Assembly: GCF_030063455.1 (NCBI RefSeq)
Contig: NZ_JASITB010000001.1
Span: forward strand, 620,001-684,000
DNA length: 64,000 nucleotides
DNA from: Cryobacterium sp. PH31-O1
GTDB taxonomy: Bacteria; Actinomycetota; Actinomycetes; Actinomycetales; Microbacteriaceae
Reading direction: 5' to 3'
The notes under the pieces were generated by a model that was not told the DNA's origin, searched no databases, and saw nothing but the letters and a program-made list of their open reading frames with translations. Shown in pieces: positions 1 through 64,000 of the stretch; the first letter of the stretch is position 1; each line of letters opens with the position of its first letter. Made by a program: the position numbers and the translations under genes.

Positions 1-1023
1 ATCAGCCAGGGTGACGATGTCGGAATCGTTCCAGCCGATGGTGATGCGCGCGCCACGTTCGTTGGTCGCCACACGGTGCGCATCGTTCTGTTCGAGCGCC
101 ACGACGCGCGTTCCGGCATCGAGGTCGACGATGAGCTGGGTGCTGCTGCCAACGTAGATCACCTCGGCCAGCACCCCGGCTGCCGTACGGTCAGCCACCA
201 GGGGCAAGTTTTCGGTGGTGACGCTGATCTTCTCTGGGCGCACCGAGTGCACGCCGCCCCGGCCGAGCAGAGCCTGCGAGATGCTGCTGTCGAAGATGTT
301 CGACGTACCCACGAACGCCGCGACGAACGAGGAGGCGGGGCGCTCGTAAATCTCGGACGGGGTGCCGAGCTGCTCTATTCTGCCCTCGTTGAAAACCGCG
401 ATGCGGTCGCTCAGGGTGAGGGCTTCCTGCTGGTCATGGGTGACGAAGATGAACGTGATTCCAAGGTTGCGCTGTAGTTCTTTGAGTTCTACCTGCATCT
501 GCTCGCGCAACTTCAGATCGAGGGCGCCGAGCGGTTCGTCGAGCAGCAATACCTTGGGCTGCACGACGGTGGCGCGGGCGAGGGCAACCCGTTGGCGTTG
601 CCCGCCGGAGAGCTGGCTCGGCTTGCGATCGGCGAAACCGCTCAGGCGCACGGTGTCGAGGGCCGCTCTGGCCTGCTCCTGCCTGGCCCGTTTGGCGACG
701 CCGCGCACTCGCAGCCCGTAGGCCACGTTGTCGAGCACGCTCATGTGTGGAAACAGTGCGTAGTCCTGGAACACCGTGTTGACGTCACGGTCGAACGGCG
801 CCCGGTTGGTGACGTCCTGGCCGAGCAGGGAGATGGTCCCGCTCGAGGGCTGTTCGAAGCCGGCGATCAGGCGCAGCACCGTGGTCTTGCCCGAACCCGA
901 CGGCCCGAGCATGGAGAAGAACTCCCCCGGGGCGATATCGAGGTCGACACCGTCGACGGCATTGACGCTGCCAAAGCTCTTGGTCAGTCCGGTCAAACGG
1001 ATGGCGGGCTGCGCACCGTTCAT
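1..1023 (-). CDS. ABC transporter ATP-binding protein, PotA-like (3' end beyond window)
   Basis: This is the ATPase subunit of a solute importer of the spermidine/putrescine (PotA) type, acting at the inner face of the membrane. I translated the reverse strand from the ATG at 1023. It shows Walker [10 protein letters not shown], signature [14 protein letters not shown], Walker [13 protein letters not shown] and the switch histidine in [13 protein letters not shown], then a TOBE-like C-terminal part (VRPEKISV). A GGAGG lies 8-10 nt before the start. About 341 codons are visible and the stop lies left of position 1; PotA proteins are usually 340-380 residues, so little is missing. The permease genes would lie outside the window. 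The substrate class is inferred from family resemblance only. Confidence 0.9.
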
Positions 1024-1141
1024 ACGATTTCCTCCGTCATTCATTGGCTCCCTGCTCACTCACAGGTAATCATATGGAGTTAGATGTCATGAAAGTGGGA
1101 CGGGATGTTACGGTCGTGTCACAACCTGAAATGAGCAGCCC

Positions 1142-1963
1142 ATGCCGCAGTCCAGCCGCGCCGGATCGGGAACCCGCGCGGCCATTTTCGCTCCGCTCGA
1201 TGGTGCCGGGCGCGCCGAGCTGGTGTTGCAGCGCCTGACCGACGCCATCGTGCTCGGCGTGCTGCACGATGGCGAACGGCTGCCGAGTGAGGCGGAACTG
1301 GCCCGCCAGCTCGGCGTAGCCACGGTCACCGCCCGCGAAGCGCTCGAGATCCTACGCCGCAACAACCTCGTGCACACCAAACGCGGCCGCGACGGCGGCA
1401 GCTTCGTCACCTTTGCCGGTGGGGGCTCAACCGATCTGCAGGACGACCGACTCCTGGCCTGGTCCCGGGTGCAGGTGCGCGACCTCGGCGTGCACTACTG
1501 CGCGATCGCCGGCCTCGCCGCCGAACTAGCCGGCGACCGGGCGAGCGCCGCCGACATCACCAACCTCGAGCGCATCCTCGATCGCACCGATGCCGGCATA
1601 GCGGAGGCCGCGCGCCGCGGGCAGGGCACCTTCCGTCTCGAAGTGGCCGCGCTCAGCCAGTCAGCCCGGCTCGTGCGCGAAGAATTGCGGCTGCAGGCCG
1701 AATTCGGCGCCCTGCTGTGGCTCAGCCTGCGCGAACCCCTTCGACGGGAGCGGTGCCGAGCCGTGCAGCGCGAGACGGTCGCCGCGCTCGTTGCCGAAGA
1801 CGGCGCCCGCGCCCGGCAGCTCACCGTCGAGCAGATCATGGAATCGGTCGAGTGGCTGATCGAAGCGAAGTCACTGCTGGAGAAGTCACCGTTGGAACAG
1901 AAAGGTAGTTCGGCCATGCCAGGCACCACTTCCACGCCAGTACCGACGGGGGCATCCGCATGA
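1142..1963 (+). CDS. GntR/FadR-family transcriptional regulator (FCD type)
   Basis: This is a DNA-binding repressor or activator with an N-terminal winged helix (residues about 20-90; PSEAELARQLGVATVTAREALE is the helix-turn-helix) and an alpha-helical C-terminal ligand domain of FCD type. Its 273 residues fit the FadR subfamily. It is divergent from the PotA-like gene and its stop overlaps the next start by 4 bp (ATGA), so it is co-translated with the Cache-domain gene. It probably controls the adjacent transporter and itself through the 118-bp intergenic region. No clear operator is visible to me there. The effector is unknown. Confidence 0.88.
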   Translation: MPQSSRAGSGTRAAIFAPLDGAGRAELVLQRLTDAIVLGVLHDGERLPSEAELARQLGVATVTAREALEILRRNNLVHTKRGRDGGSFVTFAGGGSTDLQDDRLLAWSRVQVRDLGVHYCAIAGLAAELAGDRASAADITNLERILDRTDAGIAEAARRGQGTFRLEVAALSQSARLVREELRLQAEFGALLWLSLREPLRRERCRAVQRETVAALVAEDGARARQLTVEQIMESVEWLIEAKSLLEKSPLEQKGSSAMPGTTSTPVPTGASA

Positions 1964-2778
1964 CCATCGCTCCCGGGCACACCACGCCTCCCACCGACGC
2001 CAGCGTCGCGTCCGTCACCGACGCCAGCGTCGCGTCCGTCGCCGACGTCTTCGACCCGGTCTTCTCCCGTCTGGAACGGTGGGTCGATCTGGTCGAAAGC
2101 TACGCCGCGCGTTCCGGTACTATCGCCGACCGGGCCCAATTCGACTTTCTGGTGGAAAAGCTCGTGCGCGCCGAATTCGACGACTCCAACGGATGCGTGA
2201 TCGGAGCCGGTTTCGTTTCAGCGCCGCACTTTCTGGGCTGGCACCTGGCCTGGTGGCTGGGCGGGCGGAACGCGGCGTCGCAGGGGCAGCCGGCCACCGG
2301 CATCCGTCATCTGGAAACGGTCGAAGACCCGCTCGAGGAGAGTTTTCGGGATTACACCGCGTTGGAATGGTGGCGGGTTCCGGCCCAGACCGGGCGCCGG
2401 CACATCACCGGGCCCTATGTGGACTATTTGTGCACCGACGAGTACACGCTCACGCTCACGCTTCCGGTCTACCGGGATGGTTCCGAGCTGATCGGGGTCG
2501 TGGGCATCGACCTGTCGGTCGATGAGATCGAACGCGATCTGGTACCGCGCCTGAATGCCGGTGCCGTAGCGGCGACGGTTATCAACGCGAGCGGGCGAGT
2601 GGTCGTCTCCGCCGACGCTCACCTCGCGACCGGGGCTCTGTTGCGTCTGCCGGGGCTGACCGAGCTTCTGAGCGACCGCACGTTGTCGATCACGGCACTC
2701 GGACCCGACGGCGCGCATTCGTTCCAATGGTGCGGCCGAACCGGGCTCGCGGTCGTCGCGGGCCCGTTGCCGAGCTAG
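1960..2778 (+). CDS. Cache-domain protein of unknown role
   Basis: This 272-residue protein resembles the ligand-binding PDC/Cache fold of extracellular sensors: residues about 125-185 contain YVDYLCTDEYTLTLTLPVY followed by GVVGIDLSVDEI, the typical end of a Cache sheet. There is no signal peptide, no membrane segment and no output domain, so it looks like a stand-alone cytoplasmic sensor. Start and regulator stop overlap as ATGA. The N-terminus carries an eight-residue duplication (DASVASVT/DASVASVA) encoded by a 24-bp tandem repeat. The last 4 bp (CTAG) overlap tail-to-tail with the convergent VIT gene. I infer that it senses the substrate of the neighbouring transporter, together with the GntR regulator. 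Confidence 0.75.
   Translation: MTIAPGHTTPPTDASVASVTDASVASVADVFDPVFSRLERWVDLVESYAARSGTIADRAQFDFLVEKLVRAEFDDSNGCVIGAGFVSAPHFLGWHLAWWLGGRNAASQGQPATGIRHLETVEDPLEESFRDYTALEWWRVPAQTGRRHITGPYVDYLCTDEYTLTLTLPVYRDGSELIGVVGIDLSVDEIERDLVPRLNAGAVAATVINASGRVVVSADAHLATGALLRLPGLTELLSDRTLSITALGPDGAHSFQWCGRTGLAVVAGPLPS
1996..2043 (+). repeat. 24-bp tandem duplication inside the Cache gene
   Basis: Two adjacent 24-bp units at 1996-2019 and 2020-2043 differ at one base pair. They encode the eight-residue repeat DASVASV(T/A). The unit length is a multiple of three, so the frame is kept. Confidence 0.9.
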
Positions 2779-3875
2779 CCGATCGTGGTGCCGAAGACCA
2801 GCCCGAGCAGGTAGGTGACCGCGGCCGCGCCGAGGCCGATCACGAGCTGCCGCAGCGCGCGCTTCAGCGGTGGACCACCCGAAAGCAGGCCAACGACGGC
2901 ACCGGTGGCCAGCAGCGCCCCGCCGACCAGAACGGTCGCGACGATAATGGCCGCGTCACCGCTCATGCCGAACAGATAAGGCAGCACCGGCAACAGCGCA
3001 CCGGAGGCGAAGAAGCAGAAGCTCGACAGCGCGGCCCCGGTTCCCGTACCGATGGCCTCGTGCTCATCGGGCTCCGGCATCTGCGTGCTGACCTCGTCGA
3101 TTGGTCCGGTCGCGGCATAGGCGGCCGCGAGCACGCCGCGGGCGTAGGTCTCGGCTTCTTCCTCTGACATGCCTCTGGCCCGGTAGACCAGGGTCAGCTC
3201 GTTGGCGGCGAGGTCGAGGTGCGAGAGCACGCTCTTGGCCGGTGCCGCGGGGGTTGAGGCCTCGAGCAGTTCCCGTTGGGACCGCACGGACACGTACTCG
3301 CCGGCGCCCATCGAGAGCGCACCGGCCAACAGCCCGGCGATGCCGGTGAACAGAATCGTCGCTGCCGGCACACCGGTCGCGCCGATCCCGAGCACGAGCG
3401 CGAGGTTGCTGACGAGGCCGTCGTTGACGCCGAACACGGCGGCGCGAAAGGTGCCAGACAGCCTTTTGCGGCCGCGCGCGGCGAGTCCGCGCACGACCTC
3501 TTCGTGCACGGTTTCGTCGGCGGCCATGGCGTTCGTCGCGTCGGCGTCCGCGTCGTAGGGCGAGCGTCCCTCGGCGCGCTGGGCCAGGGCGAGTACGAAG
3601 ACCGAACCGAACCGGCGGGCGAGCAGCCCGAGAAACCGCGTGCGCAGAGCGCCGCGCCGAGGCGAGCCGAGGTTCTGGCCGAGCAGGTGCCGCCAGTGTT
3701 CTTCGTGCCGGCCCTCAGCGTCGGCGAGGGCGAGCAGAATCTGGCGTTCCTCGCCGCCCCGCCGATTGGCGAGGTCGCGGTACACCGCGGCCTCGGCCTG
3801 TTCGTCGGCCAGGTACTGCCGCCACCGACGGATGTCCCTGCTCGACGGTTCCCTCCCGTCGCGCTGCGCAGTCAT
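2775..3875 (-). CDS. VIT1/CCC1-family transporter with N-terminal ferritin-like domain
   Basis: This is a predicted iron/manganese membrane transporter. Residues about 10-135 form a rubrerythrin/ferritin-like helical part with repeated E..H motifs (EEQ, EGRHEEHWRHLL, DETVHEEV), and the C-terminal 230 residues are the VIT1 domain, starting at FGVNDGLVSNLALVLG, with about five membrane helices and the SMGAGEYVSVRSQRE motif. I prefer the ATG at 3875, which has GGAGG 10 nt upstream, over the GTG at 3884, which lies too close to it. The GTG at 3884 would overlap the upstream small gene as GTGA. Fused ferritin-like/VIT proteins are known in bacteria; the ferritin part may gate or buffer metal. Confidence 0.88.
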   Translation of the reverse strand: MTAQRDGREPSSRDIRRWRQYLADEQAEAAVYRDLANRRGGEERQILLALADAEGRHEEHWRHLLGQNLGSPRRGALRTRFLGLLARRFGSVFVLALAQRAEGRSPYDADADATNAMAADETVHEEVVRGLAARGRKRLSGTFRAAVFGVNDGLVSNLALVLGIGATGVPAATILFTGIAGLLAGALSMGAGEYVSVRSQRELLEASTPAAPAKSVLSHLDLAANELTLVYRARGMSEEEAETYARGVLAAAYAATGPIDEVSTQMPEPDEHEAIGTGTGAALSSFCFFASGALLPVLPYLFGMSGDAAIIVATVLVGGALLATGAVVGLLSGGPPLKRALRQLVIGLGAAAVTYLLGLVFGTTIG

Positions 3876-3880
3876 CACGT

Positions 3881-4147
3881 TCACGCCTCCGGAGCTGCTT
3901 CCAGGAAGCTCTCTGGGATCCGAGCTGAATCGTGCGGTCCGGAGCCATCGAGGCCGACAAAGGGCTCCTCGAAGCGTACGACCCAGAACTTCTCCCGCAC
4001 CACGGTCGGCGCGTAGAGGCCGGCTCCCTCCGACTCCCCCGGCGCGACGATGACGCCGACCGGGTCGTCGATGAGGGAGTCGGGAAAGCGGGTGCGGTCG
4101 AGGTGAACGACGACCTGCACGCCCACACCGAAGGCTGAGCTGCTCAT
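3881..4147 (-). CDS. Conserved small hypothetical protein (88 aa)
   Basis: I do not recognise a named domain. The 88 residues are acidic, have no membrane segment and contain the aromatic stretch KFWVVRFEEPFVGLDG. The gene lies 3 bp after gatB and directly upstream of the VIT gene, whose RBS lies inside its last codons, so the two are probably co-translated. Codon use and GC match the neighbours. It reads as a real gene because it keeps the spacing of an operon member. Confidence 0.6.
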   Translation of the reverse strand: MSSSAFGVGVQVVVHLDRTRFPDSLIDDPVGVIVAPGESEGAGLYAPTVVREKFWVVRFEEPFVGLDGSGPHDSARIPESFLEAAPEA

Positions 4148-4150
4148 GCT

Positions 4151-5656
4151 CTACTCGATCGTGGCGGCGCGTTCGAGCACGAGTTCACGCACGCGTGCGG
4201 CATCCGCTTGACCGCGCATGGCCTTCATGACCGCGCCAATGACCGCTCCGGCAGCCTGTACTTTGCCGTCACGGATCTTGGCGAGCACGTCGGGCTGGCC
4301 GAGCAGCGCGGCGTCGATGGCAGTGATAAGCGCCCCGTCGTCGGAGACCACGGCGAGGCCGCGGCTTTCAACGACCTCGGCGGGCGTGCCCTCGCCGGCG
4401 ATGACGCCCTCGAGCACCTGGCGGGCCAGGCGGTCGGTGAGGGTTCCGGCCTCGACCAGTCCGATCAGTGCGGCTAACTGTACCGGTGTCACGAGCGAAT
4501 CGCCGGCGACTCCGGCCACGTTTGCGAGTCGGGCAATTTCTCCAGTCCACCATTTGCGTGCGGCCTGGGCGGATGCCCCGGCGGCGACGGTCGCTTCGAC
4601 CGCGTCGAGCAGGTCGGAGTTGACGACGTCCTGAAACTCGAGGTTCACAAACCCCCAGGCCGCCTGCAGGCGCTTGCGACGTGCCGCGGGCGGCTCGGGC
4701 AGGGTCAGGCGCAATTCTTCGACCCATTCACGCGACGGCGCCATCGGCAGCAGGTCGGGCTCGGGAAAGTAGCGGTAGTCGTCGGCGTCGCTCTTGGGCC
4801 GTCCGGCGCTCGTGATGCCGGTGTCTTCGTGCCAGTGCCGGGTCTCCTGCGTGATGGTGCCGCCGGAGTGCAGCACGGCCGCCTGGCGTTGGATCTCATA
4901 GCGCACCGCACGCTCAACGCTTCGCAGCGAGTTCACGTTCTTGGTCTCGGTGCGGGTGCCGAGCACGTTCGAACCGCGCGGGCGCAGCGAGACGTTGGCG
5001 TCGCAGCGCACGTTGCCCTCTTCCATGCGGGCGTTGGAGACACCGAGCGCCTTGGCGATCTCCCGAATCGCCGCGACGTACGTTTTGCCGATCTCGGGGG
5101 CATCGTGTTCGGCGCCCTCGATCATCTGGGTGACGATCTCGACCAGCGGCACGCCGCCGCGGTTGTAGTCGACGAGTGAGTAATCGGCGCCCTGGATGCG
5201 TCCGGTGGCGCCGCCCATGTGGGTGAGCTTGCCGGCGTCGTCTTCCATGTGGGCGCGTTCGATCTCGACGGTGACCAGGCGGCCGCTTTCAAGTTCGATC
5301 GTGATCGAACCGTCGTGGCAGATCGGGTCGTCGTACTGACTGGTCTGAAAGTTCTTCGCCGTGTCGGGGTAGAAGTAGTTCTTGCGGGCGAACCGCGAAT
5401 GTTCCGCGATCTCACAACCGAGGGCCAGCCCCAGGCGGATGCTGGACTCGAGCGCCTTCTTGTTGATCTGCGGCAGACCGCCGGGCAGGCCGAGGCAGGT
5501 GGGACAGGTGTTGGTGTTGGCGCCGGAGCCGAACTCGTTGGCACAGCCGCAGAACATCTTGGTCTTGGTGTTCAATTCGACGTGCACCTCGAAGCCGAGC
5601 ACCGGTTCGAACAGTTCGAGTGCTTTGTCGTAGTCCATCAATTCAGCCTTAGGCAT
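4151..5656 (-). CDS. gatB: Asp-tRNA(Asn)/Glu-tRNA(Gln) amidotransferase subunit B
   Basis: GatB is the kinase/tRNA-binding subunit of GatCAB, which converts misacylated Glu-tRNA(Gln) or Asp-tRNA(Asn) to the correct amide. Visible hallmarks are [15 protein letters not shown] at the N-terminus, the Cys set in FCGCANEF and [11 protein letters not shown] (zinc-binding), the RKNYFYPD motif, [14 protein letters not shown], and a C-terminal helical/YqeY tail. At 501 residues it has the normal length. Its ATG overlaps the gatA stop by one base (TGATG), so the two are translationally coupled. Confidence 0.97.
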
Positions 5657-7203
5657 CAGACGGCTCCCTCTTCGCTGGCGAACATTTCGGTCGGGGTCAG
5701 GGCTGGAGCCTGGCTGAGCATGGTGTGCCCCCAGCTCGCTTCGAGCAGCTGCTCGATGGCGGCGCCGACGGTGTAGAGGCGGGCATCCGCTCTTGCGGGT
5801 GCCATGATCTGCAGGCCGACCGGCAGGCCGTCTTCGGGCGCCAGCCCGATCGGGATACTCATGCCGGGCACTCCGGCGAGGTTGGCCGGGATGGTCGTGA
5901 CGTCGTTGATGTACATGGCCATCGGGTCGTCGAGCTTCTCACCGAACTTGAATGCGGTGGTCGGGGCGCTCGGCGAGACGAGCACGTCGACCTGACTGAA
6001 CGCGGAGGCGAAGTCGCGCTGAATGAGCGTGCGCACCTTCTGTGCGCTGCCGTAGTAGGCGTCGTAGTAACCGGCGCTCAGGGCGTAGGTGCCGAGAATG
6101 ATGCGGCGTTTGACCTCGGGGCCGAAACCGGCCTCGCGGGTGGCACTCATCACGTGCTCGCTGGTGAGCGAGCCGGATTCCGGGTTGACTCGGATGCCGA
6201 AACGCACCGAGTCAAAGCGGGCCAGGTTACTCGACGCTTCGGCCGGTAAAATGAGGTAGTAAGCCGCGACGGCATACTCGAAGTTCGGGGCGGAGACCTC
6301 GGTGATCTCGGCGCCGGCCCCGACGAGCAGGGCGAGGGTCTCGTTGAAGCGCTGGGTGACGCCGGCCTGGAATCCGTCGCCGGAGAGTTCCTTGATGACG
6401 CCCACTCGCACGCCCTTGAGGGCGCCGTCCTTGAGCCCGGCCTGGGCGGCGGCGGCCATGGACGGCCAGGGCTCGGTCAATGAGGTGGAGTCGAGCGGGT
6501 CGTGTCCGCCGATGACGTCGTGCAGCAGCGCGGCGTCGTAGACCGTGCGGGAGACCGGGCCGACCTGATCCAGGCTCGACGCGAGGGCGATCGCGCCGTA
6601 GCGGGAGACCCCGCCGTAGGTGGGTTTAACGCCGACCGAGCCGGTGACGGCGGCTGGCTGGCGGATGGATCCGCCGGTGTCGCTGCCGAGGGCGAGCGGC
6701 GCCTGGAAGGAGGCGACGGCCGCAGCCGAGCCGCCGCCCGAGCCACCGGGAATGCGGTCGCGGTCCCAGGGGTTGCGGGTGACGCCGTAGGCGGAGTGTT
6801 CGGTGGAGGAGCCCATGGCGAATTCGTCCATGTTGGTCTTGCCGAGCGGCACGAGGCCGGCCGCGCGCAGGCGGGCGACGACGGTCGCGTCGTACGGCGG
6901 CACCCAGCCCTCGAGAATTCTCGAACCGGCGGTGGTGGGCATGTCCTGGGTGGCCAGCACATCTTTGATCGCGATCGGAACACCGGCGAGCGGGTTCAGC
7001 GTTTCGCCGGCGGCGCGGCGCTCGTCGATCTGTGCTGCGGTAGCGAGGGCGTCGTCGCCGGCGACGTGCAGAAAGGCGTGCAGGTCGGTGTCGACGGCAG
7101 AAATGTGGTCGAGGTGGGCGCGCGTCACTTCGACGGCGCTGACCTCCTGGCTGATCAGCAGGTCGCGCAGTGCGGCGGCGGAGAGCTTGGTGAGATAGGT
7201 CAT
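5656..7203 (-). CDS. gatA: Asp-tRNA(Asn)/Glu-tRNA(Gln) amidotransferase subunit A
   Basis: GatA is the amidase-signature subunit that releases ammonia from glutamine. The Ser-cisSer-Lys triad is readable: the Lys in GVPIAIKDV, the cis-Ser region in [13 protein letters not shown] and the nucleophile Ser in [13 protein letters not shown]. The length of 515 residues is usual. The start at 7203 lies 2 bp after the gatC stop, giving the order gatC-gatA-gatB on one transcript. Confidence 0.97.
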
Positions 7204-7205
7204 GG

Positions 7206-7502
7206 TTACTCCTCGTCCAGAATGGCGGGCACGCGGAACTTATCGCCGGCCCGGTCGGGGGCACCGGAGAGGGCCTGCTCAACCGTCAGCGACGGTACGA
7301 CGACGTCGTCACGGAACACGTTGGTCAGCGGCATCGGGTGGCTCGTGGCCGGGGTGTCGGCGGTGGCTACCTCGGAGACTTTGGCGATCGAGTCGACGAT
7401 CTGGCCGAGATCGTGGGTGAGATTGGTGATCTCGAGGGGGCTGAGGTCGATCCGGGCAAGGTAGGCCAAATGGGCAACCTGCTCGGCCGTGATTTCAGAC
7501 AT
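7206..7502 (-). CDS. gatC: Asp-tRNA(Asn)/Glu-tRNA(Gln) amidotransferase subunit C
   Basis: GatC is the small belt subunit that stabilises GatA on GatB. The 98-residue protein has the family pattern: [16 protein letters not shown] near the N-terminus and a C-terminal [17 protein letters not shown]. It is first in the gatCAB operon. The 200-bp gap upstream, to ligA, holds no gene that I can support; it should contain the gatCAB promoter. Confidence 0.95.
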
Positions 7503-7702
7503 GGAACTCCAAACGCATTGTGATGATGACCCAATTCTATTGGAACGCCGCTGACACCCCTTTCGCGCCCAGCTCGCAACGCATCAGACGTTTCGGGCGG
7601 CCAGCTGCGCGGCACCGGCACCAGTGCGTTGGAGTCCCGGCCCGGCCACAGCTCCCGTGCCCTGTCGCGCGGCACCTGCGCGGCATCAAATGGCGTTGCC
7701 CG

Positions 7703-11147
<3,445 letters not shown>

Positions 11148-11202
11148 CCATCGAGTGTACGCGGAGTGCCCGTCGGAGCCAACGCCACGACGAATGGAGG
11201 GA

Positions 11203-12414
11203 TCAGTGCCCTGGCACCCGATCGGCCATGCCGGCGGCGAGCGCCTGTGCGTGCGCGGCCGGCAGGGCAGCGAGCAGCGCGTCGACGTCGGCGTCGGTCG
11301 ACGAGTGGCCGAGCGTGATGCGCAGGGCGCCGCGGGACTCGGCCTCGCTGCGCCCCATGGCCCGCAGCACGTGCGAGGGTTCCGGCACCCCGGCCTGGCA
11401 AGCCGACCCGGTCGACACCGATACCCCGACCGCGTCGAGCAGGAACAGCAGCGAGTCACCCTCGCAGCCGGCAAAGCTGAAGTGGGCGTTTCCGGGCAGC
11501 CGGTTGGTCGGGTCGCCGTTCAGCACCGCACCGGGAGCCAGCCGGGCCACCCCGCCGATCACCCGGTCGCGCAGCGCGGCCAGGCGCGCGGCTTCACGGC
11601 CGCCCGCAGCCGCCGACGATTGAGCCACCCGCTGTTCACTGGTGATAGCGGATGCCGCCACCGCGAACGAGACCGCCGCCGCGACATCCTGGGTTCCGCT
11701 GCGCACCTTGCGCTGTTGCCCACCGCCGTGGATGAGCGGTTCGACCTTCGTGGCGCGGCCGAGCACCAGGGCGCCGATGCCGACCGGGCCACCGACCTTG
11801 TGCGCCGAAACGCTCAGCGCCGACACTCCGGCGGCGGCGAGCGTACGAAAGTCCACCGGAATATAGCCATACGCCGCGACGGCGTCGACGTGCACCGGAA
11901 TACCGTGCACCGCGGCGAGCGCCGCCACCTCCGCGACGGGCTCGATCGTGCCGACCTCGTTGTTGGCCATAATCACGCTCACCAGCGCCACATCGCGGGG
12001 GTCACGCGCGATGGCAGCCGAGAGCGCGGTGAGGTCGATGTGCCCCTGGTCGTCGAGCGGGATCCATTCAACGACCGCGCCGTCGTGCTGGGCGAGCCAC
12101 TCGACGGTATCGAGGGTCGCGTGGTGTTCACCGCCGGGCACCAGGATGCGCCTTCGCGGGGCGCGCGCCCAGTACAGGCCCTTGATGCCCAGATTGATGG
12201 CTTCGGTGCCGCTGCCGGTGAAGACCACCTCAATCGGGTCGCAGTTAAGGCTCGCTGCCACGATTTCGCGCGACTCTTCGAGCATCCGTTTCGCGTTCTG
12301 GCCCTGGCTGTGCACCGAGGCGGGGTTACCGACGACGCCCATCGCTTCGGCATAGGCGGCAATAGCGGCGGGAAGCATGGGCGTGGTCGCCGCATGGTCC
12401 AAATAGACAACCAT
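11203..12414 (-). CDS. Cysteine desulfurase (NifS/IscS-like)
   Basis: This PLP enzyme removes sulfur from cysteine to form a persulfide. N-terminal [11 protein letters not shown], the PLP lysine in [12 protein letters not shown], and the catalytic-loop cysteine in [17 protein letters not shown] identify it. At 403 residues it has normal length. It lies just upstream of mnmA, so I infer that its main job is tRNA thiolation, though it could also feed Fe-S assembly. It is divergent from glgX, with 69 bp between the two starts. Confidence 0.94.
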
Positions 12415-12483
12415 GCGCCTATTTTACCGTCGAGCGGATGCCGGTGGTCGTCACCCTCCCCCGCACTGATTACTCTTGAACCC

Positions 12484-14568
12484 ATGAGTTCCACCGACCC
12501 CCTGCGCAACCTCGGTGTGCGATTGACCAGCGCCGGTGGCGAACTCCGTGTCTGGGCCGAGCACGCCGACGCCATGGAGTTGTGCCTGTTCGACGACACC
12601 GACCCGAACTGGATCATCAAGAGTGTGCCGATGACCATGGACGTGCACGGCGTCTGGTCCGGCAAATCGCGCACCCTCTCCCCTGACCGCCGTTACGGCA
12701 TCCGAGTGTCGGGTCCGGCCGGCCCGAAGAACTCGTTCCACCCGGAGAAAACGCTGATCGAACCCTATTCTCGTGGCCTGGTTCGGGTGGGAGCCGGGCT
12801 CTGGCAGTCCTCGGTCGTCGACGACTATTTCGACTGGAACGGCACCGAAAAACCGGCAACGGCCCTCGACCACACCGTGGTTTACGAGGCGCACGTGCGC
12901 GGAATCAGCCGGCTAAACCCTCTCGTGCCGGCCGCGCTGCGCGGAACCTACGCCGGGCTTGCCCACGAATCGACCATCGCTTACCTAAAGGACCTTGGCG
13001 TGACCGCGGTCGAGCTGCTGCCGGTGCAGGCATTCGTGTCGGAGCAGCGTCTGATCAAACAGGGCCTGATCAACTATTGGGGCTATAACACCCTCAATTT
13101 CTTCTCCCCGCATGCGGACTACGCCACCCAGGCGGCACAGTCCGCCGGGCCTGCAGCCGTGCTGCGCGAGTTCAAGGGCATGGTCAAGCTGCTGCACGAG
13201 GCCGGGCTCGAGGTCATCCTCGACGTCGTCTACAACCACACCGCCGAGGAGGGCCGCAACGGCCCGGTCACCAGCTTGCGCGGCATCGACAACGCTGCCT
13301 ACTACAGGCAGGACGAGTCCGGCGCCTACATCGACGTGACCGGTTGCGGCAATACGGTCAATTTCAGCCACGACGTGCCGAAACGGCTGGTGCTCGATTC
13401 GCTGCGTTACTGGGCCAACGACCTGCAGATCGACGGGTTCCGCTTCGACCTGGCCGCGACGCTCGGCCGGGACGCCGGAGTCGTCTACGACCGGGAGCAT
13501 CCGCTGCTCACCGCGATTCGCGACGATCCGGAGCTGGCCGGCGTGAAGCTGATCGCTGAACCGTGGGATGTCGGCCAGGGCGGCTGGCAGACCGGCAATT
13601 TTCCTCCCGGCTGGACCGAGTGGAACGACCGCTACCGCGACCGCATGCGGGACTTCTGGCTGTCCGATATGAAGAGTCTGCGCCTGACCGGCTCGGCCGG
13701 CAGCGGTATCGGCCGGTTCGCGACCCGTGTCGCGGGGTCGTCGAACACCTTCTCCGAGGCTCGCGGACCTCTGGCCTCGCTCAATTTCATCACCGCGCAC
13801 GACGGGTTCACCCTCGCCGACCTGACCGCGTACGACGTGAAGCACAACCTGGGTAACGGCGAGTCGAATCGGGACGGCACCGACAACAACAGCTCATACA
13901 ACCACGGGGCCGAGGGGCCGACGCGCGACGTGGCCATTCTGGCGACGCGGCGCAAGGCCATGCGTAACCTGCTCGGCACCCTGCTCCTTTCAGCCGGAAT
14001 CCCCATGCTCACTGCCGGCGATGAGTTCGGGCGCAGCCAACGCGGCAACAACAATGCCTACTGCCAGGACAGCGAGCTGACCTGGCTCAACTGGGACTTC
14101 GACGACTGGCAGCGTGACCTGCACCGGGTCACCCGCCGGCTGCTGCAGTTGCGCCGCGAGAACCCGGCGTTGCGACCGGTGCACTTCGGGCGGTTTGGTG
14201 AGACCACGCCCAGTGCCAGCCAGCTGGACTGGTACAACATTGCCGGCGAGGCACTCTCCGGCGACGCCTGGAACTCACCAACCGAACGCACCCTGCAGTA
14301 CATGGCGGCGTCCACCCCCGAGCACGAAGCCTTCAATCGCATTCTGCTGGTGATCAATGCCAGGGAGCAGGATGAGACGGTCACCCTGCCCACGCATGAG
14401 GGAGTGGATGCCTACACGCTGCTCTGGGATTCCAGTCACGACGACCTGCGCGACTCTGTCATCGAACACGCGCCCGACACTCGCCTGTTCGTGCCTGGCG
14501 CTTCAATGCAACTCATGCGCGCGCACGGCGCGTTCGTGCCGCGCAGCACGCCTAGCCCGGCTAGCTAG
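12484..14568 (+). CDS. glgX: Glycogen debranching enzyme GlgX
   Basis: GlgX hydrolyses alpha-1,6 branches of glycogen after phosphorylase action. The protein (694 residues from ATG 12484) has an N-terminal CBM48-type part and a GH13 barrel: GYNTLNFFSPH, DVVYNHTAEEG, the nucleophile Asp in GFRFDLAATLGRD, the acid Glu in LIAEPWDVGQGGWQ, and FITAHDGFTLADL. The open frame runs much further 5' but that part is the antisense of the cysteine desulfurase gene. The stop lies 9 bp from the convergent glgP stop. Confidence 0.95.
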   Translation: MSSTDPLRNLGVRLTSAGGELRVWAEHADAMELCLFDDTDPNWIIKSVPMTMDVHGVWSGKSRTLSPDRRYGIRVSGPAGPKNSFHPEKTLIEPYSRGLVRVGAGLWQSSVVDDYFDWNGTEKPATALDHTVVYEAHVRGISRLNPLVPAALRGTYAGLAHESTIAYLKDLGVTAVELLPVQAFVSEQRLIKQGLINYWGYNTLNFFSPHADYATQAAQSAGPAAVLREFKGMVKLLHEAGLEVILDVVYNHTAEEGRNGPVTSLRGIDNAAYYRQDESGAYIDVTGCGNTVNFSHDVPKRLVLDSLRYWANDLQIDGFRFDLAATLGRDAGVVYDREHPLLTAIRDDPELAGVKLIAEPWDVGQGGWQTGNFPPGWTEWNDRYRDRMRDFWLSDMKSLRLTGSAGSGIGRFATRVAGSSNTFSEARGPLASLNFITAHDGFTLADLTAYDVKHNLGNGESNRDGTDNNSSYNHGAEGPTRDVAILATRRKAMRNLLGTLLLSAGIPMLTAGDEFGRSQRGNNNAYCQDSELTWLNWDFDDWQRDLHRVTRRLLQLRRENPALRPVHFGRFGETTPSASQLDWYNIAGEALSGDAWNSPTERTLQYMAASTPEHEAFNRILLVINAREQDETVTLPTHEGVDAYTLLWDSSHDDLRDSVIEHAPDTRLFVPGASMQLMRAHGAFVPRSTPSPAS

Positions 14569-14581
14569 GCGCGCGGGCTAG
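14552..14581. terminator. Possible bidirectional terminator across the glgX and glgP stops
   Basis: An 8-bp inverted repeat (CTAGCCCG at 14552-14559 and CGGGCTAG at 14574-14581) spans both convergent stop codons with a 14-nt loop that contains GCTAGC. There is no T tract. It is a plausible hairpin only. Confidence 0.4.
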
Positions 14582-17145
14582 TTTGCCAGGGCGACCAGGC
14601 CCATTTCGGCCGGGCTGATCAGCAGGTCGTTTCTGGGCACGACCCGCACGGTGTACCCGAAGGCTCCGGCCCGGTCGAGTTCGACCGTTCCCGTGAACAA
14701 GGTGGCCCCGCCGGCCGGGACTTCCTCCGCCGGTGCCGGTTCGAGTGCCTGAATGGCGACATCGCGCAGTTCGTCAGTGCCGAGGCTCTTGCCGTAGACG
14801 ACTTCGACGGTCACGTCCGCGGGTGCCAGGCCGCCCAACTGCACGTGTGCGCGCAGGTGCAGGTCATCACCAACTTCGGGTACCGACGAGACACCGCCGG
14901 ATTCGACGTGGGTCACCGCGACCTGCGGCCAGGCCGAGACGATGCGGCCCTTCCACGCTGCCAGTTCGCGGGCAGCACGGTAGTTGTTGGCCGACATGAG
15001 CCCTTCGTAGTGCCCGGCCGGGCGGTACAGGCGTTGCACGTACTCGCTCACCATGCGGTCCGCGGACAGTTGCGGCGACAGGGTCGACAGGGTGTGACGG
15101 ATGTTGGACACCCAGCGCTCCGGAACGTCGTCGGCGTTGCGTTCGTAGAAGGTCGGTGCCACCTGGTGTTCGATCAGGTCGTAGAGCGCCTCGGCCTCGA
15201 GCCGGTCGCGTTCGGCGGGGTCGCCGGCGGAATCGGCCGACGGAATGGCCCAGCCGTTCTTGCCGTCGTAGTATTCCGGCCACCAGCCGTCGAGGATCGA
15301 CAGGTTCAGCGCGCCGTTGAGAGCGGCCTTCATGCCGCTGGTACCGCAGGCTTCGAGCGGGCGCAGCGGATTGTTGAGCCAGACATCCGTTCCCGGATAC
15401 ATCAGCTGGGCCATCGCGATGTTGTAATCGGGCAGGAAGGCGATGCGGGTGCGCAGGGCCGGGTCGGCGGCGAACTGCACAATCTTCTGGATCAGCCGCT
15501 TTCCTTCCTCGTCGGCGGGGTGCGACTTGCCGGCTATGACGATTTGAATGGGATGTTCCGGGTGCAGCAGAAGGGCACGCAGGCGTTCCGGATCGTGCAG
15601 CATCAGGGTGAGGCGCTTATATGTCGGTACGCGGCGGGCGAAGCCGATGGTCAGCACGTTCGGGTCGAAGACTCCGCTGATCCAGGCCGGTGGGATGCTC
15701 CCCGGGTTCTGGTCGCGCCAGGCGCCCAGCAGCCGGCGGCGGGCATCCTCGACGAACTGCAGGCGCATCTGTCCGCGCACCGACCACAGGTCCTGATCGG
15801 ACACCTCACTCGAGGCCCAGTCGGCGATCGAGGTATCGCTCGTTCCGAGCTGAGCCTGCGCCAGGCTCTTGAGCGCCGGGTCGGTCCAGCTCTGGGCGTG
15901 CACACCATTGGTGATCGACGTGATCGGCACATCCGCTGAATCAAAACCCGGCCAGAGGCCGTTGAACATGCGACGGCTGACTTCGCCGTGCAGGGTAGAC
16001 ACGCCGTTGGCGTGCTGGCCGAGGCGCAACCCCATGATGGCCATGTTGAACACCTCGGAAGAGCCGCCGGCGTAACTTTCCGCACCGAGCGCGAGCAGGT
16101 CATCCACGTCGACGCCTGGCAGCAGGTCCGTGCAGAAATAGCGGCGTACGAGGGAACGCTCGAATCGATCGATACCGGCGGCGACCGGGGTGTGGGTGGT
16201 GAAAACGGTACCGGCACGCGCCACCTGGAGGGCTTCCTGAAAGCTCAGGCCCTCACCGATCAAGCTGGAGATGCGCTCGAGACCGAGAAATCCGGCGTGG
16301 CCCTCATTGGTGTGGAAGACCTCGGGCTCCGGCAGACCGTGCAGCGAGCTCCACAGCCTCACGGCGCGTGCACCGCCGATGCCCAGCAGCAGTTCCTGCA
16401 GCAGTCGGTGCTCGCCGCCGCCGCCGTAGAGACGGTCGGTGACCAGGCGCAGGTCGTCAGAGTTTTCGGGAATATCGGCGTCGAGCAGCAGTAGGCGCAC
16501 CCGGCCCACCTTGGCCTGCCAGACCCGGGCGTGCAGTGTGCGGTCGTCGGGAAGCGCGAGCGAGACCTGCACGGCCGAGCCGTCGGCACGGCGCAGAACG
16601 GCGAGAGGCAACCCGTCGGGGTCGAGCAACGGGTAACTTTCCATCTGCCAGCCGTCGGGCGAGATGGCCTGGCTGAAGTACCCGGCACGGTAGAACAGCC
16701 CAACGCCGACCAATGGCAGGCCGAGGTCCGACGCGCTCTTGAGGTGGTCTCCGGCGAGGATTCCGAGGCCGCCTGAATACTGCGGCAGGGCGGCGGCGAT
16801 ACCGAATTCCGGTGAGAAATATGCGATCGCGGCTGGTTTCTCTCCCTCGAGTCCCTGGTACCAGCGTGGCTGCTCGAGATAGTCACGCAGTCCGTCGCGG
16901 GTGGCATTGACCTCACCGACATAGTCATGGTCCCGCGCCAGCTCGTCGAGGCGGCGCGGGTCGACAGCGCCGAGCAGGGCCACCGGGTCGGTGCCGATCT
17001 CGCGCCACAAATCCGGGGCAATGCGCTCGAATAGCTGCCGGGTGGGCTCATGCCACGACCAGCGGAGATTGCCGGCAAGCTCCTCGAGGGCCGCGAGCGG
17101 CTCCGGGAGAACGGCACGGACGGTAAATTTGCGGATGGCCTTCAC
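14578..17145 (-). CDS. glgP: Alpha-glucan phosphorylase GlgP (DUF3417 type)
   Basis: This enzyme phosphorolyses glycogen or maltodextrin ends to glucose-1-phosphate. The N-terminal 100 residues (LAALEELAGNLRWSWHEPTR) are the DUF3417 segment typical of the actinobacterial/Thermotoga form, and the GT35 core includes FHTNEGHAGFLGLERI, GFARRVPTYKR and the PLP-region EACGTSGMKAALNG. I start at GTG 17145 (VKAIRKFTV), with AAGG about 9 nt upstream, giving 855 residues. Divergent from glgE, convergent with glgX. An inverted repeat at 17161-17187 lies just upstream and may be an operator. Confidence 0.94.
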   Translation of the reverse strand: MKAIRKFTVRAVLPEPLAALEELAGNLRWSWHEPTRQLFERIAPDLWREIGTDPVALLGAVDPRRLDELARDHDYVGEVNATRDGLRDYLEQPRWYQGLEGEKPAAIAYFSPEFGIAAALPQYSGGLGILAGDHLKSASDLGLPLVGVGLFYRAGYFSQAISPDGWQMESYPLLDPDGLPLAVLRRADGSAVQVSLALPDDRTLHARVWQAKVGRVRLLLLDADIPENSDDLRLVTDRLYGGGGEHRLLQELLLGIGGARAVRLWSSLHGLPEPEVFHTNEGHAGFLGLERISSLIGEGLSFQEALQVARAGTVFTTHTPVAAGIDRFERSLVRRYFCTDLLPGVDVDDLLALGAESYAGGSSEVFNMAIMGLRLGQHANGVSTLHGEVSRRMFNGLWPGFDSADVPITSITNGVHAQSWTDPALKSLAQAQLGTSDTSIADWASSEVSDQDLWSVRGQMRLQFVEDARRRLLGAWRDQNPGSIPPAWISGVFDPNVLTIGFARRVPTYKRLTLMLHDPERLRALLLHPEHPIQIVIAGKSHPADEEGKRLIQKIVQFAADPALRTRIAFLPDYNIAMAQLMYPGTDVWLNNPLRPLEACGTSGMKAALNGALNLSILDGWWPEYYDGKNGWAIPSADSAGDPAERDRLEAEALYDLIEHQVAPTFYERNADDVPERWVSNIRHTLSTLSPQLSADRMVSEYVQRLYRPAGHYEGLMSANNYRAARELAAWKGRIVSAWPQVAVTHVESGGVSSVPEVGDDLHLRAHVQLGGLAPADVTVEVVYGKSLGTDELRDVAIQALEPAPAEEVPAGGATLFTGTVELDRAGAFGYTVRVVPRNDLLISPAEMGLVALAN

Positions 17146-17160
17146 GAGGTCAACCTTAGA

Positions 17161-17187
17161 GGTGTCACGTGTCCAATATGTAACACC
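17161..17187. promoter_or_regulatory. Inverted repeat in the glgP/glgE intergenic region (candidate operator)
   Basis: GGTGTCAC (17161-17168) and GTAACACC (17180-17187) form an imperfect inverted repeat (7 of 8 positions) with an 11-bp spacer, 16 bp upstream of the glgP start and 73 bp upstream of glgE. Placement suits a repressor controlling one or both divergent glucan genes. The regulator is unknown. Confidence 0.4.
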
Positions 17188-17259
17188 CAAATTCCTGCGT
17201 CTGGGCGAGCCGTGCAGAAGACGGAAGCCATTGCCACGCTTTCACGCTACGGTCGTGGT

Positions 17260-19350
17260 GTGGCCAAGACAGTAACGAAGAAAACGACCCTGCCGACAGC
17301 ATCGACCAGCGCTCCCACGACCGTGTCCACGGCCGCGAGCAGCGCCGGCGCATCCGTTGGTCGAATTCCCGTTCTCGACCTCTCGCCCCAGTTGAACGAC
17401 AATCTCTGGCCTGCCCGCGCCTTCGTCGGCGAAGTCGTGCCGTTCGCAGCGACCGCATTTCGCGAGGGGCATGACCTCATCGGTGTCGAGCTGCAGCTCA
17501 CCGCCCCCGACGGCAGCATCACGCGGCATCCCATGGCGCTGCAGGCCGACGGCACCGACCGTTACGGCACCGAGGCTCAGCTCGGTGCTGCGGGCCGCTG
17601 GACCTATCGGGTGCGCGCCTACGCCGACGACTTCGCCACCTGGGAACACAACGCCGCGATCAAGATTCCGGCGCACATCGATGTTGAGCTCATGTTCGAG
17701 ATCGGCGGCGCACTGTTCCGCCAGGCCGGCGCCGACTCCGCCCGGCCGCTCGCCGCCCGCCGGCTGTTCAAGGCCGCCGCGGCGACCCTCGCCGACACGG
17801 GCAGGTCCGCCACCGAACGTCTGCTCGCCGTAGCGGATGCCGCCCTCCGGCAGGCTATTGCGACCCAGCCGCTCGCCGGACTGGCCTCGCTCTCGGCCGA
17901 ACGCACCATCATCGTCGAACGCACCAGGGCCGGGGTCGGCTCCTGGTACGAGTTCTTCCCCCGCTCGGAGGGTGCCATGCGTCTCGCCGACGGCAGCTGG
18001 CAGAGCGGGACCTTCCGCACGGCGGCCAAGCGCCTGCCCGCCGTCGCGGCCATGGGATTCGACGTGCTCTACCTGCCGCCGATCCACCCGATCGGGCAGG
18101 CTTTCCGCAAGGGTCCCAATAATTCGCTCGAGGTCGCGCCGGGCGACCCCGGCTCGCCGTGGGCGATCGGCTCGAAAGACGGCGGCCATGACGCCATCCA
18201 CCCCGACCTCGGCACCGTCGCCGACTTCACGTTCTTTCTGAAGAAGGCGGCCTCGCTCGGCATCGAGGTGGCCCTCGACTTCGCACTGCAGGCCTCGCCA
18301 GACCACCCATGGGTGCAGGAGCATCCGGAATGGTTCACCACCCTCCCCGACGGCACCATCGCCTACGCCGAGAACCCGCCGAAGAAATACCAGGACATCT
18401 ACCCGATCAATTTCGACAACGATCCCGCCGGCATCCGGGCCGAGGCGTTGCGTCTCGTGCGTTACTGGATCGGCGTCGGCGTTCGCATTTTTCGGGTGGA
18501 CAACCCGCACACCAAACCGCTCGACTTTTGGGAATGGCTCATTACCGAGGTCAACTCCAGCGACCCCGACGTGGTCTTCCTCGCCGAAGCGTTCACCCGG
18601 CCAGCCCTCATGCAGGCGCTCGGCAAGGTCGGCTTCCAGCAGTCATACACCTATTTCACCTGGCGCAACACAAAAACCGAACTCGAGGAGTTCTTCCACG
18701 GCCTCGCCACCGACACCCCGGATTTTCTGCGCCCGAACCTGTTCGTTAACACCCCCGATATCCTCACCGAATACCTGCAGTTCGGTGGGCCGGCAGCGTT
18801 CAAGATCCGGGCGGCGCTCGCCGCGACGGCGGCACCGACCTGGGGGGTCTGCGCTGGCTTCGACTTGTTCGAGAACGTTGCCCGGCCGGGCGCCGAAGAG
18901 AGCATCGACAACGAGAAATACGAGTACCGGCCGCGCGACTGGAGCAAGGCGGAGGAGCTTGGTAGTTCTCTCGCGCCGTACCTCACGCTGCTGAACCGCA
19001 TTCGGGCGGAGCACCCGGCGTTGGGCCAATTGCGCAACCTCGATATCCACACCAGCGACGACGATTCGATCCTCGTCTACAGCAAGTACCTCGACGCTGC
19101 CTTCACGGGCACCGGCCAGGCCGATGCCCTCATCGTCGTTGCCAACGTCGACCCGCACTCGGTGCGACAGACGATTGTACATCTCGACGTGACCCGGTTC
19201 GGCATTGCCCGCGGTGACGCCTTCGACGTGCACGACCTGGTGTCGGGTGCCAGGTGGATCTGGTCGGCCGACAACTTCGTGCGACTCGACGCTTTCACCG
19301 AGCCAGTGCACATCCTGCACGTCACCGCCCACGATCCGGGCCGCGCATGA
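17260..19350 (+). CDS. glgE: Alpha-1,4-glucan:maltose-1-phosphate maltosyltransferase GlgE
   Basis: GlgE extends alpha-glucans with maltose-1-phosphate, the signature step of the actinobacterial GlgE pathway. GH13_3 features are visible: GRIPVLDLSPQLNDNLWPA, YEFFPRSEGA, DVLYLPPIHPIG, DFALQASPDHPW, the nucleophile Asp in FRVDNPHTKPLDFWEWL and the Glu in FLAEAFTRP. I start at GTG 17260 (696 residues); the open frame upstream overlaps glgP antisense and is discarded. The Ser/Thr-rich first 30 residues are not conserved, so the true start could lie slightly downstream. The stop overlaps the glgB start by 4 bp (ATGA). Confidence 0.94.
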   Translation: MAKTVTKKTTLPTASTSAPTTVSTAASSAGASVGRIPVLDLSPQLNDNLWPARAFVGEVVPFAATAFREGHDLIGVELQLTAPDGSITRHPMALQADGTDRYGTEAQLGAAGRWTYRVRAYADDFATWEHNAAIKIPAHIDVELMFEIGGALFRQAGADSARPLAARRLFKAAAATLADTGRSATERLLAVADAALRQAIATQPLAGLASLSAERTIIVERTRAGVGSWYEFFPRSEGAMRLADGSWQSGTFRTAAKRLPAVAAMGFDVLYLPPIHPIGQAFRKGPNNSLEVAPGDPGSPWAIGSKDGGHDAIHPDLGTVADFTFFLKKAASLGIEVALDFALQASPDHPWVQEHPEWFTTLPDGTIAYAENPPKKYQDIYPINFDNDPAGIRAEALRLVRYWIGVGVRIFRVDNPHTKPLDFWEWLITEVNSSDPDVVFLAEAFTRPALMQALGKVGFQQSYTYFTWRNTKTELEEFFHGLATDTPDFLRPNLFVNTPDILTEYLQFGGPAAFKIRAALAATAAPTWGVCAGFDLFENVARPGAEESIDNEKYEYRPRDWSKAEELGSSLAPYLTLLNRIRAEHPALGQLRNLDIHTSDDDSILVYSKYLDAAFTGTGQADALIVVANVDPHSVRQTIVHLDVTRFGIARGDAFDVHDLVSGARWIWSADNFVRLDAFTEPVHILHVTAHDPGRA

Positions 19351-21674
19351 GCGACGGCAAGAAAAAAGACAAGAAAAAGAAGCACTCGAGCAAGCACCAG
19401 AAGGGTCAGGGAAAGAACATCGACGGCAAGAAGGGTCAGTCCCAGAAGACACAGTCCACCAAGGCTCCGAAACACGTTGCCGCTACCGAGCCGGCACCGA
19501 TTCCCGACCACATTCTTGAGGCCGTCGGCGCCGGCAGCTATTACAACCCGCACGAGATTCTCGGCCAGCATCTCGTCCACCAGGCCGGCGTCTCCGACCC
19601 CCTCGTGATCATCCGCGCACTGCGGCCGCTCGCCACCGAAGTTTTCGCCATTCTGTCCAACGGGGCGCACGTGGAACTCGCCCACCTCGCGCACGGCATC
19701 TGGCAGGGTGAAAGTACCCTCGGCCTCACCGACTACACGATTGAAGCCAGCTACCAGGAGGCCCAGCCCTGGATCTGCGATGACCCCTACCGGTTCATAC
19801 CCACGCTCGGCGAGCTGGACCTCCACCTGATCGGGGAAGGTCGCCACGAGCGCCTCTGGGACGTTCTGGGGGCCCACCACCGCGAGCACCAGGGCGTCAC
19901 AGCCGCCTCGATCGGCACCTCCTTCGCGGTCTGGGCGCCGCACGCCCGCGCCGTGCGCGTGATCGGCGATTTCAATGGTTGGAACGGCACCACCCACGCC
20001 ATGCGCAATATGGGCAGCACCGGCGTTTGGGAGCTGTTCGTCCCGGGCCTCGAGCTCGGCACCAGATACAAGTTCCAGCTGCTCACGCAGTCCGGCGCCT
20101 GGGTCGAGAAAGCCGACCCGATCGCCCGACTGGCCGAGGTGCCGCCACTGACCGCATCGGTTGTCACCGCGTCGCACTACGAGTGGGCGGATGCCGCGTG
20201 GCTGGCCAACCGCGCGGCCAACGATCCGCACAACCAGGCGATGAGCGTCTACGAAATGCACGTCGGCTCTTGGCGCCCCGGCCTCGGGTACCACGACCTC
20301 GCCGACGAACTCGTCGGTTACCTCCAGGAACTGAGTTTCACGCACGTGGAATTCATGCCCCTCGCGGAGCATCCATTTGGCGGTTCCTGGGGTTACCAGG
20401 TGAGCGGCTACTACGCGCCGACCAGCCGGTTCGGCTCCCCCGACGACCTGCGCTACCTGATCGACCGGCTGCACCAGGCTGGCATCGGCGTGATCATGGA
20501 CTGGGTGCCCGGCCACTTTCCCAAGGACGACTTTGCCCTGGCCCGCTTCGACGGCCAGGCCCTTTACGAGCACCCTGATCCTCGCCGGGGTGAGCAGATG
20601 GACTGGGGCACCTACATCTTCGACTTCGGCCAGATGCAGGTGCGCAACTTCCTCGTTGCCAACGCGCTGTACTGGCTCGAAGAGTTCCACATCGATGCCC
20701 TCCGCGTCGACGCCGTCGCGTCGATGCTCTACCTGGACTACTCACGCGAGGACGGCCAGTGGGAGCCGAATAAGTACGGCGGCAACGAGAACCTCGAGGC
20801 GATCAGCCTGCTGCAGGAGATCACCGCGACCGCGTACAAGCGCAATCCCGGCACGATCATGATCGCCGAGGAATCCACCAATTGGGGCGGGGTGACAGCG
20901 CCGACCAGCGGCGGCGGACTCGGGTTCGGGTTCAAGTGGAATATGGGCTGGATGCACGACTCACTCGAGTACATGCAGGTCGACCCCATGTATCGGTCGT
21001 ACCATCACAACGACATCACATTCTCGTTCATTTATGCCTTCAGTGAGAATTTCCTGCTGCCGATCAGCCACGACGAGGTTGTGCACGGCAAGGGCTCCCT
21101 GGTCTCGAAGATGCCAGGCGACTCCTGGCAGCAGCTGGCCAATGTGCGCGCCTACCTCGCTTTTATGTGGGCGCACCCCGGCAAGCAGCTCTTGTTCATG
21201 GGCAGCGAGTTCGGGCAGCGCTCGGAGTGGAGCGAGGAACGCGGCCTGGATTGGTGGATGCTCGATCAGCCCGCCCACCGCGGCTTGTTCAACCTCGTCG
21301 GCCAACTCAACTCGGTGTACCGGGACAACGCGAGCCTGTGGAGCCGCGACAACGACCCGGGCGGCTTCGAACTGCTCGACGGCGGGGCCGCGAGCCAGAA
21401 CGTCGTGTCATTTCTGCGCTGGGACAACCACGGCGTTCCCGTCGCGTGTTTCTTCAACTTCGCCGGGCAGCCGCACACCGACTACCGGGTCGGCCTGCCG
21501 TTCGCCGGGCAGTGGGAGGAGATCCTCAACACGGATGCCGACGACTTCGGCGGCTCCGGAGTGGGAAACCAAGGAGCCGTTGAGGCCTGCAACGAGCCCT
21601 GGGCTGGTCGCCCCGCCTCCGCAACCCTGACCCTGCCCCCGTTAGCTGGCCTCTGGTTGCGCCTGCGCCGCTAG
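19347..21674 (+). CDS. glgB: 1,4-alpha-glucan branching enzyme GlgB
   Basis: GlgB introduces alpha-1,6 branches. Two N-terminal CBM48-like modules precede the GH13 barrel: MSVYEMHVGSWRPG, MDWVPGHFPKDDFAL, the nucleophile Asp in ALRVDAVASMLYLDYSR, the acid Glu in IMIAEESTNWGGVT and LPISHDEVVHGKGSL. The first 40 residues are extremely Lys-rich (SDGKKKDKKKK onward), an unusual basic tail of unknown role. Its start codon lies within the glgE stop (ATGA), so GlgE and GlgB are co-translated, matching their sequential action on the same glucan. Confidence 0.96.
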   Translation: MSDGKKKDKKKKHSSKHQKGQGKNIDGKKGQSQKTQSTKAPKHVAATEPAPIPDHILEAVGAGSYYNPHEILGQHLVHQAGVSDPLVIIRALRPLATEVFAILSNGAHVELAHLAHGIWQGESTLGLTDYTIEASYQEAQPWICDDPYRFIPTLGELDLHLIGEGRHERLWDVLGAHHREHQGVTAASIGTSFAVWAPHARAVRVIGDFNGWNGTTHAMRNMGSTGVWELFVPGLELGTRYKFQLLTQSGAWVEKADPIARLAEVPPLTASVVTASHYEWADAAWLANRAANDPHNQAMSVYEMHVGSWRPGLGYHDLADELVGYLQELSFTHVEFMPLAEHPFGGSWGYQVSGYYAPTSRFGSPDDLRYLIDRLHQAGIGVIMDWVPGHFPKDDFALARFDGQALYEHPDPRRGEQMDWGTYIFDFGQMQVRNFLVANALYWLEEFHIDALRVDAVASMLYLDYSREDGQWEPNKYGGNENLEAISLLQEITATAYKRNPGTIMIAEESTNWGGVTAPTSGGGLGFGFKWNMGWMHDSLEYMQVDPMYRSYHHNDITFSFIYAFSENFLLPISHDEVVHGKGSLVSKMPGDSWQQLANVRAYLAFMWAHPGKQLLFMGSEFGQRSEWSEERGLDWWMLDQPAHRGLFNLVGQLNSVYRDNASLWSRDNDPGGFELLDGGAASQNVVSFLRWDNHGVPVACFFNFAGQPHTDYRVGLPFAGQWEEILNTDADDFGGSGVGNQGAVEACNEPWAGRPASATLTLPPLAGLWLRLRR

Positions 21675-21748
21675 GCCGCTCCGCAGCCAAAGAGCCCCGC
21701 TACCAAACAGTCCTGCCGCTAAAGACCCTGCCAGGGCAGGCTACAAGG

Positions 21749-22741
21749 TCAGTAGAGAAGGGCGGCCAGGCGGGAACGGGTGGGGGCGACCCTGGGGTCG
21801 TCGGCGCCGATAACCTCGAACAGTTCCAGGATGCGCTCGCGGATGGTGTTGCGGCCAGGGGCCGGCTGGGCCGGGAACAGGGCCAATAGCCGATCGAAGG
21901 CGTCCTCGATGTGGCCGCCGGAGAGGTCGAGGTCGGCGACCAGCAGCTGCGCGTGGAGATCGTCGGGAGCGGATGCTGCCCCGTTGCGGATCTGGTCGAT
22001 GGTCCTACCCTGCAGCCGGGCGAGGAGGCTGACCTGGGCCAGTCCGGCCACGGCCATGGTGTCGTTCGGGTTCTGGGCCAGCGCCGTGCGGTATTCGCTC
22101 TGGGCTGTGGCGTAGTCGCCGGCTTCGATGGCCGCGTAGGCCTCCAAATGGTGCGGCGGCAGCGGCTCGTCGACCACGGCGGCCGGCTCCGCGTCGGCGG
22201 CAACGCTGGCGGCCTCGGCTGTGCCGGTCACGCCCTGTTGTGCGGCGAGTTCGAGGACGCGACCGAGCACGTCTACGATCTGTTCCTCGGCGAGCGGGCC
22301 GTTGAAAAGCTGCACCGGCTGACCGGTGATGACGGCGGCGACCGTGGGCACTGACTGGGCTTGGAACGCCTGCGCGAGCTGCGGGTTCGCGTCAATGTCG
22401 ACGCGGGCCAGCACGAACCGTCCGTCGAGCCCGGTCACGAGCCTCTCCAGCACCGTCATGAGCGCGGTGGAGGGCTCGCTCCACGATGCCCACAGCCCGA
22501 CGATGACGGGAACACGGGAGGAGAGTTCGAGCAGCTCACCAAAGTTAGCGTCCGTACCGTCGAGAACCAAGCTCGGAACCGTAACGGGGCCGGTGGGCGC
22601 TGCCGGTCCACCGACCGGGGCACCCGTGACGGGTGCCCCGGTCGTGGCGACGGGCGGGGTACCGGCCGGGGCACGGTTCACGAGGGAAGAAAGGTCGACC
22701 GCTCCGCGCAGGTTCGAGCCGGAAGGGGGCATGTTCGTCAT
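21749..22741 (-). CDS. Thioredoxin-like TPR protein (CnoX/YbbN type) lacking CXXC
   Basis: The 330-residue protein has a disordered Pro/Gly/Ala-rich N-terminus with TGAPV repeats, a thioredoxin fold (residues about 65-165: VIVGLWASWSEPSTALMTVLERL, LARVDIDANPQLAQAFQAQSVPTVAAVITGQPV) and a C-terminal TPR region. It matches co-chaperone YbbN/CnoX. The active-site position reads WASWSEPS, so both redox cysteines are replaced by Ser; it should bind clients but not do thiol exchange. It overlaps the upstream membrane-protein gene by 4 bp (ATGA). Confidence 0.85.
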   Translation of the reverse strand: MTNMPPSGSNLRGAVDLSSLVNRAPAGTPPVATTGAPVTGAPVGGPAAPTGPVTVPSLVLDGTDANFGELLELSSRVPVIVGLWASWSEPSTALMTVLERLVTGLDGRFVLARVDIDANPQLAQAFQAQSVPTVAAVITGQPVQLFNGPLAEEQIVDVLGRVLELAAQQGVTGTAEAASVAADAEPAAVVDEPLPPHHLEAYAAIEAGDYATAQSEYRTALAQNPNDTMAVAGLAQVSLLARLQGRTIDQIRNGAASAPDDLHAQLLVADLDLSGGHIEDAFDRLLALFPAQPAPGRNTIRERILELFEVIGADDPRVAPTRSRLAALLY

Positions 22742-24597
22742 GGAAGCTCCGCCGATGTGATGAGGCCCTGAGCGAAGCCCAGTAGCACGATTTTTTCGCT
22801 TGAACCTGCTGTAGGCACGTAGAACAGCAGTTGGTCACGGTAGGTGTTTTGAAAGCCCTTGGCCGTCGTGGTGATGCCGGACAGGGCCTTCGTAGCGAGG
22901 GCGTCGGCCGCCGGACCCACCGTGGCACCGGCATCGACGGGTTTGACCGTTTCGGTTTCGGTCATGCTGACGGCCACGATACTGCCGGAGTCGTTGGTGG
23001 CCAGGGCCACGACCTCGTCGCTGCCCGCGGCCGCGGCGAACTCGATCGACGCGGTAGACGGCAAAGCAGCGATCTTGGCCGCGTTGAGGTCAGCGACCTG
23101 AACGCGGAAGTTATCACCATCGCTCTCGAACAGCCCGTACGAGGCGCTGGCTTCGCCCTGCAGCAGGATGTCAGCGTAGGCGGCTGCCAGCTGGTCCGGC
23201 GGCAGCATCAGCAGCTTGTTGTCCGGGGCGATGGCCGGGGCACCGACAACGGCCGGGGCCACCTTCGGCACGTGCGCCGACTGCTCCAGTGCGAACAGGT
23301 AGTCCACCTGATAGTTGGAGCGCGGCGATTCCTGCTTGAGCATGACCGCCATGGTCGGAATACTGGGATCGTTTTCGTCCTGGATGACGGTCATAACCAC
23401 CCGCGGCCACGAATTGGTTTGCTGCGGCAGGGTGAATGTGAGCGGCGCGGCGGGCAAGGCCACGGGCGGGGCGACCGCCGGATCGACGGAACGGATCTTG
23501 TAGTTGGCGAGGCGTTGTTCCAGTGCTGGCCCGGTGAATCGCGTGGCCAGGGTATCGGCACTGAGGGTTGCATCGGCGTCAGCGCTGAGCCGCGAGATCT
23601 CACCCATGATGGTCTCCAACTGCGAGACGGTCACGGCGGGCGGCGGCAACTCGGCGGCGGCCTCGACCGAATCGGTGGACTGGGGCGTCGGTGTGGGAGT
23701 GGCAGTGGCGGTGTCGCTGCCGGCCGTACTGAAATCGGGCCACAGGTCGGCTGAACAGCTACTCAAGGCCAGCCCGGAGACCAGGACCATCGGAATGACG
23801 GCCACCCGACGGGTGATTCCCCGCCGGGACGCGGTGATCTGGCTGGCTTTGATCGCCTTCGGACGTGGCGCACGGGGCAATCGCGGCATGCGCGGTCCAC
23901 GCGGAACATTACGACGAGGCCGTCGCGAACGACGCAGGTGCAGCAGCGCCAGCAGGTACAGCACCAGGCCCGCCAGCAACAGCAGGGCACCGCCAGCCAG
24001 AAGCGGGCCAGCCCACGGAGTGGAATTGTCCGAAGCCCACGAGAGACGGATGCTTGCGGGTGCCGGTTCGGTTCCGTCCGACGCGACGATCACCGAGATG
24101 CCCTCTGGGAGGGTCAACGTGGTCGTCAGGGATTGGGTGCCGGTGTATTCGTCGAGCCAAAGGTCGGAGCCGGCCGGGTTCGGGATCGCGGTGGCCTCGT
24201 CCGTTGGAGCGGCATCCGTTGGAACGGCATCCGCCGCCCGGGCATCGTTCGCCGCTGCGTCCTCCTCGGTGACAGCCTCGGTGGCGGTAGAGGTGAGTTC
24301 ACCGGTCTCCTCGCTGAAGCCGACGGTGGTGTAAGCATCCGCGCCGATCCAGGCGGCAACGTCTTCGGAGCGACCGTAGGCGAGAAAAATCGGGCCGTCC
24401 CCGCGCACGTTCATGGTCTGACTGCCCGGCGAGGCTGCCAGGGCGCTCGGATCGATCACGGTGTATCTCGTGTCGCCGGTCACTGTCGTACTCAGGGAGG
24501 TGAATGCGGGCGCGAGCAGGATCGTTCGCTGGGCGATGCCGAAAACGATCATCACTGCTGCAAGAACGAAGGCCACGATGGCAAGAACAAAACGCAC
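22738..24597 (-). CDS. Membrane protein with internal lipobox-like third segment (619 aa)
   Basis: I do not recognise a named family. Start is GTG 24597 with AAGG upstream. Segments: membrane helix 1 at residues 3-22, an outside domain to about 195, helix 2 at 197-220, an Arg/Pro-rich basic cytoplasmic loop (221-264), then a hydrophobic stretch 265-280 ending LALSSC at Cys281, which looks exactly like a lipoprotein signal, followed by a Thr/Pro linker and a 300-residue exported domain. The layout suggests a fusion of a two-helix protein with a lipoprotein, but no stop or frameshift lies between them. It is translationally coupled to the thioredoxin-like protein. An envelope-assembly role is an inference. 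Confidence 0.7.
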   Translation of the reverse strand: MRFVLAIVAFVLAAVMIVFGIAQRTILLAPAFTSLSTTVTGDTRYTVIDPSALAASPGSQTMNVRGDGPIFLAYGRSEDVAAWIGADAYTTVGFSEETGELTSTATEAVTEEDAAANDARAADAVPTDAAPTDEATAIPNPAGSDLWLDEYTGTQSLTTTLTLPEGISVIVASDGTEPAPASIRLSWASDNSTPWAGPLLAGGALLLLAGLVLYLLALLHLRRSRRPRRNVPRGPRMPRLPRAPRPKAIKASQITASRRGITRRVAVIPMVLVSGLALSSCSADLWPDFSTAGSDTATATPTPTPQSTDSVEAAAELPPPAVTVSQLETIMGEISRLSADADATLSADTLATRFTGPALEQRLANYKIRSVDPAVAPPVALPAAPLTFTLPQQTNSWPRVVMTVIQDENDPSIPTMAVMLKQESPRSNYQVDYLFALEQSAHVPKVAPAVVGAPAIAPDNKLLMLPPDQLAAAYADILLQGEASASYGLFESDGDNFRVQVADLNAAKIAALPSTASIEFAAAAGSDEVVALATNDSGSIVAVSMTETETVKPVDAGATVGPAADALATKALSGITTTAKGFQNTYRDQLLFYVPTAGSSEKIVLLGFAQGLITSAELP

Positions 24598-24851
24598 GTA
24601 TCACCCTTCAGCGTTTTCGCTGGTTGGTACTGTCTGGTCGGTACTGGTCAGTCACGCTGACTGATTCACGTGCCTGAAGCTGCTCAGACACGGACCTCCT
24701 ACGTTACTGCGTTCTCCTGAGAGGTGCCTAATAGTGGGCGGGCGCCGCTGCGCTGGCGGGCGCGTTCGGGGCGGTGCGGAACCCACTAAAATCGAGCTGT
24801 CCCGTCATGCATGATCCATCGAGGGCCGGGGCCCATTTGTAAGGAGCACAC
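24598..24851. other. Divergent intergenic region with a structured segment
   Basis: This 254-bp region separates the membrane-protein gene and the coiled-coil gene. It contains a 7-bp inverted repeat (TAGTGGG at 24732-24738, CCCACTA at 24782-24788) enclosing a very GC-rich core that can itself fold. I see no tRNA or short gene in it. It should hold both promoters. Confidence 0.4.
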
Positions 24852-26459
24852 TTGTCTGACGACGAAGCTGATTTCACCCAGGTATTTCGCGGCTACGACA
24901 AGGATGAGGTCGCCAAGGCCATCCAGTCGCTGCGCCGCGAACTGATTCAGGCGAACACCCAAAACGCGGAAGCCGGGCGTGAGGCCAAACGTCTCGCCGG
25001 TCGCATCGACGATCTCACCGCCGAGATCGAAGAGGTCGGAAGCCCCACGTTCTCCGGTCTCGGTACCAAGCTGGAGAACACTCTGCGCGTGGCGGAGGAA
25101 CAGTCCACCCGTGTCATCGCCCAGGCGGATATCGACGCCGAGAAGTTGCGCGCCGCGACCAGCGCCGAGGTGCAGCTGCTGCGCCAGAACGCGGTCGAAC
25201 AAGCCGAACGCACCCTGTCCGATGCCGCAGTCAAGGCGCGTCGGGTGCTCGATGACGCACGCGTCGAAGCGGATGACGTGCGCGCTCGCGCCCAGGACGA
25301 GCAGGCCCAGATGACCCAGGACGCCATTCGCGATGCCTCGCTCATTCGCGGCGCTGTCGCCACCGAGGCCGCCGAAGCGCGAGCCACGGTAAAACGTGAG
25401 GTGGCCGCCATCCGCTCTGAGGCAGATCGGGAGGCCGCTGAAGTGCGCGTCGTCGCTCAGCGGGAGGCCACCGAAGCCCGTGAAATCGCGGCCGGGCTGA
25501 CCCACGAGACCGAACTCACCCGCGCTGAAGTTGCCCTGGAGCTCGATCAGCAACGCGCCGACCTGCAGCGCGAGACCGAGCAGGCCCGCGTCGATCTCGC
25601 GGCCGAGACCGAGCAGGCCCGCGTGGATCTGGCGCGGGAGACCGAGCTGGCCCGGCTGAATGGCACCCACGAGGCCGACCAGGCCCGCACCCTGCTCGCC
25701 GCCGAGGTTGAGCAGGGTCGCATCGACCTGGCCCGCGAGATCGAACAGGCCCACGCGGTGACCGAGGTGGAGCGGGAGCAGGCGCAGACCGACCTCGCCC
25801 GTGACCTCGATCGTAAGCGCGCCGGACTGGCCCGGGAGATCGAGCAGGCCCGTGCCGCCCTCGCCGCCGAGCTGGAGCAGGCCGGCGCCGACCTCGCCCG
25901 CGAGAATCAACAGGCCCTCATCGACGCCGAGGCCGAGGCCGAACAGGCCCGCATCGACCTGGAGAACCAGCTCACCGCCACCCAAAGAAAGGGCGAGCAC
26001 GAAACCAGCCGCCTGGCCAGGGAAATCGACCAGACCCGCGCCGACTTCGATGTCGAGCTCAAGGCTCGCCGGGACGAGTCCGAGCAGGAGCATCTGGCCC
26101 GCCACCAGGAGGCAGTGGCCCAGACGCAGAAATTTCAGGTGGATGCCGCCAGGCAGCTCACCGAAACGACCGAACGCACAGCCGAGCTGCGCGTTCTCAA
26201 CGAGCAGCTCGACGCTGGCGCGCGCGGGGAAGCCAAGGTGAACAAGGAACTCGCCGAGGAGAGTGCCGAGCGCATTCTCAGCGACGCCCACGCGACTGCC
26301 ACAGCCCTCGTCACCGACGCCACGACACGCTCACGCGCCCTCGTCGCCGACGCCGAAGATCGGTTATCGCAGATTAGGATTGAACGCGACGCCGTGGCTG
26401 GGTACTTTGAAAGCCTGCGCAGCGTTTTGACCCAGGCAGAACGGGTCGCAGCCGAGTAA
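24852..26459 (+). CDS. DivIVA-like long coiled-coil protein with hendecad repeats
   Basis: This starts at TTG 24852, 5-6 nt after an AAGGAG. Residues 8-30 (FTQVFRGYDKDEVAKAIQSL) resemble the DivIVA membrane/curvature-binding head. Residues 60-500 are almost entirely Ala/Glu/Arg coiled coil. Residues 219-372 form 14 consecutive 11-residue units of the type E-x-E-Q-A-R-x-D-L-A-R. Hendecads favour long, nearly straight coiled coils. The 535 residues recall polar-growth scaffolds (Scy, DivIVA) of actinobacteria. No membrane helix or catalytic motif is present. A role as a cell-pole or division scaffold is inference. An AI-2E family gene follows 23 bp downstream. Confidence 0.75.
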   Translation: MSDDEADFTQVFRGYDKDEVAKAIQSLRRELIQANTQNAEAGREAKRLAGRIDDLTAEIEEVGSPTFSGLGTKLENTLRVAEEQSTRVIAQADIDAEKLRAATSAEVQLLRQNAVEQAERTLSDAAVKARRVLDDARVEADDVRARAQDEQAQMTQDAIRDASLIRGAVATEAAEARATVKREVAAIRSEADREAAEVRVVAQREATEAREIAAGLTHETELTRAEVALELDQQRADLQRETEQARVDLAAETEQARVDLARETELARLNGTHEADQARTLLAAEVEQGRIDLAREIEQAHAVTEVEREQAQTDLARDLDRKRAGLAREIEQARAALAAELEQAGADLARENQQALIDAEAEAEQARIDLENQLTATQRKGEHETSRLAREIDQTRADFDVELKARRDESEQEHLARHQEAVAQTQKFQVDAARQLTETTERTAELRVLNEQLDAGARGEAKVNKELAEESAERILSDAHATATALVTDATTRSRALVADAEDRLSQIRIERDAVAGYFESLRSVLTQAERVAAE

Positions 26460-26482
26460 TTCCCTACTCCTGGAGACTCCAC

Positions 26483-27532
26483 GTGAAAATTCAGAATGCC
26501 TTCCGGTTCGGACTTGTCGGAACCCTCGGAGTCGGGCTCGGCTTATTGATCATCACGTCGGTGATCAGCCTGCAGACGATCATCATCTACGTCGGAGCCG
26601 CGCTGTTCATCGCGCTCGGCCTCGACCCGGCCGTGTCCTGGCTGGAGAAGAAGAAGTTTCCGCGCTGGGCGGCGATCCTGACCGTGGTGGCGGCCGTGCT
26701 CGGGGTGCTGACCGCGGTGATCTTCGCGATCGTTCCGATCATCGTCGATCAGGTCTCAAAGCTCTCCAAACTCATTCCGGAGCTCGTCAAGGGGGTGAAC
26801 AGCTCGACTTTTCTGGGCGATCTCCAGAAGCAGTTCCCCGGGCTCGACATCGGCGAGATCACCAAGACGATCACCGATTTTCTCGGCGGAAACCTGACCA
26901 ACATCACGGCTACGGTCGTACAGTCGGGGTTGGCCTTCGTCAACGGGCTGTTCGGCGCCCTGATCATTCTGATTCTCACGCTCTACTTCACGGCCTCGCT
27001 GAACAGCATGAAGCGAGCCACCTACCAGCTCGTTCCCGCGTCCAAGCGCGACCGCTTCACCGATATCAGCGAGCAGATCACCACGGCCGTCGGCCGCTAC
27101 ATCGTGGGGCAGGCCGCGCTCGCCTCGGTTAACGGCGTGCTCAGCTTCATTTTCCTGTCGATCATCGGAGCGCCGTTTCCGGCGCTGCTCGCGTTCATCG
27201 CCTTCCTGCTGTCGCTGATCCCGCTCGTGGGTACCATTTCGGGTTCGGTCATCATCGTGCTGACCTGTCTGATTCCGGAGATCGGCAGTTCACCGCAGAC
27301 GGCGCTGGCGGCGGCGATCTACTACCTGATCTACATGCAGGTCGAGGCCTACGTGCTCAGCCCGAACATTATGAACCGGGCCGTGTCCGTGCCGGGCGCG
27401 GTCGTCGTGATCGCAGCTCTGGCCGGCGGCAGCCTGCTCGGCATCCTCGGAGCCCTGATCGCAATCCCGGTTGCCGCCTCGGTCATCATGATCGTCAAAC
27501 AGGTCGTCATCCCCCGCCAGAACGAACTCTGA
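26483..27532 (+). CDS. AI-2E family transporter-like membrane protein (PerM/YdiK type)
   Basis: The 349-residue integral membrane protein has the family topology: two or three N-terminal helices, a soluble amphipathic region (residues 85-150, with KLSKLIPELVKG), then several C-terminal helices. The family motif appears as FLLSLIPLVGTISGSVIIV and the helix-breaking Pro-Asn in YVLSPNIMNRAVSVPG. Substrates in this family vary and quorum-signal export is proven for few members, so the substrate is unknown. It lies close downstream of the coiled-coil gene and likely shares its transcript. Confidence 0.88.
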   Translation: MKIQNAFRFGLVGTLGVGLGLLIITSVISLQTIIIYVGAALFIALGLDPAVSWLEKKKFPRWAAILTVVAAVLGVLTAVIFAIVPIIVDQVSKLSKLIPELVKGVNSSTFLGDLQKQFPGLDIGEITKTITDFLGGNLTNITATVVQSGLAFVNGLFGALIILILTLYFTASLNSMKRATYQLVPASKRDRFTDISEQITTAVGRYIVGQAALASVNGVLSFIFLSIIGAPFPALLAFIAFLLSLIPLVGTISGSVIIVLTCLIPEIGSSPQTALAAAIYYLIYMQVEAYVLSPNIMNRAVSVPGAVVVIAALAGGSLLGILGALIAIPVAASVIMIVKQVVIPRQNEL

Positions 27533-27570
27533 GGTCCTCGGCGTGGTTCAGAACGCGCCGGGTAGCGGAT

Positions 27571-27650
27571 GCACCGGGCTTAGCAGGCACCGGGCTTAGC
27601 AGGCACCGGGCTTAGCAGGCACCGGGCTTAGCAGGCACCGGGCTTAGTCG
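27571..27650. repeat. 16-bp tandem array over the stop of the alpha/beta-hydrolase gene
   Basis: Four perfect 16-bp units (27571, 27587, 27603, 27619) and one imperfect unit (27635-27650) run head to tail; a partial sixth starts at 27651. The hydrolase stop codon (27644-27646) is within the fifth unit. Each unit repeats the stop triplet on the minus strand, and because 16 is not a multiple of three the copies put stops in all three frames. Confidence 0.95.
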
Positions 27651-28417
27651 GCACCGGGTAGCGGCGCCGTCCACTCGGTCGGCAGCGGCAGCGCTTTGGG
27701 GTTTACGGTGGCGACGATTTCGGTCAACACCCGACGAGTGAGATTCTCCCCCACCCACAGGTGTTTGCCGCCCTCCACCGCGACCAGACGCAGCTCGGGC
27801 ACACTCGCAAACCGGCGGCGGGCAGCATCCGGTCGCAGGTAGTCGTCGAACTCGGGGATCAGGGCGACGAGGGCGCGTTCGTTGCCGGCCCAGGCCGCGA
27901 GTTCCTCGTTGGTGGTGCGATGCAGCGGCGGCGACAGCAGGATGGCCCCGCGAATGGTGTGCTCCAGCCCGTATTTGAGGGCGAGTTCGGTGCCAAACGA
28001 CCAGCCCACCAGCCACGGGTTTGGCAGCCGACGCTCGGCGACGAAGGCCATCGCCGCAGCAACGTCGGCCCGTTCGGTCAGTCCGTGGCCGAAGTCGCCG
28101 TCACTCGTACCGCGCGGCGAGGCGGTGCCGCGGGTGTTGAACCGCAGCACGGCCAGGTCGGCCAGCGCGGGCAGCCGGTTGGCGGCCTTCCGCAGAATGT
28201 GCGAGTCCATGAAACCGCCGGCGGTCGGCAGCGGATGCAGCGTCACGAGCGTGGCGACCGGCGCTCGGCCGACCGGGGTCGCCAGTTCGCCCACCAGGGT
28301 GAGACCGTCGCTGGTGTGCAGTTCGATGGGTTCGATGGTGGCGGGCAGTTCGATGCCGCCGCGAATATCTACCGAGGCGGTCACGGGTTCTCCTGGCATT
28401 TCGGGGATAGCTGTCAC
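27644..28417 (-). CDS. Alpha/beta-hydrolase family protein
   Basis: A 257-residue serine-hydrolase fold. Visible are the oxyanion-type TLHPLPTAGGFMDSH region, the LRFNTRGTASPRG segment, the nucleophile elbow as WLVGWSFGTELALKYG (G-W-S-F-G) and a late acid/His pair around EGGKHLW. I place the start at GTG 28417, which overlaps the upstream stop as GTGA and has GGAA 8 nt before it; the longer open frame has no coding character. The substrate is unknown. It is likely co-translated with the small zinc-binding-type gene upstream. Confidence 0.83.
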   Translation of the reverse strand: MTAIPEMPGEPVTASVDIRGGIELPATIEPIELHTSDGLTLVGELATPVGRAPVATLVTLHPLPTAGGFMDSHILRKAANRLPALADLAVLRFNTRGTASPRGTSDGDFGHGLTERADVAAAMAFVAERRLPNPWLVGWSFGTELALKYGLEHTIRGAILLSPPLHRTTNEELAAWAGNERALVALIPEFDDYLRPDAARRRFASVPELRLVAVEGGKHLWVGENLTRRVLTEIVATVNPKALPLPTEWTAPLPGAD

Positions 28418-28719
28418 TTGATTTTCCAACAGTGCGAGTGCCAGTGCCGCCGGTTGGAGAGATCGGCGGCGTCGCCGAGCACCCCGTCGCCGCGCCACGT
28501 GACGATGTGCGCCGCGCCCGGCACGATGTCGAGGGTGCACCCTGGGCACAGGTAGGTTTTGACGGCCTGTTTGGCGGGGACCGGCTGCACGTGCCACAGT
28601 CCGTCGCGCCGAACTTCGCTGCGACGCCACCCCGAGAGCAGATGGTTCAGGTCGCCCGTCTCATCGTCGTCGGCAGCTTGCGGGGCTTTGCGGCCTCTGG
28701 GTCGATTGCTGCGCGCCAT
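28414..28719 (-). CDS. Small protein with Cys/His cluster, putative zinc binding
   Basis: The 101-residue protein has a basic N-terminus (ARSNRPRGRK) and a C-terminal cluster CPGCTLDIVPGAAHIV ... HWHSHCW that could bind zinc in a treble-clef-like or HNH-like way. No full HNH nuclease motif can be confirmed. It overlaps the hydrolase start (GTGA). Similar small proteins are widespread in actinobacteria but I know no established function. Confidence 0.68.
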   Translation of the reverse strand: MARSNRPRGRKAPQAADDDETGDLNHLLSGWRRSEVRRDGLWHVQPVPAKQAVKTYLCPGCTLDIVPGAAHIVTWRGDGVLGDAADLSNRRHWHSHCWKIK

Positions 28720-28766
28720 GGTTCCAGTCTAAAGTGCACACCGAAGGCCCGGCACCAGCGGATCTG

Positions 28767-29435
28767 CTAGTACCAGCCAGAGGCTTGGGATTTTTCCCAC
28801 GCGCCACAGGGAGTGCCGTAGCGGCCCGTGATATAGCCGAGGCCCCATTCGATCTGAGTTCCGGCATTGGTGGCCCAGTCGTCGCCCGCCGTGGCCATTT
28901 TGGAGCCGGGGAGGGCCTGCGGAATTCCATAGGCCCCGCTCGAACCGTTCTGGGCGTTGACGCGCCAGCCCGACTCCTTCTGCCACAGCGAGACGAGGCA
29001 GTTGTACTGGTCTTCGCCCCAGCCGCGACCGGCAACAGCGTCGTAGGCATAAGCCTGGGCCGAGCCCGGATCGGGCACGGCGGCAGACGGCGCGGTAAAG
29101 CTCGCGGTCTTCTTCTCCACCGCGACGACAACCGGAACCGGAACCGGCTTAGGCTTCTCGGTCACGGCATAGCCGTCGCGGGTGATGGTGTTGGTATAGC
29201 TGCCCGCCACGAGCACGGCCTGCGCCGGACCGTCATCGGTCGTGCTGCCGGCGATCTGAAAGTAGGGCGACGCCGTCGCGCCCGAGTACGGATCGACCAC
29301 GGTGACGAGTACGAAAGCGCAGGCGGCAGTGAACCCGAACAGAAAGTTCGCCGGCTTCACCCTGGATCGAGTACGACGAACGATCGGCCGTGCCGCGGCC
29401 GGAACTGTGTCGATTGCTTTCAGATGCCTACCCAT
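28767..29435 (-). CDS. Exported lytic transglycosylase-like protein
   Basis: The 222-residue protein has a basic N-terminus, one hydrophobic segment (residues 30-48, FLFGFTAACAFVLVTVVDP), a linker, and a C-terminal goose-lysozyme/SLT-like domain: NCLVSLWQKESGWRVNAQN with the likely catalytic Glu, GAYGIPQALPGSKM, QIEWGLGYITGRYGTPCGAW. This fits a cell-wall glycan-cleaving enzyme at the outer face of the membrane. It lies in an envelope-gene neighbourhood near a DivIVA-domain gene. Confidence 0.86.
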   Translation of the reverse strand: MGRHLKAIDTVPAAARPIVRRTRSRVKPANFLFGFTAACAFVLVTVVDPYSGATASPYFQIAGSTTDDGPAQAVLVAGSYTNTITRDGYAVTEKPKPVPVPVVVAVEKKTASFTAPSAAVPDPGSAQAYAYDAVAGRGWGEDQYNCLVSLWQKESGWRVNAQNGSSGAYGIPQALPGSKMATAGDDWATNAGTQIEWGLGYITGRYGTPCGAWEKSQASGWY

Positions 29436-29489
29436 TAGTAGTAGACCTTAGCCGACAAATTTGATAACAACCAAGTAACGGTAACCAAA

Positions 29490-30293
29490 TCAGCGCACCG
29501 CAAGCATGACGTTGACGACGCTGTCCAGCACCAGGTCCACCTGCGCTTCCCGGTATCCGCCGCGTTCAGGGCGAAAAACGGCCGTTCGAACTTCATCGAC
29601 GGTGAGCTCTCGACCGTCTTGAAAATACTTAACCAGTTTGTTGGCGAGACGATCGACATCCACTCGCTTGTAGCCGACCGCCAACACGCTCGCCCGGGTG
29701 AAACGGTGACCGGGCGCGCGGCTGAGCCTGGCCACGAGCACGTCGGCGGTGCTCTCGGCGTCAGCCATCCACGCCTGCTCTCCCCCGGCGCTGGTGGCCT
29801 GAAAACGCTCCCGGGCCGCGAAGGCGTCTTCCAGTCGTTCCAACGCGGCATCGACGTGTTCCGGCGAGTAGCCGCCCTTGTGCATCGCAAAAGCGGTATG
29901 GCGGATGCCTTCGGCCGTCAACGTCGCGCCGGTCACGGCAGCTTCCGCCTCGGCTTTCTCGGCAACGATGGCGTGGATGGCATCGGTGCCGTCTGAGCCG
30001 TCGAGACGCGTCGTCTCGTCGCCGGCCACAGCCCCGAGCGGACGATCACCGGGTTCGACGTCGGCGGCGATCGCATCGACGGATTCCACCGTGTTGGTAT
30101 TCAGGCTGTTATCGGGGCTGGCAGCCCTGCCCGTGTCCGCCTCGATGTCGCCGTCAGCCGGATCGGGCTGGTCGGGCTGATCAGGCAGGTCAGGCAGGTC
30201 GTAGGCGCGGCGAGCAGCAGCTAGGAACGCTTCGACCTGGCCGACGTTGTAGCCGAGCGTCTTCTTGCCCACTCGGGGAAATATGGTGCTCAT
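29490..30293 (-). CDS. DivIVA-domain protein
   Basis: I start at ATG 30293 (MSTIFPRVGKK), giving 267 residues. Three short DivI1A-type motifs are visible: FPRVGKKTLGYNVGQVEAFL at the N-terminus, FAMHKGGYSPEHVDAALERL near residue 140, and FRPERGGYREAQVDLVLDSV at the C-terminus. Between them is an acidic, Asp/Pro-rich linker with DLPDQPDQPD repeats. It probably acts with the division/growth machinery at the membrane. It follows cdsA by 47 bp on the same strand; a longer frame upstream is the shadow of cdsA. Confidence 0.82.
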   Translation of the reverse strand: MSTIFPRVGKKTLGYNVGQVEAFLAAARRAYDLPDLPDQPDQPDPADGDIEADTGRAASPDNSLNTNTVESVDAIAADVEPGDRPLGAVAGDETTRLDGSDGTDAIHAIVAEKAEAEAAVTGATLTAEGIRHTAFAMHKGGYSPEHVDAALERLEDAFAARERFQATSAGGEQAWMADAESTADVLVARLSRAPGHRFTRASVLAVGYKRVDVDRLANKLVKYFQDGRELTVDEVRTAVFRPERGGYREAQVDLVLDSVVNVMLAVR

Positions 30294-30340
30294 GGCCTCA
30301 TTGTCTCGTACTTGCTTCGTGCGGAAAGAATCGGTCACGC

Positions 30341-31354
30341 TCACGCGAAGACCAGGTAGAGCGCGTAGGCGGCGGCGGCCGAGGGCAGAATCGAGTCCAG
30401 CCGGTCGAGAAAGCCGCCGTGCCCTGGCAGCCACGAACTCATGTCCTTGATGCCGAGGTCGCGTTTGATGAGCGATTCGGCCAGGTCGCCAAAGGTCGCG
30501 GTCAGCAGAATGACCGCCCCGAACACCAGCCCGAACCACCACGGCTGGTCGAGCATGAAGATCGAGAGCAACACGCCCGCGACCATGCAGATCAGGCCCG
30601 CGCCGATAAAGCCCTCCCAGGTCTTCTTGGGACTGATCGAAGGCGCCATCGGATGCTTGCCGAAGTTGAGCCCGCTCACGTAGGCACCGGTATCGGCGGA
30701 GATCACCAGGATCAGAAAGGCGAGCGTCCACCACTGGCCATCGTCCTGCGCCACGAGCAGCACGGCGAAGCTCGCGAGAAATACGACGTACACCTGAATC
30801 AGGATGCCGCCGCCCACGTCACCGACGACGGAACGGGCCGACGCACGATGGGACGGCATCACCAGCAGCGCCAGTCGCCACAGGGCGATCAGCGCAATAC
30901 CACCGAGCATGACAAGCCATTGGCCCGTCGCCTCGCCGTAGAAGGAAGCCGGAACGATCGCGACGGCGGAAATGATCACCGGGATGCGCGGAACGTTGCG
31001 GCCGGCGTGCCGCAGGGCCTGCGCCAGTTCGAAGGCACAGAAGGCCACGATCACGACCGCGAAGATCATGAAGAGTTGTTTGATGATGATCAGGCTGACC
31101 AACATGGAGCCGCCGAGCACGAGCCCGATCAGAATGGCCAGAATGAGGTTGCGACCGGTACGTGCTTCGATGCGCTCGTTCGTCGCGTCGAGCTGGGCGC
31201 GGGTGGCCTGCACCTGGCGTTCGAAATCGGCCTTGGTGGTTTGCACCTGCCGTTCGAAGTCAGCGCGCGTCGCTTTCACCTGCGCCCGAAACTCGGCGCG
31301 GTTGACGCCGTGACCGCGTTTAGGCGGCTGATCGCTTCCCGGTTTCTCGGTCAT
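30341..31354 (-). CDS. cdsA: Phosphatidate cytidylyltransferase CdsA
   Basis: CdsA makes CDP-diacylglycerol from phosphatidate and CTP in the membrane. The signature is split as ESLIKRDLGIKDMSSWLPGH and GGFLDRLDS near the C-terminus; about eight membrane helices precede it, with SADTGAYVSG and SPKKTWEG. The first 55 residues are not usual: they are a soluble coiled coil of four 11-residue units (HGVNRAEFRAQ, VKATRADFERQ, VQTTKADFERQ, VQATRAQLDAT). The stop of frr lies 12 bp upstream of its start. Confidence 0.95.
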   Translation of the reverse strand: MTEKPGSDQPPKRGHGVNRAEFRAQVKATRADFERQVQTTKADFERQVQATRAQLDATNERIEARTGRNLILAILIGLVLGGSMLVSLIIIKQLFMIFAVVIVAFCAFELAQALRHAGRNVPRIPVIISAVAIVPASFYGEATGQWLVMLGGIALIALWRLALLVMPSHRASARSVVGDVGGGILIQVYVVFLASFAVLLVAQDDGQWWTLAFLILVISADTGAYVSGLNFGKHPMAPSISPKKTWEGFIGAGLICMVAGVLLSIFMLDQPWWFGLVFGAVILLTATFGDLAESLIKRDLGIKDMSSWLPGHGGFLDRLDSILPSAAAAYALYLVFA

Positions 31355-31365
31355 CTGATCGTTCC

Positions 31366-31920
31366 CTAGATCTCGAGGAGTTCGGCTTCCTTGCGCTTGA
31401 ACGCCTCGTCAATGCCGTCCACGTGGCTCTTGGTGATCAGCTCGAGCTCTTTCTCGGCACGACTGACCTCGTCGTCGCCGACCTCGCTCTTGAGCGCGTC
31501 GAGCTCATCCTTGGCCTTGCGGCGAATGTTGCGCACCGAGATACGGGCGTCCTCTGCCTTGGCCTTGACGATCTTCACGAATTCCTTGCGGCGTTCCGTG
31601 GTGAGTTCGGGGAGGGTGGCGCGGATGGTGGTGCCGTCGTTACCAACGTTGGCGCCCAGGTTCGGGGTGTCGCGAATGGCGATCTCAATGTCGCGCAGCG
31701 CCGCCTTGTCGTACGGACCGATCAGCATCGTGCGGGCTTCCTGGTTTTGCAGGGAGGCAAGCTGTTCCAGCGGGGTCAGCGTGCCGTAGTAGCTCACCAG
31801 AATTTTCGCGAACATCTGCGGGTTGGCGCGGCCAGTGCGCACCGTGCCAAAATCGTCTTTGGCGGCCTCGAGGGCCCGGTTCATGCGCGCAGTGGCGTCG
31901 GAAAGAACATCCGCGATCAC
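31366..31920 (-). CDS. frr: Ribosome recycling factor
   Basis: RRF splits post-termination ribosomes together with EF-G. The 184 residues match the family: [37 protein letters not shown] and the C-terminal [14 protein letters not shown]. Translation starts at GTG 31920, with AAAGGAGT upstream. It sits between pyrH and cdsA in the usual bacterial order. Confidence 0.97.
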
Positions 31921-31950
31921 GGTGACTCCTTTATTGGTGGTGGAACAATT

Positions 31951-32715
31951 CTAGTTGGAGACGCGAGTGCCCAGATCGGCGCCGAGGATGGCTGATGTGA
32001 CGTTGCCTTCCGGCGCCATGCCAAACACCTGCATGGGCATGTGGTTGTCCATGCACAGGCTGAATGCGGTGGAGTCGACGACCTTGAGGCCGCGCTGCAG
32101 GGCCTCCAGATACGTGATGTGGTGGATTTTCTGGGCATCGGGGTTGGTGCGGGGGTCGTCGGAGTAAACGCCGTCGACGCCGTTCTTAGCCACGAGCACG
32201 ACGTCGGCGTCGATTTCGAGGGCGCGTTGCGCTGCGACCGTGTCGGTCGAGAAGTATGGCAGTCCGGCGCCGGCGCCGAAGATCACGACGCGCCCCTTTT
32301 CCAGGTGCCGCTCAGCGCGCCGAGGAATGTACTGCTCGGCGACCTGCGTCATCGAGATGGCGGACTGCACGCGGGTCTCGGCGCCAGCCTGTTCAAGAAA
32401 GTCCTGCAGGGCCAGGGCGTTCATGACGGTGCCGAGCATGCCCATATAGTCGGCGCGTCCGCGGTCCATTCCGCGCTGAGAGAGTTCGGCGCCACGAAAG
32501 AAGTTTCCACCGCCCACAACGATGGCCACTTCGACGTGCTTGGCGCCCTCGGCGATCTCGCGGGCCAGCGAGCTGACGACATCCGGATTCACACCGATGG
32601 CGCCGCCGCCAAAGGCCTCGCCGGACAGCTTGAGGAGCACCCGCCGTTTCTTGACGACCGCGGCGGAATTCACCGGGCTGGTGTGGGGCATGGGCGTGCT
32701 GGCCGTGTCAGTCAT
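31951..32715 (-). CDS. pyrH: Uridylate kinase PyrH
   Basis: PyrH phosphorylates UMP to UDP. After a 20-residue nonconserved start, [14 protein letters not shown] and [14 protein letters not shown] show the amino-acid-kinase fold, and [23 protein letters not shown] the nucleotide pocket. 254 residues is slightly long because of the N-terminal extension; a later in-frame Met (MPHTSPVN) is an alternative start. The gene is preceded by a strong terminator after tsf. Confidence 0.96.
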
Positions 32716-32789
32716 GTCGTGCGGGGCCTTCCGAGAGGGGATGATACCAAGCTACCAAGTACGCGCGTCTGCCCCGCCGGGGCACGCAC

Positions 32790-32829
32790 AAAAACGGAGG
32801 CCGGATCGCTTTCGCAATCCGACCTCCGT
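32790..32829 (-). terminator. Rho-independent terminator of rpsB-tsf
   Basis: Between tsf and pyrH, ACGGAGG (32794-32800) and CCTCCGT (32823-32829) close a hairpin whose inner part (GCCGGATCGC against GCAATCCGA) also pairs, around a GCTTTCGC tip. Read on the minus strand it is followed by a run of T (A on the plus strand, 32789-32793), the classic intrinsic form. The T-rich other side could let it work in both directions. Confidence 0.88.
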
Positions 32830-32838
32830 CATTTTTTG

Positions 32839-33666
32839 TTAGGCGCCGACCTTGAACCGGGCGAAGCCCGACACGGTCAGTTGAGCGTCGTCCAGAACCT
32901 TCGCGACGGACAACTTGTTGTCCTTGGCGTAGTCCTGTTCGAGCAGTGCAACCTGTTTGAGGTACGCCTTGACGCGTCCCTCAACGATCTTGGGCAGTGC
33001 CGCTTCCGGCTTGCCCTCGTTCTTCGAGATCTCGGTGACGATTTTGCGCTCGGTTTCTACGAGTTCAGTAGGAACATCGCTCGCGGCGAGGTACTCGGGG
33101 TTGGCGAACGAGATGTGCTGGGCCACGCTGCGAGCGGTTTCCACGTCGGTTCCGGAGAAGCCGAGAACAACGCCGACCTGCGGGGGCAGGTCCTTGCTGG
33201 TCTTGTGCAGGTAGATCGAGAACGATTCGCCGGTGACGGCGGCAACGCGGCGAAGTTCAAACTTCTCGCCAATGATGGCGGCTTCGCCGTCGATGAGCTC
33301 GGCAACGGTCTGCGATCCGGCTGCTGCGGCCAGTCCGGCTTCGACCGTGGTCGCGCCAGCGGCGGCGATCGCGTTAAGAACCTTGTCGGCCAGGACGACG
33401 AACTTGTCACCCTTCGCGACGAAGTCGGTCTCGCAAGCGAGTTCGATCATGTACGCGGTCGTACCGATTTCCTTGGCAGCGACGAGTCCCTCAGAGGTGG
33501 AGCGGTCAGCGCGCTTGGCGTTACCCTTGGCACCCTTGAGACGCAGGATCTCGATGGCCTTGTCCATGTCACCGTCAGCTTCAACGAGGGCATTCTTGGT
33601 GTCGACCATTCCGGTGCCGAGGTTCTCGCGAAGAGCCTTGACGTTTTCGAGTGTGAAGTTTGCCAT
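32839..33666 (-). CDS. tsf: Elongation factor Ts
   Basis: EF-Ts recycles EF-Tu-GDP. The start MANFTLENVKALRENLGTGM at ATG 33666 is the family N-terminus, with DTKNALVEADGDMDKAIEILR and the core ACETDFVAKGDKF. 275 residues is normal. The larger open frame is a shadow of the rpsB tail. It is 10 bp downstream of rpsB, and the hairpin terminator at 32790-32829 ends the transcript. Confidence 0.97.
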   Translation of the reverse strand: MANFTLENVKALRENLGTGMVDTKNALVEADGDMDKAIEILRLKGAKGNAKRADRSTSEGLVAAKEIGTTAYMIELACETDFVAKGDKFVVLADKVLNAIAAAGATTVEAGLAAAAGSQTVAELIDGEAAIIGEKFELRRVAAVTGESFSIYLHKTSKDLPPQVGVVLGFSGTDVETARSVAQHISFANPEYLAASDVPTELVETERKIVTEISKNEGKPEAALPKIVEGRVKAYLKQVALLEQDYAKDNKLSVAKVLDDAQLTVSGFARFKVGA

Positions 33667-33676
33667 ACCGGGTTCC

Positions 33677-34627
33677 TTACTTGGTCTCGTCGGCAACGAC
33701 AGGCTCGTCAGCGACGGCGGCCAGGACGGCGGCAACCTCGGTGTCGGCGACAGCGTCGGCGATGGTGGGCTCTGCAACGACAGCCTCGTCGGAGACGACG
33801 GTAGCGTCGGCAACCTTCTCGGTCTCGGCGGAGGACTGCGCGGGGGTGGTCTCTGCTGCGGGGGTCTCGGCATCCGAGGCCTGAAGCAGTTCGGCTTCCC
33901 ACGCGGCGAGGGGCTCAACTTCGGCCTCCGGCTTGGCGTGGCGCTGGATGAGGCCCTCGGCTGCGGCGTCCGCGATGATGCGGGTCAGCAGTCCAACGGA
34001 GCGGATGGCGTCGTCGTTGCCCGGAATCGGGTACTGCACGTCATCGGGGTCGCAGTTGGTGTCGAGGATGGCGATAACGGGGATGCCAAGCTTGCGCGCC
34101 TCGTCGATGGCGAGGTGTTCCTTGTTGGTGTCAACAACCCACAGGGCAGACGGAGTCTTCGTGAGGTTGCGGATTCCGCCGAGGCTCTTGTGCAGCTTGA
34201 CCAGCTCGCGCTTCTTGATGAGCATTTCCTTCTTCGTGAAACCGCTCTTGGCGGTGTCTTCGAAGTCGAGCTCTTCGAGTTCTTTCATGCGGGCCAGTCG
34301 CTTGGAAACGGTCTGGAAGTTGGTGAGGAGGCCACCGAGCCAGCGCTGGTTGACGTAGGGCTGGCCGACGCGCTGCGCCTGCTCTGAGATGGATTCCTGG
34401 GCCTGCTTCTTGGTGCCGACGAAGAGGATGGTGCCGCCGTGGGCAACCGTCTCCTTGACGAAGTCATAGGCCTTGTCAACGAATCCGAGGGACTGCTGCA
34501 GGTCAATGATGTAGATGCCGGAACGCTCGGTGAAGATGAAGCGCTTCATCTTCGGGTTCCAACGGCGGGTCTGGTGCCCGAAGTGCACGCCGCTGTCAAG
34601 CAGCTGGCGAATGGTGACGACGGCCAT
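33677..34627 (-). CDS. rpsB: 30S ribosomal protein S2
   Basis: [20 protein letters not shown] marks the S2 N-terminus at ATG 34627; [24 protein letters not shown] and [14 protein letters not shown] follow. At 316 residues the protein is about 60 residues longer than typical S2, because of an acidic Ala/Glu/Val-rich tail (residues 255-316), as seen in several actinobacteria. The upstream region holds a structured leader candidate. Confidence 0.97.
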
Positions 34628-34644
34628 GTGCCGACTCCTGTTCT

Positions 34645-34778
34645 GGTGCGGGCTCGAAAAGCCACACCAATCGGTTTGTGTGATGATCGGTCGATCATCA
34701 CTCCTGGTACCCGGCACACGTCCGCCCTGTTCAGGCAAGATTCTCTGTTCAAGAATCTCGCTGTACGGGACCGATTGG
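34645..34778 (-). promoter_or_regulatory. Structured rpsB 5' leader, candidate ribosomal-protein leader RNA
   Basis: Read towards rpsB, CCAATCGGT (34778-34770) can pair perfectly with ACCGATTGG (34675-34667). The enclosed stretch has an AGATTCT/AGAATCT hairpin (34738-34758), a small CCTG/CAGG hairpin (34726-34735) and a 10-bp hairpin GTGATGATCG/CGATCATCAC (34680-34701). A further hairpin GGTGTGGCT/AGCCCGCACC (34645-34668) comes before the RBS. The 353-bp region 34628-34980 has no other gene that I can support. Autoregulation by S2 is inference. Confidence 0.55.
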
Positions 34779-34980
34779 ACATGGCGGCCAAATGGGCACG
34801 CGTAGTCAGCGCACAAAGCGCTGCTGGGGATAGCGTATCACCGCCGGGGGTGCCGGTGCGACCGGATGGATTGGGGCCTCCTGCTGTCGCCGTCTCCTGC
34901 ACAGGCGGGCAACCGTGCAGGGAGTGCACCTATCCGTGCGCTGGCCCGGCAGGTCCGCCGTCGCGCGGCAGGGTGGGGGT

Positions 34981-35562
34981 ATGACATACCTTCGCGCGGT
35001 GGCGGCGTCTGCTCTCACTATTGGAATTGTGGTTTGCGCGGGACCAGTGCCGGGGGAAGCGTCGGGCGCAGCGTTTGGGGCATCACCCCGTGGCTCGATC
35101 TCGAGAGCCGCATCGATCAGAGCGGATGCCTGGCGCTGGCCCCTCGCGGGCCCGCCCCTGGTGACCCGGGCTTTTCTGGCGCCGGCGTCAGCGTATGCGA
35201 GCGGGCATCGCGGCATCGACCTGGCCGCCGAGGCGCGGCAGCCCGTATTGGCCCCGCACGACGGCGTCGTGTCGTTCGCGGGCCCGGTCGTCGATCGACC
35301 GGTTCTGTCGATCGCGCAGCCGGGTGACGTGATCGTGACGGTTGAGCCCGTGGATGCCGTCGTCGCCGTGGGCGACCGGGTGCGCGCCGGGCAGGTGATC
35401 GGCACCGTGGGCAACGGCGGCCACTGCCCGCCCGGGTGCCTGCATCTTGGGGTACGTCTGCACGGGTTCTACGTCTCCCCACTGCGCTACTTTGACAAGC
35501 TTCCCCGGGCCGTTCTGCTGCCGACGATTCCTGATGTGACGGCTTCGAGGCCCGGTCCCTGA
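34981..35562 (+). CDS. Exported M23-family peptidase-like protein
   Basis: The 193-residue protein begins at ATG 34981 (MTYLRAVAASALTIGIVVCA), a signal peptide. The peptidase fold shows ASGHRGIDLAAEARQPVLAP, HDGVVSFAG and GQVIGTVGNGGHCPPGCLHLGVRLHG; the zinc ligands H..(D) in HRGIDLA and H-x-H as HLG(V)R are partly altered: the last motif reads CLHLGV where H-x-H is expected. It may therefore be active or a non-catalytic LytM regulator. It is divergent from rpsB and convergent with xerC, as in related genomes. Confidence 0.82.
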   Translation: MTYLRAVAASALTIGIVVCAGPVPGEASGAAFGASPRGSISRAASIRADAWRWPLAGPPLVTRAFLAPASAYASGHRGIDLAAEARQPVLAPHDGVVSFAGPVVDRPVLSIAQPGDVIVTVEPVDAVVAVGDRVRAGQVIGTVGNGGHCPPGCLHLGVRLHGFYVSPLRYFDKLPRAVLLPTIPDVTASRPGP

Positions 35563-35580
35563 GGCCAACTTCTAATCGCC

Positions 35581-35601
35581 GATCGCTGATCGCTGATCGC
35601 G
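35581..35601. repeat. 7-bp tandem repeat between M23 gene and xerC
   Basis: GATCGCT is repeated at 35581 and 35588 and again with one change at 35595. It lies between two convergent stop codons. Confidence 0.7.
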
Positions 35602-35621
35602 CTGCTGAGTCCACGGCCAGG

Positions 35622-36656
35622 TCAGGCCCGCGGGTGGGCGAGCCCGTAACTCGCTTTGAGGCGTTCTGCCGAGACGTGGGTATAGATCTGGGTGGTACCG
35701 AGGCTGACATGCCCGAGGAGTTCCTGCACCGCGCGCAGGTCGGCCCCGCCGTCGAGCAGGTGGGTGGCGGCGGTGTGGCGCAGGGCGTGCGGTCCGGCCG
35801 GGCCGGTACCGGGAACCGCTTCCAGCAGGGCGGCGACGAGTCGGTAAACCCCGCGCACTCCGAGACGCTGGCCCTGACGACCCAGGAAAACTGCCGCGAC
35901 TTTCGGGCGGGAAGGGTTCGATCGGGCGGCCGTCGCGGTGTGCACGGCACCGGCGTTCACGGCACCGGCGTTCACGACACCGGTCTGCACGGCACCGGCT
36001 TTCACTGGCTGCGCGGCACCAGCGACGAGTGTCTGCCGCGCCTCGCGCAGGTAGCCAACGAGAGCACGCTGCGCGGGAACCCCGAACGGAACCACGCGTT
36101 CCTTCGCGCCCTTGCCGGTCACTCGAACGGTCAACCGTTCGAGGTCCACATCGGCGAGATCGAGGCCGACCAGCTCGGAGACCCGCAGCGCCGAGGCGTA
36201 GAGCATCTCGACGATGGCGAGATCTCGCAGCGCGAGTGCTGCGCCCCCGGCAGCCCGGGCGGCCAACAGGTCGAGCAGGTCGCTCATCTGCGCGTGGGTG
36301 ATGACGCGCGGCAGGGTGCGCCCCGGCTTCGGCGAGCGCAGGCGAACCGCTGGGTCGATACCTTCCTCGTGGTTCTGCGCGAGCCAGGCAGTGAAGCTGC
36401 GCGCCGAGGCAGACCTACGGGCCAGAGTGGCACGGGCCAGGCCGGCCTGGGTGGCGACCCAGAGCCATTCCCGCAACAGTTCCAAGCTCAGGTCACCGGT
36501 CGTTGTGGCGCCGCGTTCGGCAGCAAACCCGGCCAGTTGGTGCAGGTCGGCACGGTACGCCCGCACCGTGTGCACCGAGTAGCCGCGCTCGGCGCTGAGG
36601 TAACGCAGAAATTCATCGATGTCGTCGCTCAGGTGCACGGTTTTCGTTTCTCTCAC
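35622..36656 (-). CDS. xerC: Tyrosine recombinase XerC
   Basis: XerC resolves chromosome dimers at dif. The N-terminal SAM-like core domain (DEFLRYLSAERGYSVHTVRA) is followed by the catalytic domain: Arg in ASALRVSELVGL, Lys in VTGKGAKERVV, HALRHTAATHLL, LGHVSLGTTQIYTHV with the Tyr nucleophile. A run of about 25 residues rich in five-residue units (KAGAV, QTGVV, NAGAV, NAGAV) is inserted after LREARQTLV. The start is uncertain: GTG 36656 (VRETK), GTG 36638 (VHLSDD) or an in-frame ATG at 36737 inside the neighbouring gene. The place before dprA fits the actinobacterial core XerC, not a phage integrase. Confidence 0.9.
   Translation of the reverse strand: MRETKTVHLSDDIDEFLRYLSAERGYSVHTVRAYRADLHQLAGFAAERGATTTGDLSLELLREWLWVATQAGLARATLARRSASARSFTAWLAQNHEEGIDPAVRLRSPKPGRTLPRVITHAQMSDLLDLLAARAAGGAALALRDLAIVEMLYASALRVSELVGLDLADVDLERLTVRVTGKGAKERVVPFGVPAQRALVGYLREARQTLVAGAAQPVKAGAVQTGVVNAGAVNAGAVHTATAARSNPSRPKVAAVFLGRQGQRLGVRGVYRLVAALLEAVPGTGPAGPHALRHTAATHLLDGGADLRAVQELLGHVSLGTTQIYTHVSAERLKASYGLAHPRA
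35943..36005 (-). repeat. 15-bp tandem repeats inside xerC
   Basis: Four 15-bp units at 35943, 35958, 35973 and 35988 (first two identical, the others with 1-4 changes) encode the five-residue units NAGAV, NAGAV, QTGVV, KAGAV between the Lys and His boxes of XerC. Confidence 0.9.
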
Positions 36657-36678
36657 TCCTGGTTCCGCCGCGCCGCTG

Positions 36679-37614
36679 TCAGCGCTGCCGCGAGAAGGCC
36701 TGCCGGCGGTCCTCTGGCGAGAGGGTGGCGAGCTCATTGACGTAGTCGGCGGGAAATTGTGTGACAGCGTCGAAGTCGCCGATCGGCAGCTGTGAGTGGG
36801 TAATCTGGTCAGCGTAGACGTGCACGAGGTTCAGCGACTGGCCGCCGTTCACCCCGGTCAGTTCACGGTCGGGGGCGCTCAGATCCATCGTGTAACAGGT
36901 AGCTGCCGCGACCGAGACGGGAATGCCGGCGAACAGCCCCTGGGTGGAATAGTGCAGGTGTCCGCCGAGAATGGCGCGTACATCGCTGCCCGCCAACACT
37001 GCGGCCAGTCGCGGCTGATCCTGCAGCTCGAGCACACTCATCAACGGCAGCGGCGTCGGGATCGGCGGGTGGTGCAGCGCCAAAATAGACCCGCGCGGGG
37101 CCGGCCGCGTGAGCACGTCAGCCAACCAGCGCAGTTGATTGTCGGTGACCTCACCATGGTGGTAACCGGGAACGCTCGTGTCGAGGGCAATGATGCGCAG
37201 GCCATCGAGGTCACTCACTTGATCAACGGGAGCTTGATCAACGGGAGCTTGACCGACCGGAGCTAGCCGATCCGACTGCGCTTCGCCGAGCAACTCGGTA
37301 CGAAAGGGTTCTCTTCGGTCGTGGTTGCCCATGACCCAGATGATCTTGGCCTCCCACCTCGCGACAGCGGTGTCGACGATGCCGCGGATGCGGCGGTAGG
37401 CATCCGCTTCGCCGCGGTCGGCCACGTCGCCGGTGAGGATGATCGCATCGGGACGGATGCCCGAGCGGTGCAGTTGTTCGAAGGCGCGGTGCACGGTGTG
37501 GTCGGTGTCGACGGCACCGTAGAGGGCTGCGCCGCCGAGAAGAAAATGGGTGTCACTCAGGTGCACCAGAATCTTCTCGGCGGGCGCGTACTGCCCCAAC
37601 TGCACTGCTGCCAT
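36679..37614 (-). CDS. CpdA-like metallophosphoesterase
   Basis: This is a calcineurin-like phosphodiesterase of the 3',5'-cyclic-AMP phosphodiesterase type. Metal-ligand motifs are readable: LVHLSDTHFLLGG, ILTGDVADRGE, WVMGNHDRREPF, LALHHPPIPTP and AILGGHLHYSTQG. 311 residues is normal. Residues about 128-142 hold APVGQ/APVDQ/APVDQ from a 15-bp tandem repeat. It follows no obvious partner; cyclic-nucleotide specificity is inferred from family. Confidence 0.9.
   Translation of the reverse strand: MAAVQLGQYAPAEKILVHLSDTHFLLGGAALYGAVDTDHTVHRAFEQLHRSGIRPDAIILTGDVADRGEADAYRRIRGIVDTAVARWEAKIIWVMGNHDRREPFRTELLGEAQSDRLAPVGQAPVDQAPVDQVSDLDGLRIIALDTSVPGYHHGEVTDNQLRWLADVLTRPAPRGSILALHHPPIPTPLPLMSVLELQDQPRLAAVLAGSDVRAILGGHLHYSTQGLFAGIPVSVAAATCYTMDLSAPDRELTGVNGGQSLNLVHVYADQITHSQLPIGDFDAVTQFPADYVNELATLSPEDRRQAFSRQR
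37219..37263 (-). repeat. 15-bp tandem repeats inside the phosphodiesterase gene
   Basis: Three units start at 37219, 37234 and 37249; the first two are identical and the third is diverged. They encode the five-residue repeat APV(D/G)Q in a loop after the NHD motif. Confidence 0.9.
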
Positions 37615-37700
37615 GGTTCACCTTTCGTCCTCTCCAGACTACGGGCACCCACCGACAGCGGGGCGGGCTCCCCGACCTCGCCGAGAACACCTGCAGCACC

Positions 37701-37734
37701 GAACACCCGGAGCACCTAGAACACCGGGAGCACC
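37701..37734. repeat. Imperfect duplication over the stop of the beta-propeller gene
   Basis: A 16-bp unit at 37701-37716 recurs at 37719-37734 with one mismatch, 18 bp apart. The stop codon (37716-37718) lies between and partly inside the copies. Confidence 0.8.
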
Positions 37735-39008
37735 GACACCGTGTTGTCGCCAAAGTTCGTGATGCCGACCTTGCTGCCGTCGGGCAGGGCGGCGATGCTC
37801 GTCGGTGCGCGCCCAACGGGAATGCGACTGAGCACGCGGTTCGTCGCGGTACTGACCGTCACGATGGTGTTGTCACCGCGCGACAGAACGTAGAGTTTTG
37901 CGCCATCCGGGCTCACCTCAAGATCGCCCGGTGCGTTGATGGCGATTGTGGCCCGTACCCGGTTCGTCGCGGTATCGATCACCTCGACGGCATCGGCCGG
38001 ACCGGTAAACAGGTCCCGTCCAAGGCTCGCGTAAAGCGTTTTACCGTCGGGCGACGGCGCCGACGCGACCGGCGGATGCGACGTGGTCAGTCTCTGGGGC
38101 AGCAACCGATTCGTCGCCGTGTCAACGATGAGAACGGCGTAGTCATCGCCGTTGCTGACATAGACCCTTTTTCGGTCAGCGCTGAGCGTGAGTTCGCCCG
38201 CCGGGGCGCCGGTAAAGATCGGCGCGGCGAGGGAACGCGTGGCGATCGTGGCGACCGTGATAGCGCTCAGGGTCGGGGAACCGCCGATGTAGAGAGACTT
38301 GCCGTTGGCGGTGGCCACGAGGTCACCACAGGTCCCGGTCTTGAAGGAATACGCAACGGTCTGGGAGGCGATGGCCAGCGCATACACTTTCTCGTCGGCG
38401 CACGTGCTCACGAAAACTTGCTTCTGAGTGGACGACACCGTCAAACCAGTCGGTGCGCCTCCTACCGGAATGGTGGCAACCACGCGACCGGTCGTGGTGC
38501 TGATCACCGACACCGTGCCTGCCCCATAGTTGGCAACGTAAGCCCAGCGGCCGTCGGCGGTCACCACCAGTTTCACGGGATTGGAGCCGACGCCAATGGT
38601 GGCCGGGGCCACGGGCGAGGTTCCGCCGCTCGTCTTGGAGACCGTCTGATATCCCAACTTCGTGCCGGTGACGGTGACGGTGACTCGCTTGCCCACCTGC
38701 GCGTTGGAGGGAATGAAAACGGATGCTGTCGCACCGCGAACCGTCGCACCGTCCACCATCCAGTGGTAGGTCAGCGTCACCGGGGCGGGTTTCCAGGTTC
38801 CCGGCGAGGCGGTGAGTCGTCGGCCGGCCTGCGCAATACCGGTGATTTTGGGTATCGGGCTCGCGGTGAACTGACGCGCGGTGCCGAGGGCGATCGGTGC
38901 GGGAGCCGCGAGCGCACTCGGTGCCGAGATGAACACCGCCAACCCGACCGTGAGAACGGTGAGGACGGCAGTCACTCCTCGGCGGCGGGGGGTGCGGGGT
39001 GCGCTCAT
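37716..39008 (-). CDS. Secreted YVTN-type beta-propeller protein
   Basis: Starting at ATG 39008, the 430-residue protein has a signal peptide (residues 8-38, ending PSALAAPAP), an Ig-like repeat (TGIAQAGRRLTASPGTWKP, TLTYHWMVDGA) and a seven-bladed-type propeller with repeated units such as WAYVANYGAGTVSVIST, KRVYVSNGDDYAVLIVDTAT and AKLYVLSRGDNTIVTVSTAT. Such proteins are exported binding scaffolds of mostly unknown ligand. Standing alone, it is divergent from the PLP decarboxylase gene. No catalytic residues are evident. Confidence 0.85.
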   Translation of the reverse strand: MSAPRTPRRRGVTAVLTVLTVGLAVFISAPSALAAPAPIALGTARQFTASPIPKITGIAQAGRRLTASPGTWKPAPVTLTYHWMVDGATVRGATASVFIPSNAQVGKRVTVTVTGTKLGYQTVSKTSGGTSPVAPATIGVGSNPVKLVVTADGRWAYVANYGAGTVSVISTTTGRVVATIPVGGAPTGLTVSSTQKQVFVSTCADEKVYALAIASQTVAYSFKTGTCGDLVATANGKSLYIGGSPTLSAITVATIATRSLAAPIFTGAPAGELTLSADRKRVYVSNGDDYAVLIVDTATNRLLPQRLTTSHPPVASAPSPDGKTLYASLGRDLFTGPADAVEVIDTATNRVRATIAINAPGDLEVSPDGAKLYVLSRGDNTIVTVSTATNRVLSRIPVGRAPTSIAALPDGSKVGITNFGDNTVSVLPVF

Positions 39009-39139
39009 AACATCCACTTTTCTACACAATTCATACAATCGAACGGGGCGAGACTTCTGGCGATCTTGGCGGTCAGAGTAATCCCGAGGTCGATGCGCGG
39101 CAAGGGGCAGATTGGGCCGGGCGGGGCTATCATGGCGCC

Positions 39140-40573
39140 ATGTCTGCCCAGCCGGACGCCTACGCCGCGGCTTTGGACCGTGCACTGTTGCACGCCAACG
39201 CCTGGCTTGCGTCGCTACCTACCCGTCCCGTCGGCCCTCGGGTCGACGCCGCCACCCTCGCCGCCCTCGCGGCCGGTCCGCAGCCCACGTCCTCGTGCGC
39301 TGCGGACGACGTCATCGATGAACTCGCCGCCTTCGCGGAGCCCGGGCTGATGGCGATGCCGTCCGGCCGGTTCTTCGGGTGGGTCATCGGGGGAACCCTG
39401 CCCGCCGCCCTGGCCGCCGACTGGCTGGTGAGCGCGTGGGACCAGAACGCCGGAATGCGCTTCGCCACTCCCGCGACCGCCGTGCTCGAGGAAATCGCCG
39501 CCGGTTGGCTGCTCGATCTGCTCGGGCTTTCGGCCGGAGCGGATGTCGGATTCACCACCGGCGCGACGATGGCCAATTTCGTCGGGCTCGCCGCGGGGCG
39601 TCAGTGGGTTCTGGAGCGGGCCGGTTGGGACCTGGACCGGGACGGCCTGGCTGGCGCGCCGCGGGTGCGGGTTTTCGTCGGAGCCCAGCGTCACGACGTC
39701 ATCGATCTCGTGCTGCGCTACCTCGGTCTCGGTGCACCCATCGTGGTCGATGTCGACCAAGAAGGACGCTTGCGGCCAGACGTCCTGGCCACGCTACTTC
39801 AGGCCGGTTCCGGCCCAGCCATCGTCTGTCTGCAGGCCGGTAATGTACATTCCGGAGCATCAGATCCGATGGGTGCCGCGATCGATGTGGCCCGCCAACA
39901 CGACGCGTGGGTGCACGTCGACGGAGCATTCGGCCTGTGGGCCGCCGTCAGCCCGAGCTATCGTGACCAGTTGGCCGGATTGGAACGGGCCGACTCCTGG
40001 GCGACGGACGCTCATAAGACCCTCAACGTTCCCTACGACTGCGGGGTGGCGATCGTGTCCCGACCTGAGATCGTGCGCAAGGTATTCGGCGTGCACACGA
40101 GCTATCTGGTAGCGGCCGACGGCACGCCGGAAAACCCGGGGCCCGGCGATCCGTTCGAGAAGGTGCCCGAGCTGTCCCGCCGTGCTCGGGGCGTTCCGGT
40201 GTGGGCGGCGCTCCGCTCGCTCGGCCGCGCCGGCACGATCGCACTGGTCGACGGTCTCGCGGCGAATGCGCTGGCCCTGGCCGAGGGCCTGCGGTCGATG
40301 CCGGGCGTTGAGATACTCAACGAGGTGGTGTTCACGCAGGTGTGCGTAAGTTTCGGTAGTGATGAACGCACCCGGCAGGTCACCCAGCAACTCATCGCCG
40401 ACGGCTCGGCCTGGATGTCGGGCTCACGTTGGCACGACCGGGACATTCTGCGCATCTCGGTGAGTAACTGGTCGACGGATGCCACGGACGTCGCCCTCTC
40501 CCTCGCCGCGGTGGCCCGCGCCTGCGCGGTCGCGTCCCCGCATCCATCCCCGCCGGCGAACGAGCCGGTCTGA
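39140..40573 (+). CDS. PLP-dependent group II decarboxylase-family protein
   Basis: The 477-residue enzyme belongs to the aromatic-amino-acid/glutamate decarboxylase group. It shows GFTTGATMANFVGLAAGRQW (phosphate contacts), AWVHVDGAFGLWAA (Asp to the PLP nitrogen) and DSWATDAHKTLNVPYDCG with the PLP lysine. The substrate cannot be told from sequence. It lies between dprA (convergent, 18 bp apart) and the propeller gene, in a block inserted into the core cluster. Confidence 0.9.
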   Translation: MSAQPDAYAAALDRALLHANAWLASLPTRPVGPRVDAATLAALAAGPQPTSSCAADDVIDELAAFAEPGLMAMPSGRFFGWVIGGTLPAALAADWLVSAWDQNAGMRFATPATAVLEEIAAGWLLDLLGLSAGADVGFTTGATMANFVGLAAGRQWVLERAGWDLDRDGLAGAPRVRVFVGAQRHDVIDLVLRYLGLGAPIVVDVDQEGRLRPDVLATLLQAGSGPAIVCLQAGNVHSGASDPMGAAIDVARQHDAWVHVDGAFGLWAAVSPSYRDQLAGLERADSWATDAHKTLNVPYDCGVAIVSRPEIVRKVFGVHTSYLVAADGTPENPGPGDPFEKVPELSRRARGVPVWAALRSLGRAGTIALVDGLAANALALAEGLRSMPGVEILNEVVFTQVCVSFGSDERTRQVTQQLIADGSAWMSGSRWHDRDILRISVSNWSTDATDVALSLAAVARACAVASPHPSPPANEPV

Positions 40574-40591
40574 CGCCGCTGCCCACCGGTG

Positions 40592-41914
40592 CTACAGCCG
40601 CCGCACCCAGCCGGCCTCCCGCTCTTGGGCGGCCCCGTCGAGATCGAGACCGCCGAGGGCGCCCCGCACCGCCGCACTGGACAGGCCGGCACGGCGCGCC
40701 AGATCACCGACGGTGCGCGGCGTGCGCCCGCTCAGCGCATCGAAGACGCGCACCTGATCGCTCGTGCGCGGTATCGGTCCTGGGCCCGCGTCGCTGTGAG
40801 GAAATTCCAGCGGCACCTGGATCGACCGCTCGCCGACCAGCTCGGCCATCTCGGTTGGGTTGGTGACACAGACGGCGGCGAATTCGCGAATGAGCCGGTG
40901 GCAGCCGGCCGAGGTGGGGCTCGTGATCGGTCCCGGCACGGCGCCGAGCGGCCGGCCCAACGCCGAAGCGTGGCCAGCCGTATTGAGCGAACCCGACCGC
41001 CAGCCGGCTTCGAGCACGACCGTCGCCGCGCTCGCTGCGGCAATCAGCCGGTTGCGCTGCAGAAAGCGCCATTTGGTGGGGGCCGCTCCGCAGGGCAGCT
41101 CCGACACGACGGCGCCGGTCGCCACGATGCGGGTGAGCAGGGAGTCGTGGCCGCTCGGGTAGAACCGGTCGACTCCCCCGGCGAGAAACGCCACGGTCGT
41201 GCCATCACTGGCAAGCGCTGCCCGGTGAGCCATCCCATCGATGCCGTAAGCGGCACCCGAGACAATCGCGAAACCGCGGTCGACGAGCCCGGCCGACGCT
41301 TCCATGGCGATGTGTTCGCCGTACCCGGTAGCCGCCCGGGCCCCGACCAGCGCGATCGAATTGGTCAGGGCGGCGAGGGCACCGGGCACACCCCGCCACC
41401 ACAGCGCGAGCGGAGCATGCTGCTCGAGGTCGTCGAGCGCAGAAGGCCAGAGAGCATCCGTGGCCAGTAGCAGCCGGGTCTGCATGCGGGCCGCCTGCTG
41501 CAGCGAACGGATAACCTCGTTCGAATTGAGCCGCGGCCGCCAGCGTTGCAGCCCCAGGTCGAGGGCCTGCTCCAGTTCGGCGCTGGTGCGGGCATCCGCT
41601 TCGGTGGGGTCGGTGGTGGGATTGGCCGAAAAGACGATGTCGGGCCCGCCCGGCTCATCGCCGAGGGCGTCGCGCACGAGAGCGCCGATGCGCACCGGGC
41701 TCCACGACTCGAGAATGGCGGTCAGGGCAACGCTCGCGCCGACGCTGGCCACGAGCAGGCCGGCAGTACCGTCCCCGGGTTCGGCCAGGCCAGACCAAGC
41801 AGCGCGAGCGAACACCTCCCCGGCCGTGGCGGGGTCCTCGCCCTCCGGAAGTACACCGCGCACACCCGCAGCGAGTTCGCCCACTCGGGTCTCGTCCAGA
41901 CCGAACAGCGTCAT
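40592..41914 (-). CDS. dprA: DNA-processing protein DprA
   Basis: DprA binds single-stranded DNA and loads RecA in natural transformation. The Rossmann-like core shows LALWWRGVPGALAAL, NSIALVGARAATGYGEH, FAIVSGAAYGIDGMAHRAAL and GGVDRFYPSGHDSLL. A C-terminal winged helix (GDLARRAGLSSAAVRGALGG) is present. At 440 residues it is longer than many homologues because of the N-terminal region. Start overlaps the comM stop by 4 bp (ATGA). Confidence 0.93.
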   Translation of the reverse strand: MTLFGLDETRVGELAAGVRGVLPEGEDPATAGEVFARAAWSGLAEPGDGTAGLLVASVGASVALTAILESWSPVRIGALVRDALGDEPGGPDIVFSANPTTDPTEADARTSAELEQALDLGLQRWRPRLNSNEVIRSLQQAARMQTRLLLATDALWPSALDDLEQHAPLALWWRGVPGALAALTNSIALVGARAATGYGEHIAMEASAGLVDRGFAIVSGAAYGIDGMAHRAALASDGTTVAFLAGGVDRFYPSGHDSLLTRIVATGAVVSELPCGAAPTKWRFLQRNRLIAAASAATVVLEAGWRSGSLNTAGHASALGRPLGAVPGPITSPTSAGCHRLIREFAAVCVTNPTEMAELVGERSIQVPLEFPHSDAGPGPIPRTSDQVRVFDALSGRTPRTVGDLARRAGLSSAAVRGALGGLDLDGAAQEREAGWVRRL

Positions 41915-43446
41915 GACGTCATTCCTTTGCGTAGGTAGAGGGCCTGGCCGACCTGGTCGGGGCCGGGGATGCTCAGACCGTCGTAGTCGGCGAGGGTCCA
42001 GGCGATGCGCAGCACCCGGTCGTAGCCGCGCATGGTGATCCCGCCACGCTCGAGCGCTCTATCGAGCCCTGCGGTGGCGCTCGGGGCCAGGCGCACCGGT
42101 GCGCCGCGCAGCCACGGGCCGGGAACCTCGGAGTTCAGGGTCCACGGAGTGCTGCCGAGCCGTTCCGCCGCCGCCGCCCGCGCGGCCACCACCCGCTGCC
42201 GGGCGGTAACGCTTGTCATCCGCTGCGTGCCGGCGGCGACGCGCAACTGGGCAGCGGTGATGCGCTTGACGTTGAGCTGAATGTCGATGCGGTCCAGCAG
42301 CGGTCCGGAGATGCGGGCGAGGTAGCGGCGGCGCGCATTCGGCGGGCAGGTGCAGCTGAGGTCGCCAGCTCCGTACTGCCCGCACGGACACGGGTTCGCG
42401 GCCATAACCAGCTGAAACCGGGCCGGAAAATGGGCGACGGCGTTGGCCCGGTGAATGCTGATCCAACCGGATTCGAGCGGCTGGCGCAGGGCGTCGAGCA
42501 CTGGCGAGGCGAATTCGGGGGCTTCGTCGAGGAACAAAACGCCGTGCGAGGCCTGCGACGCGGCCCCCGGCCGAATTTGACCGCCACCACCGCCGACCAT
42601 GGCCGCCGCCGTCGCTGTGTGGTGTGGCGCTTCCCACGGCGGCCTGGTGATCAGGGCTCCGCCGAGTCCGAGGCCACTGAGCGACCGCAGTGAGCTGACT
42701 TCGAGCGAACTGACCGGGTCAAGGTCGGGCAGCAGACCGGGCAGGCGGGCGGCAAGCATCGTCTTTCCGGCGCCGGGCGGGCCGAGCAGAAACACGTGGT
42801 GCCCACCGGCCGCCGCGATCTGCAGTGCCAGTATGGCGTCGTCGTTGCCGATCACGTCGGCCAGGTCTGGTTCGGCGGCCAGGCTGCCGGGTGTGAGCGC
42901 TGCCAGAATCGGCTCGACCGGTAGCGGCGTGAGTTTGGCACCGTGAAAGATCGCCGCTTCCCGCAGCGAGGCGACACCGATCACCCGCATGCCGGGCACG
43001 AGTCGCGCCTCGGCCTCGTTGCCGATCGGCACCATGACCGTGGTGTGCCCGAGGCGGGCGGCGGTCATCACACCCGGCAGGATTCCCGGGGTCGGCCGTA
43101 GCCGGCCATCGAGGGCGAGCTCACCGAAGTGCACGACGGTGCCGACGGACGCGGCCGAAATGGTGCTGTCGGCGGCGAGGCAGGCCAGCGCGATCGCAAG
43201 GTCGAACCCAGCGCCGTGCTTGGGCAACGCGGCCGGCGACAAATTGATGGTGAGGCGGTGAATGGTGAGGGGGCATCCGCTGTTGGCCGCTGCGGCACGC
43301 ACCCGCTGGGTGGCTTGGGAGAGCGCAGCGTCGGGCAGGCCGATCAGAATCATGCCGGGCAGTTGAGCCGAGATGTCCGCCTCGACCTCGACGAGCGCGC
43401 CGGTCAGCCCGAGCAACGCCACCGCGTGGGTGCGGGCGATCCCCAT
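41911..43446 (-). CDS. comM: YifB/ComM-family Mg-chelatase-like AAA+ ATPase
   Basis: ComM is a branch-migrating helicase linked to transformation. The N-terminal Lon-like domain (VEADISAQLPGMILIGLPD, HFGELALDGRLRPTPG) is followed by Walker A GPPGAGKTMLA, Walker B VLFLDEAPEF, ANPCPCGQYGAGDLSCTC and an arginine-finger region, then a C-terminal chelatase-associated domain. 511 residues is normal. It overlaps yraN by one base and dprA by four, so all three are co-translated. Confidence 0.95.
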   Translation of the reverse strand: MGIARTHAVALLGLTGALVEVEADISAQLPGMILIGLPDAALSQATQRVRAAAANSGCPLTIHRLTINLSPAALPKHGAGFDLAIALACLAADSTISAASVGTVVHFGELALDGRLRPTPGILPGVMTAARLGHTTVMVPIGNEAEARLVPGMRVIGVASLREAAIFHGAKLTPLPVEPILAALTPGSLAAEPDLADVIGNDDAILALQIAAAGGHHVFLLGPPGAGKTMLAARLPGLLPDLDPVSSLEVSSLRSLSGLGLGGALITRPPWEAPHHTATAAAMVGGGGGQIRPGAASQASHGVLFLDEAPEFASPVLDALRQPLESGWISIHRANAVAHFPARFQLVMAANPCPCGQYGAGDLSCTCPPNARRRYLARISGPLLDRIDIQLNVKRITAAQLRVAAGTQRMTSVTARQRVVAARAAAAERLGSTPWTLNSEVPGPWLRGAPVRLAPSATAGLDRALERGGITMRGYDRVLRIAWTLADYDGLSIPGPDQVGQALYLRKGMTS

Positions 43447-43802
43447 CAGAACACGCCCTCGAGGTGTTCGATGAGGGGTTCGTGGCCGGCCGGGGCGATC
43501 ACCGCAACGACGTCGAGCCTAATCTGGCGCGGCCACCGCTCGGCCTGCACGCACCAGGCAGCAGCGAGGCGGCGCATCCGGGCGAGCTTTTTCACGGTGA
43601 TGGCTTCAAACGGATGCCCGAAACTCAGGCTGCTGCGCGTCTTCACCTCGACGAAGACGACCGCGGCGCCCTGCTGCACGACGAGGTCAATCTCGCCCTC
43701 TTTGCACCGCCAGTTGCGAGTCAGGATGGTGTAGCCGGCGCCCTGCAGAAAGCGTGCGGCCTGGTCTTCGCCGAGTTTGCCGAGTTCGTCTTTGCGCGCC
43801 AC
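43446..43802 (-). CDS. YraN family protein (UPF0102, endonuclease-like)
   Basis: The 118-residue protein has the restriction-endonuclease-like YraN pattern: GEDQAARFLQGAGYTILTRN, WRCKEGEIDLVVQ and AVVFVEVKTRSSLSFGHP (the E-I-D ... E-V-K metal site). Translation starts at GTG 43802. It heads the yraN-comM-dprA operon. Nuclease activity of the family is presumed, not firmly shown. Confidence 0.92.
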   Translation of the reverse strand: MARKDELGKLGEDQAARFLQGAGYTILTRNWRCKEGEIDLVVQQGAAVVFVEVKTRSSLSFGHPFEAITVKKLARMRRLAAAWCVQAERWPRQIRLDVVAVIAPAGHEPLIEHLEGVF

Positions 43803-43952
43803 GAGTGCCTCCAGACACCAGAGTGCGCTCTCTCACCCTGCCGTCGTCGGGCCGCGCCCATATCGGTGGACAGCGATGCGTCCCTCGCTCCTGTGGAGAA
43901 GGAGCTCCTGTGCGAAGCGGCTACTGTGCGAAGCGGCTACTGTGCGAAGCGG
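43803..43952. other. 150-bp region upstream of yraN with repeats and no gene
   Basis: I find no supported gene. The right half is made of the 16-bp tandem repeats that overlap the neighbouring alcohol dehydrogenase stop. The yraN promoter should lie here. Confidence 0.5.
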
Positions 43953-43956
43953 CTAC
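43909..43956. repeat. 16-bp tandem array over the stop of the alcohol dehydrogenase gene
   Basis: Three identical 16-bp units start at 43909, 43925 and 43941. The stop (43953-43955) is in the third; the same triplet recurs in the other two in different frames. Confidence 0.95.
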
Positions 43957-45092
43957 TCGGCGTGCAGCACGAACAGGCGGCGCACGACATCGCCCGCCAC
44001 GAGGGCGTCGAGGCTTTCGTTGAGGTCGGCCAGCGGGAGCGTGTCGGTGTGTAGCAGCTCGACCGGCAACCGGCCGTCGCGCCACAGCTGCAGGTAGGCC
44101 GGAATATCGCGGCTCGGCACGGAATCACCCATGTAAGAGCCGAGCAGCCGGCGGCCCAGCCCGGCGAATTGCAGCGCCGGCGTGGTGATGGTCTGCTCCG
44201 GGTGCGGCAGACCGACCGAGACGAGGGCGCCGCCGCGGGTGAGCAGGGCGAGGCTCGCCTCCATCACCCGGGCGCTGCCGACGGCCTCAACGGCCAGATC
44301 GACGCCGTCGCCGGCGTGCTCACGCACAAGGTCGGCCGCCTGATCGGGCGATCCGGCGTGGTGCGCGCCGCAGCGCAGGGCCAGGGCCTGCTTCTCCGGC
44401 AGCGGATCAATCGCGATCACGGTTGTGCCGGCCACCTGCGCGGCGGCCATGACGGCCATCAGGCCGACCGCGCCGAGGCCGAACACAATCACGGACTGGC
44501 CGGTCGCGAGGGCGCCAGTGTTGAGCACGGCACCGATGCCGGTCAGCGCCGCGCAGCCGAACATCGCGGCCACATCGAAGGGAACATCTTGGTCGATCGG
44601 GACGACCGATTCGCGCGCGACGACCGCGTACTGCGAGAACGCCGAGACGCCCAGGTGATGGTTGATGCGCTCCCCCGCGCCGGTGGCCAGCACGGCCGGG
44701 CCGTGCAGCAGATCACCGGTTGCATTTGCCTCGGCGCCCAGATGGCAGAGCGCGGGGCGGCCGGCCAGGCAGGCCCGACAGTCGCCGCAGCTCGGCACGA
44801 AAACCAGCACGACCCGGTCACCGACGGTCAGGTCGTCGACACCGTCGCCAAGCGCGGTGACGGTGCCAGCGGCCTCATGACCCAGGGCCATCGGCAGCGG
44901 CCGAACCCGGGAACCGTCGATGACGGACAGATCGGAGTGGCACAGGCTGGCACGTTCGATGCGCACGAGCACCTCGCCGGCGCGCGGGGCCGGTACCGGA
45001 ATCTGTTCGAACGTCAGCGGGCGGCTGTCGGCGTAGGGGCGCGTGGAGCCGACATCCCGAAGAATCGTGCTGAGCATCGTTGCTGGAGTCAT
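43953..45092 (-). CDS. Zinc-dependent alcohol dehydrogenase (MDR family)
   Basis: The 379-residue enzyme oxidises an alcohol or aldehyde adduct with NAD(P). The catalytic-zinc ligands appear in SLCHSDLSVIDG and GHEAAGTV, the structural zinc cysteines in CGDCRACLAGRPALC, and the Rossmann motif in VFGLGAVGLMAVMAA. The C-terminal half shows the usual MDR order. It resembles class III/NDMA-type enzymes but specificity is not clear. Its 3' end overlaps a 16-bp repeat array. A later ATG (MLSTIL) could be the start. Confidence 0.92.
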   Translation of the reverse strand: MTPATMLSTILRDVGSTRPYADSRPLTFEQIPVPAPRAGEVLVRIERASLCHSDLSVIDGSRVRPLPMALGHEAAGTVTALGDGVDDLTVGDRVVLVFVPSCGDCRACLAGRPALCHLGAEANATGDLLHGPAVLATGAGERINHHLGVSAFSQYAVVARESVVPIDQDVPFDVAAMFGCAALTGIGAVLNTGALATGQSVIVFGLGAVGLMAVMAAAQVAGTTVIAIDPLPEKQALALRCGAHHAGSPDQAADLVREHAGDGVDLAVEAVGSARVMEASLALLTRGGALVSVGLPHPEQTITTPALQFAGLGRRLLGSYMGDSVPSRDIPAYLQLWRDGRLPVELLHTDTLPLADLNESLDALVAGDVVRRLFVLHAE

Positions 45093-45130
45093 CGTCCCAA
45101 CCTACGCCAGACGCGACGTACGCTGTGCCT

Positions 45131-45571
45131 ATGACTCTTCGCAACCGGGTGACCGATCTGGGCATGCTCGCCATGAACGGCGCGCACCGGATACTGCTGG
45201 CCGTCTCGGGCGGACGCCTCGGCTGGACCATCGGCAGCATGGCGACCGTCGAACTGCACACGATCGGCCGCAGCAGCGGGCAACGTCGGTCGACGATGCT
45301 GACGGCGCCGATTCACGAGGGCGACCTGTATGTGCTGGTGGCGTCCAAGGGCGGCGACGACCGGCATCCGTCCTGGTATCTCAACCTCGTGGCTCAGCCC
45401 GAGGTGGAGCTGACCATTCGCCGGGTGACGCGACCGTTTCGGGCGCGCACCGCGTCATCCGCTGAGAAAGCTGCCCTCTGGCCGCGCATCATCGCCGCCT
45501 ACCCCGGGTATGGCGCCTACCAGGGTCGAACAGACCGGCACATTCCCGTAGTCATCTGCGAGCCCCGCTGA
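45131..45571 (+). CDS. Deazaflavin (F420)-dependent nitroreductase-like protein (Ddn family)
   Basis: The 146-residue protein matches the split-barrel F420H2-binding family: ELHTIGRSSGQRRSTMLTA, VLVASKGGDDRHPSWYLNL, EVELTIR and YPGYGAYQGRTDR near the end. These act as F420H2-dependent reductases in the cytoplasm. Start ATG 45131 is preferred over an upstream one. F420 use fits the LLM-type gene elsewhere in the window. It diverges from the alcohol dehydrogenase with 38 bp between starts. Confidence 0.88.
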   Translation: MTLRNRVTDLGMLAMNGAHRILLAVSGGRLGWTIGSMATVELHTIGRSSGQRRSTMLTAPIHEGDLYVLVASKGGDDRHPSWYLNLVAQPEVELTIRRVTRPFRARTASSAEKAALWPRIIAAYPGYGAYQGRTDRHIPVVICEPR

Positions 45572-45603
45572 CGCTGCCTTTGATCATGGCCGCGCCTCAT
45601 ATC

Positions 45604-45637
45604 GGTGCGCGCTACGCCGGCTACCGTAGCGCCCACC
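45604..45637. terminator. Bidirectional hairpin terminator between Ddn-like gene and gap
   Basis: GCGCTACG (45609-45616) pairs with CGTAGCGC (45625-45632) around an 8-nt loop, and GGTG/CACC (45604-45607, 45634-45637) extends the stem past one mismatch. It lies between two convergent stops. No T tract is present, as is common for actinobacterial terminators. Confidence 0.6.
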
Positions 45638-45659
45638 CGTATCGGGCGCGCGTCAGACT

Positions 45660-47135
45660 CTACGCGACCGGCTCAAGTAGTACGGCGGGGACGATGGCCG
45701 GGAAGATGGGTGCGTGCACCCCTGACATTTCTTCGAGAACCCGAATCACCTGGCAGCTGTAGCCGTATTCGTTGTCGTACCAGACGTACAGCACGGCCTT
45801 CTGGTCGGTGACGATGGTGGCCAGTCCGTCGACGATGCCAGCGCGACGCGAGCCGAGGAAGTCGCTCGAGACCACCTCGGGCGAATCGATGAAGTCGATC
45901 TGCCGGTGCAGCGAAGAGTGCAGCGACATGGTGCGGAGGTACGTGTTGAGCTCGTCCTTATCGGTCGCGCTGGCGAGGTTCAGATTGAGGATAGCCATCG
46001 ACACGTCGGGGGTGGGCACCCGAATCGCGTTGCCGGTGAGCTTACCGGCCAGTTCGGGCAGCGCCTTGGCGACGGCCTTGGCGGCGCCGGTCTCTGTGAT
46101 CACCATGTTGAGCGCGGCTGAGCGGCCGCGACGGTCACCGGAGTGGAAGTTGTCGATGAGGTTCTGGTCGTTGGTGAACGAGTGCACCGTTTCGACGTGG
46201 CCGTCGATGATGCCGTACCGGTCGTTGATGGCCTTGAGCACCGGTGTGATCGCGTTTGTAGTGCAGGATGCCGCGGTGATAATGCGGTCGCTCGCCAGGA
46301 TGTCGGTGTGGTTGATGCCGTGCACGATGTTCTTGAGCGTGCCCTTGCCCGGCGCGGTCAGCAGCACTCGGGCGACGCCGGGGCATTTGAGGTGCTGAGA
46401 CAGGCCCTCTTCGTCGCGCCACTTGCCGGTGTTGTCGACGACGATGGCGTCGTGGATTCCGAACTGCGTGTAGTCGACGCTGGCCGGGTCGCCGGAATAG
46501 ATCACCTGGATGAGCGTGCCGTTGGCGAGGATGGTGTTGTTCTCCTCGTCGATGGTGATCGTGCCTTCGAACGGGCCGTGCACCGAGTCGCGGCGTAGCA
46601 GGCTGGCCCGCTTGACGAGGTCGTTTTCGGAACCGCGGCGCACGACGATCGCGCGCAGGCGCAGGCCCTGTCCGCCGCCAGCATGTTCGATCAGGATGCG
46701 CGCGAGCAGCCGGCCGATACGACCGAACCCGTAGAGAACGACATCGGTGCTGGTGCGGCCGTCGAGTCCGTGCTGGCCGACGACGTCGGCGAGTTCGGCG
46801 CGCAGGTATTCGTCGAGGGTAACCCGGTCGTTCTGCTCACGAAAGCCGAGGGCCAGTCGGGCGAGGTCAATAGACGCGGCACCGAGGTTCAGGCCGTCGA
46901 CAGCCTGCAGAATCGGGAGGGTCTCGTCGAGCGGAAGCTCAACATCCGCTATGTGGCGCGCGAAGCGATGAGCCTTCAGCAGGCCGACGACCGACTTGTT
47001 GACGAGGCCGCGCCCGTAGACGCTGGTCACGACGGTGTTGTCGCGATAGAGGCGCCCGATCAGGGGAATCATCGCCTCGGCGAGAGCCTCGCGGTTGCTC
47101 CACGTTGCACGGGCACGATCAGCGTCCTGGATCAC
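45660..47135 (-). CDS. Glyceraldehyde-3-phosphate dehydrogenase, long GapB type
   Basis: The catalytic core carries YGFGRIGRLLARIL (NAD-binding), TAASCTTNAITPVLKAI with the nucleophile Cys, and the C-terminal YVWYDNEYGYSCQVIRVL. At 491 residues it has about 130 extra N-terminal residues, as in the gluconeogenic GapB of Corynebacterium (about 480), rather than the 330-residue glycolytic GapA. I therefore infer a gluconeogenic role. Start is GTG 47135 with AAGG upstream; the gene lies in a block inserted in the core cluster. Confidence 0.9.
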   Translation of the reverse strand: MIQDADRARATWSNREALAEAMIPLIGRLYRDNTVVTSVYGRGLVNKSVVGLLKAHRFARHIADVELPLDETLPILQAVDGLNLGAASIDLARLALGFREQNDRVTLDEYLRAELADVVGQHGLDGRTSTDVVLYGFGRIGRLLARILIEHAGGGQGLRLRAIVVRRGSENDLVKRASLLRRDSVHGPFEGTITIDEENNTILANGTLIQVIYSGDPASVDYTQFGIHDAIVVDNTGKWRDEEGLSQHLKCPGVARVLLTAPGKGTLKNIVHGINHTDILASDRIITAASCTTNAITPVLKAINDRYGIIDGHVETVHSFTNDQNLIDNFHSGDRRGRSAALNMVITETGAAKAVAKALPELAGKLTGNAIRVPTPDVSMAILNLNLASATDKDELNTYLRTMSLHSSLHRQIDFIDSPEVVSSDFLGSRRAGIVDGLATIVTDQKAVLYVWYDNEYGYSCQVIRVLEEMSGVHAPIFPAIVPAVLLEPVA

Positions 47136-47197
47136 AGGGTTGCCTTCCTAAACCTTCGTCGGTCTTGTCCGGCCACCCGAGGTCCCGGAGTCATTCC

Positions 47198-47521
47198 TTA
47201 TTCGTCGAGCGCAAGTTCCTTGGGAAGTTCGAAGTCTTTCGACGCGAGTTCTTCCACGTTGACGTCCTTGAAGGTCAGCACGCGCACCGATTTCACGAAG
47301 CGATCGGAGCGGTAGACGTCCCAGACCCAGACATCCTTCATGGTCAGTTCGAAGTAGAAGTCGTGTTCCGTGTCGCGGCGCACCAATTCGACCTCGTTCG
47401 CGAGGTAGAAGCGTCGTTCGGTTTCGACGACGTACTGGAACTGTCCAACCACGTCTCGATATTCCCGGTACAGGGCCAACTCGACCTCGCGGTCGTAGTC
47501 CTCGAATTCGTCTTCTTCCAT
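47198..47521 (-). CDS. DUF2469 domain-containing protein
   Basis: The 107-residue protein starts EDEFEDYDREVELALYREYR, the hallmark of the actinobacteria-restricted DUF2469 family, and ends with VKSVRVLTFKDVNVEELASK. It is strongly acidic, soluble, and of unknown function. It keeps its usual place right after rnhB (12 bp gap). The invariant association with rnhB, lepB and rplS hints at an informational role. Confidence 0.92.
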   Translation of the reverse strand: MEEDEFEDYDREVELALYREYRDVVGQFQYVVETERRFYLANEVELVRRDTEHDFYFELTMKDVWVWDVYRSDRFVKSVRVLTFKDVNVEELASKDFELPKELALDE

Positions 47522-47533
47522 GGTGATCTCATC

Positions 47534-48178
47534 TTACGCTGTGATTTTGAGCCACGATTTTCGGTGTAATGGGCTCGGCCCGAGCAGGTCGATCGCGCTC
47601 ATGTGCGCCGCGCTGCCGTAGCCCTTGTTCGACGCCCAGCCGTAGCCGGGCGTTTCGTCGTGCGCGGCGATCATGAGGCGGTCGCGGTGCACCTTCGCAA
47701 TAACGGATGCCGCCGCCACCGACCCGCAGTCCCGGTCGGCTTTGATGCGGGTCACGACGTTCAACGGGGTCGTCAGCGCCCTGTTCAACCAATCGTCGCT
47801 GCCATCCAGCAGCACGATGCTGCCGGCCACGTCGACGCCCTGCGCGTACAGCTCGGCCAGGGCGCGCTTGCCGGCGAGCCCGAGGCAGGCGATGATGCCG
47901 AGCTCGTCGACCTCGACGGCGGAGGCGAGCCCAACGGCCGAGTGGGTCGCCCAGGCAACGGCGAGCGGCGCGAGCAGTTCCCGGCGCGGTTCGCTGAGCA
48001 TCTTCGAATCACGCAGTCCGGTCGGCAGGGTTGGAACGGATGAATTCACCGCGGCTAATCCCACGGCTACCGGTCCGGCGAGGGCACCGCGACCCACCTC
48101 GTCACAGCCGATCACAAAACTGGCACCGGTGCGGAGCAGGTCAAGCTCCACCTCAAGGGTGGGGTCGGACACCGCCAC
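47534..48178 (-). CDS. rnhB: Ribonuclease HII
   Basis: RNase HII cuts RNA in RNA-DNA hybrids and single ribonucleotides in DNA. VIGCDEVGRGALAGPVAVG carries the D-E acidic pair, and GSIVLLDGSDDWLN and TRIKADRDCGSVAAASVIAK the remaining active-site residues. 214 residues. GTG 48178 overlaps the lepB stop by one base (TAGTG). Confidence 0.95.
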   Translation of the reverse strand: MAVSDPTLEVELDLLRTGASFVIGCDEVGRGALAGPVAVGLAAVNSSVPTLPTGLRDSKMLSEPRRELLAPLAVAWATHSAVGLASAVEVDELGIIACLGLAGKRALAELYAQGVDVAGSIVLLDGSDDWLNRALTTPLNVVTRIKADRDCGSVAAASVIAKVHRDRLMIAAHDETPGYGWASNKGYGSAAHMSAIDLLGPSPLHRKSWLKITA

Positions 48179-48975
48179 TATTCGGTGCCCGTATCGGCTT
48201 GTTCCACCTCGCGGAACACCGCGGGATAATCGTCGAGCCAGGCCCAGCGCGACAGCGGCCAGCTCACAACGAGGGCACGACCGACGACATTCTCAACCGG
48301 CACATAGCCCTTGCCGGCCGTCTCGCCGTTGTAGCGGGAGTCCTTGGAGTTGTAGCGGTTGTCACCCATCATCCAGAGCGAATCGGCCGGGATGGTGACC
48401 TCGAAGTCATCCTTGGAAACCTTCGTCTCACCGGCCGGCAGCAGAACGTAGGCCGACTCGTCGAGCGGAATATCGTTGACGCTCATCTGGCCGAGAGCGT
48501 TGCAGCAGACGACGTGGTCACCGGGCAACCCGATGACCCGTTTAATGAGGTGATCATTACTGTCGGGTGCCGACAACCCCACGACCGAGAGCAGCCAATC
48601 AGCGCCGGCCACGATCGGGTTCTGCACGATTTCGGGCTGGGGCAGCAGCCATCCGCCCGGATCTTTGAACACGATGACGTCGCCGCGGGTGATCGGGATC
48701 AGTTCGGGTTCGAGCTGATTGACGATGATGCGGTCGTTGATCTGAAGGGTGTTCTCCATCGACCCGGAGGGGATGTAGAACGACCGGATCAGAAACGTCT
48801 TGATCAGAAACGAGATGAGCAGCGCAACCACGAAAATAATGAGGAGGTCGCGGATAAACAGCAAGACGCTGCGCTTTTTGCTGGGCGCCTTCGTACTGCG
48901 GGCCATCTTGCGAGGAAACCTCTTCGACTCTGATACCCGACGATCGGACCTGGAGGCGAGCACTTCATCTGTCAT
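48178..48975 (-). CDS. lepB: Signal peptidase I
   Basis: LepB cleaves Sec signal peptides at the outer membrane face. A single N-terminal helix (LLIIFVVALLISFLIKTFL) is followed by box B with the catalytic Ser in IPSGSMENTLQINDRI, GDVIVFKDPG, box D with the Lys in IKRVIGLPGDHV, and box E MMGDNRYNSKDSRY. 265 residues is normal. It follows rplS, with a strong hairpin between. Confidence 0.95.
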   Translation of the reverse strand: MTDEVLASRSDRRVSESKRFPRKMARSTKAPSKKRSVLLFIRDLLIIFVVALLISFLIKTFLIRSFYIPSGSMENTLQINDRIIVNQLEPELIPITRGDVIVFKDPGGWLLPQPEIVQNPIVAGADWLLSVVGLSAPDSNDHLIKRVIGLPGDHVVCCNALGQMSVNDIPLDESAYVLLPAGETKVSKDDFEVTIPADSLWMMGDNRYNSKDSRYNGETAGKGYVPVENVVGRALVVSWPLSRWAWLDDYPAVFREVEQADTGTE

Positions 48976-48982
48976 TTAACCG

Positions 48983-49021
48983 CCTGAGCTCCCCATCAGT
49001 TTAGGTGATGGGGAGCTCAGG
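48983..49021 (-). terminator. Perfect 16-bp hairpin after rplS
   Basis: CCTGAGCTCCCCATCA (48983-48998) and TGATGGGGAGCTCAGG (49006-49021) form a perfect 16-bp stem with a 7-nt loop, 34 bp after the rplS stop and just before lepB. It lacks a T tract. It is likely a terminator or attenuator between rplS and lepB. Confidence 0.75.
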
Positions 49022-49055
49022 GAAGAATCCTGTAGCAGCGGGTTTAGCGCAAAAG

Positions 49056-49397
49056 TTAGCGCTTTTCCTTGATCTTGGCCTTCTTGCCACGCAGGTCGCG
49101 CAGGTAGTACAGCTTCGCGCGACGAACATCGCCGCGAGTCACGATCTCGATGTGGTCAATGACCGGGGAGTGCACCGGGAAGGTACGCTCGACGCCGATC
49201 TGGAAGCTGACCTTGCGAACGCAGAACGTTTCGCGCACGCCTTCGCCGGAGCGGCCGATGACGACTCCCTGGAAGACCTGGATACGAGAGCGGGTTCCCT
49301 CAATGATGTTGACGTGAACCTTGACGGTGTCGCCGGCACGGAAGTCAGGAAGATCCTTCTTCAGTGATGGGGCGTCTACCGCGTCGAGAATATGCAT
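49056..49397 (-). CDS. rplS: 50S ribosomal protein L19
   Basis: L19 sits at the 30S-50S interface. The 113 residues include [55 protein letters not shown] and the C-terminal [19 protein letters not shown]. It is the last core gene before the lepB hairpin. Confidence 0.97.
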
Positions 49398-49580
49398 GTT
49401 GTTTCGCTCTCTGTACCCGCCACAGGTCGACTACGCTAGGTGCTTCATTCGAAGCAATCAGTATGAGTATGTGCGCCACCAGTGCAGGTTCCCCTGTGGC
49501 AGAGTCCTGCGGCGGCACAATCGCTTATTCTGCCATGAACTCGGTCCCGCCGCAAAGTCGGCCGGTGATAAGGGCCTTTG

Positions 49581-49621
49581 TGATCAGGGCCTGATCAGGG
49601 CCGGTGTGATCAGGGCCGGTC
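49581..49621. repeat. 15-bp tandem repeats over a stop codon
   Basis: A truncated unit at 49581-49591 is followed by two 15-bp units at 49592 and 49607 that differ at one base. The stop of the 186-aa membrane protein (49610-49612) lies in the last unit. Confidence 0.88.
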
Positions 49622-50170
49622 GCGTTTTTCTTCGATGACGATGACCTCTGGCGTGCCCGTTCGGCCAAAAGTCGGTGGCGGCCTGGTCTGATTCGGTCGT
49701 GACGTGTTAGGCAGTGGATGCTGCGGCCCGGCAGGCTTAGGCTGTGCGGGCATCGTCTGCCCGCGCGCCGCTTGTTCCACCAGATCGACCATGGCGCGCA
49801 TTCGACGCTTGGCGGAATCGACCAGCTCCCAGACGGCGAACCAGAACACGGCGAGGCCGCCGATGATAACGAGCACGCTGAGCCAGCCCGCGGCATCCGT
49901 TGAAAAAGGAATGGCGATGATAAGCGCGTGCCAGAGGGCGAGCACGCCGACATCGGCGAAGGAGACGGCCCGGGATTCGCGCACTTCTTTGCGCGCGAAG
50001 ATGACGAGGGCGACGAGCAGCATGCCGAGGCCGATGAGCACGGCTCCGAAGAAGATGCCCAGCACCGCCCAGGCGCCCGATCCGAAGATCGAGGACCCAA
50101 CGAGGAGCCAGAGCGGCAGGGCTCCGGCGGCAATGAATTGCCAGTGGTAGAAGGCGCGGCGGATGATCAC
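49610..50170 (-). CDS. Four-helix membrane protein of unknown function
   Basis: The 186-residue protein has four membrane segments (residues 10-31, 33-57, 72-88, 92-113) then a basic, Pro-rich cytoplasmic tail (KPAGPQHPLPN, RPPPTFGRTG) that contains a VIVIEEKRD end. I know no named family. It lies between trmD and rplS, where many actinobacteria have no gene, so it may be an added gene. The 3' end overlaps a 15-bp tandem repeat. Confidence 0.7.
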   Translation of the reverse strand: MIIRRAFYHWQFIAAGALPLWLLVGSSIFGSGAWAVLGIFFGAVLIGLGMLLVALVIFARKEVRESRAVSFADVGVLALWHALIIAIPFSTDAAGWLSVLVIIGGLAVFWFAVWELVDSAKRRMRAMVDLVEQAARGQTMPAQPKPAGPQHPLPNTSRPNQTRPPPTFGRTGTPEVIVIEEKRDRP

Positions 50171-50198
50171 GGCGTCAGTTTATCGACGCGGACTGACA

Positions 50199-50966
50199 CT
50201 AACCTTGGCGTTCGCTGGTGGCTGAAGGGGCCAGCAGATCGGGCCGAACGCGTTGGGTTCGTTCGATCTGCTGCTCGTGGCGCCAGATGCTGATGGCCCC
50301 GTGGTCGCCGCTGCGCAGCACGGGAGGTACGTCGAGGCCGCGCCAGTTTGCCGGTTTGGTGTAGCTGGGGTATTCGAGCAGGCCGTCTTCGTGAGATTCC
50401 TCGATGAGGCTCGCCGGATTGCCGACGACGCCGGGAATGAGCCGACCGATCGCTTCGATCATGGCCATAACGGCGACCTCTCCCCCGTTGAGCACGTAGT
50501 CGCCCAGACTGACCAGTCGCACCCGGCCACGCTGTGAGTAGTGGTCAACGACGCGCTCGTCGATGCCCTCGTAACGGCCGCAACCGAAGACGAGGTGCCG
50601 CTCGAGCGACAGCTCGCGGGCCATGGCCTGGGTGAACTGGTCGCCCGCCGGCGAGGGAAAGATGAGGATGGGGCCGTCGTCGGCCGCGGAGTCGGCGATC
50701 GACGTTTCGGCCGCGACCGACTCGGCCGAGGCCGGGTCAGCCCCCAGGATGGCATCGAGGGCGTCACCCCACGGCTCGGGCTTCATGACCATGCCGGCAC
50801 CGCCGCCGTAGGGAGTGTCATCGACCGAATGGTGCCGATCGTGGGTATGGTCGCGCAGGTTGTGCACGCCCAGTTCGATCAGCCCGCTTTGGCGGGCCTT
50901 GCCGAGCAGCGACAGGTCGAGCACATCAAAGAATTCGGGAAAAATGGTGACGATGTCGATGCGCAT
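50199..50966 (-). CDS. trmD: tRNA (guanine-N1)-methyltransferase TrmD
   Basis: TrmD methylates G37 of tRNAs, preventing frameshifts. [14 protein letters not shown] opens it; the SAM trefoil-knot shows [30 protein letters not shown] and [23 protein letters not shown] 50966 (MRIDIVTIF) is chosen; a TTG at 50972 would add two residues. The normal neighbour rimM is 3.6 kb away because of an inserted siroheme block. Confidence 0.95.
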
Positions 50967-50975
50967 GGTCAAATT

Positions 50976-51758
50976 CTAGAAGAGTTGGGCGTGCTCTTTC
51001 GCCTCGAGGTAGCGGTCGAGGACCAGATCGACCAGCGACGCGGGGGCTGCTTCCCCCGCGAGCAGCAGCGGGGCGGTGATCCGGTCGGCACCAGCGCCCT
51101 GGGCGCGAGTGAGATCGAAGAAGAATCCGGGCGCCATCAAATAGGTACTCACGGTCACGGTGGCGCCGCGCAATCGCGCCGCGGTGACGGCGCAGGCCAG
51201 CCGAGGCGCGGCGGCGGAGAGAAAACCGACGGTGACGCGCACCCCGAGCCGCTGTTGCAGCATCGCGCCGACCCGGCGGCAGTCCTCGACGGCGCGCACG
51301 TCGCTCGATCCGGCCGCGGCGAGCACGATCTCCTGGCTTGGTGCCAGCGTGTCGATTCCGGCTGCCCGCAGGCGATGCTCGAGCACATCGATGAGCCGGT
51401 CGTCCGGGCCGAGCGCGCGCGACAGGGCGCTTGCACGCTCGTGCGCGCTGGTCTCCCGTTGCAGGTCGACGTGCACGTGATACCCGGCCGAGAGCAGCAG
51501 GGGCACGACGACCGCGGCGCGGTCGCACCGCACGGCGTCGAGGCTGGCCGCGACGTCTGGCTGCTGCACATCAACGAAACCGCCGGTCACGCCGAGATCC
51601 GGTCGGGCGAGGGCGACACCGTCGACGAGCGCCTTAATGGCAGCCCGGCCGTCGGCCGAGTTGGTGCCGTGCGAGATGGCGACGAGCGCGGCAGGCAGGG
51701 CTGTCGACCGACCGGCAGCCGGTCGTTCGGTTCTGCGCCGTTCGTCGAGCAGGGTCAC
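50976..51758 (-). CDS. Sirohydrochlorin ferrochelatase (CbiX/SirB-like)
   Basis: This is a class II chelatase inserting iron (or cobalt) into sirohydrochlorin, the last step of siroheme synthesis. The N-terminal metal-binding motif reads AISHGTNSADGR and the second half holds VVPLLLSAGYHVHVD, with the family His. 260 residues covers two tandem half-domains. GTG 51758 overlaps the nirD remnant stop as GTGA, with AGGGG 5 nt upstream; earlier in-frame starts run into nirD. Siroheme is needed by nitrite and sulfite reductases. Confidence 0.85.
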   Translation of the reverse strand: MTLLDERRRTERPAAGRSTALPAALVAISHGTNSADGRAAIKALVDGVALARPDLGVTGGFVDVQQPDVAASLDAVRCDRAAVVVPLLLSAGYHVHVDLQRETSAHERASALSRALGPDDRLIDVLEHRLRAAGIDTLAPSQEIVLAAAGSSDVRAVEDCRRVGAMLQQRLGVRVTVGFLSAAAPRLACAVTAARLRGATVTVSTYLMAPGFFFDLTRAQGAGADRITAPLLLAGEAAPASLVDLVLDRYLEAKEHAQLF

Positions 51759-52078
51759 GCCGCCCCTGAGAATCCAGGTTCGACCGCAACCTCGATGTAG
51801 CCGCCGACGATGCGAGTTTCGTAGGTGTTCAGCACGAGCGTTCGGTTGGTGAAGCACCCTCCGGTACCGAGGTCGTAAACCACTTTGTGCAGCGGCGAGG
51901 AGCCCGCCTCACAGGAGAGGTGCGCAGCTGTGGGTCTTTCGACCAGTGCGGGACACACGAGCGACACGAGGGGGAAACTGCCCCGAACTACGCTCACAAT
52001 TGCCCCGCTCTGAAAGGATGCTGATGCCAGCTTCTCGTGAAACCGCTTCTGCGTATTCTGCCCCAGCCACCGCAGCAT
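51755..52078 (-). pseudogene. nirD remnant (C-terminal half of nitrite reductase small subunit)
   Basis: From about 51901 to the stop at 51755, the frame encodes SSPLHKVVYDLGTGGCFTN, RTLVLNTYETRIVGGYIEV, the C-terminal Rieske-like end of NirD. The upstream part of this 107-codon frame does not resemble NirD, which normally begins about 60 residues earlier. I infer a 5'-truncated gene kept because its end contains the RBS of the chelatase. No nirB follows or precedes it as an intact gene. Confidence 0.7.
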
Positions 52079-52363
52079 CCACTAGGCACGCGACACACGC
52101 CGTCACATCACCGAGGGCAGCGGATGCCGCCACACCGGATTCGGGTCGGCCTCGCCGCATCATCGTCATCGTGATCGGCGGCGGCCCCGCACTCCCTCTT
52201 CATCGTCGTGCTGGCCGAGAAGAAGCACCGACCAAATCAGACCCCGGCATACCCCTCGTTACGGAGCGTGACCAAATCCGCCCGGCGACCCCGGCCCAAC
52301 GGGCCTCGTCGAGTACTGTGCTACTAAATGGAAGCAGCACTCCCGTTCGAAAAGAGTAAGCAG
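51902..52363. other. Decayed region between nirD remnant and cobA
   Basis: This 462-bp stretch has no intact gene I can support. On the plus strand, an ATG at 52024 preceded by GAAAGG opens a frame that reaches RRIIVIVIGGGPA (52156-52191), like the dinucleotide-binding start of an FAD/NAD oxidoreductase such as NirB, and then loses family character. It may be the start of a deleted nitrite reductase or related flavoprotein. It must also carry the cobA promoter. Confidence 0.45.
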
Positions 52364-53221
52364 ATGACAACCCAGAGTTCCCGTATGGCTGGGTCAGTCA
52401 GCGGCCCGTTGGTCAGTACCGGGTCAGTCAGCGGCCCGTTGGCCAGTACCGGGTCAGTCACCCTAATCGGTGGCGGCCCCGGCGCCGTCGAACTGCTCAC
52501 CGTCGCCGCCGTCACCGCGTTGCAACAAGCGGATGTCGTGCTGTTCGACCGTCTCGCGCCCAACGACGATCTCACCTCCCTCGCCCCCAGGGCCACCCTG
52601 ATCGACGTCGGCAAACGCGCCGGCAGCCACCCGGTCTCGCAGATCGAAATTGAAGACCTCCTGGTCGAGCATGCCCTCGCCGGCCAGCGCGTGGTTCGGC
52701 TGAAGGGCGGCGACCCTTACGTGTTTGGCCGCGGCAGCGAAGAAGTGCTCGCCTGCCACCGCAACGGCATTGCGGTCACCGTCGTGTCGGGCGTCACGAG
52801 TGCGATCGCGGTGCCGGCGGCGGCCGGGATTCCGCTGACCCACCGCGGCATCAGCCACGCCTTCACCGTGATCAGCGGGCACGCGCCGCTCACCGACAAC
52901 GAACTCGAGGGTCTCGCCCTGCTCGGGAGCACCATCGTCGTCTTGATGGGTGTCGGCACCCTGCCGACCTTCAGCCAGGGTCTGCTGCGCCACGGCATGC
53001 CCGCCGACATGCCGGTGGCCATCATCGAGCGTGGGTTCAGCGCCACTCAGCGCACCACCGTGAGCACCCTGTCGACGGTTCTGGCGGATGCCGCGGCGGC
53101 CGGCGTGCGCAGCCCAGCCGTTCTGGTCGTCGGCGAAGTCGTACGCCTCGCTTTCAGCGGCGACACTTCCGCCGAAGAGCTGGTGGCCAGAGCGGCCGAG
53201 TTCGCGGTGACCGACCGATGA
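52364..53221 (+). CDS. cobA: Uroporphyrinogen-III C-methyltransferase
   Basis: This enzyme makes precorrin-2 from uroporphyrinogen III using SAM. VTLIGGGPGAVELLTVAA binds SAM; QADVVLFDRLAP, VVRLKGGDPYVFGRGSEE and VPAAAGIPLTHRG follow in family order. I take ATG 52364 (MTTQSS, with AAAGAG upstream); an ATG at 52328 has no RBS. Residues 9-32 hold a ten-residue duplication GSVSGPL(V/A)ST encoded by a 30-bp repeat. The stop overlaps hemD by 4 bp. Together with the chelatase it gives siroheme. Confidence 0.94.
   Translation: MTTQSSRMAGSVSGPLVSTGSVSGPLASTGSVTLIGGGPGAVELLTVAAVTALQQADVVLFDRLAPNDDLTSLAPRATLIDVGKRAGSHPVSQIEIEDLLVEHALAGQRVVRLKGGDPYVFGRGSEEVLACHRNGIAVTVVSGVTSAIAVPAAAGIPLTHRGISHAFTVISGHAPLTDNELEGLALLGSTIVVLMGVGTLPTFSQGLLRHGMPADMPVAIIERGFSATQRTTVSTLSTVLADAAAAGVRSPAVLVVGEVVRLAFSGDTSAEELVARAAEFAVTDR
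52391..52460 (+). repeat. 30-bp tandem repeat near the 5' end of cobA
   Basis: Two 30-bp units (52391-52420, 52421-52450) and a 10-bp partial third unit encode GSVSGPLVST, GSVSGPLAST and GSV. They lie before the SAM-binding fold begins. Confidence 0.93.
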
Positions 53222-54465
53222 AGGGGGCGAACGACCCGGGCGGGGCGGTCTCGGGCACGGGCGCTGAGGCATCCGCTGTGGCTGGTGCAAGCGCACCGGA
53301 TCTGCAGGCGCACCACGTGCGCAGGCCGGGCGCGACCGAGCCGATCGCAGTCGCTGCCTCGTTTCTGCAGCCGAACCAGCTCGAAGGGTTTCGGATCGGG
53401 GTCACGAGTGATCGTCGCTCGAGTGACCTGATCGACGCGTTCGAACGGCGCGGCGCCCGTGTGGTGCACGCGCCGACCCTGCGGATCGCCCACTCGGAGC
53501 AGGACGGCCCGCTTCGTGAGGACACCCGCATTATGATCGCGGCGCGCCCCGATATCTTGCTCGCGACAACCGGCTATGGGGTACGGCGCTGGTTCGAGGT
53601 GGCCGAGGCCGATGGCATCGGCTCCGAGCTGACCGATGTGCTGGCCGAGGCGACCATTTTGGTGCGGGGGCCGAAAGCACGCGGCGGCATTCGAGCTACC
53701 GGGCTCAATGACGCCGGCATGAGCGATTCCGAAACGACGGCCTCGCTCGTGGACAAGGTTCTGGCGGAGTACCCGCCGGGGCTCGTGATCGGCGTTCAGG
53801 TGCACGGGGCCACCGACGAGGTGCAGCTGGACCGGTTGCGTGCCGTGCACCAGCGCGTGCTCGTCGTGGCGCCCTACCGCTGGATCGCCGTCGACGACAC
53901 CGATGATCGCGTCTACCGGCTGGTCGAGGCCATCTGTGCCCGCCAGCTGGACTGCGTGACGTTCACGAGCGCGCCGGCCGTGCACGCCCTGTTCACCGCG
54001 GCCGAGGGTATGGAGGTGTACCCCGAGCTGATTGCGGCGCTGCGATTTGAGGTGTGCGCGGCCGCCGTCGGCCCGGTGACCAGCGCCCCGCTCATCGCTG
54101 CCGGGATTGCTCCCATTGCGCCGACCCGATTTCGGATGGGCGCGCTGATTCGACTGGTCTGCGAACATCTTGAGCAGAACATGATCGAGCGGCTGGAAAC
54201 CCAGAATGGGCTCGTGCAGCTGCGCGGCGGGGTCGTGCAGGTCGGCGAGGAACGCGTGCAGCTTCCACCGACGGCGCTCGCCATTATGCGGGCGCTCGTG
54301 CGAGCTGGCGGCGCGGTCGTCTCCAGGGAAGACCTCACGCGGGCGCTGGCCGGCGACTCCGACGATCACGCCATGGAGGTCTCGCTCAGCCGGCTGCGGC
54401 AGACGCTCGGCATTCCCGGGCTCGTCGCGACGGTGGTCAAGCGCGGCTACCGCCTCAACGTCTAA
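53218..54465 (+). CDS. Uroporphyrinogen-III synthase fused to winged-helix DNA-binding domain
   Basis: The 415-residue protein has a HemD domain (residues about 50-320: IGVTSDRRSSDLIDAFERRG, ILLATTGYGVRRWFEVAE, TFTSAPAVHALFT) and a C-terminal OmpR/PhoB-type winged helix (about 335-412: QLPPTALAIMRALVRAGGAV, VSREDLTRALAG, VSLSRLRQTLGIPGL, VVKRGYRLNV). This HemD/regulator fusion is known in actinobacteria near nitrite reductase genes. It could couple tetrapyrrole synthesis to transcription control. The start lies in the cobA stop (ATGA). Confidence 0.87.
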   Translation: MKGANDPGGAVSGTGAEASAVAGASAPDLQAHHVRRPGATEPIAVAASFLQPNQLEGFRIGVTSDRRSSDLIDAFERRGARVVHAPTLRIAHSEQDGPLREDTRIMIAARPDILLATTGYGVRRWFEVAEADGIGSELTDVLAEATILVRGPKARGGIRATGLNDAGMSDSETTASLVDKVLAEYPPGLVIGVQVHGATDEVQLDRLRAVHQRVLVVAPYRWIAVDDTDDRVYRLVEAICARQLDCVTFTSAPAVHALFTAAEGMEVYPELIAALRFEVCAAAVGPVTSAPLIAAGIAPIAPTRFRMGALIRLVCEHLEQNMIERLETQNGLVQLRGGVVQVGEERVQLPPTALAIMRALVRAGGAVVSREDLTRALAGDSDDHAMEVSLSRLRQTLGIPGLVATVVKRGYRLNV

Positions 54466-54514
54466 GTCCCGCGTTACGTTTCCGCTACGCCGGTGCCGCG
54501 CGATATCACGGAAA

Positions 54515-54556
54515 TCTGGCTAGGGCGTCGTTTCGTCTGGCTAGGGCGTCGTTTCG
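54515..54556. repeat. 21-bp tandem duplication over the rimM stop
   Basis: Two identical 21-bp units at 54515-54535 and 54536-54556. The rimM stop (54541-54543) is in the second; the same triplet lies in frame in the first. Confidence 0.93.
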
Positions 54557-55188
54557 GGGGTCGCGGGTGCCGCAGCATCCGTTTCAGCATCAGCTGGGAC
54601 CGGTTTAAGGTCAGCCGGGTCTTCGGGAAGCTCTTCGAGCAGCCCGGGCGGCGGCGTGATCGTGACCAGGCCGTTCTTCACATCGACGCTCGGCACGATG
54701 GCTTTCACGAACGGGATCATGACGTCGCCGGTGGGCGTCTTCACGATCAGCAGATCTTGCGCGGGCATGTGTTCGAGGCGACCGATGGTGCCGATGCGCA
54801 CACCGTCGCGCATGACGGCGAGGCCGACCAGCTGGTGGTCGTACCAGGCGTCTTGTTCATCCGACTGCTCGGCGACGTCCGCGTCGATCCAGAGGATCGC
54901 CTTCGCGAGCGTTTCGGCCGCGCTGCGGTCGACGACATCCTTGAAAAATCCGACCGCGTGCTGGTTGTACCAGCGCAGCTCGACGAGTTCGATCGTCTTG
55001 CCGTGCCAGGCCGAACCGGTCGGAACCTGCAGGGTGAACACGGCGCCCGGGACGAAACGTCGTCCCGGGTCATCCGTGAACAGTTCGAGCTTGATTGCTC
55101 CCTTGAGGCCGTGAGCCTTGGTCAGGCGCCCCACCCGTAATTGCTGGGTACGGTCCTTCTCGCTGTCGTCCACTGTCGCGTCGTTCAC
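54541..55188 (-). CDS. rimM: Ribosome maturation factor RimM
   Basis: RimM helps mature the 16S 3' domain and binds S19. LRVGRLTKAHGLKGAIKLEL and LVELRWYNQHAVGFFKDV give the RimM barrel, and DHQLVGLAVMRDGVRIGTI, DVMIPFVKAIVPSVDVKNG the PRC-barrel. The tail is Pro/Ala-rich. The start is taken as GTG 55188, 4 bp after the KH gene stop; GTG 55173 is an alternative, and upstream in-frame codons overlap the KH gene. 215 residues. Confidence 0.92.
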   Translation of the reverse strand: MNDATVDDSEKDRTQQLRVGRLTKAHGLKGAIKLELFTDDPGRRFVPGAVFTLQVPTGSAWHGKTIELVELRWYNQHAVGFFKDVVDRSAAETLAKAILWIDADVAEQSDEQDAWYDHQLVGLAVMRDGVRIGTIGRLEHMPAQDLLIVKTPTGDVMIPFVKAIVPSVDVKNGLVTITPPPGLLEELPEDPADLKPVPADAETDAAAPATPETTP

Positions 55189-55192
55189 TGAA

Positions 55193-55429
55193 CTAGAAAT
55201 CAGTGTCGACGACGTCGACGCGAACGCGTCGACCATCGGCCAGAGCCGCGACGAGGCTGCGCAGCGCCTTGGCGGTGCGACCGGCACGACCAATGACCCT
55301 GCCGAGGTCCTCGGGGTTCACACGAACCTCGAGCACCTCGCCTCTTGCAGAATTCTTTTCTGCAACGTGCACATCGTTCGGGTGATCAACGATCCCCTTG
55401 ACGAGGTGTTCGAGCGCGGGAGCAAGCAA
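55193..55429 (-). CDS. KH-domain RNA-binding protein (KhpA-like)
   Basis: The 78-residue single-KH protein shows LEHLVKGIVDHPNDVHVAEK and the GxxG loop in DLGRVIGRAGRTAKALRSLV. It is conserved between rpsP and rimM. The start is TTG 55429, 3 bp after the rpsP stop. KhpA proteins pair with KhpB and affect RNA and cell elongation in other bacteria; the role here is inferred. Confidence 0.9.
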   Translation of the reverse strand: MLAPALEHLVKGIVDHPNDVHVAEKNSARGEVLEVRVNPEDLGRVIGRAGRTAKALRSLVAALADGRRVRVDVVDTDF

Positions 55430-55432
55430 GAG

Positions 55433-55837
55433 TTACGCCTCTTCGGTTGCTTCGGCAGCAGCCTCGGGGGCCTTGGCGACGGGCTTCTCGGCCTTGGGCT
55501 TGAGAACCGGCTTCTTCTTCTCGTCGGCGACGAAAGCAGCCTTCGGTTCCTTCACCTTGACGGTGCTCTTGGCGTTCTTGTCGCCCTTGAAAATGCCCCA
55601 GTCGCCCGTGAGCTTGAGAAGTGCAGCAACCTGCTCGGTCGGCTGGGCGCCGACGCTGAGCCAGTACTGCGCACGCTCGGACTTGACCTCGATGACCGAG
55701 GGCTCTTCCGTGGGGTGGTAGATGCCGATCTCTTCGATGACACGACCGTCGCGCTTGGTGCGCGCGTCAGCAACAACGATGCGGTAGTACGGTGCACGGA
55801 TCTTGCCCATGCGCTTCAGACGGATTTTGACAGCCAC
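55433..55837 (-). CDS. rpsP: 30S ribosomal protein S16
   Basis: [20 protein letters not shown] and [17 protein letters not shown] identify S16. GTG 55837, preceded by GGAGA, gives 134 residues; an upstream in-frame region is not coding-like. About 45 C-terminal residues are a Lys/Ala/Glu extension ([16 protein letters not shown]) beyond the usual 85-90-residue core. Confidence 0.96.
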
Positions 55838-56053
55838 AATTCTCCAGTGTTGATTCGGTGTTTGGCGAACCTTGGGCCGTGAGCGTGGGGGCACACTCGG
55901 CATAAGCTCTATAGGATCACGTTGCACCGAGATAGAGGGTCGGGCACAACGGATCGCGACTAATCATTGTGTCAGAGATTGCGCACACGGTGTTAATCGA
56001 AACTCGATAATCGACCGTCTACGGCATTCATCAGCCCACCCAAGGAGTACCCC

Positions 56054-57190
56054 GTGTCACTGGAATTCGCCCGATCCGCCCGCTCGACCGTGGGCATCGA
56101 GTGGGAGGTCGCTCTCGTCGACCGCGCAACCGGGGACCTGGTCAATATCGCTGACGAAGTGCTCGACGCGCTGCGCGGTCCCGACGGCTCCCCGCACTCC
56201 ACCATCACCGGCGAGCTGCTGCTCAATACCGTCGAGCTGGTCTCCGGCGTGCACGACACCGTCGGCCACGCCGTAGCGGATGTCGCCGGCCAGCTCGGCG
56301 AGGTACGGCACGCCCTTGCGGAACGCGAGGTTGACGTGATCTGTAGCGGGTCGCATCCGTTTGCGCAGTGGTTCGACCAGACCATCACCGACAAGGCCCG
56401 CTACCACAAGCTCATCGACCGCACCCAGTGGTGGGGGCGCAACATGATGATCTGGGGAATCCACGTGCACGTCGGCATCGAGGACAAGGCCAAGGTGATT
56501 CCGATCATGAACGGCTTGCTCACCTACGTGCCGCACCTGCAGGCCCTGAGCGCGTCGAGTCCGTTCTGGGCCGGCGTCGACACCGGGTATGCCAGCAACC
56601 GCTCGCTCATGTTCCAGCAACTGCCGACCGCCGGCCTGCCCTGGGACCTGCCCGACTGGGAGGCGTGGGAGCGCTACGTCGACGACATGGCGGTGACCGG
56701 CATTATCGAGGACGTCACCGAGGTTCGCTGGGACATTCGCCCGTCACCGCGCTGGGGCACGATCGAGATTCGGGTCTGCGACGGGGTCTCGACCACCGTT
56801 GAGCTTGGCGCGATCGCCGCGTTCATCCAGTGCCTGGTCGAGTGGATGTCCACCCGCCTAGACGCGGGCGAGGACGTACCGTGCATGCAGCCGTGGTTCG
56901 TGCGAGAGAACAAGTGGCGGGCAGCCCGCTACGGGCTCGACGCCGAGATCATCCTCGATGCCTTAGGCGCCGAATGCCTGGTGACGGATGACGTGCGGCG
57001 CCTCATCGAGACGCTCTCCCCCGTTGCCGTTCGGCTCGGCTGCCTGCCGGAGCTGCTCGGCCTGCACCGCATCATCGACGACGGCGGCAGCTACCAGCGG
57101 CAGCTGGCCGTCGCCGCTGCCTCGGACGGCAGCCTGCCGGCAGTCGTCGCGGCGCTCAGTCACGAGTTGGCGCAGGGGCTCGGGCGCTAA
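56054..57190 (+). CDS. Carboxylate-amine ligase, YbdK/GCS2 type
   Basis: The 378-residue enzyme belongs to the GCS2 family (glutamate-cysteine ligase-like). GIEWEVALVDRATGDLVNIA opens it, and GIHVHVGIEDKAKVIPIMNG, TEVRWDIRPSPRWGTIEIRV and VDDMAVTGIIEDV follow. Start is GTG 56054 with AAGGAG. Members have weak or varied ligase activity; actinobacteria of this group generally make mycothiol, so the substrate is unclear. It is divergent from rpsP and convergent with the LLM gene, with repeat element copy A between. Confidence 0.9.
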   Translation: MSLEFARSARSTVGIEWEVALVDRATGDLVNIADEVLDALRGPDGSPHSTITGELLLNTVELVSGVHDTVGHAVADVAGQLGEVRHALAEREVDVICSGSHPFAQWFDQTITDKARYHKLIDRTQWWGRNMMIWGIHVHVGIEDKAKVIPIMNGLLTYVPHLQALSASSPFWAGVDTGYASNRSLMFQQLPTAGLPWDLPDWEAWERYVDDMAVTGIIEDVTEVRWDIRPSPRWGTIEIRVCDGVSTTVELGAIAAFIQCLVEWMSTRLDAGEDVPCMQPWFVRENKWRAARYGLDAEIILDALGAECLVTDDVRRLIETLSPVAVRLGCLPELLGLHRIIDDGGSYQRQLAVAAASDGSLPAVVAALSHELAQGLGR

Positions 57191-57211
57191 ACGGGCGGGT
57201 CGCTCGCGCCG

Positions 57212-57249
57212 GCTCGGTGCCGGCGCGGCCGCTCGGTGCCGGCGCGGGT
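57212..57249. repeat. 19-bp tandem duplication after the YbdK-like gene
   Basis: Units at 57212-57230 and 57231-57249 match at 17 of 19 positions and begin 21 bp after the stop. The length is not a multiple of three and the place is noncoding. Confidence 0.85.
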
Positions 57250-57264
57250 GCAGCGTCTGAGTCT

Positions 57265-57331
57265 GGACGGGGCCCGGGCCCCGTCCCCGGGCCCAGTCTA
57301 TAAACTGGGCCTGTGGTCACAACGTGGGCCC
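57265..57331 (-). repeat. 67-bp structured repeat element, copy A
   Basis: Copy A of the 67-bp family lies on the minus strand. It reads GGGCCCAC, then a hairpin with arms GGCCCAGT and ACTGGGCC around TTATAG, then a perfect 22-bp palindrome with half GGACGGGGCCC (57265-57286 on the plus strand). It lies between the convergent YbdK-like and LLM genes. Confidence 0.93.
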
Positions 57332-57436
57332 GCAAGAGTTCCAGCTGCGGACCGGGCACTGGCGTCTTTACCCAAGCGCCCGGTCGTAAGCGCACCAGCA
57401 GTATCCGCTGCGGCATGGGCATCCGTTTGAGGCGGA

Positions 57437-58240
57437 TTAGGCGTTCTTGCTGTCGCGCCAGGCCAGCCAGTCGATGGCTTGGCCCAGATCGTAGTCGGGG
57501 CCGGAGATGCCAACGGTGAACAGACGGGTGCCGAGGTCGTAGAGCGCGTCGGCGTCGTGCACCGTGCGACCGCGTAGTTCGGTGGAGATCTCGATCTCGC
57601 CCCTGGAGCGGCCGACCTCGTCGCACCAGGCTTCGAGCACTCCGAGTTTGTGCTCGAGCACCTCGGGGTTGGAGAACGAGTGCCAAATATCGGCGTGCTG
57701 GGCGACGATGCGCAGGGTCTTCTTCTCGCCGCCGCCGCCGATGAGCACGGGGATGTCACGGGTGGGTGGCGGGTTGATCTTCGCCCAGCGTGCTTCGATG
57801 CGGTTCAGGCTGTCGTCGAGGGCGTTCAGCCGGGTGCCGGGAGTGCCGAATTCGTAGCCGTATTCCTGGTAGTCGCGTTCGAACCAGCCGGCACCGGTAC
57901 CGAAGATGAAGCGCCCGCCGCTGATGTGGTCGATCGTGCGGGCCATGTCGGCCTGAAGGTCGGCGTTTCGGTAGCTGTTGCAATTCACGAGGGCGCCGAA
58001 TTCGATCGTCGTGGTCTGCTCGGCCCAGGCGGCGAGGATGGTCCACGATTCGAAGTGCAGGCCGTCGGGCTCACCGCTGAGCGGAAAGAAGTGGTCCCAG
58101 TTGAAGGCGATGTCGAAGCCGCGCGACTCGACCTCGGTGAGAGTGTCGCGAATCTTCGTGTATTCGGCGTGCTGCGGCGCGATCTGCACGCCGATGCGCA
58201 CGTTCTGATTCGTCGGGTTCGTCTGATTCGTCGGGGTCAT
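57437..58240 (-). CDS. LLM-class F420-dependent oxidoreductase
   Basis: This luciferase-like TIM-barrel protein (267 residues from ATG 58240) shows RIGVQIAPQHAEYTKIRDT, DIAFNWDHFFPLSGEPDG, TTIEFGALVNCNSYRNADL, GRFIFGTGAGWFERDYQEYG and PVLIGGGGEKKTLRIVAQHA, the pattern of the F420-binding subgroup. Function is a two-electron reduction or oxidation of an unknown substrate. A TNQTNPTNQN start comes from an 18-bp tandem repeat. The start at 58240 excludes repeat copy B. Confidence 0.9.
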   Translation of the reverse strand: MTPTNQTNPTNQNVRIGVQIAPQHAEYTKIRDTLTEVESRGFDIAFNWDHFFPLSGEPDGLHFESWTILAAWAEQTTTIEFGALVNCNSYRNADLQADMARTIDHISGGRFIFGTGAGWFERDYQEYGYEFGTPGTRLNALDDSLNRIEARWAKINPPPTRDIPVLIGGGGEKKTLRIVAQHADIWHSFSNPEVLEHKLGVLEAWCDEVGRSRGEIEISTELRGRTVHDADALYDLGTRLFTVGISGPDYDLGQAIDWLAWRDSKNA

Positions 58241-58241
58241 G
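58206..58241 (-). repeat. 18-bp tandem repeat at the 5' end of the LLM gene
   Basis: Two 18-bp units (58206-58223 and 58224-58241, a few mismatches) encode the TNQ-type repeats at the N-terminus, next to the start codon. Confidence 0.75.
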
Positions 58242-58319
58242 GCATTCAGCCTAGGACCACACCCCGGCCGCGTCGCCACCCCCGGCAACGATTCAACGCT
58301 GGCTCCCAGCAGTCGCGCC

Positions 58320-58386
58320 GGGCCCACCCTATGTCCACGGGCCCAGTTTATAGACTGGGCCCGTGGACGGGGCCCGGGCCCCGTCC
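58320..58386 (+). repeat. 67-bp structured repeat element, copy B
   Basis: Copy B has a perfect 14-bp inverted repeat (58334-58347 and 58354-58367) around TTATAG, then a perfect 22-bp palindrome (58365-58386). GGGCCCAC (58320-58327) leads it. It lies between the ffh 3' end (12 bp away) and the LLM start. Confidence 0.95.
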
Positions 58387-58398
58387 AGAAGAGGCGGT

Positions 58399-59988
58399 CT
58401 ACCGGCCGAGCATTTTCTGCAGCGCGGCCATTTCTTCCTCGGTGGGACCGCCGGGCTTGCCCTTGCCTGGCTGGGCGCCGGAGCCGAGGCCGAAACCGGA
58501 GCCTGCGGCATCCGTTGCGGCAGTCTCACTCAAAGGCTTGACACCCGAGGCGATCGCGGCGTTCTCGGCGGCCCGCTTGGCCGGGTTGCCCGACTTGGAG
58601 CCCTTCTTTTTGGCGACCTGCTTGGGCTTGCCGCCGTAGCCGGCACCGGGGATCGGGCCCATGCCGGGAATGTTTGGCATGCCGCCCTTGGCAACGGTTT
58701 TCATCATCTTGGCGGCCTGCTCGAAGCGCTGCACGAGCGCATTGACCTCGGTGACGGTCGATCCGGAACCGCGAGCGATGCGCAGACGGCGGGAACCGTT
58801 CAGCAACTTCGGGGTGGTGCGTTCGAGCTTGGTCATCGACTGAATGATGGCCTCGGTACGCACGATCTCGCGCTCGTCGAAGTTCTCGAGCTGCTGCTTC
58901 ATAGCGCCGGCGCCGGGCAGCATGCTCATCATCTTCTTGATCGAGCCCATGTTGCGCAGCTGCTGCATCTGGCCGAGAAAGTCGTCGAGAGTGAAGGTGT
59001 CGGTCGCAAACTTTTCGGCGACCTTACGGGCTTCGTCCTCGTCAAAAGCCCCCTGCGCCTGCTCGATCAGGGTGAGGATGTCACCGAGGTCGAGGATGCG
59101 CCCGGCCATGCGGTCGGGGTGGAACGGCTCGAAGTCGTCGAGTCCTTCACCGGTGGAGGCGAACATAATCGGGCGGCCGGTGAGCGATGCCACCGAGAGC
59201 GCCGCGCCACCGCGGGCGTCGCCGTCCAGCTTGGTAAGCACGACGCCGGTGAAGTCGACGCCGTCTTGGAAAGCCTTCGCCGTAGCGACGGCGTCCTGGC
59301 CGATCATGGCGTCGATGACGAAGAGCACCTCGTCGGGGTTGATCGCCTTGCGAATGTTCGCGGCCTGCTTCATCAGTTCCGCGTCAACGCCGAGACGACC
59401 GGCGGTGTCAACGATGACCACGTCGTGCACCTTCTGCAGGGCATATTTCACGCCGTCGCGGGCCACCTTGACCGGGTCGCCGACGCCGTTGCCCGGCTCG
59501 GGCGCATAAACGGCGACGCCGGCCTGCTTGGCGACGACCTCAAGCTGGGTGACCGCGTTCGGGCGCTGCAGGTCGGCCGCGACGAGCAGCGGTGTGTGGC
59601 CATCCTTGGCCAGCCACTTGGCGAGCTTGCCGGCGAGGGTAGTCTTGCCGGCACCCTGCAGGCCCGCGAGCATAATAATGGTCGGCGGCTTCTTAGCGAA
59701 TTCCAGCCGGCGCTGCTGGCCACCGAGGATGGTGATGAGCTCGTCGTTGACGATCTGCACGACCTGCTGGGCCGGGTTCAAGGCCTTGCTGACCTCGTCG
59801 CCGAGGGCGCGCTCCCGCACCTTGCCAGTGAAGTCCTTGACGACCTCGAGGGCCACGTCGGCATCGAGCAGCGCGCGTCGAATCTCACGAACGGTGCCGT
59901 CGACATCGGCTGCGCTGAGCTTGCCCTTGGTACGGAGGTTTTTGAACGTCTCGGCAAGACGATCTGAGAGGTTTCCAAAAGTTGCCAT
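58399..59988 (-). CDS. ffh: Signal recognition particle protein Ffh
   Basis: Ffh targets ribosomes making membrane proteins to FtsY. The N-domain precedes the GTPase: LAGLQGAGKTTLAGKLAKW, DTAGRLGVDAELM, VLTKLDGDARGGAALSV. The M-domain (SIKKMMSMLPGAGAMKQQ) binds 4.5S RNA. At 529 residues it is full length, with a Gly/Lys-rich tail. It begins 7 bp after the TetR stop. Confidence 0.97.
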   Translation of the reverse strand: MATFGNLSDRLAETFKNLRTKGKLSAADVDGTVREIRRALLDADVALEVVKDFTGKVRERALGDEVSKALNPAQQVVQIVNDELITILGGQQRRLEFAKKPPTIIMLAGLQGAGKTTLAGKLAKWLAKDGHTPLLVAADLQRPNAVTQLEVVAKQAGVAVYAPEPGNGVGDPVKVARDGVKYALQKVHDVVIVDTAGRLGVDAELMKQAANIRKAINPDEVLFVIDAMIGQDAVATAKAFQDGVDFTGVVLTKLDGDARGGAALSVASLTGRPIMFASTGEGLDDFEPFHPDRMAGRILDLGDILTLIEQAQGAFDEDEARKVAEKFATDTFTLDDFLGQMQQLRNMGSIKKMMSMLPGAGAMKQQLENFDEREIVRTEAIIQSMTKLERTTPKLLNGSRRLRIARGSGSTVTEVNALVQRFEQAAKMMKTVAKGGMPNIPGMGPIPGAGYGGKPKQVAKKKGSKSGNPAKRAAENAAIASGVKPLSETAATDAAGSGFGLGSGAQPGKGKPGGPTEEEMAALQKMLGR

Positions 59989-59995
59989 GATTAGG

Positions 59996-60595
59996 TCAGT
60001 TTATCGGCCCAATGGGGCTCGGTGCGATCAGCCGCTCGACCGCGCCGATGACGCTGGCCCGGCGTGCCGCTACCGCTTCCGGGTCGGCCGGGGCGCCGCG
60101 CGGCGCCACGGCGCCGGGCTCGTGCATCCAGGCCGAGGCCACGCCGAAGATGAGGGTCATCAGGTGCACCGGGTCCCACGACGCGTCGACCCGTCCCAAC
60201 TGCTGCGCCAAGCGGATGCGCCGCACCTGTTCGTCGCGATAGCCCACCATGACTTCGAGGGCCGGCAGCCAGGTGCCGTCTGTTTCGAGCCGGGCCCAGT
60301 CGATCATGCGCAAGTGGTCACCGTGCAGCACCGCGTGATCGAACAGGGCTCCGGCGAAGGCGGGCACGTCATGGTCGGTGAGCACGGCGTCGCTCGCGAA
60401 CTCGCGCAGGTTCAATTCCAACACGTCGAGGAACAGCTGCTGCTTGTCCGAGTAATACGCGTACAGGCGTTCCTTGCTCGCTGCCGCGTTCTTCGCGATG
60501 CGGTCGATGCGTGCCCCGGCCAGTCCGTAGGCGGCGAATTCGGCGCGCGCCGCCTCGAGAATGCGGGTCTGGGGGTCTGCTCCGTCGCGTGCCAT
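59996..60595 (-). CDS. TetR-family transcriptional regulator
   Basis: The 199-residue repressor-type protein has an N-terminal helix-turn-helix (FAAYGLAGARIDRIAKNAAA, SKERLYAYYSDKQQLF) and a variable ligand domain. It is divergent from the MFS gene with a 16-bp palindrome between the two starts, so it most likely represses the transporter and itself. The ligand, perhaps an antimicrobial exported by the pump, is unknown. Confidence 0.9.
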   Translation of the reverse strand: MARDGADPQTRILEAARAEFAAYGLAGARIDRIAKNAAASKERLYAYYSDKQQLFLDVLELNLREFASDAVLTDHDVPAFAGALFDHAVLHGDHLRMIDWARLETDGTWLPALEVMVGYRDEQVRRIRLAQQLGRVDASWDPVHLMTLIFGVASAWMHEPGAVAPRGAPADPEAVAARRASVIGAVERLIAPSPIGPIN

Positions 60596-60624
60596 GTTTC
60601 GACTATAGCCAACAATTCATTCAA

Positions 60625-60640
60625 AACGAACTAGTTCGTT
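60625..60640. promoter_or_regulatory. Perfect 16-bp palindrome, probable TetR operator
   Basis: AACGAACTAGTTCGTT is a perfect 16-bp palindrome between the divergent tetR (start 60595) and MFS (start 60666) genes, 29 bp and 25 bp from them. The form and location fit a TetR dimer site. Confidence 0.75.
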
Positions 60641-60665
60641 CGGTTCGCACGATAGAGTTGCAGAC

Positions 60666-62225
60666 ATGTCGACTCCACCCCGCAGCACAGTTCCGCCCGA
60701 ATCCGAAACACCGAATACGCCCACGATTGAACCAAAGTCCGCGCCGCCCGCGCCCGCGGGAGCGGCATCCGCTTCACTGAAGCCGGGCGAGCCCAACCCG
60801 CGCCGCTGGTGGCTGCTCGCCATCGTCGCGCTCGCCCAGCTCACCGTCGTGCTCGACGGCACCATCGTGAACATCGCACTCCCCCAGGCGCAGGAAGCGC
60901 TCGGCATGAGCGACGGCGACCGCACCTGGGTGGTCACGCTCTACTCCCTCGTCTTCGGGGCGCTGCTGCTGCTCGGTGGGCGCATCGCTGATTTTTGGGG
61001 GCGTAAGCGCTCCTTCATTGTGGGCATGGCCGGGTTCGCCATCGCTTCCGCGCTCGGCGGAGCCGCCCAGAGCACCTGGGAGTTGCTCGCCGCCCGCGGA
61101 CTGCAGGGCCTGTTCGCCGCGCTGCTCGCGCCGGCGTCGCTCGCCCTGCTCACGGTGAACTTTCCCGGCGGCAAGGATCGCATCAAGGCCTTCGCCGTGT
61201 ATGGCGCGATCGCCGGCGGTGGAGCGGCGGTCGGCCTCATTCTCGGCGGGGTGCTCACCGAGTATGCGAGCTGGCGCTGGTGCCTCTACGTGAACGTGCC
61301 GATCGCGTTCATGGCGATTGCCGCCGCTATCCCAGTGATTCGGGAGAGCAAGGCGCACGGCAACACCCGGTACGACGTGCCGGGGGCTATTCTCGTGGCG
61401 CTCGGGCTGGGATCCCTGGTTTTCGGCTTCTCGCAGGCGGAGAATGGCTGGGACACCTGGCCTGTGCTCGTCTGCCTCCCGCTGGGACTGGTGCTGCTGG
61501 GACTGTTCGTGCTTGTGGAAAGCCGGTCGAATCATCCACTGCTGCCGTTGCGCATTATGGCGAACAAGGTGCGCGGCGGGGCTTTTCTCACCGCGCTGCT
61601 GTCGGGCGCAGCGCTGCTGGGTGGGCTGCTGTTTCTCACGCTGTACTTTCAGATTGTGCTGGGCTACACGCCCATTCAGTCCGGTCTGGCCTCACTGCCG
61701 ATGACGGTGACGATCATGATCGGTGCCGGCGTGCTGTCAAAGTTTCTGGCGCGTATCGGCGTGCGCATTCCGATGACGGTCGGACCGGTCGTCGGCGCGG
61801 CCGGGCTGCTCTGGATGACGCAGATCACGGTGGGCGGCAATTATGCGCTCGAGGTGTTGCCGGGGCTGATTCTGCTCGGCGCCGGCCTCGCAATGATCTT
61901 CGTGCCGCTGCAGAACGTGGCGCTGTCGGGGATCGCCGAGCATGACGCCGGTGCGGCGAGCGCGGCGGTGACGGCCATGCAGCAGATCGGCGGATCGCTG
62001 GGAGCGGCCCTGTTCACGGCGCTCTACACCGCTGCCGTGAGTGCGTACCTGGTCGGCACGGTGCCGTCGCAGGCAGCTGCGCTCGGTGCCCTCGTGAGCG
62101 GATACCAGTCCGCCTTCCTCTGGGCGGCTGTCATCATCTTCGCGGCGGCGCCAGTTTCGTTCTTTCTGGTGCGTCCGCGCAAGGAAGACCTGCTCGGCGC
62201 GGGGGCCGCGGTGCACCTCGGGTAA
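60666..62225 (+). CDS. MFS drug transporter, DHA2 (14-helix) type
   Basis: The 519-residue antiporter carries fourteen membrane helices. Motif A appears as FGALLLLGGRIADFWGRKRS, and VLDGTIVNIALPQAQEALG is the DHA2 helix-1 motif with the conserved Asp; a Ser/Pro-rich tail precedes helix 1. Proton-driven export of hydrophobic drugs is the family role. TetR and its palindrome lie upstream. Confidence 0.94.
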   Translation: MSTPPRSTVPPESETPNTPTIEPKSAPPAPAGAASASLKPGEPNPRRWWLLAIVALAQLTVVLDGTIVNIALPQAQEALGMSDGDRTWVVTLYSLVFGALLLLGGRIADFWGRKRSFIVGMAGFAIASALGGAAQSTWELLAARGLQGLFAALLAPASLALLTVNFPGGKDRIKAFAVYGAIAGGGAAVGLILGGVLTEYASWRWCLYVNVPIAFMAIAAAIPVIRESKAHGNTRYDVPGAILVALGLGSLVFGFSQAENGWDTWPVLVCLPLGLVLLGLFVLVESRSNHPLLPLRIMANKVRGGAFLTALLSGAALLGGLLFLTLYFQIVLGYTPIQSGLASLPMTVTIMIGAGVLSKFLARIGVRIPMTVGPVVGAAGLLWMTQITVGGNYALEVLPGLILLGAGLAMIFVPLQNVALSGIAEHDAGAASAAVTAMQQIGGSLGAALFTALYTAAVSAYLVGTVPSQAAALGALVSGYQSAFLWAAVIIFAAAPVSFFLVRPRKEDLLGAGAAVHLG

Positions 62226-62241
62226 CTGCGTGGGGGCTCCT

Positions 62242-62308
62242 GGGCCCACCTTGTGGCCGCGGGCCCAGCCTATAAGCTGGGCCCGCGGACGGGGCCTGGG
62301 CCCCGTCC
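62242..62308 (+). repeat. 67-bp structured repeat element, copy C
   Basis: Copy C has a 13-bp inverted repeat (62257-62269 and 62276-62288) around CTATAA and a nearly perfect 22-bp palindrome (62287-62308, centre changed). It lies between convergent MFS and DUF2004 stops. Several stem bases differ from copy B in pairs that keep base pairing. Confidence 0.94.
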
Positions 62309-62310
62309 GA

Positions 62311-62814
62311 TTAGCTGTCCAGGGCCACCTGCACGGTGTCGCCGTGCACGTCGATCGTCACGACCAGCAGGCCGTCGGTGTCGTCCGGGCTGATGGCATA
62401 TTCGAGTACCGCGAAGTGTGCCTCGCTGCCGTTGTGGTGCGGGTGAAAGCCGATGCGCTGCAGGCGCAGCGAGCGCAGAAAGTCGATCTGCTGGTCGCCG
62501 GAATCCCAGATGATGGCGTTTTCCACCGCCTCCTGATCCATCTCCTCGAGCTGCTCACTGATGTACTGGCTCGTCACCGAGACCTCGGCCGACAGGTCGG
62601 CCACGAGGGACTCCCGCACCTGGGAGTCGAGGTCCTCCATCGAACCGATCATGGCCGCGGCGATGTCGAGGGCTTCGGCGGTGACCGAATCTTCATCGGG
62701 CGAGCTGAGATCAATCTCGACGCTCTGGTCGCCAAGCTCGGCGGAATCCGACCAGTACACCTCGCCCTCGTCTTCGTCGCCGAGTATTCCGAAAAAATCG
62801 TGTTCGATGCTCAT
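62311..62814 (-). CDS. DUF2004 domain-containing protein
   Basis: The 167-residue acidic cytoplasmic protein contains SIEHDFFGILGDEDEGEVYW and DFLRSLRLQRIGFHPHHNG, typical of DUF2004. No catalytic motif is visible and the function is unknown. It sits 22 bp after ftsY on the same strand; the cotranscription is likely. Confidence 0.78.
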   Translation of the reverse strand: MSIEHDFFGILGDEDEGEVYWSDSAELGDQSVEIDLSSPDEDSVTAEALDIAAAMIGSMEDLDSQVRESLVADLSAEVSVTSQYISEQLEEMDQEAVENAIIWDSGDQQIDFLRSLRLQRIGFHPHHNGSEAHFAVLEYAISPDDTDGLLVVTIDVHGDTVQVALDS

Positions 62815-62836
62815 AGTGCTCCTCTAAAATTCTTCA

Positions 62837-63712
62837 TCAGCCGACGAGTTTCTGCGCGAATACGTGCGGGGTGAAACCGGTGAGATCGTTGATGCCCTCA
62901 CCCTGCCCGACCAATTTGATCGGAATGCCGGTCTTCTCCTGCACGGCCAGCACGAAACCGCCCCGCGCCGAGCCGTCGAGCTTGGTCAGCACGAGACCGG
63001 TCACCCCGGCGTGCTCGATGAAGGCCTCGGCCTGGGCGAGCCCGTTCTGGCCGGTCGTGGCGTCGAGTACGAGCAGAACCTCGGCGATCGGGCCCTGTTT
63101 CTCGACCACCCGGCGAATCTTGGTGAGCTCGTCCATCAGGCCGCCCTTGGTTTGCAGCCGGCCGGCCGTGTCGATGAGCACGATTTCGATGCCCTCGTTC
63201 TTCGCCTTCTCGACCGTTTGAAAGGCGACGGATGCCGGGTCCTGGCCGGTCATCTGCGGTTTCACGATCTGCGCGCCGGCGCGTTCGGCCCAGGTCGACA
63301 GTTGTTCGACCGCCCCTGCCCGGAACGTGTCGGCCGCGCCGATCACGACACTGCGACCGTAGGTGCCCAGAAACTTGGCGAATTTACCGATTGTCGTGGT
63401 CTTGCCGACGCCGTTGACCCCGACGACGAGCACGACCGCGGGGCGTTCAGACAGGGTGAGGGTGGAGTCGAGAACCGAGAGGCGCTCTTCGATGCCTTCG
63501 CGGAGCATCCGCTGTAAATCCGTCGGGTCGGTCGTGCTGTACTTGGCGACCTTGGCACGCAGGTCGGCGATGACCGCCTCGGTGACGGTGGGTCCGAAGT
63601 CGGCCTGCAGCAGGGCGTCCTCGAGGTCGTCCCAGGTGGCAGCGTCGATGGTCTTCTTCGCGAACATTCCGCGCAGTGCGCCGGAGAGGGACCAGGGGGT
63701 GCGTTCAGCCAT
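62837..63712 (-). CDS. ftsY: Signal recognition particle receptor FtsY
   Basis: FtsY is the membrane receptor for Ffh-bound ribosomes. The NG domain shows WDDLEDALLQADFGPTVTEA, VVGVNGVGKTTTIGKFAKF, AADTFRAGAVEQL, DTAGRLQTKGGLMDEL and VLTKLDGSARGGFVLAV. At 291 residues it has no acidic A-domain: only 20 residues (MAERTPWSLSGALRGMFAKK) precede the N-domain. Confidence 0.97.
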   Translation of the reverse strand: MAERTPWSLSGALRGMFAKKTIDAATWDDLEDALLQADFGPTVTEAVIADLRAKVAKYSTTDPTDLQRMLREGIEERLSVLDSTLTLSERPAVVLVVGVNGVGKTTTIGKFAKFLGTYGRSVVIGAADTFRAGAVEQLSTWAERAGAQIVKPQMTGQDPASVAFQTVEKAKNEGIEIVLIDTAGRLQTKGGLMDELTKIRRVVEKQGPIAEVLLVLDATTGQNGLAQAEAFIEHAGVTGLVLTKLDGSARGGFVLAVQEKTGIPIKLVGQGEGINDLTGFTPHVFAQKLVG

Positions 63713-64000
63713 GTCCCTAGCCTACGGGGGTGTCGCGGCCTTGCGCGCTTAGCGCAACGCACGCTCCCTCTCGACCGTGCCAGGCCTCGGCTAAGCGGAT
63801 GCCCGCACCGCCCTTCCGCGGGTGCTCGCCAGCCGTGCGGGTGCGCTGGGTACGGCCGAGTCGCCCGCAACCTGTGTGACGCCCCGTGACAGTGTGTGAC
63901 AGCACGTGACTCGGACCGACACCCCCGTTCACGTGGCGAAGTAGCGTAGGCGTCGTTGCTTCGGTTCGTGAACGCCGGGGCGGCGCCGCGAACCGAGGGA
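63713..64000. other. Upstream region of ftsY without a supported gene
   Basis: No gene in this 288-bp end of the window passes inspection. It should carry the ftsY promoter. Whether a neighbour gene begins beyond 64000 cannot be seen. Confidence 0.4.

Follow-up and report, generated by a model that had tools for sequence, protein, structure and literature searches.

REP elements and stem-loop repeat families are described, in passages of Di Nocera 2013 (PMC3733652) and Cozzuto 2008 (PMC2267715), as dispersed intergenic palindromes that lie mostly between convergent or tandem genes. According to the same passages, REPs at convergent sites in two species are mostly found <20 bp from both 3' ends, copies often occur in pairs, and untagged REP-like families are mentioned in other bacteria including M. 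tuberculosis; untagged families as such are thus not new. A passage of PMC3733652 indicates that REP elements, which show this same placement, are also discussed as selfish DNA. With regard to termination, PMC8355165 reports clustered hairpins that lack a poly-U trail as units of termination in 13 genomes, and a passage in PMC2267715, which cites Kingsford 2007, deals with uptake sequences (DUS), a dispersed sequence that forms terminator hairpins.

Here we describe a 67-bp element that occurs three times in a window of 64,000 nucleotides from Cryobacterium sp. PH31-O1 (contig NZ_JASITB010000001.1, positions 620,001 to 684,000). Cryobacterium is a genus known for its cold-living species. We read the element as a new, dispersed REP-like family, so far found only in this genus. 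Its copies are palindromic, numerous and scattered between genes, most of them at 3' ends, which places it in the broad group of untagged REP-like or stem-loop repeats. The preliminary description of this DNA had held that no such family was known, which agrees with our searches: no Rfam model reached its gathering score in the window (five loci gave sub-threshold microRNA models only), and we found no description in the open-access papers searched.

Three copies of the element and their fold

The three copies and the genes around them are as follows.

56054..57190, plus strand: GCS2 family (glutamate-cysteine ligase family 2, YbdK-like) gene, by Pfam
57265-57331, minus strand: copy A, between the convergent GCS2/YbdK-like and LLM genes
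57437..58240, minus strand: luciferase-like monooxygenase (LLM) gene, by Pfam
58320-58386, plus strand: copy B, 12 nt past the ffh stop codon
58320..58333, plus strand: positions 1-14 of the element in copy B, the conserved head, which reads GGGCCCACCYTRTG in most of the 39 copies aligned
58339..58362: GGGCCCAGTTTATAGACTGGGCCC, the inverted repeat at the core of copy B (element positions 20-43)
58365..58386: 22-bp palindrome of copy B, element positions 46-67, GGACGGGGCCCGGGCCCCGTCC
58399..59988, minus strand: ffh (SRP54) gene, by Pfam
60666..62225, plus strand: MFS transporter gene, by Pfam
62242-62308, plus strand: copy C, between the convergent MFS and 167-aa genes, 16 and 2 nt from their stops
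62311..62814, minus strand: gene for a 167-aa protein without a Pfam match at E <= 1e-5

The three gapless 67-bp copies that had been claimed are exact, with a mean column identity of 93%. Every copy was also said to touch a 3' end; this is exact for copies B and C, while for copy A the stops of the two neighbouring genes are 74 and 105 nt away. Of the gene names originally given, Pfam supports all (GCS2 fits the YbdK-like name) except DUF2004, which had been assigned to the 167-aa protein.

The element comprises two strong potential hairpins and a conserved head, which is swapped for a second palindrome in 16 of the 65 copies in the PH31-O1 genome. In many copies the core is a perfect 24-bp palindrome, GGGCCCAGTTTATAAACTGGGCCC; the 22-bp palindrome described for all three copies is indeed present in each, albeit with one mismatch in copy C. 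Seen from ffh, the GGACGGGG palindrome of copy B is encountered first, and a transcript of the gene that usually precedes the element would contain, in order, the hairpin GGACGGGGCCCGGGCCCCGTCC, the core hairpin GGGCCCAGTTTATAAACTGGGCCC and, last, a CATAAGGTGGGCCC-type tail. Two pairings are open to positions 46-49: with positions 14-17 they form a longer core hairpin, and with positions 64-67 the palindrome hairpin. Both pairings are kept across species, and the first hairpin could thereby be complete whichever way polymerase arrives. On the GGGCCCAC-first strand the predicted RNA fold has an energy of -54 kcal/mol (z -7.6) for copy B and -53.7 kcal/mol (z -5.1) for copy C, and is weaker for copy A (-39.7 kcal/mol, z -2.9). 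Single-strand DNA folding is likewise strong for copies B and C. Many stem columns are near-invariant in sequence, and the near-invariant GGGCCC arms, head and loop exceed what a terminator needs, which suggests a sequence-specific partner or a recent common origin.

Paired changes in the stems

Two paired substitutions reported between copies B and C were both confirmed (T-A to C-G at pair 28-35 and A-T to G-C at pair 18-45), although the second pair is not next to GGGCCC, as had been stated, but two pairs outside it, and copy A breaks it (A-G). These substitutions had been taken as the signature of selection on structure. Within the PH31-O1 genome that claim was overstated: double changes occur in 3 of the 20 pairs, 12 never vary, and 36 of 500 shuffles reached the covariation score, a signal too weak to serve as structural proof. 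The longer helix gave similar values (3 of 15 pairs changed on both sides; score reached by 32 of 500 shuffles), and a third structure did no better than the other two. Across genomes the paired changes are strong: the covariation score was 0.301 as against 0.120 when shuffled and at most 0.069 when slid, and 0.313 as against 0.129 and at most 0.101, respectively, for the alternative pairing. The number of cross-genome pairs with double changes (8) was not above that in shuffles (8.1). Moreover, the arms change in concert between subfamilies. Hairpin-templated repair, instead of selection, could be the source of the paired changes. (Note that related sequences can beat shuffles without any structure.)

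Copy number and taxonomic range

The proposal that the element is a dispersed repeat was borne out by a whole-genome covariance-model search, which, with 150 of the 2461 candidates scored and overlapping matches on the two strands merged, located about 65 separate copies in the 3.64-Mb genome at E <= 1e-4; this rules out chance similarity. Among 57 Cryobacterium genomes, 17 have 12-88 matches each, counted on both strands with at most 90 candidates scored per genome, such that the high counts are lower bounds. One weak match was found among 84 other sampled genera of the family, in a search with 13 candidates scored per genome and stricter filters than those used for the genus. Two weak matches in genome G236, of another genus (E 9e-5 and 2e-4), are palindromes of partly different sequence and were not counted as members. 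A third family, with GGGCGCAG..CTGCGCCC arms, has exact cores in genomes G012 (12), G030 (3) and G040 (1); it mostly has the same loop, three of the four G030 and G040 copies have the head ACCCTGTG or one near it, and it may be a distant relative of the element. (The tree of the genus was built from one gene in 41 of the 57 genomes, with a midpoint root.)

Placement relative to genes

The siting at gene 3' ends that had been read from three copies holds in the whole genome and in other species. In particular, a 3' end is found at most 40 nt away for 44 of the 65 PH31-O1 copies, as compared with 12.5% of random intergenic points, and for 88 of 107 copies in other species. Those 107 copies comprise 53 at convergent sites, 54 at tandem sites and none at divergent ones. 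The 61 PH31-O1 copies with two called neighbours comprise 26 convergent, 31 tandem and 4 divergent, where intergenic bases lead one to expect 22.6%, 52.8% and 24.6%, respectively. At tandem sites of clear orientation in the other species, the palindrome end faces the 3' end in 29 copies and faces away in 9 (p 0.0017). Genes were called with a codon-score caller (91% coding in the window and 80% in a 224-kb control containing it), which may have missed some. As called, the four copies between divergent genes count against a role in termination; one PH31-O1 copy overlaps a called gene by 48 nt. Also against that role, convergent spacers that lack the element in control regions of the same genome show only a mild excess of hairpins (n=14; median z of -0.95; p 0.02).

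The same sites in relatives

For 38 spacers, which hold 42 PH31-O1 copies, the corresponding spacer of a relative is occupied as well, which gives 121 pairs after removal of repeats, 113 of them in the same orientation. In the same-orientation pairs the element is about 86-87% identical and the flanks about 37%; the identity of the element is raised by the selection of pairs, which had to match either of two consensus sequences at 48 or more of the 67 positions. Conversely, 74 of 118 copies at other named loci sit in a spacer that is also occupied in PH31-O1. Most loci of relatives were chosen for holding the element or its exact core, such that occupancy there is not an unbiased frequency, and copies in relatives are not independent events; the ffh regions alone, from 40 of 56 other genomes, were taken irrespective of the element.

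Site A holds the element in PH31-O1 and in none of 11 other carriers for which both flanking genes could be located. This points only indirectly to mobility, while many other sites are common to relatives. One site carries two different subfamilies in different species and, in some outgroups, unrelated hairpins. At site C, six of the eight non-carriers in which the MFS gene adjoins the 167-aa gene have a compact hairpin of the type GCCCCCGG..CCGGGGGC in the position that the element takes in carriers. Convergent spacers are rich in hairpins in the ffh regions of 24 non-carriers, with a median z of -3.86 (n=20), as compared with -0.59 for divergent (n=32) and -0.72 for tandem spacers (n=39; p 0.0002), these being largely the same spacers in related genomes and thus not independent. 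A strong hairpin is not indispensable, however: genome G014, a non-carrier, has short and weakly folded sequence in several of these convergent spacers and no evident hairpin at site C.

Mobilisation and origin

Mobilisation of the RAYT type had been proposed. A search for PF01797 (Y1_Tnp), which gave a match in 5 of 14 control genomes, gave none in the 57 genus genomes, for which we reject this mode. Four of the 65 copies have GTAG or CTAC no more than 8 nt from either end, and CGTC sits inside the paired arm of the terminal palindrome. The element thus differs from GTAG/CGTC-tagged REPs, in which an unpaired tag stands at one end of a 20-40 bp hairpin. Searches of phage, plasmid and viral collections, one of them with the exact core pattern, found no match that would speak for such an origin. 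By eye, neither of two occupied/empty cases (site A; C10:244574) showed a clean target-site duplication or a clean empty site.

Discussion

The reading we favour, with about as much confidence as doubt and from sequence comparison, is a REP-like family whose members most likely act as U-less hairpin transcription terminators or 3'-end barriers. After tandem genes an element would be a one-way terminator, and between convergent genes a two-way one. We infer termination itself from the repetition, the 3'-end placement, the polarity, the covariation across species and the shared sites with diverged flanks. Consistent with the earlier suggestion that the element lacks a U-tract, a T-tract terminator scan marked none of the three window copies, which are therefore not canonical intrinsic terminators (GC hairpin plus T-tract), a result that counts against the reading; the scan also left the compact site-C hairpin of outgroup G036 unmarked.

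The element may instead be a selfish or neutral REP-like repeat, non-autonomous DNA moved by some enzyme and surviving just after genes, where it does least harm, without a host function. We consider this possible, if on balance unlikely. The high copy number (about 65 places), the occupation of site A in PH31-O1 only among the relatives compared, the occurrence in several genomes of two like-oriented copies some 100-160 bp from each other, the restriction to one lineage and a placement like that of REPs (PMC3733652) would all fit. Nevertheless, the elements that relatives have in 38 of the spacers occupied here, while the flanks are scrambled, and the reverse count (74 of 118) argue against it, as do the searches that found no RAYT in 57 genomes and no match in the phage, plasmid and viral collections, and the two cases above, which showed neither a target duplication nor an empty site that was clean. 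We entertained a further, distinctly speculative idea, namely that the elements are exchangeable terminator cassettes with a fixed place and not a fixed sequence: each Cryobacterium lineage would amplify its own hairpin family and overwrite it in place at dozens of gene ends by between-site copying (gene conversion or reverse-transcript/ssDNA templating), possibly with a lineage-specific factor that recognises the GGGCCC arms, loop and head.

A site acting as DNA, with palindromes bound by a protein (gyrase, a nucleoid protein or a dedicated factor) or extruded as cruciforms that absorb supercoils between convergent genes, appears quite improbable. Such a role has previously been proposed for BIMEs, and the near-perfect GC-rich palindromes with their near-invariant columns, the enrichment at convergent junctions and the single-strand DNA folding of copies B and C are in its favour; however, the polarity at tandem sites relative to the upstream gene (29:9) and the closeness to stops, rather than a position anywhere in the spacer, point to transcription, and the concerted change of the arms also argues against it. 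Very unlikely, in our view, is that the element is a 3' UTR stabiliser whose hairpins keep out 3' exonucleases and determine mRNA half-life, with termination left to Rho or other downstream signals. Two hairpins with no U-tract, mostly within 40 nt after a stop, would suit this, but on its own it leaves unexplained both the enrichment between convergent genes and the terminator-like hairpins of the outgroups at site C.

If the favoured reading, termination at gene ends, is true, a Cryobacterium clade uses one amplified, species-tuned hairpin cassette to mark the ends of many genes, and does so without the transposase to which such repeats are known to be linked. Its copies would offer dozens of natural, near-identical test sites for U-less termination in GC-rich bacteria. 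Sites with two subfamilies and other outgroup hairpins would form a comparative system for the spread of palindromic repeats that have no RAYT, and for how such repeats come to be useful.

Relation to known systems

With REPs, as far as the passages above describe them, the element shares dispersed intergenic palindromes, convergent or tandem siting and copy pairs; it differs in having 67 bp, two hairpins and a conserved head, as against 20-40 bp, and in having neither an unpaired GTAG or CGTC tag nor a RAYT match in the 57 genus genomes searched. Like MITEs it is small, non-coding and dispersed, but its linear ends GGGCCCACC and ..CCCCGTCC form no terminal inverted-repeat pair in the alignment. 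DUS terminators are built of short oligonucleotides of 10-12 bp, whereas the unit here is a 67-bp composite, and nothing that we found points to uptake. The hairpin-cluster intrinsic terminators reported in PMC8355165 resemble it in that hairpins lie right after stops, are often clustered and need no poly-U; ordinary terminators, by contrast, are not near-identical 67-bp copies common to dozens of unrelated genes.

A 67-bp element repeated within one group of Cryobacterium

The preliminary description placed three 67-bp copies of a repeat in the window, aligning without gaps, and sequence alignment bore this out:

57265-57331, minus strand: copy A, between the convergent GCS2 and LLM genes (site A)
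58320-58386, plus strand: copy B, after ffh (site B)
62242-62308, plus strand: copy C, between a convergent MFS gene and a 167-aa gene (site C)

The element contains a head (GGGCCCACCYTRTG), a core inverted repeat with two variable pairs flanking it, and a 22-bp palindrome (GGACGGGGCCCGGGCCCCGTCC). In many copies the core is the perfect 24-bp palindrome GGGCCCAGTTTATAAACTGGGCCC. Among 39 aligned copies, base preference is also seen at the two positions preceding the element (C in 32 and 28) and as far as position +3 (A in 29). Note that in 16 of the 65 copies in the PH31-O1 genome a second palindrome takes the place of the head. The window holds other repeats as well: a 30-bp unit, GGGTCAGTCAGCGGCCCGTTGGTCAGTACC, is directly duplicated with one difference at 52391-52450, and one 111-nt convergent spacer carries about four tandem repeats of GCACCGGGCTTAGCAG and folds well beyond its shuffles (z -4.1).

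As the preliminary description had suggested, we searched the whole 3.64-Mb genome with blastn (query copy B; 40 of 69 candidates scored) and then with a covariance model, R1, built from 37 of its copies; with hits on both strands merged, about 65 distinct places matched at E <= 1e-4. In the genus, the covariance model found matches in 21 of 57 genomes, of which 17 (the carriers) had 12 to 88 and four had a single weak one each; both strands were counted here and at most 90 candidates scored per genome, so that the high counts are lower bounds. We call genomes with at most one weak match in this search non-carriers. Family-wide, with 13 candidates scored per genome, only four of 398 genomes (85 genera) matched at E <= 1e-4, three of them Cryobacterium and one, with a weak match, of another genus. 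The core pattern occurred in at least 98 stretches of named genomes, and all 80 among the matches listed were from Cryobacterium (flavum, luteum, aureum and suzukii, and strains Y11, Y29, Y57, Y82 and PH31-L1). No match was found in the collections of viral contigs, plasmids and phages searched. In an ffh tree of 41 genomes, a single supported group of 22 includes all 17 carriers, and the carrier label requires 3 changes compared to 13.2 with shuffled labels.

The element lies mostly at gene 3' ends

By codon-score gene calls, 64 of the 65 PH31-O1 copies are intergenic. Where both neighbours were called (n = 61), 26 copies lie between convergent, 31 between tandem and 4 between divergent genes, compared to 22.6%, 52.8% and 24.6%, respectively, of 224 kb of control intergenic bases (p 0.0006 for the convergent excess and 0.0005 for the divergent deficit). 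Moreover, 44 of 65 copies lie no more than 40 nt from a 3' end, as against 12.5% of random intergenic points. The 107 copies from other species, whose counts are not independent because of shared ancestry, were convergent in 53 cases, tandem in 54 and divergent in none; 88 had a 3' end no more than 40 nt away, and one extended more than 10 nt into a called gene. In orientation-clear tandem copies of these species, the preceding gene was faced by the palindrome end 29 times and by the head 9 times (p 0.0017); the same count in PH31-O1 was 21 to 10 (p 0.07).

Place is kept while sequence changes

Among the loci at hand, an orthologous spacer was available for 46 PH31-O1 copies. With repeats removed, the element was present in a relative's orthologous spacer in 121 pairs (42 copies, 38 spacers), 113 of them in the same orientation; for 74 of 118 copies in other named loci the spacer is also occupied in PH31-O1. 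Same-orientation pairs were 87% identical in the element, with 39 of its 67 columns reaching at least 0.9 and 7 below 0.6, compared to an average of 37% (20-50%) in flank columns. Orthologs were 86.1% identical versus 82.1% for non-orthologous PH31-O1 copies, and in only 18 of 121 pairs was no PH31-O1 copy closer than the ortholog. (Identity figures were much the same before repeat removal.) Thus, the position of the element is largely inherited, its sequence is far better kept than its flanks, and its copies partly evolve together. Of note, some elements occur as same-orientation pairs about 100-160 bp apart (G000:C11:333167/333314 and 345127/345268; C10:503/644 and 243032/243135). Such pairs are found in several genomes, the genus stretches L210, L090, L070, L057 and L098 included; in some, the two copies are nearly identical and the DNA between them differs.

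At site A the element is found in PH31-O1 only, with no model match in any of the 11 other carriers whose two flanking genes could be located; the spacers of the nine read are 31-337 nt. Between the same two convergent genes, several other Cryobacterium genomes have a different large palindrome of the CGCGAACTGTGAG..CTCACGGTTCGCGG type (L117, L121, L125, L126 and L127, and in part L122). Matches were present in 12 of 16 other carriers at site B and in 13 of 16 at site C (where G034 was not covered). The site C copies belong to subfamily 1 (e.g. G006, G053, G011, G020, G038) or subfamily 2 (e.g. G015, G048, G029, G019, G050) of the element and do not follow tree order, the sister genomes G011 and G015 being different.

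Paired changes

The preliminary description also held that paired changes keep the stems, which is strongly borne out across genomes and weakly within PH31-O1. In PH31-O1, 93.0% of cells were paired versus 92.4% with shuffling, both sides had changed in 3 of 20 pairs (16 cells, a number reached by 12 of 500 shuffles), and 36 of 500 shuffles reached the covariation score. Across genomes, in 34 sequences chosen to span the subfamilies, the corresponding values were 91.3% versus 79.0% paired and 91 versus 48.1 double-change cells, and the covariation score was 0.301 versus 0.120 shuffled (0 of 500 as high) and no higher than 0.069 slid; pairs with double changes, however, numbered 8, the same as with shuffling (8.1). 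A pairing that instead places strand 46-49 (element columns) in a longer core hairpin is equally well supported as the palindrome pairing that uses this strand (0.313 versus 0.129 shuffled and at most 0.101 slid). Among 109 distinct sequences, between 12 and 32 double changes were seen at each of the pairs 16-47, 17-46, 18-45, 19-44, 28-35, 46-67, 47-66, 48-65 and 50-63. Sequences rather than events are counted here, and many of the changes are due to a switch of subfamily (from AGTTT..AAACT with GGAC..GTCC to ATGAT..ATCAT and TTTC..GAAA). Paired changes might also come about without selection, through hairpin-templated repair.

What non-carriers have instead

The ffh regions of 24 non-carriers gave no element match. 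In these regions, convergent spacers had a median folding z against shuffles of -3.86 (n = 20), compared to -0.59 for divergent (n = 32) and -0.72 for tandem (n = 39) spacers, many of these being the same spacers in related genomes; the difference for control convergent spacers of PH31-O1 was smaller (n = 14, z -0.95, p 0.02). The MFS gene adjoins the 167-aa gene in eight non-carriers, six of which have a compact hairpin (GCCCCCGG..CCGGGGGC type) at site C; G012 has a different long palindrome and G014 no evident hairpin.

We also searched 14 convergent PH31-O1 sites in four non-carriers and read 18 of 56 possible stretches, mostly with close flanks. Ten were from G014, which probably lost the element family, since a degenerate core of subfamily 2 is present in one and an apparent remnant, its core lost, in another; a third contains a large, unrelated hairpin (-74 kcal/mol), and two short ones of 32-33 nt fold weakly (-4 and -12). 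In G012, very long palindromes occupy three of the five sites (-61, -104, -139); of the other two, one folds modestly and one has a spacer of zero length. An 11-12-bp perfect stem with GCGGATGCCCG is present at one site in G036 and at one in G001; a second G036 stretch has a 1364-nt gap.

Near gene ends in non-carriers lies another family of palindromes, about 62 bp long, whose arms are GGGCGCAG..CTGCGCCC and whose loop is mostly TTCTA (L268-L277, from G012, G030 and G040, with 12, 3 and 1 exact cores, respectively). Because its head resembles that of the element in three of four G030/G040 copies, it may be a distant relative. A further motif, GCGGATGCC/GGCATCCGC, gives the impression of being very frequent in the genus and sometimes forms perfect hairpins at gene ends (e.g. 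L288, L289).

Possible role and relation to known repeats

Placement, polarity, structure and the outgroup hairpins at site C fit a putative 3'-end hairpin that would stop RNA polymerase or protect the transcript end, and that would work in both directions where genes converge. With strand 46-49 shared, the first hairpin emitted would be complete from either side. A T-tract terminator scan marked no T-tract at the three window copies and did not mark the compact site C hairpin of G036, so that "terminator-like" refers here to shape and place. In other genomes, hairpin clusters lacking poly-U have been described as terminators (PMC8355165).

We found no published description of the element in the open-access papers searched, in line with the earlier view that no family with this sequence had been described; PMC7381226, on Cryobacterium genomes, mentions palindromic repeats twice, both times as CRISPR. 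A search of the 57 genus genomes for REP-associated transposases (RAYT, PF01797) found none, which argues against the RAYT-type mobile repeat first proposed as one option. The closest kind is that of REP-like repeats. According to PMC3733652, GTAG- and CGTC-tagged REPs lie near the 3' ends of genes in convergent and tandem arrangement, CGTC REPs seemingly have no dedicated transposase, and untagged REP-like families are mentioned for other bacteria, M. tuberculosis included. The early likening to REP elements holds for the broad kind; unlike tagged REPs (20-40 bp), the Cryobacterium element has no tag and no RAYT and is 67 bp long. We file it as a new family among REP-like repeats in the broad sense, one whose history of sequence turnover in place is unusual.
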